Origin: an uncultured delta proteobacterium
GTDB taxonomy: Bacteria; Myxococcota_A; Polyangia; Polyangiales; Polyangiaceae
DNA: 44,908 nt
Direction: 5' to 3'
NCBI GenBank assembly: GCA_903906315.1
Contig: CAIVJW010000445.1
Span: 1 to 44,908, forward strand
Below, piece after piece: positions 1 through 44,908 of this stretch. How positions within the stretch are numbered: the first letter of the stretch is position 1; every line of letters begins with the position of its first letter. The position numbers and the translations under genes are program-made. The notes under the pieces were generated by a model that worked only from the letters and a program-made list of their open reading frames with translations, made no database searches and had not been told where the DNA came from.

Positions 1-781
1 TCAAGCGAAGGCCGTGCGGATCTTCGAGCTCGCGCGCTGGATGCCGGTCCTTGCTGCATGTAGGCCAGCGCGAAGGAAGCACAGCGCAAATGCCGAGGCA
101 GCGTAACGAAATCGCTCTTCGCTTGCGAAGGTAGGGCTAGCGCGACCAGGGCCGGCTGGTCCGACGCGGCGCACACGAAGGGAAGCCAAAGGCAGTACTC
201 GTTGATGGCGGTCTGCGCCTCGTCGCCGCCCTTGCCCCGCGCCTTCGCCAGCAGCGCGCGGTTCGCGCACGACTTGGAGTCGCCCCCGAAGCAGCCCGAG
301 CGATACGCCTCGTCGGCGCGCTCGAGGTCCTGCGGGACCGTGACGCCGTGCTCGCGGAGGTAGCCGAGCGTGTTGCAGCTCTTGGCCGAGCCGCGCGAGC
401 ACTGGTCTGCGCATTGGCGGTAGTTGGGGAATGCGCACGTGTACGCGCCGTTCCAGGCGCTGCGGCAGGTCCCCTCGTCGGTCAGCAGCTGGCCCGCGAC
501 GCACGACGGCACGTCGATGTTCGGCGGGATCTCGGGGCCGTTCACCGGCAGGAGGTCGAGCAGCACGGGCGCGCCGCAGCCGCTAGGCGGCGGGCCCGAC
601 AGCGGCGATGGGGGGCAGGCGCGGAAGTCGCCAATCACGTACGCTTCCGCTTCCGAGGAGGATGCCCCGGTGCTCACGCCGACGGCGGTCGCGCCGGCGT
701 TGGCGCCGAAGGTGACGCCCTGCTGGGTGAGCAGCGCGGCAGCGCCGACGTGCGCCGCCTGGACGACGTGCGTGGCGCCGG
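1..781 (-). pseudogene. C-terminal part of a secreted Sel1-repeat, cysteine-rich protein (runs off left edge)
   Basis: Read on the minus strand (codon low position divisible by 3) this stretch encodes GATHVVQAAHVGAA, then a serine/alanine-rich stretch, then cysteine-rich segments (FRACPPSP, PPSGCGAP, SCVAGQLL) and a Sel1/TPR-like unit containing CNTLGYLREHGVTVPQDL and GCFGGDSKSCANRALL. This order resembles a myxobacterial lipoprotein family in which a GATH(V/F)V segment precedes a cysteine-rich Sel1 region, a resemblance recalled rather than searched. No stop is met before position 1, so the 3' end lies outside. The N-terminal half is not upstream in the expected orientation: the sequence immediately preceding GATHVV is the reversed middle of the same protein (next entry). 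It therefore appears broken, or mis-joined in the assembly. Function is unknown; members of this kind are cell-envelope proteins. Confidence 0.6.
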
Positions 782-1181
782 GCACCCGTTCACCGCAGCA
801 ATCGAACCTCGGGAGCTCACGCAGCTGCGCGTCGCGGAGGGCGCGACGTCGGTGGTGGTCCGCTACGAGTGCGAGGTGTCGTCGGGCCGCGCGCACCTCG
901 CGATCAGGCAGGGCTGCTTCGTGAACGGCGGCAGCCTGTCGACGTACACGTACGAGGCGGCGCCCGCGCCGATCGTCAAGACGCTCGAGCTGCACAACGA
1001 CAAGGAGCTCCACGGCAACATGCCCTTCGGCTTGTTCGGCGCGGGGGCCGGCGTCGACGTCCGCTCCGGGGGCAGGCTCGCGTACGAGCTGCTCGGCCGC
1101 TACAGCATCGTCGACGCGCGCGTGACGGACCTCGACCTCAAGGTCGACCCGCAGGTGAGGGGCGCCACCTGCGCCGGCGCC
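774..1181 (+). pseudogene. Inverted middle segment of the same lipoprotein gene
   Basis: The plus strand here reads as protein (ELTQLRVAEGATSVVVRYEC, then IVKTLELHNDKELHGNMPFG, ending DPQVRGATCAGA), unlike the low-information reading on the opposite strand. In its family this segment directly precedes GATHVV, which is found on the minus strand left of 774. The segment is bounded by the 8-bp inverted repeat GGCGCCGG (774-781) and CCGGCGCC (1174-1181). Re-inverting between these repeats restores CAGATHVV in frame. Codon boundaries coincide on both strands, so the minus frame stays open through the inverted piece. Either a genuine inversion or an assembly chimera explains this. No start codon or ribosome binding site belongs to the segment. 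Confidence 0.6.
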
Positions 1182-2060
1182 GTACGGGTTCACGTCGACG
1201 CCGGCGATCTGATCGAGGGCGCGCTTGGCGGCGCCGCGCGGGCCCTCGGCGGGGCGCGCGCGCTGGTGGTGGTCCACGAGGCGGTCGAAGGCGCCGAGGA
1301 GGAAGTGGCCCGATCCGCAGGTCGGATCCAGGATCGAGGCGGCGTCGGGGCCGCGCTCGGCGACGACGCGCTCGAGCGTGCGGTCGAGGATGTAGCTCTC
1401 GACGAAGTGCGGAGTCTGCAAGAGCGCGAACCGCTCGCGCACCTCCTCGTCGAGGTCCTGATAGAGATCGCCGAGGAAGCGCGTGTCGGCCTGGCCGAAG
1501 CGGAACGCGGGCGCCTCGGCGTTCGGCGCGCGCAGGAGCGCGAAGAGCTCGCGCACGGCCGCGGACGAGGGGGCGAGCTTGCCCATCGGCGCCCGCGCGA
1601 GGTCGAACAGGGCCGCGAGGGCGGGGAAGCTCGCCGCCTCGCGCAGCACGGTGACGAGGTACTCGCGCTCGCCGAGGAAGGGCGCGATCGCCTGGAACTG
1701 AGCCTGGCTGTCGAGGGCGCCGGGGCCGGCGAGGCGCGTCCGGCGGAGCAGGCCGCGATCCTCGAGCGTGCGCACGAAGACGGCGGCGAGCAGCCACGCG
1801 GCGGCGACCTGCTCGGTGTAGCGGCGGCGCCACGGCTCGAACGCGTCGGCCGTGCGGCGCGCGCGCACCTCGCCGTCGTGCAGGGCGCGGAGCCCGCGCG
1901 TGACGGCCGGCGACGCGTCGGCCCGCGTGCGGAGATCGTCGGCGAGCGCGCGGAGGACGGGGCGCGCGGCGGCGAGGAAGCGCGCGGAGTCGAGCGGGGC
2001 GCGCGCGTCGGGCTGGGAGGCGAGGTCCGACGCGGAGGGCTTGCGAGGGCGGGGGGGCAT
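1182..2060 (-). pseudogene. pglX: BREX-2 adenine-specific DNA methyltransferase PglX, N-terminal fragment
   Basis: The start is the ATG at 2060 (MPPRPRKPSASDLA). About 293 residues follow the N-terminal half of BREX type 2 PglX: an all-helical region with WRRRYTEQVAAAWLLAAVFV, then TRFLGDLYQDLDEEVRERFA, LLQTPHFVESYILDRTLE, and the SAM-binding motif I DPTCGSGHFLLGAFDRL near residues 247-263, ending at GVDVNPYGA. PglX normally continues with VAIARFRLL and the NPPW catalytic motif IV; all of that is missing, so the fragment cannot methylate DNA. The reading frame continues into the rearranged lipoprotein sequence and on to position 1, giving one open fused frame that automated tools would call as a single gene. 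It lies 95 bp downstream of the kinase gene, in the same orientation as pglW. In BREX-2, PglX modifies host DNA to distinguish it from phage. Confidence 0.8.
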
Positions 2061-2155
2061 GGGCGGGGGGCAGGGTAGCGGAGGCGGAGGCGCACGGGGC
2101 GGCGCGAGAAGAGGCCGATCGGGCGACGGCGCGGGCGGCGGCCTGAGCGCTGCGC

Positions 2156-3895
2156 TCAATGCGGGTCGTCGAGAAGCAAGCGCGCCCAGACGTCCCCGTG
2201 CGCGTCGAGCCGCACGCTCCAGCCGATGCACAACGACTGTTGCATGGGGGGCCTGTCAGGGCGGGCGGTCCATGAGGCGACGAGGCGCGGCCCCTCGGTC
2301 GCGACGAGCGTCAGGCGCGACAGCTGCGAGGTCGTCAGCCGGAGGACCGGGCGGCCCGGTTGCGGGGCCGAGAGGACCGTGCACGCTTGCTCTGCGGTGC
2401 CGATCAGACGCAGACAAACCTTCGCGTCGGGGTGCGTGACGCTCCAGTCCTCGTCGCCTTGCGTGACGCTGTCGACGCGGACCCACCACGTGCGGTCTGG
2501 CAACGGGTCGGCGCACGCGCCTTCAAGACAGGTGCGGCCGGTAAGGCATCCGCTGCTCCAGCACCGGGACGCCGGCTGGGAGGGGGGCGGGCAGGCTGCC
2601 GGGGTCGACCCGGGACGCGCGTCGCTCGGTGAAGCCGCCGCAGCGCGCCCCTGCCCGGGGCGTTCCGCGGGTTCGCGCTGCCCCCTCGCGGTCGTGGAGA
2701 GGGCGATCGCCACGAACCCTAGGAGACCCGCGACGAACAACAGCAACAGCCTGACCACAACGGGCGAGGTGGGGCTGCCCGCGGCGGTCGGCGCGATGCG
2801 TGGCACGGCGGGGAGGCCGCCAAGGCCCGGCATGAGGAGGTCGAGCGCCGGGATGGGCCGGCGGGGCTCGTCCTGCGCCCTCGCCGGGCGCGGCGCGTCC
2901 GGCGCGGCGATGGCCGGTGCGAAGCGGGGCGCGAGCTCGGTTCTGCCGGGCCCGGCCGGGTCGAGGTAGAGCGGCGCTGCGGCCACCGTGCTCGTGGGCG
3001 CGGCCGAGGAGCGACTCGCGTCGCCGGCGAGCGCCTGGGCGAAGCGCGCTGCGAGGTCGGCGCCGTTCCGCAGGCGACGGTCGGCTTGGAGTCGGATGCA
3101 GTCGCGCAGCAGCGTCCCGAGCGGGTCGGCCACCTGACCGAGCGGCCACGAGGCGTTGCCGGCCCGCACTTCGCGGTAGAGGTGCCCGAGCTGGCGGAGG
3201 CTCATGTCGGGCGCGAGGCCCGACGGGTGGGTGCCGGCGACGAGCTCCCATCCAAGCACGCCGAGCGCGAAGACGTCGCGGAGCTCGCCGGTTGCGGGCG
3301 TCGACCAGACCATCGGGTCAATGGCCTCGGGCGGCATGTACGCGGTCGTCCCGAGGATCGTGCCCTCGCGCGTGAGGGGGTGCGCGTTCCCGTCGGCGAC
3401 CGAAATGCCGAGGTCGATGAGCTTCACCCCCGACGGGTCCGCGGGGGCCTCGAAGAAACGGCGCGTGACGAGCACGTTGTCGGGCTTCACGTCGCGGTGG
3501 GCGACGCCGCGCTCGTGCAGGAACGCGAGCACGGACGCGAGGTGCCGAAGCAGCTCCACACGATGCCCTGGAGTCAGCGCAGGGCTCGCCGCGAGGTCCG
3601 TGAGGGGCTGCCCGTCCACGGCGTCGAGCACCAGCCCGAGCACGCCGGTGCGGAGGTCCTCGAACATCGCGTGGCAGGCGACGAGGCTCGGATGGGCGAG
3701 TTGCGCGAGGGCGCGTGCTTCGCGGCGTGCCCGCTCGAGGCCGGACGGGAACGACGCCATCACCGGCACCAACTTGAGCGCGCGCTCGACGTTGCCGTGC
3801 AGCGGGTCGGTCGCGAGCCAGACCTCGCCCTGGCCACCGGCGCCGATGGGTCGGACGAGGACGTATCGATCGAGCGTCTCGCCTGCGCGCGCCAT
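2156..3895 (-). CDS. Transmembrane Ser/Thr protein kinase (Hanks type)
   Basis: 579 residues. The kinase domain spans roughly residues 8-285: glycine loop IGAGGQGEVWLA, catalytic lysine in ALKLVPV, catalytic loop HRDVKPDNVLV, DLG in place of DFG (KLIDLGIS), and a TTAYMPPEA activation segment. A proline-rich linker leads to one membrane helix (VVVRLLLLFVAGLLGFVAIA, near residue 390). The C-terminal part is probably extracytoplasmic, with a cysteine cluster (CPPPSQPASRCWSSGCLTGRTC) followed by a compact tail. The architecture matches myxobacterial receptor kinases. The ATG at 3895 leaves only 75 bp to the divergent C2-like gene. It precedes truncated pglX on the same strand. BREX-2 has its own kinase, PglW, so this one is probably an unrelated insertion; its substrate is unknown. 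Confidence 0.88.
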   Translation of the reverse strand: MARAGETLDRYVLVRPIGAGGQGEVWLATDPLHGNVERALKLVPVMASFPSGLERARREARALAQLAHPSLVACHAMFEDLRTGVLGLVLDAVDGQPLTDLAASPALTPGHRVELLRHLASVLAFLHERGVAHRDVKPDNVLVTRRFFEAPADPSGVKLIDLGISVADGNAHPLTREGTILGTTAYMPPEAIDPMVWSTPATGELRDVFALGVLGWELVAGTHPSGLAPDMSLRQLGHLYREVRAGNASWPLGQVADPLGTLLRDCIRLQADRRLRNGADLAARFAQALAGDASRSSAAPTSTVAAAPLYLDPAGPGRTELAPRFAPAIAAPDAPRPARAQDEPRRPIPALDLLMPGLGGLPAVPRIAPTAAGSPTSPVVVRLLLLFVAGLLGFVAIALSTTARGQREPAERPGQGRAAAASPSDARPGSTPAACPPPSQPASRCWSSGCLTGRTCLEGACADPLPDRTWWVRVDSVTQGDEDWSVTHPDAKVCLRLIGTAEQACTVLSAPQPGRPVLRLTTSQLSRLTLVATEGPRLVASWTARPDRPPMQQSLCIGWSVRLDAHGDVWARLLLDDPH

Positions 3896-3970
3896 CGGGT
3901 GCAGATGCTATCTGCGCGCGGCGTCGCTGTCGCTGCTCACGCTGAAGCGCGGCGCGCGCGTCGTGCCCTT

Positions 3971-4537
3971 GTGACCACCGGAGTGCGCGCGCGGCGTGCG
4001 GTACATGACGACGCCGCCTGCGCCGACGAGCCGGACAGCGACGAGTGCTACGCGGCCAACTGCCCCAAGGTCGCGCAGTGCTTCGGCGGCTACGGCCTGG
4101 GGCGCCCGGTGGCGATCCCGGGCGCGGGCGGCGGGTCGCAGGGCGTCCCGCCGGGCTCGCTGTGGAACCTCGAGGTGGTCGGCGCGAGTCTACCGGAGAC
4201 GGCGCCCGATGGTAGTGCCTGGGACGTCGAATGGTTCGGCTGGGGCCCGCCGGACGCGAAGGTCGTGGTGCAGCTCGGCGATCTCACGGCGTACACCTCC
4301 GAGCAGGGGGACAACCTCACTCCGAGCTGGGAGGAGCAAGTCATCACGCAGCTCACTCCGGCGGACCTTCAGCAAGGCGCTTCCTTCACGGTCTGGGACA
4401 TGGACGTCTCGGATCACGACCTCATCGGAACGTGCCAATGGACCCCGACCGAGGCCGACTACCTGCTGCCCTACGTCGCGCTGTCGTGCGATCCGGCCGA
4501 TCTCTGGCTCTACGTGCGCCTCGTCCCGCAGCCGTGA
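3971..4537 (+). CDS. C2-domain-like protein, probably N-terminally truncated
   Basis: From about residue 13 the protein reads as a cysteine-bearing leader (CADEPDSDECYAANCP), a linker, and a beta-rich domain (WNLEVVGASLPE, DAKVVVQLGDLTAYTSEQGD, PSWEEQVITQL, FTVWDMDVSDHDLIGTC). This resembles C2-like domains of myxobacterial lipoproteins, in which aspartates such as WDMDVSDHD would bind calcium. Homologues are expected to be exported, but no signal peptide or lipobox precedes the cysteine leader here. The only in-frame starts nearby are GTG at 3971 and 3983, with arginine-rich residues and no clear Shine-Dalgarno sequence. I used 3971, but the true N-terminus may have been lost. It is divergent from the kinase and convergent with the ImmA-like gene. 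Confidence 0.6.
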   Translation: MTTGVRARRAVHDDAACADEPDSDECYAANCPKVAQCFGGYGLGRPVAIPGAGGGSQGVPPGSLWNLEVVGASLPETAPDGSAWDVEWFGWGPPDAKVVVQLGDLTAYTSEQGDNLTPSWEEQVITQLTPADLQQGASFTVWDMDVSDHDLIGTCQWTPTEADYLLPYVALSCDPADLWLYVRLVPQP

Positions 4538-4539
4538 CC

Positions 4540-4554
4540 CCGCGGTAGCCGCGG
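4540..4554. terminator. Short hairpin between convergent genes
   Basis: CCGCGG-TAG-CCGCGG gives a 6-bp GC stem with a 3-nt loop, two bases after the C2-like stop codon and upstream of the convergent ImmA-like stop at 4592. There is no T tract, so termination is only an inference from position. Confidence 0.3.
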
Positions 4555-4591
4555 AAGCAGTGGAGGATCGCCGGCGACCCCCCCGCCCACC

Positions 4592-5953
4592 TCAGCCGGC
4601 CGCGATCTCGGCGAGTGCGTGGTTGTCGATCTGGTGCTCGACCACGCGAGGATCGACGACGAGCTCGCGCGCCAGGGCGTCGACGTCCTCGCGCTCGACG
4701 AGGGGCGAGGTGATGCGAGCCCGGAGGAAGGCGGCTGGCGCGAGCAGCTCGGCCGCGAAGGCGCGAGAGGCCTGCTGGTGAGGCTCGGACGCGCTGGTGA
4801 TCAGGCGCGGCGTGGACGCGGCGAGGAGCGAGTAGAGCGCGCGCGCCCGATCGAAGCGACGCCCGGCGGCTGCGCGCGGGCGGGCGACCACGAAAGGCGC
4901 GCCGTGCGTGCCGGTGGTCGCGAGCCCTTGAAGGCCGCCCACCAGGAAGTCGGTCGAGGTCTCGCGGAGGTTCGCGGCGGGCAGGAGGCGGTCCGCGATG
5001 GCGTCGTCGAGGGCCGATCCGAGCACGCCCGGCGCGACTCCAAGGGAGGCCTCTCGCAGCCTGCTGGCGCATGCGTAGCCATGCTCATGGGGTGCCGCGC
5101 CTGGCGGGAGCGACGGAAACTCGTGCCTGGCTCGGCGGAGCCGCTCCGTCACCGCCGGCGTGGCGACGGCGCCGCGGGCCTCCTCGAGGAGCGCGGCGAT
5201 GCGGGGGATTTGCGGCTCGATGCAAGCGGGATCGGCGAGGTCGAGGAGGTCGTCGAGCACAGGCTCGGCGATGGCGACGTCCGCTTCGAGCAGCGCCGCG
5301 AGCGCGTCGTCGACGTCGCCCGCGTCGTACGCGTCGAGGCCGAGCCGGCCGGCCCGCTCGAGCAGGCGGCGCTCGCCCGAGGTCGCGTCGGCTCGGAGCG
5401 CCCAGCGCTCGCGGAGCGCGGACAGCTCCGCGGACTCGATCCCCTGGCAGCGCGCCAGGACGCCGTCGACGATCTTCGAGAGCTCCTCGATCACGACGTC
5501 GCGCGGCGCGACGGCGCTGCCTTCCTCGAGGAACTGGACGGGCATCGCGTCGAAGCCCGAGGGACCGCGGAGCCAGTCGACCCGGACGAAGCCCTCGCCG
5601 GCGCGCGACACGAGGAGCTCCGGCAACGCGAACCCAGCCCGCCACGCGAGCCAGCCGTGGCGCCGGTGCCAGGCTCGCTCGGCCGCGGAGCGGGCGCCCC
5701 GGAGCGAGCGCACGTGGTCGGCTCGGGGCCCCTCGAAGCACAGCGTGGGCAGCGAGTCGGCGACCCACTCGGCGACCGGCAGCAGCGAGATCTCGACGCC
5801 CTCGACGACCGATCGCAGGCGGCGGTGCCAGGCCCGCGTGACGCAGGCCCCGCCGGCCCAGACCTCGACGCGGGCGCTCGTCTCGGCGAGGGCGGCGTCG
5901 CGCATGCCCGCGCCGTCCGTCCAGGCGAAGCGGATCTCGAACGCGCTCGTCAT
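4592..5953 (-). CDS. ImmA/IrrE-like protein lacking the HExxH zinc motif
   Basis: 453 residues from the ATG at 5953. The C-terminal third contains PHQQASRAFAAELLAPAAFL (about residues 380-400), which matches the segment after the active site in ImmA/IrrE metallopeptidases, followed by an HTH-like stretch (REDVDALARELVVDPRVVEH). The place where HExxH should occur (about 20-35 residues earlier) reads ARALYSLLAASTPRLIT, so the zinc site is absent and the protein is probably a non-catalytic sensor or binding module. The long N-terminal region (FEIRFAWTDGAGMRDAALAE onward) is unfamiliar. The start overlaps the stop of the preceding gene by ATGA, showing translational coupling to it. A partner role in a two-gene conflict module is an inference. 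Confidence 0.65.
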   Translation of the reverse strand: MTSAFEIRFAWTDGAGMRDAALAETSARVEVWAGGACVTRAWHRRLRSVVEGVEISLLPVAEWVADSLPTLCFEGPRADHVRSLRGARSAAERAWHRRHGWLAWRAGFALPELLVSRAGEGFVRVDWLRGPSGFDAMPVQFLEEGSAVAPRDVVIEELSKIVDGVLARCQGIESAELSALRERWALRADATSGERRLLERAGRLGLDAYDAGDVDDALAALLEADVAIAEPVLDDLLDLADPACIEPQIPRIAALLEEARGAVATPAVTERLRRARHEFPSLPPGAAPHEHGYACASRLREASLGVAPGVLGSALDDAIADRLLPAANLRETSTDFLVGGLQGLATTGTHGAPFVVARPRAAAGRRFDRARALYSLLAASTPRLITSASEPHQQASRAFAAELLAPAAFLRARITSPLVEREDVDALARELVVDPRVVEHQIDNHALAEIAAG

Positions 5954-6345
5954 GGCCCCTCGATTCCGAGCCGCGCCGCCGCGCCGACGGGTAGCTCGAA
6001 CGGCTCGACCGGGAACGCCTTGTAGCCGCCTTCCGGCGCGGACAGCCGCCGGGCCTCGAAGAGCTGCCCGTCGAACACGCCCCACACGTAGCGGGGGAGG
6101 CCGCATGCGTCGATCGCGTCGCTGACGAGCCCGCTGCGGATTGCCGCTCGCAGCGCCTCGTTCAGCTCGGGCCACCGCGCTTCCTCGACGCGAGGGCACT
6201 TGCTCGCGGTGTGCCTCGGGCTCGGTGTGCCCGCAGGGCTCGGGTAGTTCTTGTGCTCGATGCTCCCGACGTAGCGCGCGCGGTCGGCCTGGGCCGCGAT
6301 GCCGGCGACCGCGTCGCGCTCCAGCAGCCGCTTCTCCTTGCTCAC
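5950..6345 (-). CDS. Small hypothetical protein coupled to the ImmA-like gene
   Basis: 131 residues from GTG at 6345 (SKEKRLLERDAVAGIAAQAD); an in-frame GTG at 6363 would add six residues. Visible features are a Tyr/His/Pro-rich central part (YVGSIEHKNYPSPAGTPSPR, then ASKCPRVEEARW) and a C-terminal part rich in aromatic residues (LPRYVWGVFDGQLFEARRL, GGYKAFPVE). No membrane segment is seen. The TGA stop overlaps the ATG of the ImmA-like gene. The layout (small protein, then ImmA/IrrE-like protein, ATGA overlap) resembles toxin-antitoxin or effector-regulator pairs, but I do not recognise the family and assign no activity. Confidence 0.65.
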   Translation of the reverse strand: MSKEKRLLERDAVAGIAAQADRARYVGSIEHKNYPSPAGTPSPRHTASKCPRVEEARWPELNEALRAAIRSGLVSDAIDACGLPRYVWGVFDGQLFEARRLSAPEGGYKAFPVEPFELPVGAAARLGIEGP

Positions 6346-6403
6346 ACGAGGGGCCCGCCGCACGCCGCGCAGCTTACCACACGAGCCTCCCGGGCCGTCG
6401 CGG

Positions 6404-8327
6404 TCACGCCGGTGCTGCGGCGGCCGCTGCTGACACAGTTCCGAGCGCTCCGTCGATCCACGCGTTCGGGATCCACGCGGACGCGTTCGGCAGGAGCCCG
6501 GACAGCGCGAGCGATCCGTTGGTCGGCGGCGCGCCGCCGACGTCGTGCGCGGGGACGAGCAGCAGAATCGGGCTCCCCGGCACCGCAGCGTGGCCGACGA
6601 GGCGCGCGAGCGCGTCGCGCAGGTCGTACCGCACGAAGAGGCCGGGCTGGACCAGGACGACCGGGCCGCCGGCCGGCGGCAGCAGGCGCGCGAGGAGCCG
6701 ATCGGCGCCCGCGCGGGCGAGGTTCGCGAGCGCGGGCCAGGCCGGCCCGCCCGGTCCGCGCGCCTCGGCGTCCTCGATGCGCGCGCGGTCGACCTTGCCC
6801 ACCGCGGCCTCGTCCATCGCGGCGATCCGCTCGCGGTCGAGGGCGCGGGTGGGCCGCCCGAGCGCACGGCCGAGCGCGACGGCGGCGCGTCGCGCGTGGG
6901 CCGCGTTGACGTAGAGCGCGCGGAAGCCGCCGCGCTCGCGGGCGACGGCGAGGGCGTGGTCGAGCTCTGCGCGGTCGAGGGCGGCGGCCGAGACGCCGCG
7001 CACGGTGGAGGGGGCGCCCGGCGGCGTACGCGTGCCGGCGAACGACGTCTGGAGCGAGGTGCCCTGTCCCTCGCCGGGGCGCTCGTAGCCGCGCTGCGCC
7101 GCGCTCCAGGCATAGCCGAGCGGCGCGTGCAGCGCGTCGAGCGCCGGCGGCTCCGGCGGCGGCTCGGCGTCGGGGTAGCGCGCGGCGACGCGGCGGCGGA
7201 CCTCCGCCGGGGTCAGCGGGCTACCTTGCAGGATGCCCGCGCAGAGCTCGATCGTGCGGCGCGCGGAGAGGCCGCGCGGGTAGAGCTCGAGGCGGCCCGA
7301 GCACGCGGCGGTTCGGCTCGCCAGGGCGGCGAGCTGGACGAGGCGGTCGGCGGGGAGCTCGGCGAGGGGCGTGCTCGCGGCGGACTCGGTGAGCGCGCGC
7401 GCGACCTCGCCGGACGAAGGGAGGACGTCGCGATGCGCGAGGCGGTCGGCCTCCTCGCCGAGGCGCCGCAGCGGCTCGGTGATCGCGGGGGAGGCGACGA
7501 GCCAGGGGGCGCCGTCGGCGCGGAGGCGGGCGAGCGCGAACGGCGCGGCTCGCTCGCTCGAGGCCGACTCGACGAGGACGCGGGCGAGCCCCGCGGCGAT
7601 GGCGCGCTGCCTGGCCGCCTGCGCCGGCGTCTCCGGCGGGGCGTGCGGGAGCGCGGCGACCAGCGCGTCCGCGAAGCGGTCGAGCGGCGCGGCAAGGCCT
7701 GGCGGGCCGAACGTCCGCGTCGCGAGCTCGTGGAGGCCCGTGAGCGCGGCGAGCGAGCCCCAGAGCTCGCGCGCCTTGCCGAGGCTGATGTAGACCGCGG
7801 CCGTCGTCACGCCCGCGTGCGTCGCCACGTCCTTCACGGTGACGTCGAGGCGGCCGAGGAAGGGGGGCTCGAGGCCGTAGGCGAGGCGCACGTGCGCGAG
7901 GCGCTTGCGGCGCGCTGGGAAGATGGCGTCGTGCCAGGCTTCGAGGGTGGTCGGGTGCTCGCGCTCGCTCGCGGCGCCCTGCTCGTGATCGAGCAGCGCG
8001 CGCAGCGCGGCGCGGTCGACCCCGACCCGGTCCGCGAGCGTCGCCACGTTCGCCTCGGGCGCGGCGGCGAGCGCGGCGAGCGTCGGGAGCCCGGCGTCGG
8101 CGAGCAGCGCCATCGCCTCGGCGGGCACGTGCGCGCCGCCGACGTTGGCGAGCAGCAGATCCTCGCCGCGGTAGCCGGGGTAGAAGGGCGCCTCGGCGTC
8201 GGGGGCCGATGGGCGCAGGGCGCGCCAGCGGTCGCGAAGGTCGAGGATCTCCTCGGCGACCTGCTTGCCGACGCCGCGCATCGCCGAGAGGCGGTTGTCG
8301 GGCAGGCGGAGCAGATCGTCCACGCGG
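6404..8327 (-). pseudogene. pglW: BREX-2 kinase PglW, C-terminal fragment
   Basis: The reading begins at the junction with TVRVDDLLRLPDNRLSAMRG, a helix-hairpin-helix-like segment matching the region right after the second kinase domain of PglW. It is followed by a long helical C-terminus (FYPGYRGEDLLLANVG, VTVKDVATHAGVTTAAVY, and finally VVLVQPGLFVRYDLRDALAR and SPILLLVPAHDVGG). The first GTG in this frame is at 8323. It is one nucleotide phase out from the N-terminal fragment, and both kinase catalytic cores that belong between the two fragments are absent. The C-terminus looks intact, so a separate product is conceivable, but no ribosome binding site is evident. Confidence 0.75.
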
Positions 8328-9320
8328 ACAGTGCGCGAGCGCGCGCCCGACCTGCACGATCAGATCGACGCGCGCGCCGAGGTCGAGCTCCGGGTGCGAC
8401 GCGAGGTAGTCGTCGAGACGCTTGCCGCCGTCGAAGGCCTCGAAGAGCACGGTGGGCCCCGGCTCGGCGTCCGACACGTAGTCGAGGCACGCGAGGATCC
8501 CGCGGTGATCGCGCAGCCCCTCGAGCAGGCGCGCCTCGCGGTCGGCCGCGCGCTTGAGGAGCTGGCGGCGCTCGACGGTCGTCTGCTCCGGCACGAGGTA
8601 CGTGCGCGCGCGCCGCCGGAGCGTGGGCTGCTCCTTGTGCTCCGCGAGGCGGTCCTGGTAGCCGGGCCCGTCCACGAGCAGGTCCTTGAGGACGTACGCG
8701 CCGGCCATGCGCTGGTGGTGCCGCGGCCGGAGGCCGATCGTCTCGAACGCGCGCCGGATGTCCTGTCGGGCGGCGGCGCCGTGGAAGCCCTCGCCGGTGA
8801 GCACGCTGCCCGCGTAATCGCCGTGCGCCAGGGCACGCGTGACCTCGGTGCGCGCGACGACGCCCTTCCGCCCGTCGTCCGTCAGCCGGATCGACAGCCC
8901 GGGCTTGGTCAGCACGACCAGCGCCTCGACGCGCGGCCGCCGCGCTCCGCGGTCCTGACGCGAAGCGAAGAGCCGGTCGAGGCGCGAGGCGAGGACGCGC
9001 GCCTTCAGGTTCGCGGAGATGCGCGGGTTGTCGAAGCGCCGGCGACCCCCGCCGGGTGACGTGAGCATCCAGTCCACGCCGTCGCCCTCGAGCACGCCGT
9101 CGTAGGCCTTGAGCTCGAGCAGGTAGATCGCCTGTCGCCCGAGGATGAGCGCGTCGATCTCGTAGAGGCGCCCCGTGCTGGGGTCGACGAGCTCGCCGAG
9201 CGCCCACGCGTGGTGGGGGTCGCAGTCGGGCAGGCTGTGGAAGACGTGCTCGAGCCCCTCGCGCTCGTGCGCGTAGTCGGTCTTGCCGAGCCAGGTGATG
9301 CGGGCGGCGGAGAGCGGCAC
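8328..9320 (-). pseudogene. pglW: BREX-2 kinase PglW, N-terminal fragment (NERD plus start of kinase 1)
   Basis: The start is GTG at 9320 (VPLSAARITWLGKTDYAHER). Residues 15-110 form a NERD nuclease-related domain: YEIDALILGRQAIYLLELKA carries the D...E-x-K core. After a basic linker comes the beginning of the first kinase-like domain (ARLLEGLRDHRGILACLDYV, VLFEAFDGGKRLDDYL), which ends at VGRALAHC. Full PglW proteins (around 1,500 residues) continue with HRALSP-type catalytic loops and a second kinase; here the sequence jumps at 8328-8333 to the HhH segment in another frame. The kinase active sites are gone. The gene starts 17 bp after the upstream gene's stop, so it was probably in an operon with it. 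Confidence 0.8.
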
Positions 9321-9337
9321 GTTGGTTCTTTGGGGGG

Positions 9338-10077
9338 TCAGCCGACGCGGGCGCGGGCGGCCGCTTCCGCGTCGTGCGTGGCGTCGCCCGAGATGACGAC
9401 GCGATCCCACGGGCCGCCCGCCGGCCCGCCGGGCGTGGCGGCGAAGAGGGCAGGGCCGCGGCTGCCGAGCGCTGCGGCGGCGAGCGCCGCGAGGTGTCGC
9501 TCGCCCGGGCGCGCGGCGACGACCCCGATCTGCGCGCCGAAGGACAGGTCGGCGCGGTCGGTGAACGCGCGCGCGGCGGCGATCACAGCGCCGCTCCCTG
9601 CGAGGAGCACGCGCGTGGTCGGCGTCAGCTCGCCCAGGTCGACGGGGGCGGGATCGAGACCCCTAGACGCGCGCGACGGCGAGGAGGAGCGCGCCGACCC
9701 CGTCGGGGGGGCGCGCCCGCGGCGGCGCGGGCGAGCGCCTGCTCGGCAGCCGAATCATCGAGGCCGGACCACTCGCCTCCGAACGGCTCGTCCTCGGCGA
9801 CGGCGTAGATCTCGAAGACCTGCCTCGCCGAGAACGCGCCGGCGTGCTCCGCGTCGCCGTCGCGCAGCAGGAGCTCGATCCGATCCCGGGCCGTCAGGTG
9901 GCCGCGGAAGTTCGCCCACCGCGCGTCGGCATCGGGGCCGAAGCGCCGCGGCGCCGGGAGGCGGGCGTCGAGCAGGCGCAGGCCGAGGAGCGAGGCATCG
10001 TAGAACGGGCGGACGTCCGAGGGCGCGAGCGGCACGGCGCGATGGTCGCCGGAAGGAATGCGAGCTTCAAGCCGCAT
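9338..10077 (-). pseudogene. Hypothetical protein upstream of pglW, interrupted by a frameshift
   Basis: The 5' part from ATG 10077 (MRLEARIPSGDHRAVPLAPS) reads well to ARAAAGAP (FRGHLTARDRIELLLRDGD, SARQVFEIYAVAEDE). The 3' part reads well in another frame from GLDPAPVDLGELTPTTRVLL to the TGA at 9338 (AGSGAVIAAARAF, AQIGVVAARPGERHLAALA). Between them lies a run of seven G (9705-9711). With six, the sequence would read PDGVGALLLAVAR, needing a second compensating indel near 9665 to reach the downstream frame. A homopolymer sequencing error or true indels would both fit. The family is not recognised; no membrane segment or known catalytic motif is seen. Its close spacing to pglW suggests co-transcription. 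Confidence 0.55.
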
Positions 10078-10230
10078 GGCGCCACCAGGGCGCGGAACGT
10101 GGTCAGCGAACCCGGCCTGGTGCGCGGAGGCGCCCCGGCGACGTAGACGGTGCAGGCTGTGGCGCCCGTCGCGGTGAGGTCGCTCCGGCCACCGCGTGCG
10201 TCCACGTTGGGCGGCGATGGCCGTATCGCC

Positions 10231-10884
10231 TCACCCTCGCCGCCCTCGACCGCTCCGTGTCCGGGCTGGCCGGCCCGCCGCTGCAGAATCGCGCTGCACG
10301 AGCGGCTCCCGGGGCCGCTCCGGCGCAGCGGTCGCCGCAGAGGCCGCGGGGGCCGCGTTTCTCCTGCTCGCACACCCGACACACAGCAGCGCCCCCTCCG
10401 TCGTGCACACCATGCAGAACGCCCGCGCCTGGTCCGCCGACGCCTTGAAGCTCGCGATGAGCGTCTGCGCGTCCCGGATCGGGACCGCTCCCGCATAGCC
10501 GTCATCCTCCGCGATGTCGTTCAGCTGCGCCCGGCTGAGCACGATCGAGCCCCTCATCCGCGCCCACTGACCGTGCAACGCCTCGATCGTGTCGGGGTGC
10601 ACCCGCAGCCGCTTCACGACGTCGACAGCGCCGACCCCCTCGTCGAGCAGCCCGAACACATCCGCCGCGAGCGCGCCGTCGACGACGTCGCCGGTGGCCG
10701 TCGCGGGGCTCGCGCTCCGGTACTTCACCGAGATGGCACGCACCTCCGTCTCGTCGAACAGGTGGACGCCGTCTGGCCCGACGCGCGGCGTGATCTCGGT
10801 CCCCTCGCGCCTACGCAGCGTGCTCACGCTCATCCCGAGCATGCGGGCCGCCTCGGATCGGCGAAGCAGGCGGGCTTGCGGCAT
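10231..10884 (-). CDS. MerR/excisionase-type HTH regulator with C-terminal zinc ribbon
   Basis: 217 residues from ATG 10884. Residues 4-50 form a MerR-like helix-turn-helix and wing (RRSEAARMLGMSVSTLRRRE, then DGVHLFDETEVRAI). The middle is helical and includes a second HTH-like stretch (DEGVGAVDVVKRLRVHPDTI). The C-terminus has CMVCTTEGALLCVGC, a C-x2-C-x7-C-x2-C zinc-ribbon pattern, then a disordered Ala/Arg tail. It is transcribed divergently from the integrase operon across a 271-bp gap that holds a 30-bp palindrome, so it probably controls that operon and itself. Similar HTH-plus-CxxC proteins are common in myxobacterial mobile regions; this is recollection, not a search. Confidence 0.7.
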   Translation of the reverse strand: MPQARLLRRSEAARMLGMSVSTLRRREGTEITPRVGPDGVHLFDETEVRAISVKYRSASPATATGDVVDGALAADVFGLLDEGVGAVDVVKRLRVHPDTIEALHGQWARMRGSIVLSRAQLNDIAEDDGYAGAVPIRDAQTLIASFKASADQARAFCMVCTTEGALLCVGCASRRNAAPAASAATAAPERPREPLVQRDSAAAGRPARTRSGRGRRG

Positions 10885-11114
10885 TGTCGTGATGGCTGCC
10901 GAGGTGGCAGCAGGTTCGTGCTTGGCACCTCTGCGTTTCAAAATGTGCTCCGAATATCGACTAATAGCGACCCCATGTGATCGCAGAATCACCCTGGCAT
11001 GCCGCCTATGGCAGCCGTGATGACATGTTGTGGATGCTGTCATGACGCGTGCGACCGAACAAGGGACAGTTGCCCTTCGGGATCGGCGCGCGGCGAATGT
11101 CAAGCCAATTCGCT

Positions 11115-11144
11115 TGAGCTTCGCGAACATGTTCGATAAGCTCA
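11115..11144. promoter_or_regulatory. 30-bp near-perfect palindrome between divergent regulator and integrase operon
   Basis: TGAGCTT (11115-11121), CG, CGAACATGTTCG (11124-11135), AT, AAGCTCA (11138-11144). Outer arms and core are perfectly self-complementary; only the two 2-nt spacers mismatch. There is no T tract, and it lies between divergent genes, so an operator (possibly for the HTH protein, or LexA-like because of the GAAC-N2-GTTC core) is more likely than a terminator. Confidence 0.65.
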
Positions 11145-11155
11145 CCCGGTTCGCC

Positions 11156-11677
11156 ATGCGATCCGCGCCGATCCCCGGACCGACCTCGGCACTCGCCGCG
11201 CTGCGCGCCGTCGTCGGCGGCGCTCCGGGTCGACGCCACTCGTCGAGTCCGACGTCGGCGACCGACCTCGCCCTCGCGCGGTCGTCGATCGGCGACGCCC
11301 AGGTGTCCTTTCGCGCGGACGGCGCCGTCGTCGGGATCTGGGTGCGCGGGCGGCCCGCGACCCGTCGCCAGCTCGAGGGGCACTGCGCGCGCGTGCTGCG
11401 CGAGCGTGCGCGGCACGAGCCCGACATCCGCGCGGAGCTCGGTCGGCTCCGGGAGCTGCGTCGGGAGCCTCGGCTCCTCGTGGCCGGCCTTCGAGGCGTC
11501 GCCATCCGACGCTCGGCGAGCACGCGGTCTCTCCGGCGCGCCCGGCGGCGCGTGTCGCGGCGCGTCCCGCGCGCGGCTGCGCAAGGGCGCGATGGCCCCG
11601 AGCCACCATCATCCCCTGCGGCCGCTCGCGCCATTCCCGCTCGCGTCAGCGGCAATCGGCAGGGGAGGGCGCGGTGA
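11156..11677 (+). CDS. Hypothetical protein, first gene of the integrase operon
   Basis: About 173 residues from ATG 11156, chosen because upstream in-frame codons run through the palindrome. The middle part (IGDAQVSFRADGAVVGIWVR, then GHCARVLRERARHEPDIRAE) looks like genuine protein, with a short beta unit followed by helices. The last third is arginine/serine-rich and poorly constrained, so a frame error there is possible. The TGA overlaps the GTG of the next gene (GTGA), which supports an operon. The product is not recognised; a DNA-binding accessory of the mobile element would fit its basic composition, as inference only. Confidence 0.45.
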   Translation: MRSAPIPGPTSALAALRAVVGGAPGRRHSSSPTSATDLALARSSIGDAQVSFRADGAVVGIWVRGRPATRRQLEGHCARVLRERARHEPDIRAELGRLRELRREPRLLVAGLRGVAIRRSASTRSLRRARRRVSRRVPRAAAQGRDGPEPPSSPAAARAIPARVSGNRQGRAR

Positions 11678-11943
11678 ACCCGCGTCGCGTCGCCGCCCTG
11701 CACGCGGAGCTCGCGCGCATCCACGCGGAGCTGGCTCTCGAGTACGCGAGCGTGGGCGACACGGCGGCGAGTGCGCCGATCGCCGCCGACCCGCCGTCGC
11801 CGACCGAAGCCGCGCCGGCCGTGGCGCCGCCAGCGCGCAGGGCGCCGCGCGATCGTTCGCCCGAACCTCCGCCGGAGCCCACCGAGCTCGATCGCGCGCG
11901 CGCCGCGCGCTCGCTCCGTAGGCTCGGCTTCCGCGTGCCATGA
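11674..11943 (+). CDS. Small helical hypothetical protein
   Basis: 89 residues from GTG 11674, preceded by a strong purine-rich ribosome binding site (AGGGGAGGG). The N-terminus is an amphipathic helix likely to form a coiled coil (RRVAALHAELARIHAELALE), the centre is Ala/Pro-rich, and the C-terminus is basic (ARAARSLRRLGF). It overlaps the preceding gene by 4 bp and the integrase by 4 bp (ATGA). Size, position and coupling resemble small accessory proteins next to integrases, but no excisionase HTH is visible. Confidence 0.6.
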   Translation: MNPRRVAALHAELARIHAELALEYASVGDTAASAPIAADPPSPTEAAPAVAPPARRAPRDRSPEPPPEPTELDRARAARSLRRLGFRVP

Positions 11944-13475
11944 CGAGGACCATGCCCACCACACGACGCCGCAGAGGCACCGGCTGCGTAGAAGCCCTCC
12001 CGGACGGCCGGTTCTGCGGGCGCCTCCCGCGCGACGGCGGGCGTCTCGAGCCCTGCGCGACGTACGAGGAGGCGGAGCGTGTCCTCGAAGCGGCGCTGCA
12101 GGCGATCGCCGCCGGCGCCGTGAAGGTCGGCGACGACACGCTCGTCGGCTTCGGCCTTGCCGTCCTCGACGCGCGCGAGCGCGCGGGCCTCCGCGGTGTG
12201 GCGACCGAGCGATCGCGCTGGCGCACGCACGTCGAGCCCTTCTTCCGGGGCCGCCTGCTCACGTCGATCCGGCGGTCGGACGTCATCGCGTGGCGCGACG
12301 AGATGCTCACCAAGAAGGCCGCGAAGGGCAGGGGATACCAGAAGGCGCCGACGCGACCGCTCGCGCGCACCACCGTCAACAACACCCTGAACTTCGAGCG
12401 CGCCGTCTTTGCCGCCGCGCTCGATCGCGATCTCGTCCGCGCCAACCCCGCTCGTGACGTGCGTCTGCCGCGCGGCGCGGGCCGGACGCACGATCCCTGG
12501 ACCTACCTGCTCCCCGGCGAACAGCAGGCGCTGCTCACGTGCGCCGCGATCCCCGAGGACCGCCGGCTGCTCATCGCGTTCGCGCTCGGCACGGGCCTGC
12601 GCCAGGGCGAGCAGTGGCACCTCGAGCTCGGAGACGTGCAGGCCGGCAAGGTCGTCGTGCGGTACGGCGCGAAGGGGAAGGCGACGAAGTCCGGCAAGAT
12701 CCGCCGCGTGCCGCTCCTTCCGATCGCGCGCGACGCGCTCGCGCGTCAGCTCGAGCTCCTCGCCCGTGCGCCCAACCCGCACGGCCTCGCGTGGCCCACG
12801 CCGACCGGCGCGCGCCGGCAGAAGGGCGAGCCGGCCTGGTGGAAGGACGCGCTTGCCGCCGCCGGCGTGGTCGCCGAGAAGCGCCACGACCGCCGCCCCG
12901 TGCGCTGGCACGACCTCCGGCACTCCAGCGCGTCGAGCCTCATCGCGGGCTGGTGGGGCCGGCGCTGGGTGCTCGAAGAGGTGCGCGAGCTGCTCGGCCA
13001 CTCGTCGATCACGGTGACGCAGCGCTACGCCCACCTCGCCGAGAGCGCGCTCGATCAGGCGGCCGGCGGGACCTCTGGGGTTAACTCAACCCCGTGGGGT
13101 TGTCTCGACCCGAAAAAGTTGAGCCACCTTGGGGACTTGAACCCCAGACCTACGGTTTACGAAACCGTTGCGTTCATCCCTGATCCCGAAGGGTTGCAGG
13201 CGGTTTGGGGAGATCTCGTGGGTCTAGCGCTCCGAGCCGTCGCCGCGCGGCGCGCGCTCGCGGCGGGCGCGGCCGGCGCCAGGGGCCTCGTCGACGAGGC
13301 ACTGCGCGCGGTCGAGGAGGCGGGCGGACGGGCCGCGCTCGCGATCGCGGGGCAGGGGAGGATCGAGGGCGCGAGGGTCACGCCGATGACGCCGATCACC
13401 GCGGTGGGCGGGCGTCGCTTCGCCGGCTCGTGCACCGCGCCGATCTCGACGACCACGTCGCGACGACGGCCGTAG
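11940..13475 (+). CDS. int: Tyrosine-type site-specific integrase with attachment site in its coding frame
   Basis: The catalytic core is complete. Arginine I lies in GTGLRQGEQWHLEL (near residue 220), a basic hairpin in KSGKIRRVPL, the H-x-x-R box in WHDLRHSSAS (H324, R327), and the nucleophile in HSSITVTQRYAHL (Y363). The N-terminal SAM-like region (RWRTHVEPFFRGRLLTSIRR) precedes it. After AESALDQAA the frame continues through an inverted-repeat region and then through the reversed 3' half of a tRNA-Thr (residues ~395-410, GDLNPRPTVYETVA), ending at TAG 13473-13475. The tail beyond the tRNA piece is therefore determined by whatever lies across the att site. The start overlaps the upstream stop (ATGA). 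The enzyme should integrate and excise the element at a tRNA-Thr gene. Confidence 0.85.
   Translation: MTRTMPTTRRRRGTGCVEALPDGRFCGRLPRDGGRLEPCATYEEAERVLEAALQAIAAGAVKVGDDTLVGFGLAVLDARERAGLRGVATERSRWRTHVEPFFRGRLLTSIRRSDVIAWRDEMLTKKAAKGRGYQKAPTRPLARTTVNNTLNFERAVFAAALDRDLVRANPARDVRLPRGAGRTHDPWTYLLPGEQQALLTCAAIPEDRRLLIAFALGTGLRQGEQWHLELGDVQAGKVVVRYGAKGKATKSGKIRRVPLLPIARDALARQLELLARAPNPHGLAWPTPTGARRQKGEPAWWKDALAAAGVVAEKRHDRRPVRWHDLRHSSASSLIAGWWGRRWVLEEVRELLGHSSITVTQRYAHLAESALDQAAGGTSGVNSTPWGCLDPKKLSHLGDLNPRPTVYETVAFIPDPEGLQAVWGDLVGLALRAVAARRALAAGAAGARGLVDEALRAVEEAGGRAALAIAGQGRIEGARVTPMTPITAVGGRRFAGSCTAPISTTTSRRRP
13085..13123. repeat. Nested inverted repeats beside the att core
   Basis: CAACCCC-GT-GGGGTTG (13087-13102) lies inside CTCAAC (13085-13090) / GTTGAG (13118-13123). 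The second GTTGAG touches the tRNA acceptor sequence. Candidate integrase or excisionase arm sites, or an RNA hairpin; no T tract. Confidence 0.5.
13122..13168 (-). other. Attachment-site core: 3' half of tRNA-Thr(CGT)
   Basis: On the minus strand: anticodon stem ACGGT, loop TTCGTAA (anticodon CGT), stem ACCGT (13152-13168); variable AGGTC; T arm TGGGG-TTCAAGT-CCCCA (13130-13146); acceptor AGGTGGC (13123-13129); discriminator T. The 5' half (acceptor strand and D arm) is absent upstream, so this is not a working tRNA gene. It is the segment typically copied in att sites of tRNA-integrating elements and lies within the integrase frame. Confidence 0.75.
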
Positions 13476-14147
13476 CTAGTCTCCGCGCGCCTGTCGGAAG
13501 GCGATCGCGCGGAGGCGCTTCACGAGGTCGTCTCGGAACGCCAGGATGCGCTCCGGGGCGGCCTCGCCGGGCAGTGCGGCGTCGGCGCCGATGGTGATCT
13601 GCTGCAGCACCCAAGCGAGCGCGACGGGCTCAGCGCCGCCGTCCTTCTTCTTGGCGTCCGCGAGCGCTTGCTCGAGGTCCACGCCCGCATCGACCAGCGC
13701 CGCGAGGTCGACCAGATCCTTGGCCTCGCTCCTGCCGATGATCGCACAGACCTTGTTCGCCGCGATTTCACGGACCGTGTCGACGCGGACGTCGCCGCGC
13801 GTCGCCTTCACCGGGTCGACCATGGGCGCGCGGTCGATGACGAGGTCCACGATGCACTCGTCGTCGCCACGTGTCACGACGATGCGATGAAAGTCCGCGA
13901 AACGCTTCGCGCTGCGCCCCATCGCGCCGCACGCGCGGCTCGCCTCGTCGAGAGTGCGCGCGACGTCGTCGAGATCGGGCCCCGGCGCGCTGAAGAGGTC
14001 GAGGTCGTCCGTCGTCCGGTGCCCGAGGTAGTAGCCAGCGAGCGCGCCACCCCCCGTCAGGAAGAAGCGCTGCTCGCGCGCGAAGAACGCGGCGACGAGG
14101 TCGCGCTGGAGCGCGGTCAGCCGGCTACGCGGCGGGCAGGAGTCCAT
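13476..14147 (-). CDS. AbiEii/AbiGii-type nucleotidyltransferase
   Basis: 223 residues from ATG 14147. The nucleotidyltransferase signature is GGGALAGYYLGHRTTDDLDLF (about residues 32-52, glycine-rich turn plus D-x-D), followed by a third acidic strand (DECIVDLVIDRAPMVDP) and REIAANKVCAIIGRSEAKDL, a typical AbiEii-family lysine-bearing helix. Such proteins act as toxins of type IV systems or as tRNA-modifying nucleotidyltransferases (known for the family). Its start overlaps the end of the 89-residue upstream gene by 23 bp, so the two form a coupled pair. It is convergent with the integrase reading frame, whose stop immediately abuts it. Confidence 0.8.
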   Translation of the reverse strand: MDSCPPRSRLTALQRDLVAAFFAREQRFFLTGGGALAGYYLGHRTTDDLDLFSAPGPDLDDVARTLDEASRACGAMGRSAKRFADFHRIVVTRGDDECIVDLVIDRAPMVDPVKATRGDVRVDTVREIAANKVCAIIGRSEAKDLVDLAALVDAGVDLEQALADAKKKDGGAEPVALAWVLQQITIGADAALPGEAAPERILAFRDDLVKRLRAIAFRQARGD

Positions 14148-14394
14148 CGCGGCGCCATCCCTCGAGCAGCCAGTCCCAGAATCGTCGCTCGCGGCCGAGG
14201 TGGCGTCGGATGAGCTCCCAGTTCGCGAGCACTTCGTCCAGCGTCACGTAGGCCCACACCTCGTCGAACCGCGCCTCGCGCAGCAGGCGCCCCTGCCACT
14301 GCGCGCGGATTGAGGGGTCGGGGTGGCGGAGGCGCGCCCGGAACTCGGCGTCCGTGACGTCGACGTCCCATAGGAAGTAGGGGCGGTCGCGCAT
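14125..14394 (-). CDS. Small partner of the AbiEii-type nucleotidyltransferase
   Basis: 89 residues from ATG 14394. Pattern: RPYFLWDVDVTDAEFRARL, then RARFDEVWAYVTLDEVLANW-like helices and a tryptophan-rich C-terminus (RFWDWLLEGW). I recall short proteins with this P-Y-F-W-D beginning and F-x-D-V-W-x-Y-x-T core being encoded next to AbiEii-like nucleotidyltransferases in many bacteria; that is not verified here. It overlaps the nucleotidyltransferase gene by 23 bp, so it is translated first and probably acts as the antidote or partner. No DNA-binding wing of the AbiEi type is seen. Confidence 0.65.
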   Translation of the reverse strand: MRDRPYFLWDVDVTDAEFRARLRHPDPSIRAQWQGRLLREARFDEVWAYVTLDEVLANWELIRRHLGRERRFWDWLLEGWRRDGLLPAA

Positions 14395-14612
14395 GACGCT
14401 CGGAAGCGTAGCGCGCCGCGGGGCAGGCGGGGTGCGCGAGCGCGCGGAGGGGCTTCCAGGGGAGGCGGAGGGGCTCGCTGCCGGCCGCACGACGTGAGGG
14501 CGAGGGGCGGGCGCCCGCGGGCCGCGATCCGGCCGCGTGTCGTCCCGTCGGATCGCGATCGGCTCGGCGCCTCGGCGATCGCTCGAATCCACGGCTTTCC
14601 TCGCCGGGCCGG

Positions 14613-14633
14613 CATGGCAGGCGATTTGCCATG
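14613..14633. promoter_or_regulatory. Inverted repeat upstream of lipoprotein gene
   Basis: CATGGCA-GGCGATT-TGCCATG, perfect 7-bp arms with a 7-nt spacer, 45 bp upstream of the lipoprotein ATG at 14678. Position and symmetry suggest an operator for a dimeric regulator. Confidence 0.4.
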
Positions 14634-14677
14634 ACGCTCCTGCGCAGCACCGCGCTGCCCACCGCAGGAGCCTCGCC

Positions 14678-15376
14678 ATGAACCTCGCCCGCCACGCCGC
14701 CGTCCTCTCGCTTGCCCTGTCCGCGTCGTCCCTTGCCACCGGCTGCGCCGGGCGCCTGTCGGAAGGCGCGCTCTACCCGCGCCGCGACGCCCCGCCGATC
14801 GAGCTCACCGACGGGCCGCTGCACCTCGGCGACGATCGCGCGACCGACCAGCACTTCCCGACGGGCCCGGCGACCTGCGCGCGCTACTGCTCGCTCGTCA
14901 GCGTGCCGTACGCCGCGGGCGCGTTCGTGCGCGTCCGCGACATCCGCGGCTCGGAGACGCTCGGCAACGTGCTCACGGTCAACGGCAAGGGGTACCCGCT
15001 GCCGGTCACGTTCGAGCGCGACCCGCGCGGCATGACGTCGAACGCGATGATGGCGTCGCCGATCCAGCAGGTCCGCCTCGAGCAGGGGCCGAGCGAGATC
15101 TGCCTCGTCGCCGGGCAGAAGCCGAACGGGGACATCGATGACTTCGAGGTGGCCGGCGTCGACGTCTTCGTCGACGGGATGGACCCGCGCGACGTCGCGG
15201 TCCGCAAGAACCTGCTCCAGGGCCTCCCGGTGCAGTGGTCGCGCCCGGGCGTGCCGTGGGGCCAGCGGCAGGCGTGGCCGCAGCTCGCGCCGCAGTCGCC
15301 GTACGGTCAGCCGTCGGTCGCCGACATTCTTTCGGCCGTCGGGCACGCCGGCGCGAACCCGTGGGTGCGGCGTTGA
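14678..15376 (+). CDS. Putative lipoprotein of unknown function
   Basis: 232 residues. ATG 14678 was chosen over upstream in-frame codons because GGAG sits 8 bp before it and it begins a lipoprotein signal: charged NLAR, hydrophobic AAVLSLALSASSLA, lipobox LATGC. The mature part has two cysteines in PATCARYCSLVSVPYAAG, then GAFVRVRDIRGSETLGNVLT and an acidic region with DGMDPRDVAVRKNLLQG, and ends in a proline/glutamine-rich tail. The domain is not recognised. The gene is convergent with the FHA-activator gene (26-bp gap) and is preceded by the inverted repeat at 14613. Confidence 0.75.
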   Translation: MNLARHAAVLSLALSASSLATGCAGRLSEGALYPRRDAPPIELTDGPLHLGDDRATDQHFPTGPATCARYCSLVSVPYAAGAFVRVRDIRGSETLGNVLTVNGKGYPLPVTFERDPRGMTSNAMMASPIQQVRLEQGPSEICLVAGQKPNGDIDDFEVAGVDVFVDGMDPRDVAVRKNLLQGLPVQWSRPGVPWGQRQAWPQLAPQSPYGQPSVADILSAVGHAGANPWVRR

Positions 15377-15401
15377 CGAGCGCGTGCGCCTCGGGTGATC
15401 G

Positions 15402-16700
15402 TCAGTTGCCCTGGGTCGCGAGGAAGCGCCGCAGCTTGCCGCGGGTCACGCCGAGGCGCTTGGCAGCCTGCGTCTCGTTGCCGGACGCCGCCGCGAGCGC
15501 CTGGCTCACGAGCTCCGCGGAGAGGAGGCCGGCGCGCGCACTCGCGGCGGGGCCGAGCACGCGGTCGACCGCCCACGCGCGCAGGCCCGGCGCCGCGTCG
15601 ATCGCGGCCGCGCGGTCGAGCGCCGCCGCGAGCCCACGCACGTTCGTCGGCCACGGCTCGAGGAGCAGACGCTCGACCGCCTCGACCTCGGCGGTGGCGG
15701 CCGACAGGGCCTCTCCCGTCCCGCCCTGCGTCCCGCGGCGCCGCGAAAGCTCGACCGCCACCGCGAAGATGTCCTCGGCGCGCTCGCGAAGCGGCGGCAG
15801 CTCGAGGCGCGCCGACGAGAGCCTCGCCAGCAGATCGGCGCGGAAGCGGTCTTCGCGCACGAGGTCGTCGAGCGGTCGGTTCGTGGCGGCGACGAGGAGC
15901 ACGTCGACGAGGACGGGACGGTCCGCGCCGACGGGGTGCACCTCGCGGTTCTCGAGCAAGCGCAGGAGCTTCGGCTGCAGCGCGAGCGGCAGCTCGCCGA
16001 TCTCGTCGAGGAACACGGTGCCGCCGTGGTGCTTCACCACGACGCCGGCCGACGCGTGCCGCGCGTCGGAGAACGCGCCGGCGACGTGGCCGAAGAGCTG
16101 CGACTCGAACACCGGCTCCGGGATGCCGGCCAGGTTGACGGCGACGTACGGGCGCGCGCGGCCGAGCGCCGCGGCCACCGCGCGCGCCGCGAGCTCCTTG
16201 CCGACGCCCGTCTCGCCCTCGACGAGGACGTTGCGCGGGCCGAGCCGAGCGAAGGCCTCGAGCGTGGCCGCCACGGCGCGTAGCCCGAAGGGGCCCACCA
16301 GCTGGCCGATCGGCGCGGAGGGCTCGGCGGCGCCCGAGAGCTCCTCCCGGTACACGAGGAGCGTGCGGCCCATCCGGAGGACCGCGCCGTCGACGAGGGA
16401 CGCGCGCGCGCCGGGCGAGAGTCGCCGGCCGTCGAGCCACGTCCCGTTGCGCGATCCACAGTCCTCGATCCACGCGGCGCCGCCGCTCTTGGTCAGCACG
16501 ACGTGCCCGCCGGAGACCTGCCCATCGGCGGCTCCGTGGCGGGCTAGCCATTCGCGCCCCACGGGCCCCAGTCCGAACGGCGCCGGGAGCGCGAGCGGCG
16601 TCGGGAACGCGGCGACGAGTGCCGGGCGGCGCGATCCCTCGGGGGCGCTCGCTGGCAGGGAGTGCTCCTCGGTGCCTCCGTCGGGCGGCCGCGCCTTCAC
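15402..16700 (-). CDS. FHA-domain sigma-54-type transcriptional activator (AAA+, Fis HTH)
   Basis: 432 residues from GTG 16700. The N-terminal FHA domain (about 45-120) shows IEDCGSRNGTWLDGRRL and binds phosphothreonine peptides in its family. The AAA+ domain has Walker A GETGVGKE and Walker B GTVFLDEIGELP, followed by LRLLENREVHPVG and the FRADLLARL arginine-finger region. The sigma-54 contact loop reads GAFSDA instead of GAFTGA, so activation of sigma-54 holoenzyme may be altered. The C-terminus is a Fis-type HTH (GNETQAAKRLGVTRGKLRRF). The gene lies 9 bp downstream of the kinase gene, which probably supplies its phosphopeptide signal. Confidence 0.88.
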   Translation of the reverse strand: MKARPPDGGTEEHSLPASAPEGSRRPALVAAFPTPLALPAPFGLGPVGREWLARHGAADGQVSGGHVVLTKSGGAAWIEDCGSRNGTWLDGRRLSPGARASLVDGAVLRMGRTLLVYREELSGAAEPSAPIGQLVGPFGLRAVAATLEAFARLGPRNVLVEGETGVGKELAARAVAAALGRARPYVAVNLAGIPEPVFESQLFGHVAGAFSDARHASAGVVVKHHGGTVFLDEIGELPLALQPKLLRLLENREVHPVGADRPVLVDVLLVAATNRPLDDLVREDRFRADLLARLSSARLELPPLRERAEDIFAVAVELSRRRGTQGGTGEALSAATAEVEAVERLLLEPWPTNVRGLAAALDRAAAIDAAPGLRAWAVDRVLGPAASARAGLLSAELVSQALAAASGNETQAAKRLGVTRGKLRRFLATQGN

Positions 16701-16709
16701 GCGCCGATG

Positions 16710-18401
16710 CTAGCGCGGGTTCGACGCGCAGCGGAAACCGCAGTCGTCGTTGCGCGCGGTCTCCGGGTTCGAGCCGTCGCACGTCCCGGTTGCGCCGCTG
16801 CATGTGACGCGGTAGCGCGGCCCGCCGTTGCCGCGATCCGAGGTCCACTCGTAGAGGGCGCCGATCGGACCGGCGCCGCGGGCTGCGCCTGCGCCGATCG
16901 CGCCGCGCCACTCGGTGCTCGTCGCGAGGCGCTTGCCCAGTCGCGCGCAGAAGCCCTGCGCGGTCGAGAGGTCGACGCAGTTGACGGCCAGGTCGTGGTG
17001 CGCCGGGCCGATCGATCGGCAGCGCGCCGACTGTTCCGCGCGCGCGACCGGGCTCGCGCCGGGCCAGTCGGCGTCACCCGACAAGCGCCCGCCGCCGGCG
17101 ACGAACTGCGCCACCGTGACGGGCCGTCGGTCGACGCACGCGGCGCCTCCCGCGCGGACCTCGACCATGCCCGGATCGCAGCCGAGCGGCGCGATCGCGG
17201 CGCCCGGGATCGGGGGCGCCGGCCGAGGCGACGACGTCGGAGCCACGCTCGCGGGGCTCGCCCCTGCGCCGCGCGCGGGCCGCTGCGCCGGCGCGAGCAG
17301 CCCGACGATCACCGCGCCGGTGGCGATCGCGAGGGCGACCGCGCCGCACGCTGCCAGAGGGACGCCCCATCCGGTCCGGCGCGGCGAGCGGGGCGGGGCG
17401 GGGGGCAGGTACGGCGGGGGCCCCGTCACGAGGGGCGCGCCGGGCACGGTCGGTGCGGCAACGACCGGCGAAGCGTTCGGCGCTGCGCGCGGCGCGGTGA
17501 GTGGCGCGGTCCCGAGCGGCGCGCGCTCGACGATCGTCGGCTCGAGCAGCGCGACGAGGGCAGCGCCGTCGCGCGCGCGGTCCGCCGGGCGCAGCGCGAG
17601 CGCGCGTCGGTAGAGCGCCTCCTCCGGCTCGTCCTCGACGCCTACCGGGAACGCTGCCCCGGATTGCGCGTGGGCGAGGTACGCACCCCGGTAGTCCGCG
17701 AGCGAAGCGCCGCGCTCCAGGCCGCTCGGGTGGCGGCCGACGAGCAGGCGCATGGCGAGCACCCCGAACGCGAACGCATCGCGCTCGGGCCCGGCCCCGG
17801 GGGCGCCGAACGCCGCGGGCGCGAGCAGCTCGGGCGCGAGGTACTCCTTGGTGCCAATCACCGCCTCCGGGGCGGTGAGCGGCTGTGGGTTGCCCGCGGT
17901 GATGGCGATGCCCAGGTCGACGAGCTTCACCGATCCGGGGTCTTCGGGATGGGCGAAGAAGTCCCGGTGCACGACGACGTTCGCCGATTTCACGTCGCGG
18001 TGGGCGAGGCCGGCCCCGTGGATGTGCCGGAGCGCGGCCGCGACGTGGCGGAGCACCCACATGCGGTGCCGTCGATCGAAGCGCGCATCCACCTCGATCT
18101 CGGTGAGCGGCGCGCCGTCCACGAGCTCGAGGACGAGGCCCATCACCGCGCGGCGCGGGTCCTCGAACAGGCGCGCACACCGCACGAGGCTCGGATGGTC
18201 CAGGCGCGCGAGCGCGTACGCCTCGCGGCGGAGGCGCTCGATGTCCACCGGCCGCGCGCTCGCGACGTCGACCAGCTTGAGCGCGACCTCGCTGCGCCCG
18301 TCGCGCGTGTCGACTGCCCGCCACACGTCCGCCTGGCCGCCCGACCCGAGCGGGCCGACCAGCCGGTACGTGTCGAGAACCTCACCGCCCCGGAGCTCCA
18401 C
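16710..18401 (-). CDS. Ser/Thr kinase with C-terminal formylglycine-enzyme-like domain
   Basis: 563 residues from GTG 18401 (VELRGGEVLDTYRLVGPLGS). The kinase domain is at about residues 12-270: LGSGGQADVWRA, ALKLVDV, HRDVKSANVVVH, KLVDLGIAI, GTKEYLAPE. A Pro/Ala-rich linker and one membrane helix (VPLAACGAVALAIATGAVIV, near 345) follow. The C-terminal domain resembles the FGE/SUMF1 sulfatase-modifying fold: GMVEVRAGGAACVDRRPVTV, then VNCVDLSTAQGFCARLGKRL, EWTSDRGNGG and NDDCGFRCAS. Such domains on kinases are known in myxobacteria and are usually thought to bind ligands. It is probably co-transcribed with the FHA activator. Confidence 0.87.
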   Translation of the reverse strand: MELRGGEVLDTYRLVGPLGSGGQADVWRAVDTRDGRSEVALKLVDVASARPVDIERLRREAYALARLDHPSLVRCARLFEDPRRAVMGLVLELVDGAPLTEIEVDARFDRRHRMWVLRHVAAALRHIHGAGLAHRDVKSANVVVHRDFFAHPEDPGSVKLVDLGIAITAGNPQPLTAPEAVIGTKEYLAPELLAPAAFGAPGAGPERDAFAFGVLAMRLLVGRHPSGLERGASLADYRGAYLAHAQSGAAFPVGVEDEPEEALYRRALALRPADRARDGAALVALLEPTIVERAPLGTAPLTAPRAAPNASPVVAAPTVPGAPLVTGPPPYLPPAPPRSPRRTGWGVPLAACGAVALAIATGAVIVGLLAPAQRPARGAGASPASVAPTSSPRPAPPIPGAAIAPLGCDPGMVEVRAGGAACVDRRPVTVAQFVAGGGRLSGDADWPGASPVARAEQSARCRSIGPAHHDLAVNCVDLSTAQGFCARLGKRLATSTEWRGAIGAGAARGAGPIGALYEWTSDRGNGGPRYRVTCSGATGTCDGSNPETARNDDCGFRCASNPR

Positions 18402-18580
18402 GCGGCGAGCATACCGGCCGAGTCCGCGGATCGCGATCCGCCACCCCGCCGGCGCGGCGGATCGCGATCGCCGCCGGCGCGTCGCGCAGCTGCGGAATCC
18501 GCGCGCGATCCTCCGGCGGGCGCGTGGTACGGCGTTCGCAACGGGTCCTCGTCGAGGCGGCCCGGACGGGTCGAGAGGAC

Positions 18581-19327
18581 ATGAACGAACGACTGGCTTT
18601 CGGGGCATTCGTCATCTTCACGCTGACCGCGGGCTGTACGCGGCCCTCCTCCGGCGACGCGCCCGCCGGGGCGCGCTCGAGCTCCGTGCCCGCGAAGGCG
18701 ACCGTGCTCCGCCCCGTCTTCGACCCTCCCGCGGCGCTCGCCGCCCCGCCGAGGGGGCCGTACGAGCCGACGCCGATCCCGACCGACGCCGAGTACGCCG
18801 CGGTCCGCGAGGTCACGGTGAGGCACTCGTCGTCCCTCGGCTGCGAGACGAAGCAGGTGCGCGAGTGGCTCCGCGTGCTGTGCACCTCGCGCAACCCCGG
18901 CGACACCGCGTCCGTGGGCGGCCTCTCCGCGGAAGTCGCGGCCGGCAGCCGCCCCGGCGGCGCGCGCGTGTTCAACTTCAAGAACCCGTTCGGCGCCTAT
19001 CTGCCGGTGGTGTCTGGCGCGAGCCACCGCGCGTGGTTCAACGGCGACTGGGGCACTCGGTACCTGACCGTGAGCTGGCCAGTCGGTGCACCGGCGCCGA
19101 CGATGGCGTTCGACCAGCCGGCCGATCCCGCGACGTGCCGCGCGCCGTCCGATTGCCCTGGCCAGGTGTGCTGCTCCGTATCCGGCGGAACGTCGTTCTG
19201 CGCGCAAGCGTGCGATCTGGGACTTCAGGCCCAGGTCTGCGTCACCGACGCGGACTGCCTTCCTGCCTTCGGCAACGCGACTCGCTGCATCGGTGTCCAC
19301 GCGGGCGGGTTCCGCACCTGCCAGTGA
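18581..19327 (+). CDS. Cysteine-rich lipoprotein
   Basis: 248 residues. ATG 18581 is preceded by GAGAGGAC and starts a lipoprotein signal (LAFGAFVIFTLTAGC). The mature protein has a proline-rich spacer, a globular part (EYAAVREVTVRHSSSLGCET, RVFNFKNPFGAYLPVV), and a C-terminal disulfide-type module with repeated C-x-x-D-x-D-C-like spacing (CRAPSDCPGQVCCSV, QVCVTDADCLPAFGNATRC). It is divergent from the receptor kinase gene (179-bp gap) and may share control with it. The function is unknown; an outer-membrane or secreted location is likely. Confidence 0.78.
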   Translation: MNERLAFGAFVIFTLTAGCTRPSSGDAPAGARSSSVPAKATVLRPVFDPPAALAAPPRGPYEPTPIPTDAEYAAVREVTVRHSSSLGCETKQVREWLRVLCTSRNPGDTASVGGLSAEVAAGSRPGGARVFNFKNPFGAYLPVVSGASHRAWFNGDWGTRYLTVSWPVGAPAPTMAFDQPADPATCRAPSDCPGQVCCSVSGGTSFCAQACDLGLQAQVCVTDADCLPAFGNATRCIGVHAGGFRTCQ

Positions 19328-19560
19328 CGGCGGGCGAAGTGGTCCGCCCTCGGCCGGCGCTTCGCGCGCGGAGGGGGGCGCAGCGGCGCGCTCGGGAGGT
19401 TCATGGGGAGCGGCCTGCGCTCCTGTGCTCGAACGGCACGCCGCGCGTCGCTGCCCGCATGGCGGGGGGGCGCCGAGTCGGAGGGCGGGCGCGCGTCGGT
19501 GTCTCCTCCGTCGACCGGGGCCAGACGGTGTCCAGGCAGCCCGCTGCCTCGATTGTTGCT

Positions 19561-19591
19561 TTGCTCAGCATGTTGAGTAAAATTGCTCAAC
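19561..19591. promoter_or_regulatory. Operator-like repeat array at the DUF4143 ATPase start
   Basis: TTGCTCA occurs at 19561-19567 and 19583-19589, with TGAGTAA (one mismatch from its complement) between them. GTTGAG (19572-19577) and CTCAAC (19586-19591) form an inverted repeat, and TGCTCAGCA is itself symmetric. The block is AT-rich against its surroundings and ends 3 bp before the ATG at 19595, so bound protein would block expression. Autoregulation is an inference. Confidence 0.55.
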
Positions 19592-19594
19592 GTC

Positions 19595-20770
19595 ATGCGC
19601 ACGATCGTTCGACCGCAGTACGACGTGCTCCGTGCTCGGCTCCTCGCGCCCGCCGGGCACATCCAGGTCGTCGCCGGGCCCCGGCAGGTCGGCAAGACGA
19701 CGCTCGTCCGCCAGGTGATGGCGCGGCTCGGGCGCCCGGTCCACTTCGCGTCGGCGGACGCGCCAGCCCCGCCGGATCCGCGCTGGATCGACCTTCAGTG
19801 GGACCTGGCCGAGCGGCTCGGAGGCGAGGGCGGCGTGCTCGTCGTCGACGAGGTGCAGAAGGTCCGCGCTTGGGCCGACGTGGTCAAGGCCCGCTGGGAC
19901 GACGACCGCGCGCACGGCCGCGACCTGCGGGTCGTCCTGCTCGGGTCGTCGCCGCTGTTGCTCCAGCGCGGCCTGACGGAGAGCCTCGCGGGGCGTTTCG
20001 AGGTGATCCGAATGGCCCAGTGGTCGTGGCCCGAGATGCGCGACGCGTTCGGCTTCGGTCTGGACGACTACGTCCGCTTCGGCGGTTACCCGGGAGCAGC
20101 TCCGCTCGTTGCCGATCCGCCGCGATGGGCGGCCTACGTGCGCGACGCGCTCATCGAGACGACGCTCTCGCGCGACGTGCTCATGATGACCCGCGTCGAC
20201 AAGCCGGCGCTGCTCCGTCAGCTGTTCGATCTCGCGTGCGCGTGCTCGTCGCAGGAGCTCTCCTACAACAAGATGCTCGGGCAGCTGCAGGACGCCGGGA
20301 ACACCACGACGCTCGCCCACTACCTCGACCTCTTGTCGGGCGCCGGGCTCGTGTCCGGCGTGCAGAAGCACGCCGGCGAGGTCGTGCGCGCGCGCGGCTC
20401 GAGCCCGAAGCTGCAGGTCCACGACACCGGTCTCGTCACGAGCCAGCTCGGCGGTCGACTCGACCCGCGCGCCGAGCCCGAGGTCTGGGGGCGGCTCGTC
20501 GAGTCCGCGGTCGGCGCGCACCTCCTGCACACGGCGCCGCCCGACGGCATCGCCGTCCGCTGGTGGCGCGACGGTCACGACGAGGTGGACTTCGTCCTTC
20601 AGCGGGGCGCGCGAGTGACCGGGCTCGAGGTGAAGTCGGCCCGCACCGGCTCGCTCCGCGCGCTGACGCGGTTCCAGGAGAGGTTCCCCGGCGCGCGCGC
20701 GGTCGTCGTCGGTACGGAGGGGATCCCGCTCGAGGCGTTCCTGTCGCGACCCGCGGGGGATTGGCTGTAA
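19595..20770 (+). CDS. AAA-family ATPase with DUF4143 nuclease-like C-terminus
   Basis: 391 residues. ATG 19595 is preferred to the in-frame TTG at 19583 because the latter sits inside the repeat array. The ATPase half has Walker A GPRQVGKTTL (residues 28-37), Walker B GVLVVDEVQK and sensor region RVVLLGSSPLLL. The C-terminal half is DUF4143-like, with KLQVHDTGLVTSQLG and a PD-(D/E)xK-type end (EVDFVLQRGARVTGLEVKSA). Members are widespread, often solitary and autoregulated; proposed roles include toxin-like or defence ATPases. It is a single-gene unit, 152 bp upstream of the EcsC gene. All core motifs are intact. Confidence 0.88.
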   Translation: MRTIVRPQYDVLRARLLAPAGHIQVVAGPRQVGKTTLVRQVMARLGRPVHFASADAPAPPDPRWIDLQWDLAERLGGEGGVLVVDEVQKVRAWADVVKARWDDDRAHGRDLRVVLLGSSPLLLQRGLTESLAGRFEVIRMAQWSWPEMRDAFGFGLDDYVRFGGYPGAAPLVADPPRWAAYVRDALIETTLSRDVLMMTRVDKPALLRQLFDLACACSSQELSYNKMLGQLQDAGNTTTLAHYLDLLSGAGLVSGVQKHAGEVVRARGSSPKLQVHDTGLVTSQLGGRLDPRAEPEVWGRLVESAVGAHLLHTAPPDGIAVRWWRDGHDEVDFVLQRGARVTGLEVKSARTGSLRALTRFQERFPGARAVVVGTEGIPLEAFLSRPAGDWL

Positions 20771-20922
20771 GCGGCGGCCTGCGGCGACGACGCCGCCGTG
20801 CCGGCTCGCGACGCGCGCCGAGCTTCGCGTGTCAGATCCCTCGAACGAGCCGCGTCTCTCCGCGTGACACGGCGAACGCCGCCGCGCGCGACCTCGCGAG
20901 AGATCGCGTCGAGGAGATGACC

Positions 20923-21537
20923 ATGAACCAGGGCACGATGATGAAGGCGCTCGAGTGGGCGTACGACCGCGCGCTCGACGGGCTGCCGGGGGCCGAGTCG
21001 GCCGAGGAGCTCGCGAACGACTACCTGGCCGAGAGCCCGTCGCGCCGCGAGGCCGCGGACTCGCTCGTGCGCTGGCAGGTCGCGAAGTCGAGCGCGAGCG
21101 GCGCCGCGACGGGGCTCGGCGGGTTCGCGACGATGCCCATCACCTTGCCGGCCGGGCTCGCGAGCTCGCTCTACGTGCAGCTGCGCATGATCGCTGCGAT
21201 CGCGCACCTCGGGGGCTACGACGTGCGGTCGGACCAGACCAAGACGCTCGCGTTCCTCTGCCTGTGCGGCGATGCGGCGAAGGACGTCGCGAAGAGCGTC
21301 GGCGTGCAGCTCGGTCGCAAGCTCACCCAGAGCGCGATCCAGCGCATCTCGGGGGAGACGCCGCGCAAGATCAACCAGGCGGTCGGCTTTCGGCTGATCA
21401 CGAAGTTCGGCGAGAAGGGGCTCGTCAACCTCGGCAAGGCGATCCCGATCGTGGGCGCGATCGTGGGCGGCGCCTTCGACGGGGCCGCGACGTACGGGGT
21501 CGGGCAGGTCGCGATGGCCACGTTCCTCGCGGAGTGA
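20923..21537 (+). CDS. EcsC-family protein, copy 1
   Basis: 204 residues from ATG 20923; GAGGAG lies 10 bp upstream, and the second EcsC copy starts at the same residue, which decides against ATG 20917. Features: helical N-terminus (ALEWAYDRALDGLPG), small-residue hydrophobic stretch (GAATGLGGFATMPITLPAGL), HLGGYDVRSDQTKTLAFLCL, and a C-terminal glycine/alanine-rich hairpin (KAIPIVGAIVGGAFDGAATY). This matches the EcsC family of membrane-associating proteins with poorly known roles. Copy 2 at 42857-43471, on the opposite strand, agrees at about 160 of 204 positions by hand count. The 3' end abuts a truncated AAA+ gene on the other strand. Confidence 0.85.
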   Translation: MNQGTMMKALEWAYDRALDGLPGAESAEELANDYLAESPSRREAADSLVRWQVAKSSASGAATGLGGFATMPITLPAGLASSLYVQLRMIAAIAHLGGYDVRSDQTKTLAFLCLCGDAAKDVAKSVGVQLGRKLTQSAIQRISGETPRKINQAVGFRLITKFGEKGLVNLGKAIPIVGAIVGGAFDGAATYGVGQVAMATFLAE

Positions 21538-22191
21538 CGGGTAGGCGGCAGCCTCGGCGGCCGCATGCCCGGCCGCCTTGGGCGTGGGCGCGGGGACGAC
21601 CCACTCGTGCGTGAACCGCCGCGGGTCGACGACCTCCGACGTGAGCAGCGAGACGAGCCGGTCGGGTACCTCGAAGAGGCCCGGGCGGTGGAAGCTGCCG
21701 GTGACGGTGCGGACCAGGCGCGTGGACACGAGCGTGGCGCCGTCGTCGAGGGCGTGCACGACGTCGCCGACCGGCCGGTCGAGGGCCGTCGCGAGGAGGG
21801 CGGCGAGCGACGTCGACGCGCGCCGGATGACGGGTGCGACGCAGTCTCCGAGGTCGCCGGTGAGCTGCGTCGCGACGGCGAACGTGAGGAGATCGCGCTC
21901 GACCGCGTCGAGGCCGAGCAGCTCGCCGAGCGCGCCGACGTTGCGCTCGAGGATGGAGTCGGTCGCGGGCGGCGCCGCCTCGGCCTTCGCGAGCGCGGCG
22001 CGCACGGCGCGGATCGAGGGCGGCAGGCGCCCGGGCGCGAAGCCGATCGCGGCGCGAACATCGCCGTCGAAGGCGCCCATGCGCGCGAAGGCTTCGAGCG
22101 CGCCTCCTCGGGCGAGGAGGCGCAGCAGCCAGAGGCGGACGCGTGCGGAGAAGTCACCCGGGACGCGGGAGTGGGCGGGGCGGCGGCGCAT
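21538..22191 (-). pseudogene. N-terminal fragment of an AAA+ ATPase
   Basis: From ATG 22191, about 210 residues resemble the helical/winged N-terminal region that precedes the ATPase core in a bacterial AAA+ family: RLWLLRLLARGGALEAFARM, then ERNVGALGELLGLDAVERDL, LTFAVATQLTGDLGDC, and GDVVHALDDGATLVSTRLVR. It ends near DPRRFTHEWVVPAPTPKAAG, where the Walker A-containing domain should follow; instead the sequence runs into the antisense of the EcsC gene. No P-loop is present on this strand, so the gene is truncated at the EcsC 3' boundary. Alternatively this could be a stand-alone domain protein with an unrecognised end. Confidence 0.5.
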
Positions 22192-22584
22192 ACATGAGTG
22201 ACGTCGCGGGCCTTTCGGTCTGGCGGTCGGGCAGCGTGACCCGCTTGGCGATGGCGGCGCGGCTGATCTGCCGGTGCCGGCGACGCGGCGTCTTGATCGG
22301 GATGGCCGGCACGTCGTACGAGAACAGCTCTCCAGCGACCAGCCGCTCGCGCGCGAGCTTCTCGGAGATCTCCGGCGACGGCATCGCGCGTTTCGTGCGG
22401 AGGTGTGAGGTGGGGCGGCCGACCGCCGCCGGTACACTCGCGGGCAGCGACCTACCATCGAGACGTCGCGCTTGCGCCGAGCCTGACTCGGTCCCGGTCC
22501 AGGTCGTCATCGCGCGGCGGAATCCGGCTCGGCGTCCTGCGTCATCGGGCCAACGGTTCGAGCGGTCGTGATAGCGTCGCGAGC
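22192..22584. other. Intergenic stretch with one weak minus-strand ORF
   Basis: The only candidate is a minus-strand ORF from ATG 22384 to 22154 (MPSPEISEKLARERLVAGEL, then IPIKTPRRRHRQISRAAIAK). It has plausible composition but overlaps the AAA+ fragment start and resembles nothing I know. It could instead be the true N-terminus of that gene, displaced by a frameshift near 22190. The remainder probably holds the promoter of the macro-domain gene; no clear repeats were seen. Confidence 0.3.
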
Positions 22585-24966
22585 GTGATCCGGCTTGAGG
22601 TGGTGGGGCGCCTGGTCGAGGTGTCGGAACGCTCGATCGTCGAGCCCGGGCGACGCGTCGACGCCGTGGTCAGCTCCGACGACAACTACCTCACGCATGG
22701 CGGAGGCGTCTCCGCGGCCATCTGGGCCGCCGCGGGGCCGGAGCTCGTCGCCCACGTCGACGCGGCGAGGCCGGTGCTTCGCCTGGGCGACGTGCACGTG
22801 ACGCCCGCGTTCGGCGTCGACTCGTCCGTCCTGCTCCACGCGGTCACCATCGACTTCGACGAGAACCGTAGGCTCGGCCCTCGCGAGGCGCGTGCGCTCT
22901 TCGGGCGCGTCCTCGACGTCGCGTCCGCGCTCGGGTGCCGCTCCGTGGCAGTGCCGCTCCTCGGTAGCGGTGCCGGACGGCTCGGTCCCCGTGCGGCGGC
23001 GGTCGCGTTCGCGGAAGCCATCGACGAGCGTCTGGACATCGACGGCCCGCTCGAAACGATCGTGGCGGTCGCCCTCGGGGACGACCACGAGGTGGTGGTC
23101 GAGGTCTTCCGCGACCGCCTCGGTGTGCGCGCGAGCCTCGATGCCGTGGTCCGGGCGACGGCCGAAGAGCTCGGCGGGAGCGCGCGTGCGGCGCTGCAAT
23201 CGGCCTGGGAACAGCTGTGCGACCCCGTCGGCGGTGGAGCCGACGCTCTGCTCGGGTTTGGCGATGCGGCATTTCGTGGGCTCGCAGACCTTGCCTCGCG
23301 TCGGGCGCGGGGCGCGGTCGGCGAGGCGGGGGCAATCGTATCCGAGCAAGTCGTCGCGAGGGCGGGCAAGATCGACCTCGAGTTCCACGTTCGCCGCGCG
23401 ACTGGCGTCGAGGAGCTGACCGCCGAGGCCGCCGTCGAGGCCGCCGAGGCGCTCTTCGGGGCGGTCAGCCGGTCGCTCGACTCGTCAATCCCGCGGGACT
23501 GGCGCGACGCGCTGAACCTCCGTAACGAGCTCGTGTCCGGCGTGGGAAGCCCCGACCTGCGCATCGAGCGTGCCCTGGTTCACGGGCTCTGGCGGGCGCT
23601 GCGGACGCTCGTCCCCGCGGTGCCCATCGCGGGCTCCTCGATGCCCCGTCGGGCTCTGCTCACGGGTCGCGATCGCGACGCGGGAGCCCTATCAGGCGCC
23701 AGAGTGGTGGGTGGGATCGCAGCTGGCCTTGCCGCAGTGGGCACGGGGCTGCCTGGAGGCGGTCGGGTCGCGGGTGCCGCATCCTTCGAGCGGTCCGTCC
23801 TCGCGCGCGCGCTCGGTTGGATCGTTCCGAGCGTCGCGGGCGTGGTCGCCGCGGCTAGGGTCCAACCGTCCGACGATTCGCATGTGCCCATTCTCCCGCG
23901 GGCGCCGAGTCCGGCTCCGGCGCCAGCGGTCGACGCGGGTGAAGTCAACCGCCCGGTGCGTGAGCTTCACGCGTTCTTGCGGCGAAGGCTCCCTCCGAAG
24001 CGCCTCGCCTCGATCTGCAAGCACCTCGAGGAGCACGAAGGATACCGCGGCAGCGACGACGCGAGGCTCCTCGAGCACTGCGTCGTGATGTCCGACCCTG
24101 CGAAGCTCGTCGCCGAGGAATTCTCGCGCGCAGAGCTCGGCGATCTCGTGGAGGAGATGACCGGCAAGGCCCCGTCGCCGAGCGCTGCCAACGCGGAGCT
24201 CGCCGCTCAGGTACTCGAGCGGCTCGGGTTTCCGAGGGCTTCCGACGTGCCACCCGAGGGCCTACGGACCGCGCTCGAGCGCATCCGCGCGTGGCGGCGA
24301 GATCTCGATGTCACCGCATCGTCTCGTGAGGTGCTCGTCGGAACGGTGGCCGCCGCAGCGACCGAGCTCGAGCGGCTGTTGCAGATCTTCATCCGCTTCC
24401 TGTGCAGGGTCGCGGACGACGCCTCGCCGGAGGAGTACTTCCGGCGCGCCGGCGCGTTCGGGCCCAGGGACGAGCTCGGTGCCTGTAGCATCGGGAAGCT
24501 GATCTCCCTCCTCGAGTCGCTCGGAAAGGACCTGTCGAGTCGCCCGAGCTTTTCCCTGGCAGTCGATCTCGGCGTCCGCCGGCTCACGCCCAAAGATCTT
24601 CGGATCGCCGAGCTGCGGAATGCGTTTGCCCACTATCGCGAGGACATGGATCAGCTGTCGGTCTCGGACCTCCGGGCGAAGGCGAGGGGAGCGCTCGACG
24701 AGGCCATCCGGCTCCTGGAGTACCTCGGCGATCCCGAGCACCGGGTCTTTCCGCACGTGGTCGTGATCGAGGCGATCCACCTCGACCGCTGGGGTCGCCG
24801 GAAGATCGAGGCGCGGAGCGACGAGCGGGCGGAGCGCCTCTTCACCAACAGCGACGTTCGCCCCGGGCAGGTCTACTTCATGCACCCGCTCACGAACCCG
24901 CTACGTGTGGACCCCATCCTCGCGTCGGCCGGCGACTTCGTGCACCGGTCAACGCCCAAGAGCTGA
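22585..24966 (+). CDS. Macro-domain / HEPN-like multidomain protein, candidate defence effector
   Basis: 793 residues from GTG 22585. Residues 1-175 form a macro domain: VDAVVSSDDN, HGGGVSAAIWAAAGPEL (38-54), LRLGDVHVTPAFGV, and the ADP-ribose loop VPLLGSGAGRLG (~123-134). A helical middle with a long small-residue hydrophobic stretch (ARVVGGIAAGLAAVGTGLPG, SVAGVVAAARV) may associate with membrane. Residues ~453-530 (VRELHAFLRRRLPPKRLASI, LVAEEFSRAELGDLVEEMTG) look like a death-fold-like or effector-associated adaptor. Residues ~581-710 resemble a HEPN domain with LRNAFAHYRED, an R-x4-H motif (R678, H683) typical of HEPN RNases. The combination suggests ADP-ribose sensing coupled to an RNase, as inference. 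Confidence 0.72.
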   Translation: MIRLEVVGRLVEVSERSIVEPGRRVDAVVSSDDNYLTHGGGVSAAIWAAAGPELVAHVDAARPVLRLGDVHVTPAFGVDSSVLLHAVTIDFDENRRLGPREARALFGRVLDVASALGCRSVAVPLLGSGAGRLGPRAAAVAFAEAIDERLDIDGPLETIVAVALGDDHEVVVEVFRDRLGVRASLDAVVRATAEELGGSARAALQSAWEQLCDPVGGGADALLGFGDAAFRGLADLASRRARGAVGEAGAIVSEQVVARAGKIDLEFHVRRATGVEELTAEAAVEAAEALFGAVSRSLDSSIPRDWRDALNLRNELVSGVGSPDLRIERALVHGLWRALRTLVPAVPIAGSSMPRRALLTGRDRDAGALSGARVVGGIAAGLAAVGTGLPGGGRVAGAASFERSVLARALGWIVPSVAGVVAAARVQPSDDSHVPILPRAPSPAPAPAVDAGEVNRPVRELHAFLRRRLPPKRLASICKHLEEHEGYRGSDDARLLEHCVVMSDPAKLVAEEFSRAELGDLVEEMTGKAPSPSAANAELAAQVLERLGFPRASDVPPEGLRTALERIRAWRRDLDVTASSREVLVGTVAAAATELERLLQIFIRFLCRVADDASPEEYFRRAGAFGPRDELGACSIGKLISLLESLGKDLSSRPSFSLAVDLGVRRLTPKDLRIAELRNAFAHYREDMDQLSVSDLRAKARGALDEAIRLLEYLGDPEHRVFPHVVVIEAIHLDRWGRRKIEARSDERAERLFTNSDVRPGQVYFMHPLTNPLRVDPILASAGDFVHRSTPKS

Positions 24967-25082
24967 GGCCGTCCGCGCCGGCGGGTCGGCCAGTCGGCGC
25001 GTGCAGGTGCTACGAGGTGCGACCCTCACTCGCCGGCGGCCGCCTGATCTGCGGTCGGCGGGAACACCTTGGGTGGGGGCGG

Positions 25083-25412
25083 TCAGCCCGAGGACTCCGG
25101 GGAGCGCTTGCGCGCGCTCGTCGCTGTGGCTCGGTGGGTCCGGTTGTAGCCGACCGCGGGATCATTCGATCGCAGCGAGATGATCAACTCGCCTTCCTTC
25201 GCAGAGACCTCGCGCTTGTTCGCCGACTCGAACAAGATCTCCTTGCGCAGCGCGAAGTCGCGTAGCTGCTCGTCCGAGAAGTCCCGCTGGACGAGGCCGT
25301 TGTCCCACGAGCCGAAGTAGCGCAGCGAGTGTCCCTTCCCGCCGATGTCCTTGCCGACGTAGATCTTGCCGTTGGGGAAGGTCAGCTTGTAGACGACGTA
25401 GCCGAGCGTCAT
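25083..25412 (-). CDS. GIY-YIG domain nuclease-like protein
   Basis: 109 residues from ATG 25412. The GIY-YIG module starts at once: YVVYKLTFPNGKIYVGKDIG (residues 5-24), followed by HSLRYFGSWDNGLVQRDF and RDFALRKEILFESANKREV, the helix and strand carrying the catalytic E of compact GIY-YIG domains, then KEGELIISLRS and a basic tail. It is a minimal stand-alone domain without a DNA-binding extension, so it may be a structure-specific nuclease or part of a system with the neighbouring macro/HEPN gene, to which it is convergent (116-bp gap). Confidence 0.75.
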   Translation of the reverse strand: MTLGYVVYKLTFPNGKIYVGKDIGGKGHSLRYFGSWDNGLVQRDFSDEQLRDFALRKEILFESANKREVSAKEGELIISLRSNDPAVGYNRTHRATATSARKRSPESSG

Positions 25413-25772
25413 GGTGTCTTCTCGCTTCGCCCCGTCGGAAGGCCGACGGACGGGATCGATGTGGATGGCTGGGCGCGAGCGGCAGCGCGCATCGCTGCTC
25501 GTCCGGCATCGTATGCAGTATCGACGGTTGTCGGGCGACGCACCTGACACGCGCCCTCGGTCGCGTGGGTGACCCCTCGCCTGGGTCGAGGCCGACCCGG
25601 GTCGACGTCGAGGCACGAGGGCCTCCCGGCGCGCTCCTCGATGGCGCCTCCTCCGGGCGGCCTGCTGTCGCGGAGCGAGCGCACGGGGCCCTCGCGTCGC
25701 TCCGGGCCACGTAGCGAGCGTCGCGGCCGCCGAGTCGCGCCGTCCCGAAGCCGCCTACTCGCGCGTCCGCCG
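25413..25772. other. Intergenic stretch without a recognisable gene
   Basis: 360 bp between two minus-strand genes. Frames show only Arg/Pro/Ser-rich shadow peptides. It should hold the GIY-YIG promoter and the end of the AAA+ operon transcript. No strong hairpin or repeat was found by eye. Confidence 0.5.
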
Positions 25773-26789
25773 CTACGCCTCGGCGGCGGCCCGCTGCACG
25801 TCGAGCGGCGCCTCGACGAGCGGGACCACCTCGGTCGTCGACGTGCGCGGCCCGGCGAGGGGGTCACTGCCCACGTCGCGCTTCGCCCGCTTCGCGTGGA
25901 CGATCGCCGCGTCGAGGTCGGCCAGCTGGACGCGGCGGAGCGTGCCCTCGCGCTGCACCGCCGCGCTCGCCGCGCCGACGACGACGTTCACGAGGTCCCC
26001 GCCGGAGAGGCCGAGGGATCGTGCAGCCAGCGCGGCCGGGTGGACGTCGGGATCGCGCGGCAGGCGGTCGGGCAGGAAGCGCGCCCAGAGTCGCGCGAGC
26101 GTCGGCTCGTCGGGGAGCGGCAGCTCGACGTGCGCGTAGATGCGCCGCACGAACGCGGCGTCGTAGTTCGTCGCGAGGTTCGTCGCGAAGACGACGACAC
26201 CGTCGAAGTCGCCGAGCTGGGTCAGCATCACCGCGCGCGCCGTGTTGACCGCGTGGTCGGCGCTCTGGGTGACGCTCGTGAGCCGGCGGCCGAGGATCGA
26301 GTCGGCCTCGTCGAAGAACAGCACCGCGCCCGCCTCGCGCGCGGCCGCGAACGCGGCGACGATGTTCTTCGAGGTCTCGCCGACGAACTTCGACTCGAGC
26401 TCGGCGTACGAGACGCGGATCCAGGGCCGGCCGAGGTGCGCGGCGATGGCCTCGGCGCAGAGCGTCTTGCCAGTGCCCGGGGGGCCGTAGAGGTTCATCG
26501 CGGCGCCCGTCATGCGCGGCTCGATCGAGCGCAGGTCCCACTCGACGAAGAGTGTCTCGTGGTGGTGAATGCGAGCCAGCGTCGCCTCGAGGCGCGCGCG
26601 CACGTCGTCGGCCACGACGAGCTCCGCGAGCGTGCGCCGCGGCGACTCGACGGCGAAGGTCGCGAGCGCGCCCGTCGCGCGGTCGGCGGCGGGGTGATCC
26701 GACGGCGGACCGGGATCGAGGCGCGCGGGCGCGGGGGGCGGCTCGGGGCGGGGCGCGGAGGCGTCGCGGCGGGTCCAGGGAATCGGCAT
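25773..26789 (-). CDS. AAA+ ATPase, last gene of a five-gene operon
   Basis: 338 residues from ATG 26789, with AAGGAG 8 bp upstream. A proline-rich N-terminus is followed by one classical AAA domain: Walker A GPPGTGKT (102-109), the pore-loop region SYAELESKFVGETSKNI, Walker B VLFFDEADSILGRR (156-169), sensor 1 FATNLATNYD (201-210), arginine fingers FVRRIYAHVELPLPDE, and a C-terminal small domain ending GGDLVNVVVGAASAAVQ. No transmembrane or protease domain is present, so it resembles Vps4/katanin-like remodellers that act on partner proteins. The four upstream small genes, three with a membrane anchor, are the obvious candidate partners (inference). Confidence 0.85.
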   Translation of the reverse strand: MPIPWTRRDASAPRPEPPPAPARLDPGPPSDHPAADRATGALATFAVESPRRTLAELVVADDVRARLEATLARIHHHETLFVEWDLRSIEPRMTGAAMNLYGPPGTGKTLCAEAIAAHLGRPWIRVSYAELESKFVGETSKNIVAAFAAAREAGAVLFFDEADSILGRRLTSVTQSADHAVNTARAVMLTQLGDFDGVVVFATNLATNYDAAFVRRIYAHVELPLPDEPTLARLWARFLPDRLPRDPDVHPAALAARSLGLSGGDLVNVVVGAASAAVQREGTLRRVQLADLDAAIVHAKRAKRDVGSDPLAGPRTSTTEVVPLVEAPLDVQRAAAEA

Positions 26790-26835
26790 CGGGGTCTCCT
26801 TCGCAGGCGGGGGTGGTGGGCGCGGAGCGGCTCAC

Positions 26836-27165
26836 TCAGTCCATCAGCGCCAGGACGTCGCGCGTGGAGGAGCCCTGACGGTCGAGCTCGCGCAGCACGT
26901 CCTGGTCGTCGATCTGGTGGCGCTCGAGCGTGACCGTGCGGGTCTCGGCCGCGCGCGGCCCGACGAGCCAGCGCTTCACGCGACCGTGGTACGTCAGGCG
27001 TACGATGCCGTTCATGAGGCGCTCGAAGAGGACGAACGCGTCCATGAACGCCGACTTCTCGAGGCCCTGCTCGTGCAGCCAGTCGCGCACGTGATCGCGG
27101 ACGAGGTCCCAGATCGCGCACGCGACGGCGAGTCCGGCGAGCAAGAGCGCGAGCTCGACGATCAC
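26836..27165 (-). CDS. Small membrane-anchored protein 4 of the AAA+ operon
   Basis: 109 residues from ATG 27165, which overlaps the upstream stop (ATGA). One N-terminal hydrophobic helix (IVELALLLAGLAVACAIWDL) precedes HVRDWLHEQGLEKSAFMDAF and a basic strand region (IVRLTYHGRVKRWLVGPRAA). The end, VTLERHQIDDQDVLRELDRQ, is a divergent counterpart of the DDLPxxVR ending of its neighbours, lacking the L-P. The first 20 residues are hydrophobic without a cleavage site, so it is probably a signal anchor. It is followed 46 bp later by the AAA+ gene. The family is not recognised. Confidence 0.72.
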   Translation of the reverse strand: MIVELALLLAGLAVACAIWDLVRDHVRDWLHEQGLEKSAFMDAFVLFERLMNGIVRLTYHGRVKRWLVGPRAAETRTVTLERHQIDDQDVLRELDRQGSSTRDVLALMD

Positions 27166-27596
27166 GACGCCACCTCCGGCGCGAAGCGGTACGGGCGCTC
27201 GACGCGGTCGCAGCGATCGCGGAGGAAGTCCTCGCGGATGGGCGCGGGGAGCTCGTCGAAGTCGATCGGCCGCTCGCGCTCGCGGTGAACGCCGTCGACC
27301 TCCGCGCGGACCACGAACACGTAGCGGGCGCGCCCGTCGCGGCGCCGCTCGAAGGCGACGGTCGCCGCGCCGACGCGCCGCTCGACCTCGTCGCGCACCG
27401 TGGCGTCACCGCGCCCGGCGGCCACCGCCTCGTAGTCGATGGCCGGGCGCCCGCCGCCGCGCGCGAGCAGCTCGGCGACGACGCGTGCGACCTCGCGATC
27501 GAGGTCGTCGCGCGCGCCCTGCTCCTGCTTGCGCGAGACGAAGTGGGCGACGACGGCGGCGAGGCCGATCGCGGCGACGATCCAGAGAGGGGGCAT
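27162..27596 (-). CDS. Small membrane-anchored protein 3 of the AAA+ operon
   Basis: 144 residues from ATG 27596. The N-terminal anchor (PLWIVAAIGLAAVVAHFVSR) is followed by a charged helix (DLDREVARVVAELLARGGG), a beta-rich portion (AATVAFERRRDGRARYVFVV, then AEVDGVHRERERPIDFDELP) and the shared motif DFDELPAPIREDFLRD (112-127). The stop overlaps the next start (ATGA); the upstream gene ends 3 bp before its ATG. The beta-strands-then-DELPxxIR order is the same as in the other two small proteins, indicating a common domain. No known family was recognised. Confidence 0.75.
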   Translation of the reverse strand: MPPLWIVAAIGLAAVVAHFVSRKQEQGARDDLDREVARVVAELLARGGGRPAIDYEAVAAGRGDATVRDEVERRVGAATVAFERRRDGRARYVFVVRAEVDGVHRERERPIDFDELPAPIREDFLRDRCDRVERPYRFAPEVAS

Positions 27597-27598
27597 GG

Positions 27599-28066
27599 TC
27601 AAACCTCCAGCACTGCGAGCTCGCGGTCGCGGCTCGCTTTGACGTCGACGCTCGTGCGCGCGCTCGCGTCGCGCAGCAGCTGCTCGCGCACGTCGGACGG
27701 CAGATCGTCGAAGTCGACGACCTCCTCCTCGACCCTGCGCGCGACCTTGGTGGGCTCGAGCTTGACGCGCAGCCAGCTCGTCACGCGCCGCACGTACTCG
27801 TTCGCCGTGCGGCGCTCGATATCGACCGTGAGCTTGAGGAGCGCGCCGCGGAGCGCCGTCCACGCGGCCTTCACGACCCGGCGAACGCTCACCACGGCAT
27901 TGTCGACCGCGGCGAACGCCTGCCGCACCTTGGGTGCGAGCTCGGGCCAGGTCTCGTCGACCCACGGCAGGAGGTCGTCGACCACCAGCTCGCGGAGGTA
28001 GTCCCACGCGGCGACCCCGGCGATCGCCGCGCCGGCGAGGATGATGAGGAGGATCGGGAAGGGCAT
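27599..28066 (-). CDS. Small membrane-anchored protein 2 of the AAA+ operon
   Basis: 155 residues from ATG 28066. The N-terminal anchor FPILLIILAGAAIAGVAAW is followed by an aromatic/acidic helix (DDLLPWVDETWPELAPKVRQ), a paired helix (AVDNAVVSVRRVVKAAW), a strand region (LLKLTVDIERRTANEYVRRV) and the shared motif DFDDLPSDVREQLLRD (118-133). Its start lies 4 bp after the upstream stop and its stop 3 bp before the next start, consistent with one operon. The function is unknown. Similarity to its neighbours suggests that a set of related subunits assembles at the membrane. Confidence 0.75.
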   Translation of the reverse strand: MPFPILLIILAGAAIAGVAAWDYLRELVVDDLLPWVDETWPELAPKVRQAFAAVDNAVVSVRRVVKAAWTALRGALLKLTVDIERRTANEYVRRVTSWLRVKLEPTKVARRVEEEVVDFDDLPSDVREQLLRDASARTSVDVKASRDRELAVLEV

Positions 28067-28069
28067 GGC

Positions 28070-28588
28070 TCAGGTCCTCTGCAGGTGGAGGTCGAAGGTC
28101 ACGGCGTCGCGGCGCTCGCGGGCGTGTGCGGCGCGCACCTCGTCGGGCAGGTCGTCGTACGAGAGCTCGGACTCGGTCGTGCGGAGGCGCGTGCCGCCGA
28201 GGCCCGCCCACGTCTCGATGCGGCGCTGCCACGTGCTGCCGCCGAGGCGAGTGAAGGTGACGCTCACCTTGAGCAGCTCGCGGCCGTGGCGCTCGATCGC
28301 GTCGACGCTCGGGCGCGCGGGGCGGCAGCGACGGACCCGCTCGAAGGCGTCCGCCCCGCGCGTCATGTGGACGGCGAGGTCGAGCGCGACGTCGTGGGGC
28401 ACGCGGCACGTGGCGACGAGCGCCTCGGCCACGACCTCGGCGATGGCGACGGCGTGCTGGTCGCTCGCGCTGTGCGGCTCGAGGAGCGCGACGGCCTCCC
28501 GGACCAGCGCGAGCACGTGGTCCCCGATCGCGGGACCGTGCTCCTTCAGGAAGCGGCGAAGCTCTTTCGATGCGGCGGTGCTCGGCAT
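28070..28588 (-). CDS. Soluble protein 1 of the AAA+ operon, carries the shared motif
   Basis: 172 residues from ATG 28588, preceded by a strong AAGGAGG. It differs from the next three in lacking a membrane anchor: the N-terminus is a helical bundle (ELRRFLKEHGPAIGDHVLAL, VAIAEVVAEALVATCRVPHD). It is followed by strands (ELLKVSVTFTRLGGSTWQRR, TRLRTTESEL) and the shared motif YDDLPDEVRAAHARE (144-158). It is first in the operon. The helical part could be the regulatory or cargo-binding subunit; this is speculation. The family is not recognised. Confidence 0.72.
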   Translation of the reverse strand: MPSTAASKELRRFLKEHGPAIGDHVLALVREAVALLEPHSASDQHAVAIAEVVAEALVATCRVPHDVALDLAVHMTRGADAFERVRRCRPARPSVDAIERHGRELLKVSVTFTRLGGSTWQRRIETWAGLGGTRLRTTESELSYDDLPDEVRAAHARERRDAVTFDLHLQRT

Positions 28589-28911
28589 GGGGCGTCCTCC
28601 TTGGGCTCCGCGGATTGGACGCGCTCGGTGCGCGCGGTCTGACAGGCCGCCACTCGTTCGCGCGCGGTCCGCGCGGGTGGAGGTGACGGCCACCGGTCCT
28701 CGTGGGTGACCGATGGCGACGCCGCACCCTGCAAGAGCAGTCACTCCCGATGCGCTTCGCCGCGCGGGCATGGCTCCGCGCCGTGCGGCCGTGGGGCAGC
28801 GTGTGGCCGTCGTCGCCAGGCGCTCCTTCGCGCGACGGGAGAGGTCGCGCGTGCCGGCACCGGACGTGGGCCATCGCGCGTCTTCCGTGCGCGATGCGTC
28901 CGCCGAGCGCC
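28589..28911. other. Intergenic stretch upstream of the AAA+ operon
   Basis: 323 bp between Nudix (stop 28912) and the operon's first start. Frames give only Arg/Ala-rich shadows. It presumably holds the operon promoter; no palindrome or terminator-like hairpin stood out. Confidence 0.5.
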
Positions 28912-29379
28912 TCAGTCGTCGAGGAGCGTGTACCGATCGATTGGCAAGAGCGGCGCGCCGCTGGCCACGAGATCGAGGACCCGCCGCACGTCGTCCCCGC
29001 CCCCGCGCAGCTCGAGCGCGTCGACCTCCGCCCGCGTCACCCACCGCGCCTCGAGGCTGTGCTCGTCGGCGACGCGCTTCGCCTCCACGGAGCCCACGGG
29101 ATCTGCCGTAAGCACGTAGCGGAAGCGCGTGTACTGGTCCGCACCCGACCCGCCCCAGCCGTGATCGATCGCGACGAGCGCGGTGGGACGGACGCGTACC
29201 CCGGCCTCCTCCAGCGTCTCGCGCTCCGCCGCTTCGACGAGCGTCTCACCCGGCTCCACCCCGCCCGCCGGCAGGTACCACCCCTGCCCGTGCTTGCACT
29301 CGTGGACGAGGAGGTAGCGCCCTCGGTGCTCCACCACCACGAGGACGAAGAAGTGCGCAGCCACCGCCCGCCGTGCCAT
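28912..29379 (-). CDS. Nudix hydrolase
   Basis: 155 residues from ATG 29379 ([20 protein letters not shown]). The Nudix box GX5EX7REUXEEXGU is complete at residues 39-61 ([20 protein letters not shown], then AGV), so the magnesium-binding glutamates are present. The fold is otherwise standard: a strand before the box ([19 protein letters not shown]) and a YRYV-like strand after it ([20 protein letters not shown]). The substrate cannot be deduced; small stand-alone Nudix enzymes hydrolyse nucleoside diphosphate derivatives, including ADP-ribose. It lies on the same strand as the AAA+ operon but 323 bp away, so it is probably separate. Confidence 0.85.
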
Positions 29380-29438
29380 GCCCCGTCCTCCCTTCGTCGT
29401 CGCTCGCCGGCCTACCGCTTGCGCCTCGGCTCGCCAGC

Positions 29439-29460
29439 CGGCCCGGGGAAGACCGGGCCG
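29439..29460 (-). terminator. GC-rich hairpin downstream of the Uma2 gene
   Basis: CGGCCCGG (29439-29446), 6-nt loop, CCGGGCCG (29453-29460): a perfect 8-bp stem between the Uma2 stop (29603) and the Nudix start (29379). There is no U tract, so only a candidate terminator. Confidence 0.35.
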
Positions 29461-29602
29461 TCCGGCGCGCCATCCCACTCCGAGTCCTCGAGTCGCTTCA
29501 AGGCGACGGCGCTGCTTCGTCTGATCGCGTTCGCAGGTCGAGGCGCCATCGGGCGCCAGCGCCCGCGAGTCGCGAGGGGGGCGAGCCGCCTGGCCACGCC
29601 GC

Positions 29603-30199
29603 TCAGGTTGCTGCCGCGGCTGCGGGCTCCGTCGGCCCGATCACACCGGCATAGACGTCGTCGACGGCGACCTCGCAACCGACCGACGCGAGCACGGCGC
29701 GCTGGCCCGGCCCGTACACGCGACGCACCCACGAGTCGTCCGCCTGTCGAGAGAACACCTCGATTCGTGGCGCCTTCTGGGAGGCGAGGACGTAGTCGCG
29801 CAGCGCCGGGATGGTCTCGTAGTGCGCGAACTTGTCCCCGCGGTCGTAGGCCTCGGACGAGTCTGACAGCACCTCGAGGACCAGCACCGGGTCGAGGAGC
29901 GCGTCGCGCGCGTCGTCGGCGAACGTCGGCGTGCCGCAGACGATGCTTCCGTCGGGGTAGAAGTAGCGCCCGGTTCGCGTGCGGACGCGCATGTCGGACG
30001 TGAGCGGTCGGCACGGACGACCGCGCAGGGCGACTCCGAGCTCGCGCAGAATGTTTGCCGCGACCGAGGCGTGCTCCAGCGTTCCGCCAGACATGGCGAA
30101 GATCTCCCCGTCCGCGTACTCGTGCTTCTGCTCGCTCGTGCGCTCGAACGCGAGGTACTCGGCGGGGGTCATGCGGCGGCTGGGTGCGGCGACGCCCAT
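29603..30199 (-). CDS. Uma2-family (DUF820) PD-(D/E)xK endonuclease-like protein
   Basis: 198 residues from ATG 30199. Uma2 hallmarks in order: [59 protein letters not shown] (catalytic D), [20 protein letters not shown] (catalytic E-V/L), [20 protein letters not shown]. The length is typical. These proteins have a restriction-endonuclease-like fold and usually occur as multicopy solitary genes of unknown role. All core residues appear intact. A candidate hairpin terminator lies 140 bp downstream. Confidence 0.88.
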
Positions 30200-30388
30200 G
30201 GCGAGGAGTGTCCGCGATCCGCCGACCGGTGTCGACCGCGGCGCGCCGCGCTTGCCGCGCCGTGACGGGGCGTCGCCCGGACCTGGGCGGCGCTCACGCG
30301 AAGCACCTCGGTCTCGGCGTCAGGTTCGGGGACCTCGCTCGTCGAGAGAAGCGCCATCGAAATCAGAGCCCACGTGCGGAGGACCTGC

Positions 30389-32860
30389 ATGCCGCGACTC
30401 GCCCCGTCCGTCTTCGACTCGAGCCCCGTGACTCCCGCGTCGTCCCTCGGTGAACGCGCCGTCGCGCTGCTGTGGGCTGCGCGCGCGCCGATCGAGACGG
30501 AGGCGCTCCGCGCGCTGCTGGCCGAGAGCGGGGCGGCGCCGTCGGTGCGCGACGTCGAAGCGGCGATCGCTGGCGACCGGGCGGTCGTGCGTCGCGCCAC
30601 CGTCGCCGGCGCTCCCGCATGGAAGGCGCGGCGGCGTCGCCACGGCGCGAGCCGCGTCGCGCGGTCGCGAATCGACGAGGGGCACGCGGTCCTCGCGGCC
30701 GCCGCGCGCTCGCTCGACCCGCACGACGACGCGAGCCCGGTCGCGCGCTACCTCGCGCGCTTCGGCGCCGAGCACGTCCGCGAGGCCTTCGGCGCCGCCG
30801 CGGCGGCCGTGTGGCTCGGTCGCGTGGCGCGCGTCGCCTCGCTCCTCTTCAGCGCGGGCTACTCGGACCTCCGCCGCGTCCTCGCCGTGCTCGAAGGCGG
30901 CGACTCCACGCCGGAGGTGCGGGCGCTCGTCGCCCTCGTCCGGCGCCACTTCCAGCGCCTCGTGTTCGTCTCCTCCGGCGCGGCGCGGCAGCTCGTCTTC
31001 GCCCACGCGGCGTTCGTCGACCCGCACCCTGTGCTCCGCGCCGAGGCGCGCGCGTGGCTCGCGCGCCACGCGCCCGAGCAGCTGGTGCTGCTGCCGATGC
31101 GCGCCGCCGCGGTCGACACACTCCGCGAGGGGCGGACGTGTGCGCCGTCGTTCGATGGCAGCGCGTCGCGGCGCCACCTCGTGCGCGCCTCCGGCGACCG
31201 GGTGTTCGCGCTCGGCGCGCCCTACGGCGTCGACCTGCTCGACCCGTCGGCGGAGTGGGCGCCGCTCGGCGTCTGCACGGACGCGCCCGTGACCGCCGTG
31301 GCCGAGGGGCACGCCGAACGGTTGTGGATCGGCACTGCGGAGGGCGAGATCCTGCGCGGGCCGGTCGACTCGGCGTGGACGGCGAAGCGCGTCGCGCGCC
31401 TGCCGCGCGCCGTGGCCGACCTCGTCCCGATGGGGGCGGGCGAGGTCCTCGTGCGCGACGTCGAAGGCGGCGTGTGGGTCGTCGGAGTCGACCGCGATCC
31501 GCAGGAGGTCGCGGGTACCGTTTCGCCCGCCGCGCGGCCCCAGGGCGGCGCGTCGCGCGTCGACGAGTGGACCTTCGCGGCCTGGACCGACGACGAGCTG
31601 ACGGTCGTCGACGCGCGCTCGCACCGCGTCGAGTCGCTCGGGCTGCCCTGGCCGGTCGGCTGGGTCGCGCGGGACGGGGACGGCGCCCTGCTGGTCGGCG
31701 CCGCCCCGCGGTGCGCGATCGCAGCCCACGCGCTGCGTTTCGAGCCGGATGGGGGACGGCCGATCGATCTCGCCGAGGGCCACGCGGTCTCGCTCGGCCT
31801 CGAGGGCGGCCGCGTGGTCGTGTTCCGCTGGACGCACGACGACGTCGACGACGTCGAGGTCGCGATCGTGCGCGCCCGCGATGGCGCCGTCGAGCGCCGC
31901 GCGCCGGTGTCGTTTCCTCTGCCCACGTCGATTCGGCGCCTCGACGAAGGCCTCGTGCTCGCGGGCAGCTTCCTCGTCGATCTCGCGACGCTCCGCACGA
32001 TCGGCGCGGTCGGCCCCACGTGCGACGTCGTGCGCCTGTCGGACGGCACCTTCGTCCGCCGCGACCCGAGCGGCGCGGTCGAGCAAGTGCACGCCTCGGC
32101 CCTCCGCGGCGAGCGCTGCGTGCACCTCGCCGTGCCCGGCGCCGGCTTCGTCGACGCGTGGACCACCGGCCTCGCGCGCTGGGTCGACCTTCACACCGGC
32201 GCCGAGCGCACCTTCGAGCTGCCGTGGGCGCCCTCGGGCGCGGTCACGCTCGGCCGCGACGGCGTGCTCTTCGTCCGTCACGACGAGGTCTCGCACCTCG
32301 CGCGCCTCGCCGTGCTCGACCTCGCGACGGGCCGCGTGCGCGAGACCGACACGATCGGCGGCACGGTGCACGGCGGCCGTCGTGTGCGCGGTGGCGCCCG
32401 GCTATCGGGCATCCGCACGCACCACGAGGGCGACACCCGCGTGCACGCGAGCCCGGCGATCTGGCTCGTGAGCGAGGACGGGCGCGTCCTCGGCGCGCGC
32501 TCGGCGCGCCCGCCGACGCTGGCCGACCGATTTGCCTGCGCGCGCGTCGACTCGCTCGAGGTCGCGCCCGAGGCCGGCGTCCTCTGGCGCAGCCAAGGAG
32601 GAGACGACGAGGACGACGACGACGCGTGGGCGCTCGACGAGAGCCTCGGCTTCGCCGAGCTCACCGGCCCCGAGGGCGCGCCGCGCGCGATGTTCGCGGG
32701 CGTCGGACGCGTCCTCGCGGCCTACGCGGACGGGCGCGTGATCGTCGACGCCGGGGCGGGCAAGGGCGCCATTCCGACGCAGCTCCACGCAGGCGCGGTG
32801 CCCGCGACGATGCTCGGGTGGGGAGGGGACGTGGAGGGGGAGGCGGTCGTGGAGGCGTGA
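30389..32860 (+). CDS. Large beta-propeller-like protein with helical N-terminus
   Basis: 823 residues; ATG 30389 has GGAGG 7 bp upstream, which decides it over the in-frame GTG at 30374. Residues 1-80 look like a winged-helix-type segment (RAPIETEALRALLAESGAAP, VRDVEAAIAGDRAVVRRATV). Residues 90-250 are helical, including FQRLVFVSSGAARQLVFAHA and HEAT-like AEARAWLARHAPEQL. From ~260 onwards the protein repeats short beta units (RVFALGAPYGVDLLDPSAEW, RLWIGTAEGEILRGP, GEVLVRDVEGGVWVV, EWTFAAWTDDELTVVDARSH), suggesting a WD40-like propeller. No signal peptide or membrane helix. It probably binds proteins; the specific role is unknown. Confidence 0.72.
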   Translation: MPRLAPSVFDSSPVTPASSLGERAVALLWAARAPIETEALRALLAESGAAPSVRDVEAAIAGDRAVVRRATVAGAPAWKARRRRHGASRVARSRIDEGHAVLAAAARSLDPHDDASPVARYLARFGAEHVREAFGAAAAAVWLGRVARVASLLFSAGYSDLRRVLAVLEGGDSTPEVRALVALVRRHFQRLVFVSSGAARQLVFAHAAFVDPHPVLRAEARAWLARHAPEQLVLLPMRAAAVDTLREGRTCAPSFDGSASRRHLVRASGDRVFALGAPYGVDLLDPSAEWAPLGVCTDAPVTAVAEGHAERLWIGTAEGEILRGPVDSAWTAKRVARLPRAVADLVPMGAGEVLVRDVEGGVWVVGVDRDPQEVAGTVSPAARPQGGASRVDEWTFAAWTDDELTVVDARSHRVESLGLPWPVGWVARDGDGALLVGAAPRCAIAAHALRFEPDGGRPIDLAEGHAVSLGLEGGRVVVFRWTHDDVDDVEVAIVRARDGAVERRAPVSFPLPTSIRRLDEGLVLAGSFLVDLATLRTIGAVGPTCDVVRLSDGTFVRRDPSGAVEQVHASALRGERCVHLAVPGAGFVDAWTTGLARWVDLHTGAERTFELPWAPSGAVTLGRDGVLFVRHDEVSHLARLAVLDLATGRVRETDTIGGTVHGGRRVRGGARLSGIRTHHEGDTRVHASPAIWLVSEDGRVLGARSARPPTLADRFACARVDSLEVAPEAGVLWRSQGGDDEDDDDAWALDESLGFAELTGPEGAPRAMFAGVGRVLAAYADGRVIVDAGAGKGAIPTQLHAGAVPATMLGWGGDVEGEAVVEA

Positions 32861-33017
32861 GCGCGCGAGGCGGACAGGAGCCGATGCGCTGGTCGTCGCT
32901 GCACGCCGCTCCACGGCCAGGGTCGTCGATCCGGTGCCCCCGCAACCGGCCGCACGCGCCTGCCACCGGCGCCGGCTGGCGGGGCCAGGTCGGCGCGCGT
33001 TGGCTCCGCGAGTCGCC

Positions 33018-33263
33018 ATGACCCACGAGGACCTGCTCGCGCGCATCAGGATCGACCCCGCCGCCTGCCACGGCACGCCGTGCAGCCCCGGCCTCCGAGT
33101 CGGGGTCGGGCTCGTCGTCGGCATGCTCGAGGCCGGGATGACCGAGGCGGAGATCCTCGAGAGCTCTCCTTCCCTCGAGCCGGCCGACATCCGTGCGTGC
33201 CTCGCGTTCGCCGGCCCGAGCGCCACGCGGGCGTCGTCGTTCTTCGCTTGCCGGTTCGCTTGA
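33018..33263 (+). CDS. DUF433 antitoxin-like protein with abnormal C-terminus
   Basis: 81 residues from ATG 33018. The DUF433 pattern is clear: RIRIDPAACHGTPCSPGLRV, GLVVGMLEAGMTEAEILESS, PSLEPADIRACLAFAG. This is the small HTH-type antitoxin usually encoded just before a DUF5615 PIN-like toxin. After AFAG the sequence changes to a Ser/Phe tail (PSATRASSFFACRFA) not typical of the family. From 33218 the +1 frame instead reads like the end of a DUF5615 toxin (next entry), so a deletion seems to have fused the two genes. The fold may still be functional as the core is intact. Confidence 0.72.
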   Translation: MTHEDLLARIRIDPAACHGTPCSPGLRVGVGLVVGMLEAGMTEAEILESSPSLEPADIRACLAFAGPSATRASSFFACRFA

Positions 33264-33305
33264 CGCCGGCGGACGTCGACGCGGCGATCAACGCGCGCTA
33301 CTCGT
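33218..33305 (+). pseudogene. C-terminal remnant of a DUF5615 PIN-like toxin
   Basis: In the frame shifted from DUF433 the sequence reads ERHAGVVVLRLPVRLTPADV, matching the H-x-G-V-x-L-L-R-L-P strand and following helix near the end of DUF5615 proteins. The N-terminal catalytic aspartates are missing. The exact 3' end cannot be fixed because the frame stays open. Very short, so the identification is tentative. Confidence 0.4.
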
Positions 33306-33511
33306 TACACCACCACGGGGGCGTCATGCGCCACGCGCCGCTCGCGACGTGCGAGCAGGTCCGCGACGCGCTCGGCCCCGGTCGCGGCAAGCCGCACCCG
33401 CTCCGCGTCGCGCCGACCGAGGCGCCGGCGTGCGGGTACGCCGCGCAATCGGCCGTATGTCTCTCCTGGTCGCGCGGCGCGGCGTGCTGCCGATCGCCGG
33501 CGCCGACGACG

Positions 33512-34357
33512 TCAACGACCGAGGCCCAGCATCTCCGTGAACGCCTGGGCGCGCAGCTCGTCGCGCGCGAGGCGAAACGCGAGCGGTCCGGTGTCGAGCG
33601 CGATCGCGCCGTAGTGGAAGCTCATCGCGTGGAAGACCTCGTGGGCCATCGTGTTCTCGGCGGGGCCGTCCACCGTCAGGACCACATAGAGCGGCCGGTG
33701 GTGGCAGTACCCCCAGATCCGCGGCGGCGGGCGCGCCGCCTCCAGGGCGCGGAGGCGGAACCGGAAGCGCGTGTCGTTGAGGCTCCGCGGCTCGTCGTTC
33801 TCGGGCACGACGGAGACGGGCAGGTCGAGCGGTCGGTCCACCTCGCGCACGCGGATGCGGGCGATGCGCACGAACTCGCGGAAGCGGTACATCGCCTTGC
33901 GGCAGCCCGAGTCGAGCGTGGCGAGGTGCTCGGCAGTCGGACCGAACTGCGGCCTTCGCGGGTCGGTGCGCCACTCGATGATGCGCACGCCCGGGCAGGA
34001 CGGTAGCTCGATGGGGACGGCCAGAAGCTCCTCCGGCAGAGGTTCCACCGCCGGCCGACCGCTGCAAGCGAGCGGCCCGGCATCGTGACTGGCGACGGGC
34101 TCGCAGGCGCTTGCTTCGACGCACGCCGCGACACGGAGACCGCCGGGGAGCTCGAGGTCGACGAGGTCGACTGGCTCGGCCCGCGCCGTCGTGCGTGTCC
34201 ATTCGGCCGCGATCGGCGCCAGGACGGCCAGGGCCAGCGCGGCCAGCGCGGCCGCGGCCCCGAGGGCGAGCGCAGCGTCGGCGACGACCTCGCGCGTCGA
34301 GCGGAGCGGCACGTCGATGACGAGGGGTTCGGGCCGAGAGGTGTCGAGGTCGTTCAT
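33512..34357 (-). CDS. Membrane-anchored protein with HExxH metallopeptidase-like motif
   Basis: 281 residues from ATG 34357. A short cytoplasmic N-terminus precedes one hydrophobic helix (ALALGAAAALAALALAVLAP, residues 30-50). The rest is extracytoplasmic, with cysteines (ACVEASACEPV, GPLACSG, SCPGVRIIEW) and an RIARIRVREVDRPLDL segment. Near the C-terminus NTMAHEVFHAMSFHYGAI contains HEVFH, a zincin-type H-E-x-x-H, with a second H five residues later. No obvious third ligand glutamate was identified. It could be an anchored zinc peptidase, or a degenerate one. Expression is separate from the downstream-lying ARPP-1-like gene (105-bp gap, same strand). Confidence 0.6.
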   Translation of the reverse strand: MNDLDTSRPEPLVIDVPLRSTREVVADAALALGAAAALAALALAVLAPIAAEWTRTTARAEPVDLVDLELPGGLRVAACVEASACEPVASHDAGPLACSGRPAVEPLPEELLAVPIELPSCPGVRIIEWRTDPRRPQFGPTAEHLATLDSGCRKAMYRFREFVRIARIRVREVDRPLDLPVSVVPENDEPRSLNDTRFRFRLRALEAARPPPRIWGYCHHRPLYVVLTVDGPAENTMAHEVFHAMSFHYGAIALDTGPLAFRLARDELRAQAFTEMLGLGR

Positions 34358-34462
34358 GGGTGTGGAGAGTCGCGATGGAGCTCGAGCTGACCGCGATCGG
34401 CGTGCTCGTGCGGGCCTCCGGGTGATGCCAGCGACGGTCGCCGCGTCCGGACGGCCGGGCAG

Positions 34463-35449
34463 CTACGCGGCCCCGTGATGCGGCCCGCGCCGCGGACGCG
34501 CCGGGGGCTCCGGCGCGCCTCCCGCGACCCCGAGCTCCCCGCAGGCGAGGTGCGCGAGCGCGCCATCGACGAGGAGCAGCTCGCCGCCGAGCCCGCGCCC
34601 CGTCACCGCGTAGCTCGCGCCGAGCGTGCCGGCGACCGCCTCGAGCGGGTCCATCGGCGACTCCCAGATGCGCGCGAGCACGGACTCGGGATCGACCGGC
34701 GCGGCCTCGCGGGGACGGTCCTGCGCCTCGTAGAGATCGGGCAGGATGCGGTCGAGCTGCGAGGCGAGCGCCGCGTGCGTCGGCAGCACCTCGAGCCACG
34801 GCATCCCGTCCGCGGGCAGGAGCAGCACGCCATTGGCCCCCTCGGGCGCCTCGATGCGCTCGCGGCGCGCGGACTCTCGGTGACGGCTGCGGACGCCGTC
34901 GAGCACCGCCTCGTACGAGGATGTTTCCGAGTGGAGCCGATGCATCGTCAGCTCCTCGGTGACCGAGGACCACATCGACCCCTGCGGCGCCGTGTAGCCG
35001 TGGCCGCGGCGCACGGACTCCTTCTTCATGGCGACCGCGCGGCGTTTCATCGAGAGCCCGAGCTCCTCAGAGCCGACGAAGCGCTCGGCGCTCTGCCGGT
35101 CGCGCCCGGACCAGCGCCCCGCCTCGACGCACCGCACGGGCACGAACGCCTCGGTGCCCGGGCCGAGCACGATCGATCGCTCGATGGCGCGCGTCTGCCA
35201 GCCGCCCTTCACGACGAGGTTGCCGGCCACGAGCACCTTGTTCGGCCCGTCGTTGCGGATGCGCAGGCGCGGCACGTCGCCGGTCTCCTCGATGCGCAGC
35301 GCCTCGACGCGCGCGGGCACCTCCACGTCCACCGCGGCGCGATCGACGCGCACCCACGCGGCGAGGCCACCGGCGATCGGCGTGGAGCCGAGCAGCGACC
35401 AGGTGAGGTCGAAGTACGCGGGAGAGGGTGGTAACCGTAGGTCGGGCAT
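34463..35449 (-). CDS. ARPP-1-domain (DUF6569-like) protein
   Basis: 328 residues from ATG 35449, preceded by AGGAGG 6 bp away. The central pattern NDGPNKVLVAGNLVVKGGWQ / RAIERSIVLGPGTEAFVPVR / CVEAGRW corresponds, as I recall it, to the ARPP-1 domain (I-x-N-x-x, then a strand, G-G-x-Q-x-R-x-x-x-R-x-x-x-V, V-P-V-x-C-V-E-x-G-R-W). The C-terminal region (GVLLLPADGMPWLEVLPTHA, LLLVDGALAHLACGELG) is typical of longer members. Family function is unknown; occurrence beside ADP-ribosylglycohydrolase and phosphatase-like proteins gave the name. The Nudix and macro-domain genes in this window are possible functional relatives but are not adjacent. Confidence 0.65.
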   Translation of the reverse strand: MPDLRLPPSPAYFDLTWSLLGSTPIAGGLAAWVRVDRAAVDVEVPARVEALRIEETGDVPRLRIRNDGPNKVLVAGNLVVKGGWQTRAIERSIVLGPGTEAFVPVRCVEAGRWSGRDRQSAERFVGSEELGLSMKRRAVAMKKESVRRGHGYTAPQGSMWSSVTEELTMHRLHSETSSYEAVLDGVRSRHRESARRERIEAPEGANGVLLLPADGMPWLEVLPTHAALASQLDRILPDLYEAQDRPREAAPVDPESVLARIWESPMDPLEAVAGTLGASYAVTGRGLGGELLLVDGALAHLACGELGVAGGAPEPPARPRRGPHHGAA

Positions 35450-35630
35450 GCGGGCCTCCTGGCCTTGCGCGGTGTGCGCAAACTGGAGGACGTGTGCAGA
35501 GCCTGATGCTGACAGGCGACCATGATCTCCGGCGGTCTCGCCCGCCGGGGCTGGGGGGCCTCCGACGAGCCCGCCGGTCGTTGGAGGCGATCGACGCGCC
35601 GTCGTCTGCCGTGTTCGCCTTCGCACGGCT

Positions 35631-36072
35631 TCAGCGCTGCCGAGTCGCGGACGCCACGAGGTCGTCGGCCACCGCGGGCTGCCATACCGTCATCGTGATC
35701 AGCGCGCGCTCCGGTCCGGTCACCGTCGTCGGTGCCGACCGCTTCGCGCCTGCCGCTGTCGGTGACCAGCCCGTCTCGCCTTTCGTCTGCAGACCGCGCT
35801 CGGCGAGGAGCTGGTTCACCATCTGGGCGGAGACGGAGCCGTGCAAGAGCCGGCGCGCGTCCTCGTGCGCCGACACGAGCACCCGGGCTCGCCAGCGGTG
35901 GGTCGGCGTCGCGCCGGTGACTCGGCGGCGCCACCGCGTCGGCGAAGATCCGCTCGACGGCGGTGTCGCCGTCGAGGTGTACGACGCGGAGGCCAGCACC
36001 GCGCAAGGCGACGCAGCCGTGATTGGCGACACCGTCCCCGCTCGTCACGCTCAGCGCGAGCGCGCCCGACAC
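35631..36072 (-). pseudogene. Frameshifted gene with antirepressor-like C-terminus
   Basis: Two plausible pieces in different frames. From 36072: GCVALRGAGLRVVHLDGDTA, then VERIFADAVAPPS. From about 35900 in the other frame: RVLVSAHEDARRLLHGSVSA, then QMVNQLLAERGLQTKGETGW and SPTAAGAKRSA, ending at 35631. The QMVNQLLAERGLQTK...W.PT.AG pattern resembles the winged-helix C-terminal domain of phage antirepressors (KilA-C/Ant type). No single frame joins them, so an indel near 35890-35930 is likely. The 180 bp between 35450 and 35630 hold only the promoter region of the ARPP-1-like gene as far as I can see. Confidence 0.4.
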
Positions 36073-36219
36073 TCGAGCGGCGAGGGGAGGGAAGCGTCCG
36101 ATGCAAGCGGCCTACTTTCAGCGAAGCGGCCCGGTGGCATCTTCGAGGCGGACCCACCCTCGACCTCGAAATCGGCGTGTGGTTGACGCTCGAGCCCGCC
36201 GCGTGAAAGGCTCCGCCCG

Positions 36220-36939
36220 GTGGACACAGTCATCGTCACCGGCGCTGCGGGCGGGATGGGGAGCGCCGTCTGCCGCCGCCTCCTCCGCGAGGGAGCGGCT
36301 GTGGTCGGGATCGACTCGTCGTGGCAGCGCCTCGAAGCGCTGACCGTCGAGCTGGGGGCGCTGCCCTTCGTCTCGCTCTGCGTTGATCTCGGTGCGCCGG
36401 AGCTCCTGACACGGCTCGAGCCGCTGGTCGAGGGCGCGCGGATCACCGGCCTGGTGAACCTTTGCGGGGTCTCCCTGGGCAGCCCGATCGAGGCCCTCAG
36501 CGACGAGGATTGGGCGGAGTCGTTCGCCGTCAACGCGACTGCGCCGATGCGCCTCGCGCGCTTCTGCGCGCCCCTGATGCGCGAGGTCGGCGGCGGTAGC
36601 ATCGTCAACGTGTCCTCGCCGGTGGGCTTCATCGGGGCGAAGAAGCCCAGCTACGCGGCGAGCAAGGCGGCGCTCCAGGGCCTCACCATGAGCCTCGCGC
36701 GCAACCTCGGGCCGGACGGCATCCGGGTGAACCTGCTCTTGCCCGGGCCCACGACGACCTTCATGACGAGCGACTGGTCGGACGCCAAGCGAGCTGCTGT
36801 CGCGGCCTCGAGCTTCCTCGGGCGGCTCTGTCAGCCGGACGACGTCGCGGCGGTCATTCGCTTCCTGCTCTCCGCGGACGCGAGCTACATGACCGGCGCC
36901 ATCGTGGATCTCACGGCGGGATCGATGTTCACGCACTGA
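36220..36939 (+). CDS. Short-chain dehydrogenase/reductase
   Basis: 239 residues from GTG 36220 (VDTVIVTGAAGGMGSAVCRR). It has the NAD(P)-binding TGAAGGMG (residues 6-13), an acidic residue at the end of beta-2 (VVGIDSS, favouring NAD), LVNLCGVSLGSPIEAL (NAG-like strand, altered to NLCG), the catalytic serine in NVSSPVGFIG, and YAASK (Y and K). The product probably oxidises or reduces a hydroxyl/keto group. It is followed 8 bp later by a Gfo/Idh/MocA oxidoreductase and an overlapping TPR-like gene, forming a three-gene operon, so the substrate may be a sugar, inositol or other polyol (inference). Confidence 0.88.
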   Translation: MDTVIVTGAAGGMGSAVCRRLLREGAAVVGIDSSWQRLEALTVELGALPFVSLCVDLGAPELLTRLEPLVEGARITGLVNLCGVSLGSPIEALSDEDWAESFAVNATAPMRLARFCAPLMREVGGGSIVNVSSPVGFIGAKKPSYAASKAALQGLTMSLARNLGPDGIRVNLLLPGPTTTFMTSDWSDAKRAAVAASSFLGRLCQPDDVAAVIRFLLSADASYMTGAIVDLTAGSMFTH

Positions 36940-36947
36940 GGTGGTTC

Positions 36948-37964
36948 ATGCGGCCCGTTCGTCTCGGCCTGGTGGGTGCTGCGAATCAAGGCCGGGAGCA
37001 CCTCGCTGCAGCAGGGGCGTGCAGCCAGGCGCGCATTACCGCCGCGTGCGACCTCAGCGCGCCCGTGCGCGACGACACCTCGGCCCGGTTTCCCGAGGTG
37101 CCGATGTACGCCGGCCTCTCGGAGATGCTCGCGGCCCACGCGCTCGACGGGCTCGTGCTCGCGCTGCCGCACGATGCCTACGACGCGCAGTGGCACGTGC
37201 TCCTGCAGGCGGGCCTGCCCATTCTCAAGGAGAAGCCGCTCGGGCGCACCCTGGCCGAGGCGGCGCGGTTCGTGGCGCACGCACAGCAAGCCGGTGTCGC
37301 GCTGGTCACGGCGATTCAGCGGCGACATCACCCCAGCTACGTCGAGCTCGAGAAACTGCTCCACGGCACCGAGATCCGCGAGCTCAGTGCCACGCTGCAC
37401 CTCGGCTTCGACCCGACCCGGCGTCCCGCCGGCTGGCGGGGTGATCCGAGCCGCGCGGGCGGAGGCGCGCTGCTCGATGCGGGCTACCACCTGGTCGATC
37501 TCGTCCAGTATCTCCTCGGCGCCTTCGAGGTCGTCCACGCGAATCTGTGGAATGGCGACCGCCCGGCGACCCCGGACCTGCTCGAGTCCGAGGCGCGCGT
37601 CCTCGGCCGCGCGGGCAGAACCTGGATCCGCATCGACTGCCAGGTGGGCGGCACTCCCGACGTCGAGCGCCCAGGGAAGCGAAAGAAGCACGAGCGCGTG
37701 GTCGCGGTGCTCGGTGACGGACGGCGCGTCGAGGCGAGCCGGAGCCAGGTCCTCGTCGACGGCGCGTGCGTCTTCCAGGCGGACCCGTCCTGGACCCGGT
37801 CGGTCGCGCTGCAACTCGACGCGTTCGCCAGGCGCATCACGGAGAACCGCTTCGATGATCTCGACGTCTGGAGCCAGGTGCCGGCCATGAGGCTCATCGA
37901 GCGTGCGTACGCCATCGCCCGCGCTGTCGGACCCGTTCCCGAGGGGGTGTCCCGTGACCGGTGA
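36948..37964 (+). CDS. Gfo/Idh/MocA-family oxidoreductase
   Basis: 338 residues from ATG 36948. The Rossmann N-terminus is RLGLVGAANQGREHLAAAGA, followed by ITAACDLSAPVRDD. The family signature EKPLG (LPILKEKPLGRTLAEAARFV) supplies the conserved lysine. The C-terminal substrate half has RAGGGALLDAGYHLVDLVQY, where the D-x-x-x-H-x-x-D pattern gives the catalytic H and D. Members oxidise or reduce sugars and inositols with NAD(P). The downstream gene starts 11 bp before its stop and the SDR lies 8 bp upstream, so the three act in one transcript. Confidence 0.88.
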   Translation: MRPVRLGLVGAANQGREHLAAAGACSQARITAACDLSAPVRDDTSARFPEVPMYAGLSEMLAAHALDGLVLALPHDAYDAQWHVLLQAGLPILKEKPLGRTLAEAARFVAHAQQAGVALVTAIQRRHHPSYVELEKLLHGTEIRELSATLHLGFDPTRRPAGWRGDPSRAGGGALLDAGYHLVDLVQYLLGAFEVVHANLWNGDRPATPDLLESEARVLGRAGRTWIRIDCQVGGTPDVERPGKRKKHERVVAVLGDGRRVEASRSQVLVDGACVFQADPSWTRSVALQLDAFARRITENRFDDLDVWSQVPAMRLIERAYAIARAVGPVPEGVSRDR

Positions 37965-39072
37965 CGACCTCGGCACGGTGCGGCGACTGCTGCAGCATCT
38001 GCGCGTCCTCGACCGCGTTGCGCTGGCGTGTGCTCTGGAGAACGGCAGCCTATCGTGCCTCGGCCCCGCACCGGAGGCGCTCGTGCGTCTCCTCGCGCAC
38101 ATGGGGACGGTCGAGGGCGACGTCGGGAGCCCAGGTCTATCGAATTGTCTTGCCGGCTGGGGCGCCTACTACGGCGCACGCTACGAGGACGCGTCTCGGT
38201 GCTTCGAGAAGGCTTGGAGCTTGCCCGGCCCATGGGCGTCGTGGGCGGCGCTCGGCCTGTGCAAGGTCGCCTCCGATCTGGGCCACTGGGCGCTCGCGCG
38301 GGACTGGGGCCTCGTCGCGCTTCACCTCGCTCGCGAGGAGAACGACTTCGAGCGTCACAGCGAAGCGGCCGGCGCCCTCGGCGAGGTTTTCCTCCGGGCG
38401 GGCCAGCCGAAGCTTGCCTATGAGCTCGTGTCGCTCGACGCCGCGCTGCTTCCGCCCGGCAGCGGCTACCGGGATCGATTGACCAACTACCTCGCCGTGT
38501 GTCTGGGCCGCCTGGGCGAGCATTCCCTCGCGGAGCCGCTGCTCTGGCACGGCTTCTTCGCCGCCCGGGAGCACGATCCCGTCAGCGCCGCGTACTCGCG
38601 CGCAAGCCTTTACGTGCTTTCTGCGCTGATCCCCAATCGTAGCCTCTTCTGCCGCCTCGAGGCAGGCATCTCCCACTCCGTCGCCTCGGGCGCGGAGCTG
38701 CCGGAGGCCATCGTGGAGTGCGTGCGCGCGTACTGGGGAGCCGCGGGGACGAGCGGGCCCTCGAGCGGGTTCGAGAGATCGGAGGTCCTCGCTCACCTCG
38801 AGCGCGCGCGGGCGATGCTCGGCCCGTTCTACCCGGTGGAGCGAGCGTGGGTGCGGGAGCTCGTCTGTCACGTCGCGGGCGAGCCGTACGACGAAGCCGA
38901 GCTCGAGTCGCTTCGTCAGCGGAGATCGCCCGCCCCGCCTCCGCCCCTCCGGCACGTCCTCGACGCGCACCTCGCCGACGCCGACCTCTCGACGCCGCTG
39001 CCCTTTCCGCTGCTCGGCGGCGGCCGCAGCGCGGGCGATGCCTGGCAGGCTTTGAGGATGTTCTTCATCTGA
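37954..39072 (+). CDS. TPR-like helical protein, third gene of the SDR operon
   Basis: 372 residues from GTG 37954, overlapping the upstream gene by 11 bp. The body consists of paired helices with TPR-like spacing: GWGAYYGARYEDASRCFEKA, GLCKVASDLGHWALARDWGL, AAGALGEVFLRAGQPKLAYE, YLAVCLGRLGEHSLAEPLLW. The C-terminus is proline-rich then LLGGGRSAGDAWQALRMFFI. No catalytic motif, signal peptide or membrane helix is visible. A scaffold or regulator for the two oxidoreductases is the most economical idea. Such a helical third member is not part of any common SDR/Gfo-Idh pathway I know. Confidence 0.72.
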   Translation: MTGDDLGTVRRLLQHLRVLDRVALACALENGSLSCLGPAPEALVRLLAHMGTVEGDVGSPGLSNCLAGWGAYYGARYEDASRCFEKAWSLPGPWASWAALGLCKVASDLGHWALARDWGLVALHLAREENDFERHSEAAGALGEVFLRAGQPKLAYELVSLDAALLPPGSGYRDRLTNYLAVCLGRLGEHSLAEPLLWHGFFAAREHDPVSAAYSRASLYVLSALIPNRSLFCRLEAGISHSVASGAELPEAIVECVRAYWGAAGTSGPSSGFERSEVLAHLERARAMLGPFYPVERAWVRELVCHVAGEPYDEAELESLRQRRSPAPPPPLRHVLDAHLADADLSTPLPFPLLGGGRSAGDAWQALRMFFI

Positions 39073-39124
39073 CCACCCGCGGCCGCGAGAGGTATTCCGC
39101 GAGCCGGGCTGGGCGTTCCGCGGA

Positions 39125-39592
39125 CTATCCGAGCACGCGGTCCCCATGTCGTGCAGCCATCGTCGCGACCACGACCTGGCGGACCTGGCGAATCCATCGT
39201 CCCGCCAGCAGGTCTGCGAGCAGTGAGCCGACGAAGGGAAGCGTGAAGAACACGGCGTACCACAGCGCCGAGAGCACCGCCGACGGTCGAAGGTGGAGCT
39301 CCTCGACCAGCCCGACGGCGACGGCCTCGGCACAGGAACCCTCGTACACGTCGACCACGCAGCGAGTCAGCCCGACGACGAACGATCGCGGCCCTCCGGC
39401 ATCGAGGATGACCAGCGATGGCGTGCGCCACTGCTGCGTCACGGGTGCCGTTGCGAGCCGCAGCCTTAGCGATGGAACCTGGAGTGTGCAGTCGACCACG
39501 AACTCGGCGGCTTCGCGGCACGACGGCGGGGGCGCCGTATTCGTCGCTGCGGTTGGTCGCCCTTCCGCCTCCACCCCAGGCGCGCCGCTCAC
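39125..39592 (-). CDS. Hypothetical protein with C-terminal membrane segment
   Basis: 155 residues from GTG 39592. A low-complexity N-terminus leads to a beta-rich domain (AAEFVVDCTLQVPSLRLRLA, PSLVILDAGGPRSFVVG, CVVDVYEGSCAEAVAVGLVE), then a hydrophobic stretch (VLSALWYAVFFTLPFVGSLL) and a basic end (GRWIRQVRQVVVATMAARHG). It looks like a tail-proximal membrane protein. The family is not recognised. The gene sits just downstream of the transposase remnant on the same strand and is convergent with the SDR operon (53-bp gap). Confidence 0.55.
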   Translation of the reverse strand: MSGAPGVEAEGRPTAATNTAPPPSCREAAEFVVDCTLQVPSLRLRLATAPVTQQWRTPSLVILDAGGPRSFVVGLTRCVVDVYEGSCAEAVAVGLVEELHLRPSAVLSALWYAVFFTLPFVGSLLADLLAGRWIRQVRQVVVATMAARHGDRVLG

Positions 39593-39674
39593 GGGGCCCC
39601 CCCCCGAGCCGGCCGCGCTGCATGAGGACCTGCTCGCTCATGGGGGCCACCGCACCCTCAGCAGTCGTCACCTC

Positions 39675-40275
39675 TCGCGCGAGCGCGACAAGGCAAGTAC
39701 TTCTGCCGCGAATGAACGTGGTCCGTTCGATCCCGCGGCCGGCCACCGTGGCTCCCGCCGGTCCCCCCGAGGACTTGCCGGTGTCGCCGCCGAGGTCCGC
39801 GATCCGGCGGACGAGCTCTCCCATCTTCGGGACGTCGCCGAGCCTCTTGCCCGTCGCGTTCTTGCGGCGGTCGCGCAGCAGCAGGACGGTGTCGATCTCG
39901 TCCTGCGTGAAATCCTCGCTCGCGGGCAAATCAGGCTGATTTCGGGCGAGGTGGGTCAGGCGGAGTGCTCGGGCGGCCACGGCTCCGTGAATCGTAGCTC
40001 ACTTCAGGAGCGCCTCGCGCCCGCGCTGCTGCGTCTGCTCCACGTTGCACATCCCGCGCTTCCAAGCGCGGTGGAACTCCCCGATGCGCCAGCGCGCCGT
40101 GTGCCCGTCGAGCACTGCCGCCGCCGTGGCGAACGTCGACGCGTGCACCGACGCGAGCAGCATCCGCTCGAGCCCGCCGGCGCGATCTTCCTTGGCGAGC
40201 ACGGCGGTCAGCCCGGCGGTGCGCACGCCGTTCGAGCCGGTCCGGAGGACGACCTCGACGCGCTTCGACGGCAGC
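39675..40275 (-). pseudogene. IS4-type transposase remnant with internal stop
   Basis: The minus-strand frame reads SKRVEVVLRTGSNGVRTAGL, TARWRIGEFHRAWKRGMCNV (the Y/W-R-I-E-x-F-H-x-x-x-K signature of IS4/Tn5-like transposases), then ALLK, a TGA at 39999-40001, and in the same frame ATIHGAVAARALRLTHLARN, PDLPASEDFTQDEIDTVLLL, GGDTGKSSGGPAG. Homologues have tryptophan at the stop, so TGG to TGA is the simplest change. The N-terminal part with the first catalytic aspartates is missing (the frame is closed by TAG near 40307) and the C-terminus degenerates after RGIERTTFIRG. No terminal inverted repeats were found. The element is dead. Confidence 0.72.
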
Positions 40276-40582
40276 GTGGACGACCTGGAGGCCGGCCTCT
40301 ACATGTGGGACAACCGCCGCGAATGCGCGTACGCAGCGTGGGCGCCGATGGGGTACCGCGCCGATCGGCCGAGCATTCTGCGGTGGTACGGGGCGCGGGC
40401 GGCACGGCGGGCGGAGTGCCCGGAGCGCGGCGTGGTGGGCGGAGGTGCGGGGGTGGTGGTCGAGGCGTACGACGAGGGCGCGACGCAGAGGGGGCCATGA
40501 ATGGCCGATTCGAGGCCGCCCACGGACGCCGAGCCGTTGGCCGTTGCGAGCCCCCGGGGTCGAGCCTAGTGTCCGCGTCGGC
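40276..40582. other. Stretch with a possible gene-end fragment on the plus strand
   Basis: The plus frame from about 40276 reads DDLEAGLYMWDNRRECAYAA, then WAPMGYRADRPSILRWYG, ending at TGA 40498-40500. It looks more protein-like than its surroundings but has no start and no family I recognise, and it directly abuts the transposase remnant. The rest (40501-40582) is probably the promoter region of the DUF3800 gene. Confidence 0.3.
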
Positions 40583-42766
40583 ATGCCGACCACCTGGACG
40601 CTCACCACCGACGAGTCGGGGAACTTCGACGACCAGGGCGCGAGGCGGCTCGTCCTTGGAGGCCTCCTGTGGCATGTCGAATCGAGCGTCGTAAATGATC
40701 GGCTCGCGAAGGACCTCCGTGGCCACTGCGCACAGCACGGAGTCCCTTTCCCGATTCATGCGTACGACGTCCGCACGCGTCGGCGTGACGACGGGGAAGC
40801 GTTCCTCCGCGATGCCCGGACGATCGTCGGACGGCTGCTTTCCGAGCTGGGCGGATGGGTCGTCCTCTTGGTCCACGACAACGTTCGCTCCGAGCCGTGG
40901 GACTTCTCGCTCCACGCGCGTCTTCTCGGCGACGTCACGACGCTGGCGGGGCACCTCGCAGGCGCTCACAAGGTCGACTTCTTGTCATGCGTTCCGGCTT
41001 CGCGCCGCACCGGGAACCTGACCGATGAGCAGGTCGAAAGAGCCAGGCACGCGGGCTTTCCGATCACCGAGGTGGTCTCCGAGGACACCAAGGAGCGCTT
41101 CGTCCGCGGCGTGTCGGGGACCGAGGTGCGAGAAGCCCTGTTCGCGCTTCGGCGCGAGGCGAAAGGGGAGCTTCCGGCGTGGCCTGCCGCAGGCGACATC
41201 GACGTCGAATCTGCGGCCAGATGGAGCTCTCACGCCGGCCTCGCGGCCGCAGACTTGATCTGCAACGAGGTGCTTCGAGCCCTCGGGAGGCTCGATCTGA
41301 CGAAGCTCGCCCTCGGCGACGTCGAGACACGCCTCGGCGAGGACTTCGCCGGACGAACTCTGATCCTGGAGCGGGGTTCGCTCGCGACTCTCCTCCAGAT
41401 CCAGAGATCGCTTCGCGAGACGTCGCCGGATCTCTGGGGAGCCGCGCGCTCCGTTGCGGCGCTGCGAGCGGGCGCGACCGCCGGTGGCGTCCTCGAGCGA
41501 GGCACAGCCCGGACGGCAGAGCTCCTTTGGACAGCGGCACTTCGCCAGCTCGGCAGCGTCCCCTCCGGCGTGCTGCTTCGCCTCGCCCGCGCGCTCGCGG
41601 CACGCTGCGAGGCCGACCTCGCCGCCAAGACGGGCGCATACGAAGGCTGCTGGCTGGCGCTCGACGCTGGATGGGTCGGGGCGTCGCCGCTCGCGGCCGC
41701 GGTTCGAGGTGCCACCACGGACCGCGAGCTTGCCGCGCGCCTGTGGAAGCTCTCGGTCGAGTGCGCCAACCACCGCGGCGACCACAAGGGCGCGACGAGC
41801 GCGTTCGAGGCGTTTGAACGCGTCCTCGACGCGGGCAGGTCACTGCGCCTTCTCGCCGAGGCGCTCGAAGCGCAGAACCACCACCTCGTCACGCTGCAGA
41901 ACCAGCTTCCGGCTTCCCCTCTCGAGATGCCAGACATCCTCGAGAGGCTCGAGCAACGAACGAAGAAGCTTCGTGCCTTGGCCGACGAGACCGCCGACCT
42001 CGTCGCGATGTCGGACGCCGCTGCGCCCACGCGGTCCATGGCCGTCGTGCCCGCGAGGACGGAGGAGGGCATCGCCCGTTCGCTCCACCTCGATGGCTTC
42101 CTTTGGGCTTCGCCGGATCGAGAGCGAGGCCGGGCGATTGGCACCATCGGTCGAAGCTACGCGTTCCTCGGCAGGCTCGACGAGGCGCTCAGCAACGTGC
42201 TCGAGGCGAGGCGCTACTTCGCAGACTCGCCGCTCGATCTCGCCTTCAACGCGACGGTGCTAGCCCGCGCGCTCGCCGAGAAAGGTCGCCTCGGCGGCGA
42301 GGTGCCCGCCGAAGCCGTGCGGGGAGCGCTCGAGCTCGTCGGCGTGTCGCTCGCCGATTCGCCGAGGGAGTGGGCGAAGTCCGTGCGCACGGCTCCCTGG
42401 CGGCGGTTCGGCCTCGACGCGCTCCTTCGGGTCGCCCTCTGGCTACCGCAGACGCTCGACCGCGATCGACTCGAGAAGCTGCTGAGATCGCTCGCGAAGG
42501 ACGCGGAGTTGCTCGGCGCCCTCTTCGACGGGGAGCTCCGCTCCCACCCCTCCGAGCTCCTCGGTAGGCACGCCGGCGAGCTTCTCCTGACGCGTGACCC
42601 CGACCGCGCTCGCGCGTGGCTCGCGCAGTCCGTGGCGCTCTCCGGCGAGGCGACCGACGGGACGATCCGCGCGTTCGGCCGGTTCACGGAGCGCTTGCGC
42701 GACGGACAGGGGCCGACCGACGACCCGCCCGGCTCGGTCCTGAACCCCACGTTCGAGTACCGCTGA
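40583..42766 (+). CDS. DUF3800 (RNase H-fold) domain fused to a long helical-repeat region
   Basis: 727 residues from ATG 40583. Residues 1-240 resemble DUF3800: TLTTDESGNFDDQGARRLVL (D10-E11-S12-G13), LGGLLW, IHAYDVRTRRRDDGEAF, WVVLLVHDNVRSEPW, and the closing HAGLAAADLICNEVLRAL that carries the conserved A-D-L. DUF3800 adopts an RNase H-like fold and is often found in defence loci. Residues ~280-727 are alpha-helical with TPR-like pairs (ALRQLGSVPSGVLLRLARAL, IGRSYAFLGRLDEALSNVLE, AFNATVLARALAEKGRL), a long regulatory or sensing part. No membrane segment. Single-gene unit. The architecture (nuclease head, large repeat tail) is like that of solitary anti-phage effectors (inference). Confidence 0.72.
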   Translation: MPTTWTLTTDESGNFDDQGARRLVLGGLLWHVESSVVNDRLAKDLRGHCAQHGVPFPIHAYDVRTRRRDDGEAFLRDARTIVGRLLSELGGWVVLLVHDNVRSEPWDFSLHARLLGDVTTLAGHLAGAHKVDFLSCVPASRRTGNLTDEQVERARHAGFPITEVVSEDTKERFVRGVSGTEVREALFALRREAKGELPAWPAAGDIDVESAARWSSHAGLAAADLICNEVLRALGRLDLTKLALGDVETRLGEDFAGRTLILERGSLATLLQIQRSLRETSPDLWGAARSVAALRAGATAGGVLERGTARTAELLWTAALRQLGSVPSGVLLRLARALAARCEADLAAKTGAYEGCWLALDAGWVGASPLAAAVRGATTDRELAARLWKLSVECANHRGDHKGATSAFEAFERVLDAGRSLRLLAEALEAQNHHLVTLQNQLPASPLEMPDILERLEQRTKKLRALADETADLVAMSDAAAPTRSMAVVPARTEEGIARSLHLDGFLWASPDRERGRAIGTIGRSYAFLGRLDEALSNVLEARRYFADSPLDLAFNATVLARALAEKGRLGGEVPAEAVRGALELVGVSLADSPREWAKSVRTAPWRRFGLDALLRVALWLPQTLDRDRLEKLLRSLAKDAELLGALFDGELRSHPSELLGRHAGELLLTRDPDRARAWLAQSVALSGEATDGTIRAFGRFTERLRDGQGPTDDPPGSVLNPTFEYR

Positions 42767-42856
42767 CGGGTTGGGGCTGGGGTCGCCGGCGCTCGCGCGA
42801 ATCCATCGGTCTCCTGTGCCTTTCGGCCCCACCTGGCGGAGGTCGCGGCCGGCGCT

Positions 42857-43471
42857 TCACTCGCCCAGGAAGGTCGAGATCGCGACATGCCCCACGGCGT
42901 ACGTCGCGGAGCCGTCGAACGCCGCGCCGACGAGCGCGCCCACGATCGGGATCGCCTTGCCGAGGTTGACGAGGCCCTTCTCGCCGAACTTCGTGAGCAA
43001 GCGGAAGCCCACCTTCTGGTTGATCTTCTTGAGCGCCTCGCCAGAGATGCGCTTGATCGCGCCCTCGGTAAGCTTCCGCCCGATCTGAACGCCGACCCCC
43101 TTGGCGATGTCCTTGGCGGCGTCGCCGCAAAGGCACAGGTACGCCAGGGTCCGGGTCTGGTCCGCGCGGACGTCGTAGCCACCGAGGTGCGCGATCGCCG
43201 CGATCATGCGGAGCTGCACGTAGAGCGAGCTCGCGAACGCGGCGGGGATCGCGATCGGCATGGTGGCAAGGCCGCCGAGCCCGGTGACCGCGCCGCTCGC
43301 GCTCGACTTCGCCACCTGCCAGCGGACGAGCGACTCGGCTGCCTCGAGCTGCGTTCCGTTCTTGGCGCGGTAGTCCGCCCCGAGCTCCTCAGCCGTCTCG
43401 GCGCCGGGCAGCCCTTCGAGCGCGCGGTCGTAGGCCCAGTCAATCGCCTGCATCATCGTCGTCTGGTTCAT
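42857..43471 (-). CDS. EcsC-family protein, copy 2
   Basis: 204 residues from ATG 43471 (GAGAGAG 5 bp upstream). It aligns without gaps to the copy at 20923-21537, about 160 of 204 identical by hand. Differences cluster in residues 31-46 (ADYRAKNGTQLEAAES here), while the stretch KSSASGA...GLASSLYVQLRMIAAIAHLGGY and the C-terminal KAIPIVGALVGAAFDGSATY are nearly the same. The opposite orientation of two similar genes 21 kb apart could allow inversion by homologous recombination. It is preceded by a same-strand hypothetical gene (66-bp gap). Confidence 0.85.
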   Translation of the reverse strand: MNQTTMMQAIDWAYDRALEGLPGAETAEELGADYRAKNGTQLEAAESLVRWQVAKSSASGAVTGLGGLATMPIAIPAAFASSLYVQLRMIAAIAHLGGYDVRADQTRTLAYLCLCGDAAKDIAKGVGVQIGRKLTEGAIKRISGEALKKINQKVGFRLLTKFGEKGLVNLGKAIPIVGALVGAAFDGSATYAVGHVAISTFLGE

Positions 43472-43537
43472 CGCTCTCTCCTTCGGTTCTCGGACGCGAT
43501 GGCGTCGATCGGTCTGACACCGGCCGGCCGCGTCGGG

Positions 43538-43979
43538 CTACGACAGCACCCAGCGATCGCAGGTCGCGAGCGCATCGATCACGAGGGCGATCACCTGGGC
43601 GCGCGAGGTCCGGCCGCGCTTCTCCAGGCGGGACCGGATCTTTCGCAGCACGCCGAAGGCCACGCCCAGCTCCGCGTCGTCTCGCGTGCGAGCGAGGTCG
43701 ACGGCGGCCGACACGGCGCAGCAGCGGTCGATCCAGTCCGGGTCTGCGCCCGCGGCCTCGAAGGCGGCGCGGGCGATCGCGCCGGCGAGGCCGAGGTCGC
43801 GACGAGACGCGCCGTCCTCCACGGTGGGCCGCCGGCACTCGAGGAGCGCCCCGTCGTCGCCGAGCCGATGGACCGACACCTCCCAGCCGTCGGCGACGAG
43901 ATCGTCGAGCGTGCCGCGCAGGTCGCGCTCGAAGGAGGCGTCTTCGAAGCGGAGCACGCAGAGGGACTTCGTCGGCATG
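43538..43979 (-). CDS. Hypothetical protein upstream of EcsC copy 2
   Basis: 146 residues from ATG 43979 (MPTKSLCVLRFEDASFERDL). It starts with a beta-alpha-beta unit (LDDLVADGWEVSVHRLGDDG, ALLECRRPT), then is helical (LAGAIARAAFEAAGADPDWI, RCCAVSAAVDLARTRDDAEL, AQVIALVIDALATCDRWVLS). No signal peptide, membrane helix or known motif. It probably shares a transcript with the EcsC gene. The first EcsC copy has no such partner, so the association may be recent. Confidence 0.6.
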
Positions 43980-44115
43980 CCTGAACGACGCGCGTCGGGA
44001 GGGGCTCTGACACCGACCTGCGCCGGGGTCGCTCGCCCGACCGCCTCGTCAATCGTCGCGCCATCGCGGATTGCCCGGACAACCCGTGGGCACGTGGAGC
44101 CAACTGTGCGGCGAC

Positions 44116-44874
44116 ATGGATCCTGCCGCCACGCTCGCGAGGGTTTCGCTACCGATGGCCGACGCCTGGCCGACGCCCGTGCGGGAGCTCGTGCGCCGCG
44201 CCGACGAGGCGAGCGTCGCATCGGAGCGGCACCAGTGTGTCTACCTGGCGCTGGAGGCGTCGATTCGCCTCGGCGTCGCAGCGTCCCGCTTCGACATCAA
44301 AGACCCGCGCAGCTTCGACGCGCCGTCGATCGGTACGTGGGCGTCGGCGCTCGCCACAGCCCACAAGCGTGCCGCAACAGCGGGGCTGAACCTGTTCGAC
44401 AAGGGCTTGCTGGTCGACCCCGACGTGCGCGCGGCCGCTGCCCACTTCAATCCCGGCCTTCAAGCCGGTGACTCCCTGGCGCTCAGCGCCCTGCTCGAAG
44501 CCATCGCCGCCCATCGCAATCGCACCATCGCTCACGGCGGGCATCTGCCACCGGACGGCTACGACGAGGGCACGAGGCACCTCACAGTGGTCTTGGAGCG
44601 CGCGTGGACCGCCGGGCTCTTCCTGCGGAGCGGCAGCCACCTCACGGCCCGCGCGGTCGAAGGATCAGACCAGCTCTGCGAGCTCCTGCTCGAACAACAC
44701 GGTGACGGCCCGCGCTCGCTGACGCCCTGGGTGGTCGGGACATCCCAGGGCGAGTGCCTCTTCTTCAATGGGTGCAGCTCCTTTATGACGGTCGATGATT
44801 CCGCCGCAGATCACGACTTCACGAGGCGAAGGCGCGGCCTCGGGATCGGGTCCGGTGGCGCAGCTCCGGCATAG
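44116..44874 (+). CDS. HEPN-like helical protein
   Basis: 252 residues from ATG 44116; an in-frame ATG at 44155 (MADAWPTPVRELVRRADEAS) is an alternative. The N-terminal part is a helical bundle (ERHQCVYLALEASIRLGVAA, LEAIAAHRNRTIAHGGHLPP). RNRTIAH fits the R-x(4-6)-H motif of HEPN domains, many of which are RNases. The C-terminal part is beta-rich (SLTPWVVGTSQGECLFFNG) like the ligand-side domain that, in my recollection, follows this bundle in larger myxobacterial kinase or ATPase fusions; there it is normally longer, so this protein may be a truncated or stand-alone version. Nothing follows before the window end. Confidence 0.6.
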   Translation: MDPAATLARVSLPMADAWPTPVRELVRRADEASVASERHQCVYLALEASIRLGVAASRFDIKDPRSFDAPSIGTWASALATAHKRAATAGLNLFDKGLLVDPDVRAAAAHFNPGLQAGDSLALSALLEAIAAHRNRTIAHGGHLPPDGYDEGTRHLTVVLERAWTAGLFLRSGSHLTARAVEGSDQLCELLLEQHGDGPRSLTPWVVGTSQGECLFFNGCSSFMTVDDSAADHDFTRRRRGLGIGSGGAAPA

Positions 44875-44908
44875 GCGGAGAGGTGGTTCCGTTCGTGCTC
44901 GCGCGCCA

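Follow-up and report, generated by a model that had tools for sequence, protein, structure and literature searches.

Four small, mostly membrane-anchored proteins and a Cdc48-related AAA+ ATPase: an apparently undescribed bacterial gene system and possible regulated switch in stress or defence

In conflict systems, the AAA+ ATPase is viewed as a threshold-setting chaperone working in multi-gene sets with effectors (PMC7159879, in the accessible part of that paper), and the accessible portion of another report describes conflict systems that combine DUF1822, sigma factor and caspase-type proteins (PMC8195603). The locus considered here joins an AAA+ ATPase gene to four genes for small proteins, A to D (Table 1), and lies in what we call the window, the whole stretch of 44,908 nucleotides of DNA that was analysed. 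The five genes make up a real, apparently undescribed gene system, common to very different bacteria, which may act as a regulated switch in stress or defence. It appears to have received no name because none of the four small subunits is recognised by a family library: A–D have no covering family in Pfam, NCBIfam, PADLOC or PHROGs, PADLOC giving 0 families for each of them at E-values up to 1, and the family-library searches did not split them over different known families. The first-pass annotation had named no known system of such composition; our searches found none, and no description of such an operon was found in the literature searched, most subscription papers being outside the search.

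Table 1. Genes of the operon in the window, with the instances of the motif shared by A, B and C
Gene	Position	Strand	Length (aa)	Features	Motif instance
A	28070..28588	(-)	172	no membrane anchor	YDDLPDEVR
B	27599..28066	(-)	155	N-terminal membrane helix	DFDDLPSDVR
C	27162..27596	(-)	144	N-terminal membrane helix	DFDELPAPIR
D	26836..27165	(-)	109	GTG start, N-terminal membrane helix	
AAA+ ATPase	25773..26789	(-)	338	single-domain	

The positions of the five minus-strand open reading frames proposed in the first-pass annotation (25773–28588) were confirmed. The tight packing described there held for the 46-bp gap between D and the ATPase gene, while the gaps given as 3–4 bp proved to be 3 bp (A–B) and 2 bp (B–C), and the sole overlap, 4 bp between C and D, reads GTGA and not ATGA, D starting with GTG. 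Judged by eye, a purine-rich, ribosome-binding-like sequence stands 5' of all five starts, e.g. AAGGAGG for A.

The N-terminal anchors claimed for three of the small proteins are borne out by the best 19-residue Kyte–Doolittle means of B (2.31), C (2.02) and D (2.49), the corresponding value for the anchorless A being 1.52. The proposed common motif, D[DE]LPxx[VI]R, is present in A, B and C and absent from D. It is far above chance: among 1026 background proteins predicted in the fetched loci only one has it, and 20000 shuffles yield it 2, 5 and 3 times for A, B and C, respectively. The weaker counterpart suggested for D (IDDQDVLREL) is consistent with the aligned D family, which has PLSELSPELR (L040) and PKSEIPPEVQ (L043) at the motif position; D is a shortened, diverged form. 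The paralogy of the small subunits was likewise upheld by hhalign of separately built families, the E-values, each from a single comparison, being 3e-13 for A–B, 2e-13 for A–C, 5e-12 for B–C, 6e-8 for B–D (94.7%, with the membrane helix within the aligned region), 6e-4 for C–D and a non-significant 0.05 for A–D. Because iterated profiles can drift, the kinship rests on these comparisons of separate families, together with a search of the own genome with a C-relative profile, in which only C, B and A fell below E 0.07 (next match 0.076); the starts of segments A4–A8 were picked from profile matches and are not verified start codons. These profile comparisons place A, B and C in a single protein superfamily, of which D is very probably a member too.

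In the AlphaFold models, A and B have in common a beta-beta-beta-alpha-beta domain whose helix begins immediately past the DDLP of the motif, and by profile the C-terminal domain of C is the same. The domain follows a helical N-terminal part in the model of A (pLDDT 81.4), and the N-terminal membrane helix and a long helix in that of B (pLDDT 89.7); the pTM of the B model is just 0.61, which we counted against our best explanation. At E 0.001 or better, Foldseek found nothing in the PDB for the A and B models, and nothing among viral models for that of B. The predicted A/B domain has no clear match among solved folds.

The ATPase is a member of PF00004 (93.5 bits against a cut-off of 21.2, E 1.9e-26) in which Walker A (GPPGTGKT), Walker B (FFDEAD), a pore-loop-like segment (SKFVGET) and an arginine pair (FVRRI) are intact; its N-terminus is proline-rich. 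Strict patterns applied to 15 ATPases missed Walker A in three and the pore loop in five, all of these being relatives. The nearest solved sequence relatives are Cdc48/p97 chains (E 5e-40), and the match spans chain residues 477–724, which we take to be the second ring. The label "Vps4-like", given to this ATPase in the first-pass annotation, is not supported: the closest solved relatives by sequence are Cdc48/p97 chains, neither MIT nor the Vps4 C-terminal domain was among the matches listed (25 of 27 families, E up to 1), and the predicted fold of A and B is not the ESCRT-III hairpin. A tail carrying the A–C motif at 14 bits or more was seen in four of the 32 ATPase ORFs of loci with small genes, in 0 of 61 ATPase ORFs elsewhere and, at 7 bits or more, in 0 of 1600 shuffles. 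The remaining 28 tails have no clear motif (0.3 bits for the window ATPase), and two of the 32, in L119 and L121, end at the edge of the fetched stretch; with the motif clear in 4/32 only, we dropped it as a general feature of ATPase tails.

The ATPase loci from public genomes were the best 80 of 435 relatives, so that the linkage counts describe the closest ATPases only. In 25 of these 80 loci at least one family gene lies on the same strand within 4 kb of the ATPase, and in 19, from at least five phyla, at least two family genes lie upstream on the same strand; the gene set is thus conserved beyond this genome rather than unique to it. Family genes on the strand opposite to the ATPase were found in 0 of the 87 loci examined, a set with mechanical gene calls that includes four loci fetched for holding B. 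The distances of B and of the ATPase are correlated (Mantel r 0.71, n = 24, 0/5000 permutations), and the presence of small genes on the ATPase tree takes 6 changes against a shuffle mean of 25.4, 0 of 500 shuffles being as low. Among 377 Myxococcota genomes five, the own genome included, have a match to the B profile; B homologues are also present in other phyla, and the window ATPase falls among Actinomycetota in the ATPase tree. Single-sequence B matches in G021, G205 and G309 (E 0.001–0.007) were dropped as weak; G021 yields nothing with the B profile, and the other two are outside the five profile-matching genomes. Carriage by viruses was set aside, small genes being present in 0 of 62 virus-derived ATPase loci, and when plasmids were searched by tblastn with B and its Streptomyces relative, no further plasmid turned up.

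In 13 of 31 related systems an enzyme that could serve as an effector is encoded near or within the operon: a CHAT protease gene in seven, an M48 peptidase in five and a kinase in one; none was seen in the other 18, where neighbours were scanned in part. According to Pfam, the CHAT gene adjoins the operon in L032, L038, L040, L042, L043 and L198, and L069, 94% identical to L032, also has CHAT beside it. Fusions join the A domain with Pkinase in L054 (A-profile match at 2e-17) and with M48 in L067 (3e-8), to which L063 is 76% identical across its length; the M48-fused A domain of G229 matches the A profile at 4e-5 in L199 and 6e-3 in L121. The M48 fusion of L062 matches the A profile weakly (0.03), and in L065 an M48 protein without an A-profile match is encoded directly upstream. 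HExxH is intact in just three of seven M48 or M48-like proteins. DUF1822 is found next to the CHAT gene in L038 and next to the operon in L039.

It is because of the A-domain fusions to kinase and M48 and the adjoining CHAT genes in some relatives that we propose effector gating. The best explanation, to which we would give somewhat less than an even chance, is a membrane-anchored, ATP-driven remodelling module that gates effectors in stress or conflict. The subunits A–D would be paralogues based on a single small beta-beta-beta-alpha-beta domain; N-terminal helices would seat B, C and D in the cytoplasmic membrane, A would join from the cytoplasm, and the four would probably hetero-oligomerise through the common domain. 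Formation of a complex between A–D and the ATPase is plausible; we infer that the ATPase, probably a hexameric unfoldase akin to one Cdc48 ring, docks on the A–D assembly and pulls one subunit or a bound client. The module would most likely restrain an effector enzyme or pass clients to it, with the ATPase setting the threshold of release under envelope stress or invasion. In the window the operon has neither a CHAT or M48 gene nor an A-fused kinase next to it, so the effector would here be encoded elsewhere or be A itself; the single CHAT match of the own genome is located on a different contig. We also consider, as a rather doubtful possibility, a new kind of switch made of a heteromeric A–D membrane platform, a Cdc48-like ring and effectors exchanged at A. 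The four paralogous subunits, of unnamed fold, would display the common helix motif, the copy of the motif in the ATPase tail of some lineages would slot into the platform by strand-and-helix complementation, and exchangeable CHAT, M48 and kinase domains would plug in at subunit A.

FtsH/HtpX and Msp1 are precedents for membrane-protein quality control, and M48 is HtpX-like. On such a reading A–D would recognise damaged or orphan membrane proteins, the ATPase would extract them and M48-type proteases would degrade them, so that the linkage to CHAT would be secondary. The anchoring of three of the four subunits, the closeness of the ATPase sequence to Cdc48/p97 and the presence of M48 fused to or beside the A position in 5/31 systems are all consistent with this. 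CHAT and kinase, however, are poorly fitting partners for such a role, HExxH is absent from four of the seven M48 or M48-like copies, and the patchy presence (5/377 Myxococcota genomes) and the placement of the ATPase among Actinomycetota are unlike housekeeping; we regard quality control as unlikely.

This distribution and cross-phylum placement also speak against a housekeeping or envelope complex with incidental enzyme neighbours, e.g. an AAA+ chaperone assembling a membrane complex, as does the fusion of different enzyme kinds to one subunit, A. We hold such a complex to be improbable even though the upstream neighbours scanned are ordinary ones: NUDIX and Uma2 in the window (ten proteins scanned, including the nearest on both sides), an epimerase in L041, two-partner secretion genes in L044 and a dicarboxylate symporter in L057. 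Remodelling of the ESCRT-III/Vps4 type, in which A–D would polymerise on the membrane and the ATPase would disassemble the polymer, comes close to the interpretation in the first-pass annotation. It agrees with an operon that encodes a classical AAA+ ATPase along with small, membrane-associated paralogues, and bacterial Vps4-like and PspA associations are described in the accessible part of PMC11237479. The models of A and B, however, are not helical hairpins, the ATPase is without MIT or the Vps4 C-terminal domain among the families listed, and the enzymes fused to A would be left unexplained, which makes this the case we consider very improbable.

With the NTP-dependent ternary conflict systems (VMAP, iSTAND, FtsH-containing; PMC7159879) our operon shares, going by the accessible parts of the sources, an AAA+ ATPase and a multi-gene make-up, and DUF1822 is found beside two of the operons here (PMC8195603). 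A linked peptidase or other effector, as in those systems, was seen as CHAT, M48 or kinase in 13 of the 31 related systems and is not adjacent in the window. The operon differs in pairing a classical AAA+ ATPase with four paralogous proteins, most of them anchored in the membrane, whose superfamily is unnamed; the best ATPase family is PF00004 and not a MoxR-type one, and no vWA protein was found in A–D or in the ten proteins scanned in the window. Among curated defence ATPases the nearest is IetA of the anti-phage system IetAS (NF042959 3e-28; PADLOC IetA 2.5e-27), but the score against NF042959 is 99.1 bits with a cut-off of 510, and no subtilisin-like IetS was found in A–D or the same ten proteins. 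Cdc48/p97, the closest solved relative of the ATPase, differs in that here one AAA domain is present in 338 aa with no N domain, and in that A–D, within the searches made, show no kinship to Cdc48 cofactors.

The COMMD ring of the Commander complex also consists of paralogous small subunits, and in the accessible text (PMC10187114) a COMMD protein resembles A in its helical N-terminal part followed by three antiparallel strands and a helix; the A/B domain differs by an extra strand after the helix. The B model matched the COMM domain of COMMD9 (6bp6) weakly (Z 3.2, rmsd 3.8, 52 residues; best unrelated row Z 5.9), and Z scores this low may reflect merely a common arrangement. The other VIA-align COMMD rows for B are weak too (9q6a, Z 3.0, rmsd 12.5; 8esd, Z 2.8, rmsd 14.4), none was among the 50 matches listed for the A model, and searching the PDB with profiles of A and B gave no COMMD match by sequence. 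Given the weak VIA-align rows, COMMD is retained as an analogy only.

ESCRT-III and Vps4 likewise combine small paralogous membrane-associated subunits with a classical AAA+ ATPase. The predicted structures of A and B, helices plus beta-beta-beta-alpha-beta, differ from the Snf7-type helical hairpin, and the Snf7 family was not found for A–D at E up to 1; identity with Vps4/ESCRT is not supported, given this predicted fold and the MIT and Vps4 C-terminal domains missing among the families listed. If our reading of the operon as an effector-gating module is true, specialised paralogues tie a Cdc48-type unfoldase to the membrane, and effectors are swapped on one of these paralogues. The operon would then offer a model, directly open to test, of a switch in which ATP gates a protease or kinase, and which stands near to the MoxR–vWA conflict systems and ESCRT, yet is distinct from both.

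The five genes, A to D and the AAA+ ATPase gene, are arranged head to tail, with spacings of 3 bp between A and B and 2 bp between B and C, an overlap of 4 bp (GTGA) between C and D, and 46 bp between D and the ATPase gene. A, B and C all carry the motif D[DE]LPxx[VI]R. Of 1026 background proteins, 1 has it, and 20000 shuffles each of A, B and C produced it 2, 5 and 3 times, respectively.

Genes of the A–D/ATPase row in the window
Gene	Coordinates	Strand	Product
A	28588-28070	minus	172 aa, without N-terminal hydrophobic helix
B	28066-27599	minus	155 aa, N-terminal hydrophobic helix
C	27596-27162	minus	144 aa, N-terminal hydrophobic helix
D	27165-26836	minus	109 aa, GTG start, N-terminal hydrophobic helix
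AAA+ ATPase	26789-25773	minus	338 aa

The computational comparison of their sequences indicates that the small proteins form a superfamily of subunits. In searches of A–D against Pfam, NCBIfam, PADLOC and PHROGs no family reached E 0.02; the top match is that of B (0.025). Iterated profiles started from A, B and C each recovered the other two; because such profiles can drift, separate alignments were built by gene position (A5 for A, 11 rows; A4 for B, 19; A6 for C, 16; A7 for D, 7) and compared by hhalign. The A–B (98.0%, 3e-13), B–C (97.5%, 5e-12) and A–C (98.0%, 2e-13) matches were followed by B–D (94.7%, 6e-8), in which the membrane helix lies inside the matched region, C–D (29.7%, 6e-4) and A–D (1%, 0.05). 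D is placed in the superfamily mainly because of the B–D match and the motif-keeping D-type genes of relatives. In the window's own genome, the profile of rows taken as C ranks C first (1e-32), followed by B (1e-6) and A (5e-6); nothing further scores better than 0.076.

The AlphaFold model of B (pLDDT 89.7, pTM 0.61) consists of the membrane helix (3-19), helices 21-39 and 44-75, strands 76-87, 90-101 and 104-117, helix 124-132, strand 138-141 and helix 142-154. That of A (pLDDT 81.4, pTM 0.66) has helices up to residue 102, strands 105-116, 119-128 and 133-143, helix 149-158 and strand 162-168. Helices 124-132 of B and 149-158 of A both start directly after DDLP, and the predicted C-terminal domains correspond in each of their elements. 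Among solved structures, Foldseek gave neither model a match at E 0.001 or better, and a second structural aligner gave low scores (top Z 5.9 for B, with COMM domains among its matches, and 3.8 for A). Such weak matches of predicted models do not prove a new fold.

PF00004 (1.9e-26) marks the ATPase as a classical AAA protein, and Cdc48/p97 chains rank first among its matches in solved structures (5e-40). IetA is one of its nearest named relatives, at 99 bits against a cut-off of 510, and its nearest phage family is phrog_3757, of unknown function (1.2e-47). The window protein carries Walker A, pore-loop, Walker B and arginine patterns, and the computed motifs assign it to the threading type. 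Of 15 relatives, all have Walker B, 12 Walker A and 10 the pore loop by strict patterns, so some copies diverge.

A profile built on 47 motif windows of the small proteins was used to score the last 60 residues of the ATPase reading frames. At least 14 bits was reached by 4 of 32 frames with small genes in the locus (L038, L039, L044 and L054) and by none of 61 from loci without them; among 1600 shuffles, 3 reached 5 bits and none reached 7. The tail of the L054 protein terminates in GIDDLPPDVRQTYNKTQ. The motif is not evident in the window protein, whose tail scores 0.3 bits only. These data suggest that the motif helix element can work by itself and perhaps serves to dock the ATPase onto the assembly.

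A GTDB contig scan with the ATPase alignment retained the best 80 of 435 relatives, of which 25 have a superfamily gene within 4 kb on the same strand and 19 have two or more upstream. With the window, four Myxococcota loci fetched for holding B and two plasmid loci, 87 loci were compared: 31 have at least one such gene within 4 kb on the same strand, 25 have two or more upstream, and no locus bears such a gene on the opposite strand. Wherever the best-scoring profile separates the genes, they run in the order A, B, C, D, ATPase, except in five Chloroflexota loci and genome G039 (all three genes best-scored as B), in L065 and G268 (two B-type labels apiece) and in L198 (ATPase-adjacent gene best-scored by the A profile). 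Loci with two or more upstream genes occur in Cyanobacteriota, Actinomycetota, Chloroflexota, Planctomycetota, Verrucomicrobiota and Myxococcota, and a diverged form with a B-type gene downstream of the ATPase is found in Pseudomonadota and Bacillota. The B profile matched 5 of 377 Myxococcota genomes, that of the window included, so the distribution is patchy.

On the ATPase tree (91 rows) the small-gene label needs 6 changes, against a shuffle mean of 25.4, with none of 500 shuffles as low. The pairwise distances of B and the ATPase are correlated (r 0.71, n 24, 0 of 5000 permutations), and by these computations the small proteins and the ATPase appear to have been coupled over a long time. 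The window ATPase clusters with Paractinoplanes and Streptomyces rows (100/97), apart from the copies of genomes G073 and G229, which suggests transfer between phyla; the tree program warns of long branches.

In proteobacteria, an ATPase of the same family stands with three other conserved genes, each present at 24 loci (24 among L034, L037 and L084-L117, and region L125 of E. coli NZ_LR536430); one carries an OmpA/MotB family annotation in E. coli, where an integrase lies next to it, and another, in L034, resembles a MotA/ZorA-type channel by eye. This may possibly be a separate defence cassette. A sister group in Chloroflexota and Bacillota (L033, L045, L046, L048-L050, L052, L055, L056, L058-L060, L068, L070 and L071) is without small genes and has another gene family in common (component 20); upstream of the ATPase on a Lactobacillus plasmid lies a gene annotated as TipAS-domain.

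In some relatives, profile searches place enzymes at the A position. The A domain forms the C-terminal end of a Ser/Thr kinase in L054 (A profile 2e-17). Behind an M48 peptidase domain it is found in L067 (3e-8) and in genome G229, where the two gene calls give 4e-5 (L199) and 6e-3 (L121). With the L067 M48-A protein, that of L063 shares 76% identity throughout; L062 has a weak A match (0.03), and in L065 an M48 protein lacking an A-profile match lies directly upstream. HExxH is intact in 3 of 7 M48 or M48-like proteins (L063, L067 and L121). By Pfam, the operon has a CHAT gene next to it in L032, L038, L040, L042 and L043, and one lies three genes away from the ATPase in L198, with a gene bearing a sub-threshold sigma-70 region 4 match (E 0.008) in between; the L069 CHAT protein is 94% identical to that of L032. 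TPR repeats exceed the cut-off only in L043 and L198. DUF1822 stands beside the CHAT gene in L038 and beside the operon in L039. Among the neighbours scanned, 13 of the 31 systems thus have an effector-type enzyme fused or nearby (CHAT 7, M48 5, kinase 1), the close pairs L032/L069, L040/L043 and L063/L067 being treated as separate systems. In Akkermansiaceae (L063 5755-7870, L067 4821-6954), two successive ATPase reading frames follow the small genes, giving the impression that one system is served by two different ATPases.

The scanned neighbours in the window are a macro-domain protein, a NUDIX hydrolase and a Uma2 protein, with an integrase, a PDC-S01 candidate, an AbiEii-like gene and a protein kinase farther away. 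There is no CHAT or M48 protein among all these; the single CHAT match of the genome is on another contig. An 853-residue reading frame (22405-24966) has an N-terminal macro domain (Pfam 3e-14) and a long uncharacterised remainder, and a short one directly downstream of the ATPase gene (25083-25616) is GIY-YIG nuclease-like by eye, with no Pfam match at E 0.001. A DUF4143/AAA_14 protein (19583-20770) matches the PADLOC candidate PDC-S01 very strongly (529 bits), and a phage-type integrase stands beside an AbiEii-like nucleotidyltransferase (11940-14147). The gammaproteobacterial variant L112 (1-12651) is flanked by a WYL regulator, with NERD-UvrD and SNF2 helicases nearby; its second flanking gene belongs to the same BLAST component. 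Judged from gene neighbours, this setting looks defence-like.

Computation thus supplies the subunits, the membrane anchors on three of them, a threading-type ATPase, its coupling to them and the A-position enzymes of some relatives. From these parts we infer that A–D would assemble at the membrane via their shared domain and that the ATPase would unfold or rearrange one subunit, whereby the attached enzyme would be held or released, on a signal that might be envelope stress, phage or another cue. The main rival is that the system serves the quality control of membrane proteins; ESCRT-like membrane remodelling is unlikely.

We found no description of such an operon in the family libraries or in our literature search, and the subunit platform has a fair chance of being new altogether. 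It is not a member of the ternary conflict systems, because neither MoxR nor vWA, the parts that define those, turned up among its proteins and the window neighbours scanned. What it would share with them is a principle known from those systems (PMC7159879), that of an AAA+ ATPase setting the threshold of an effector.
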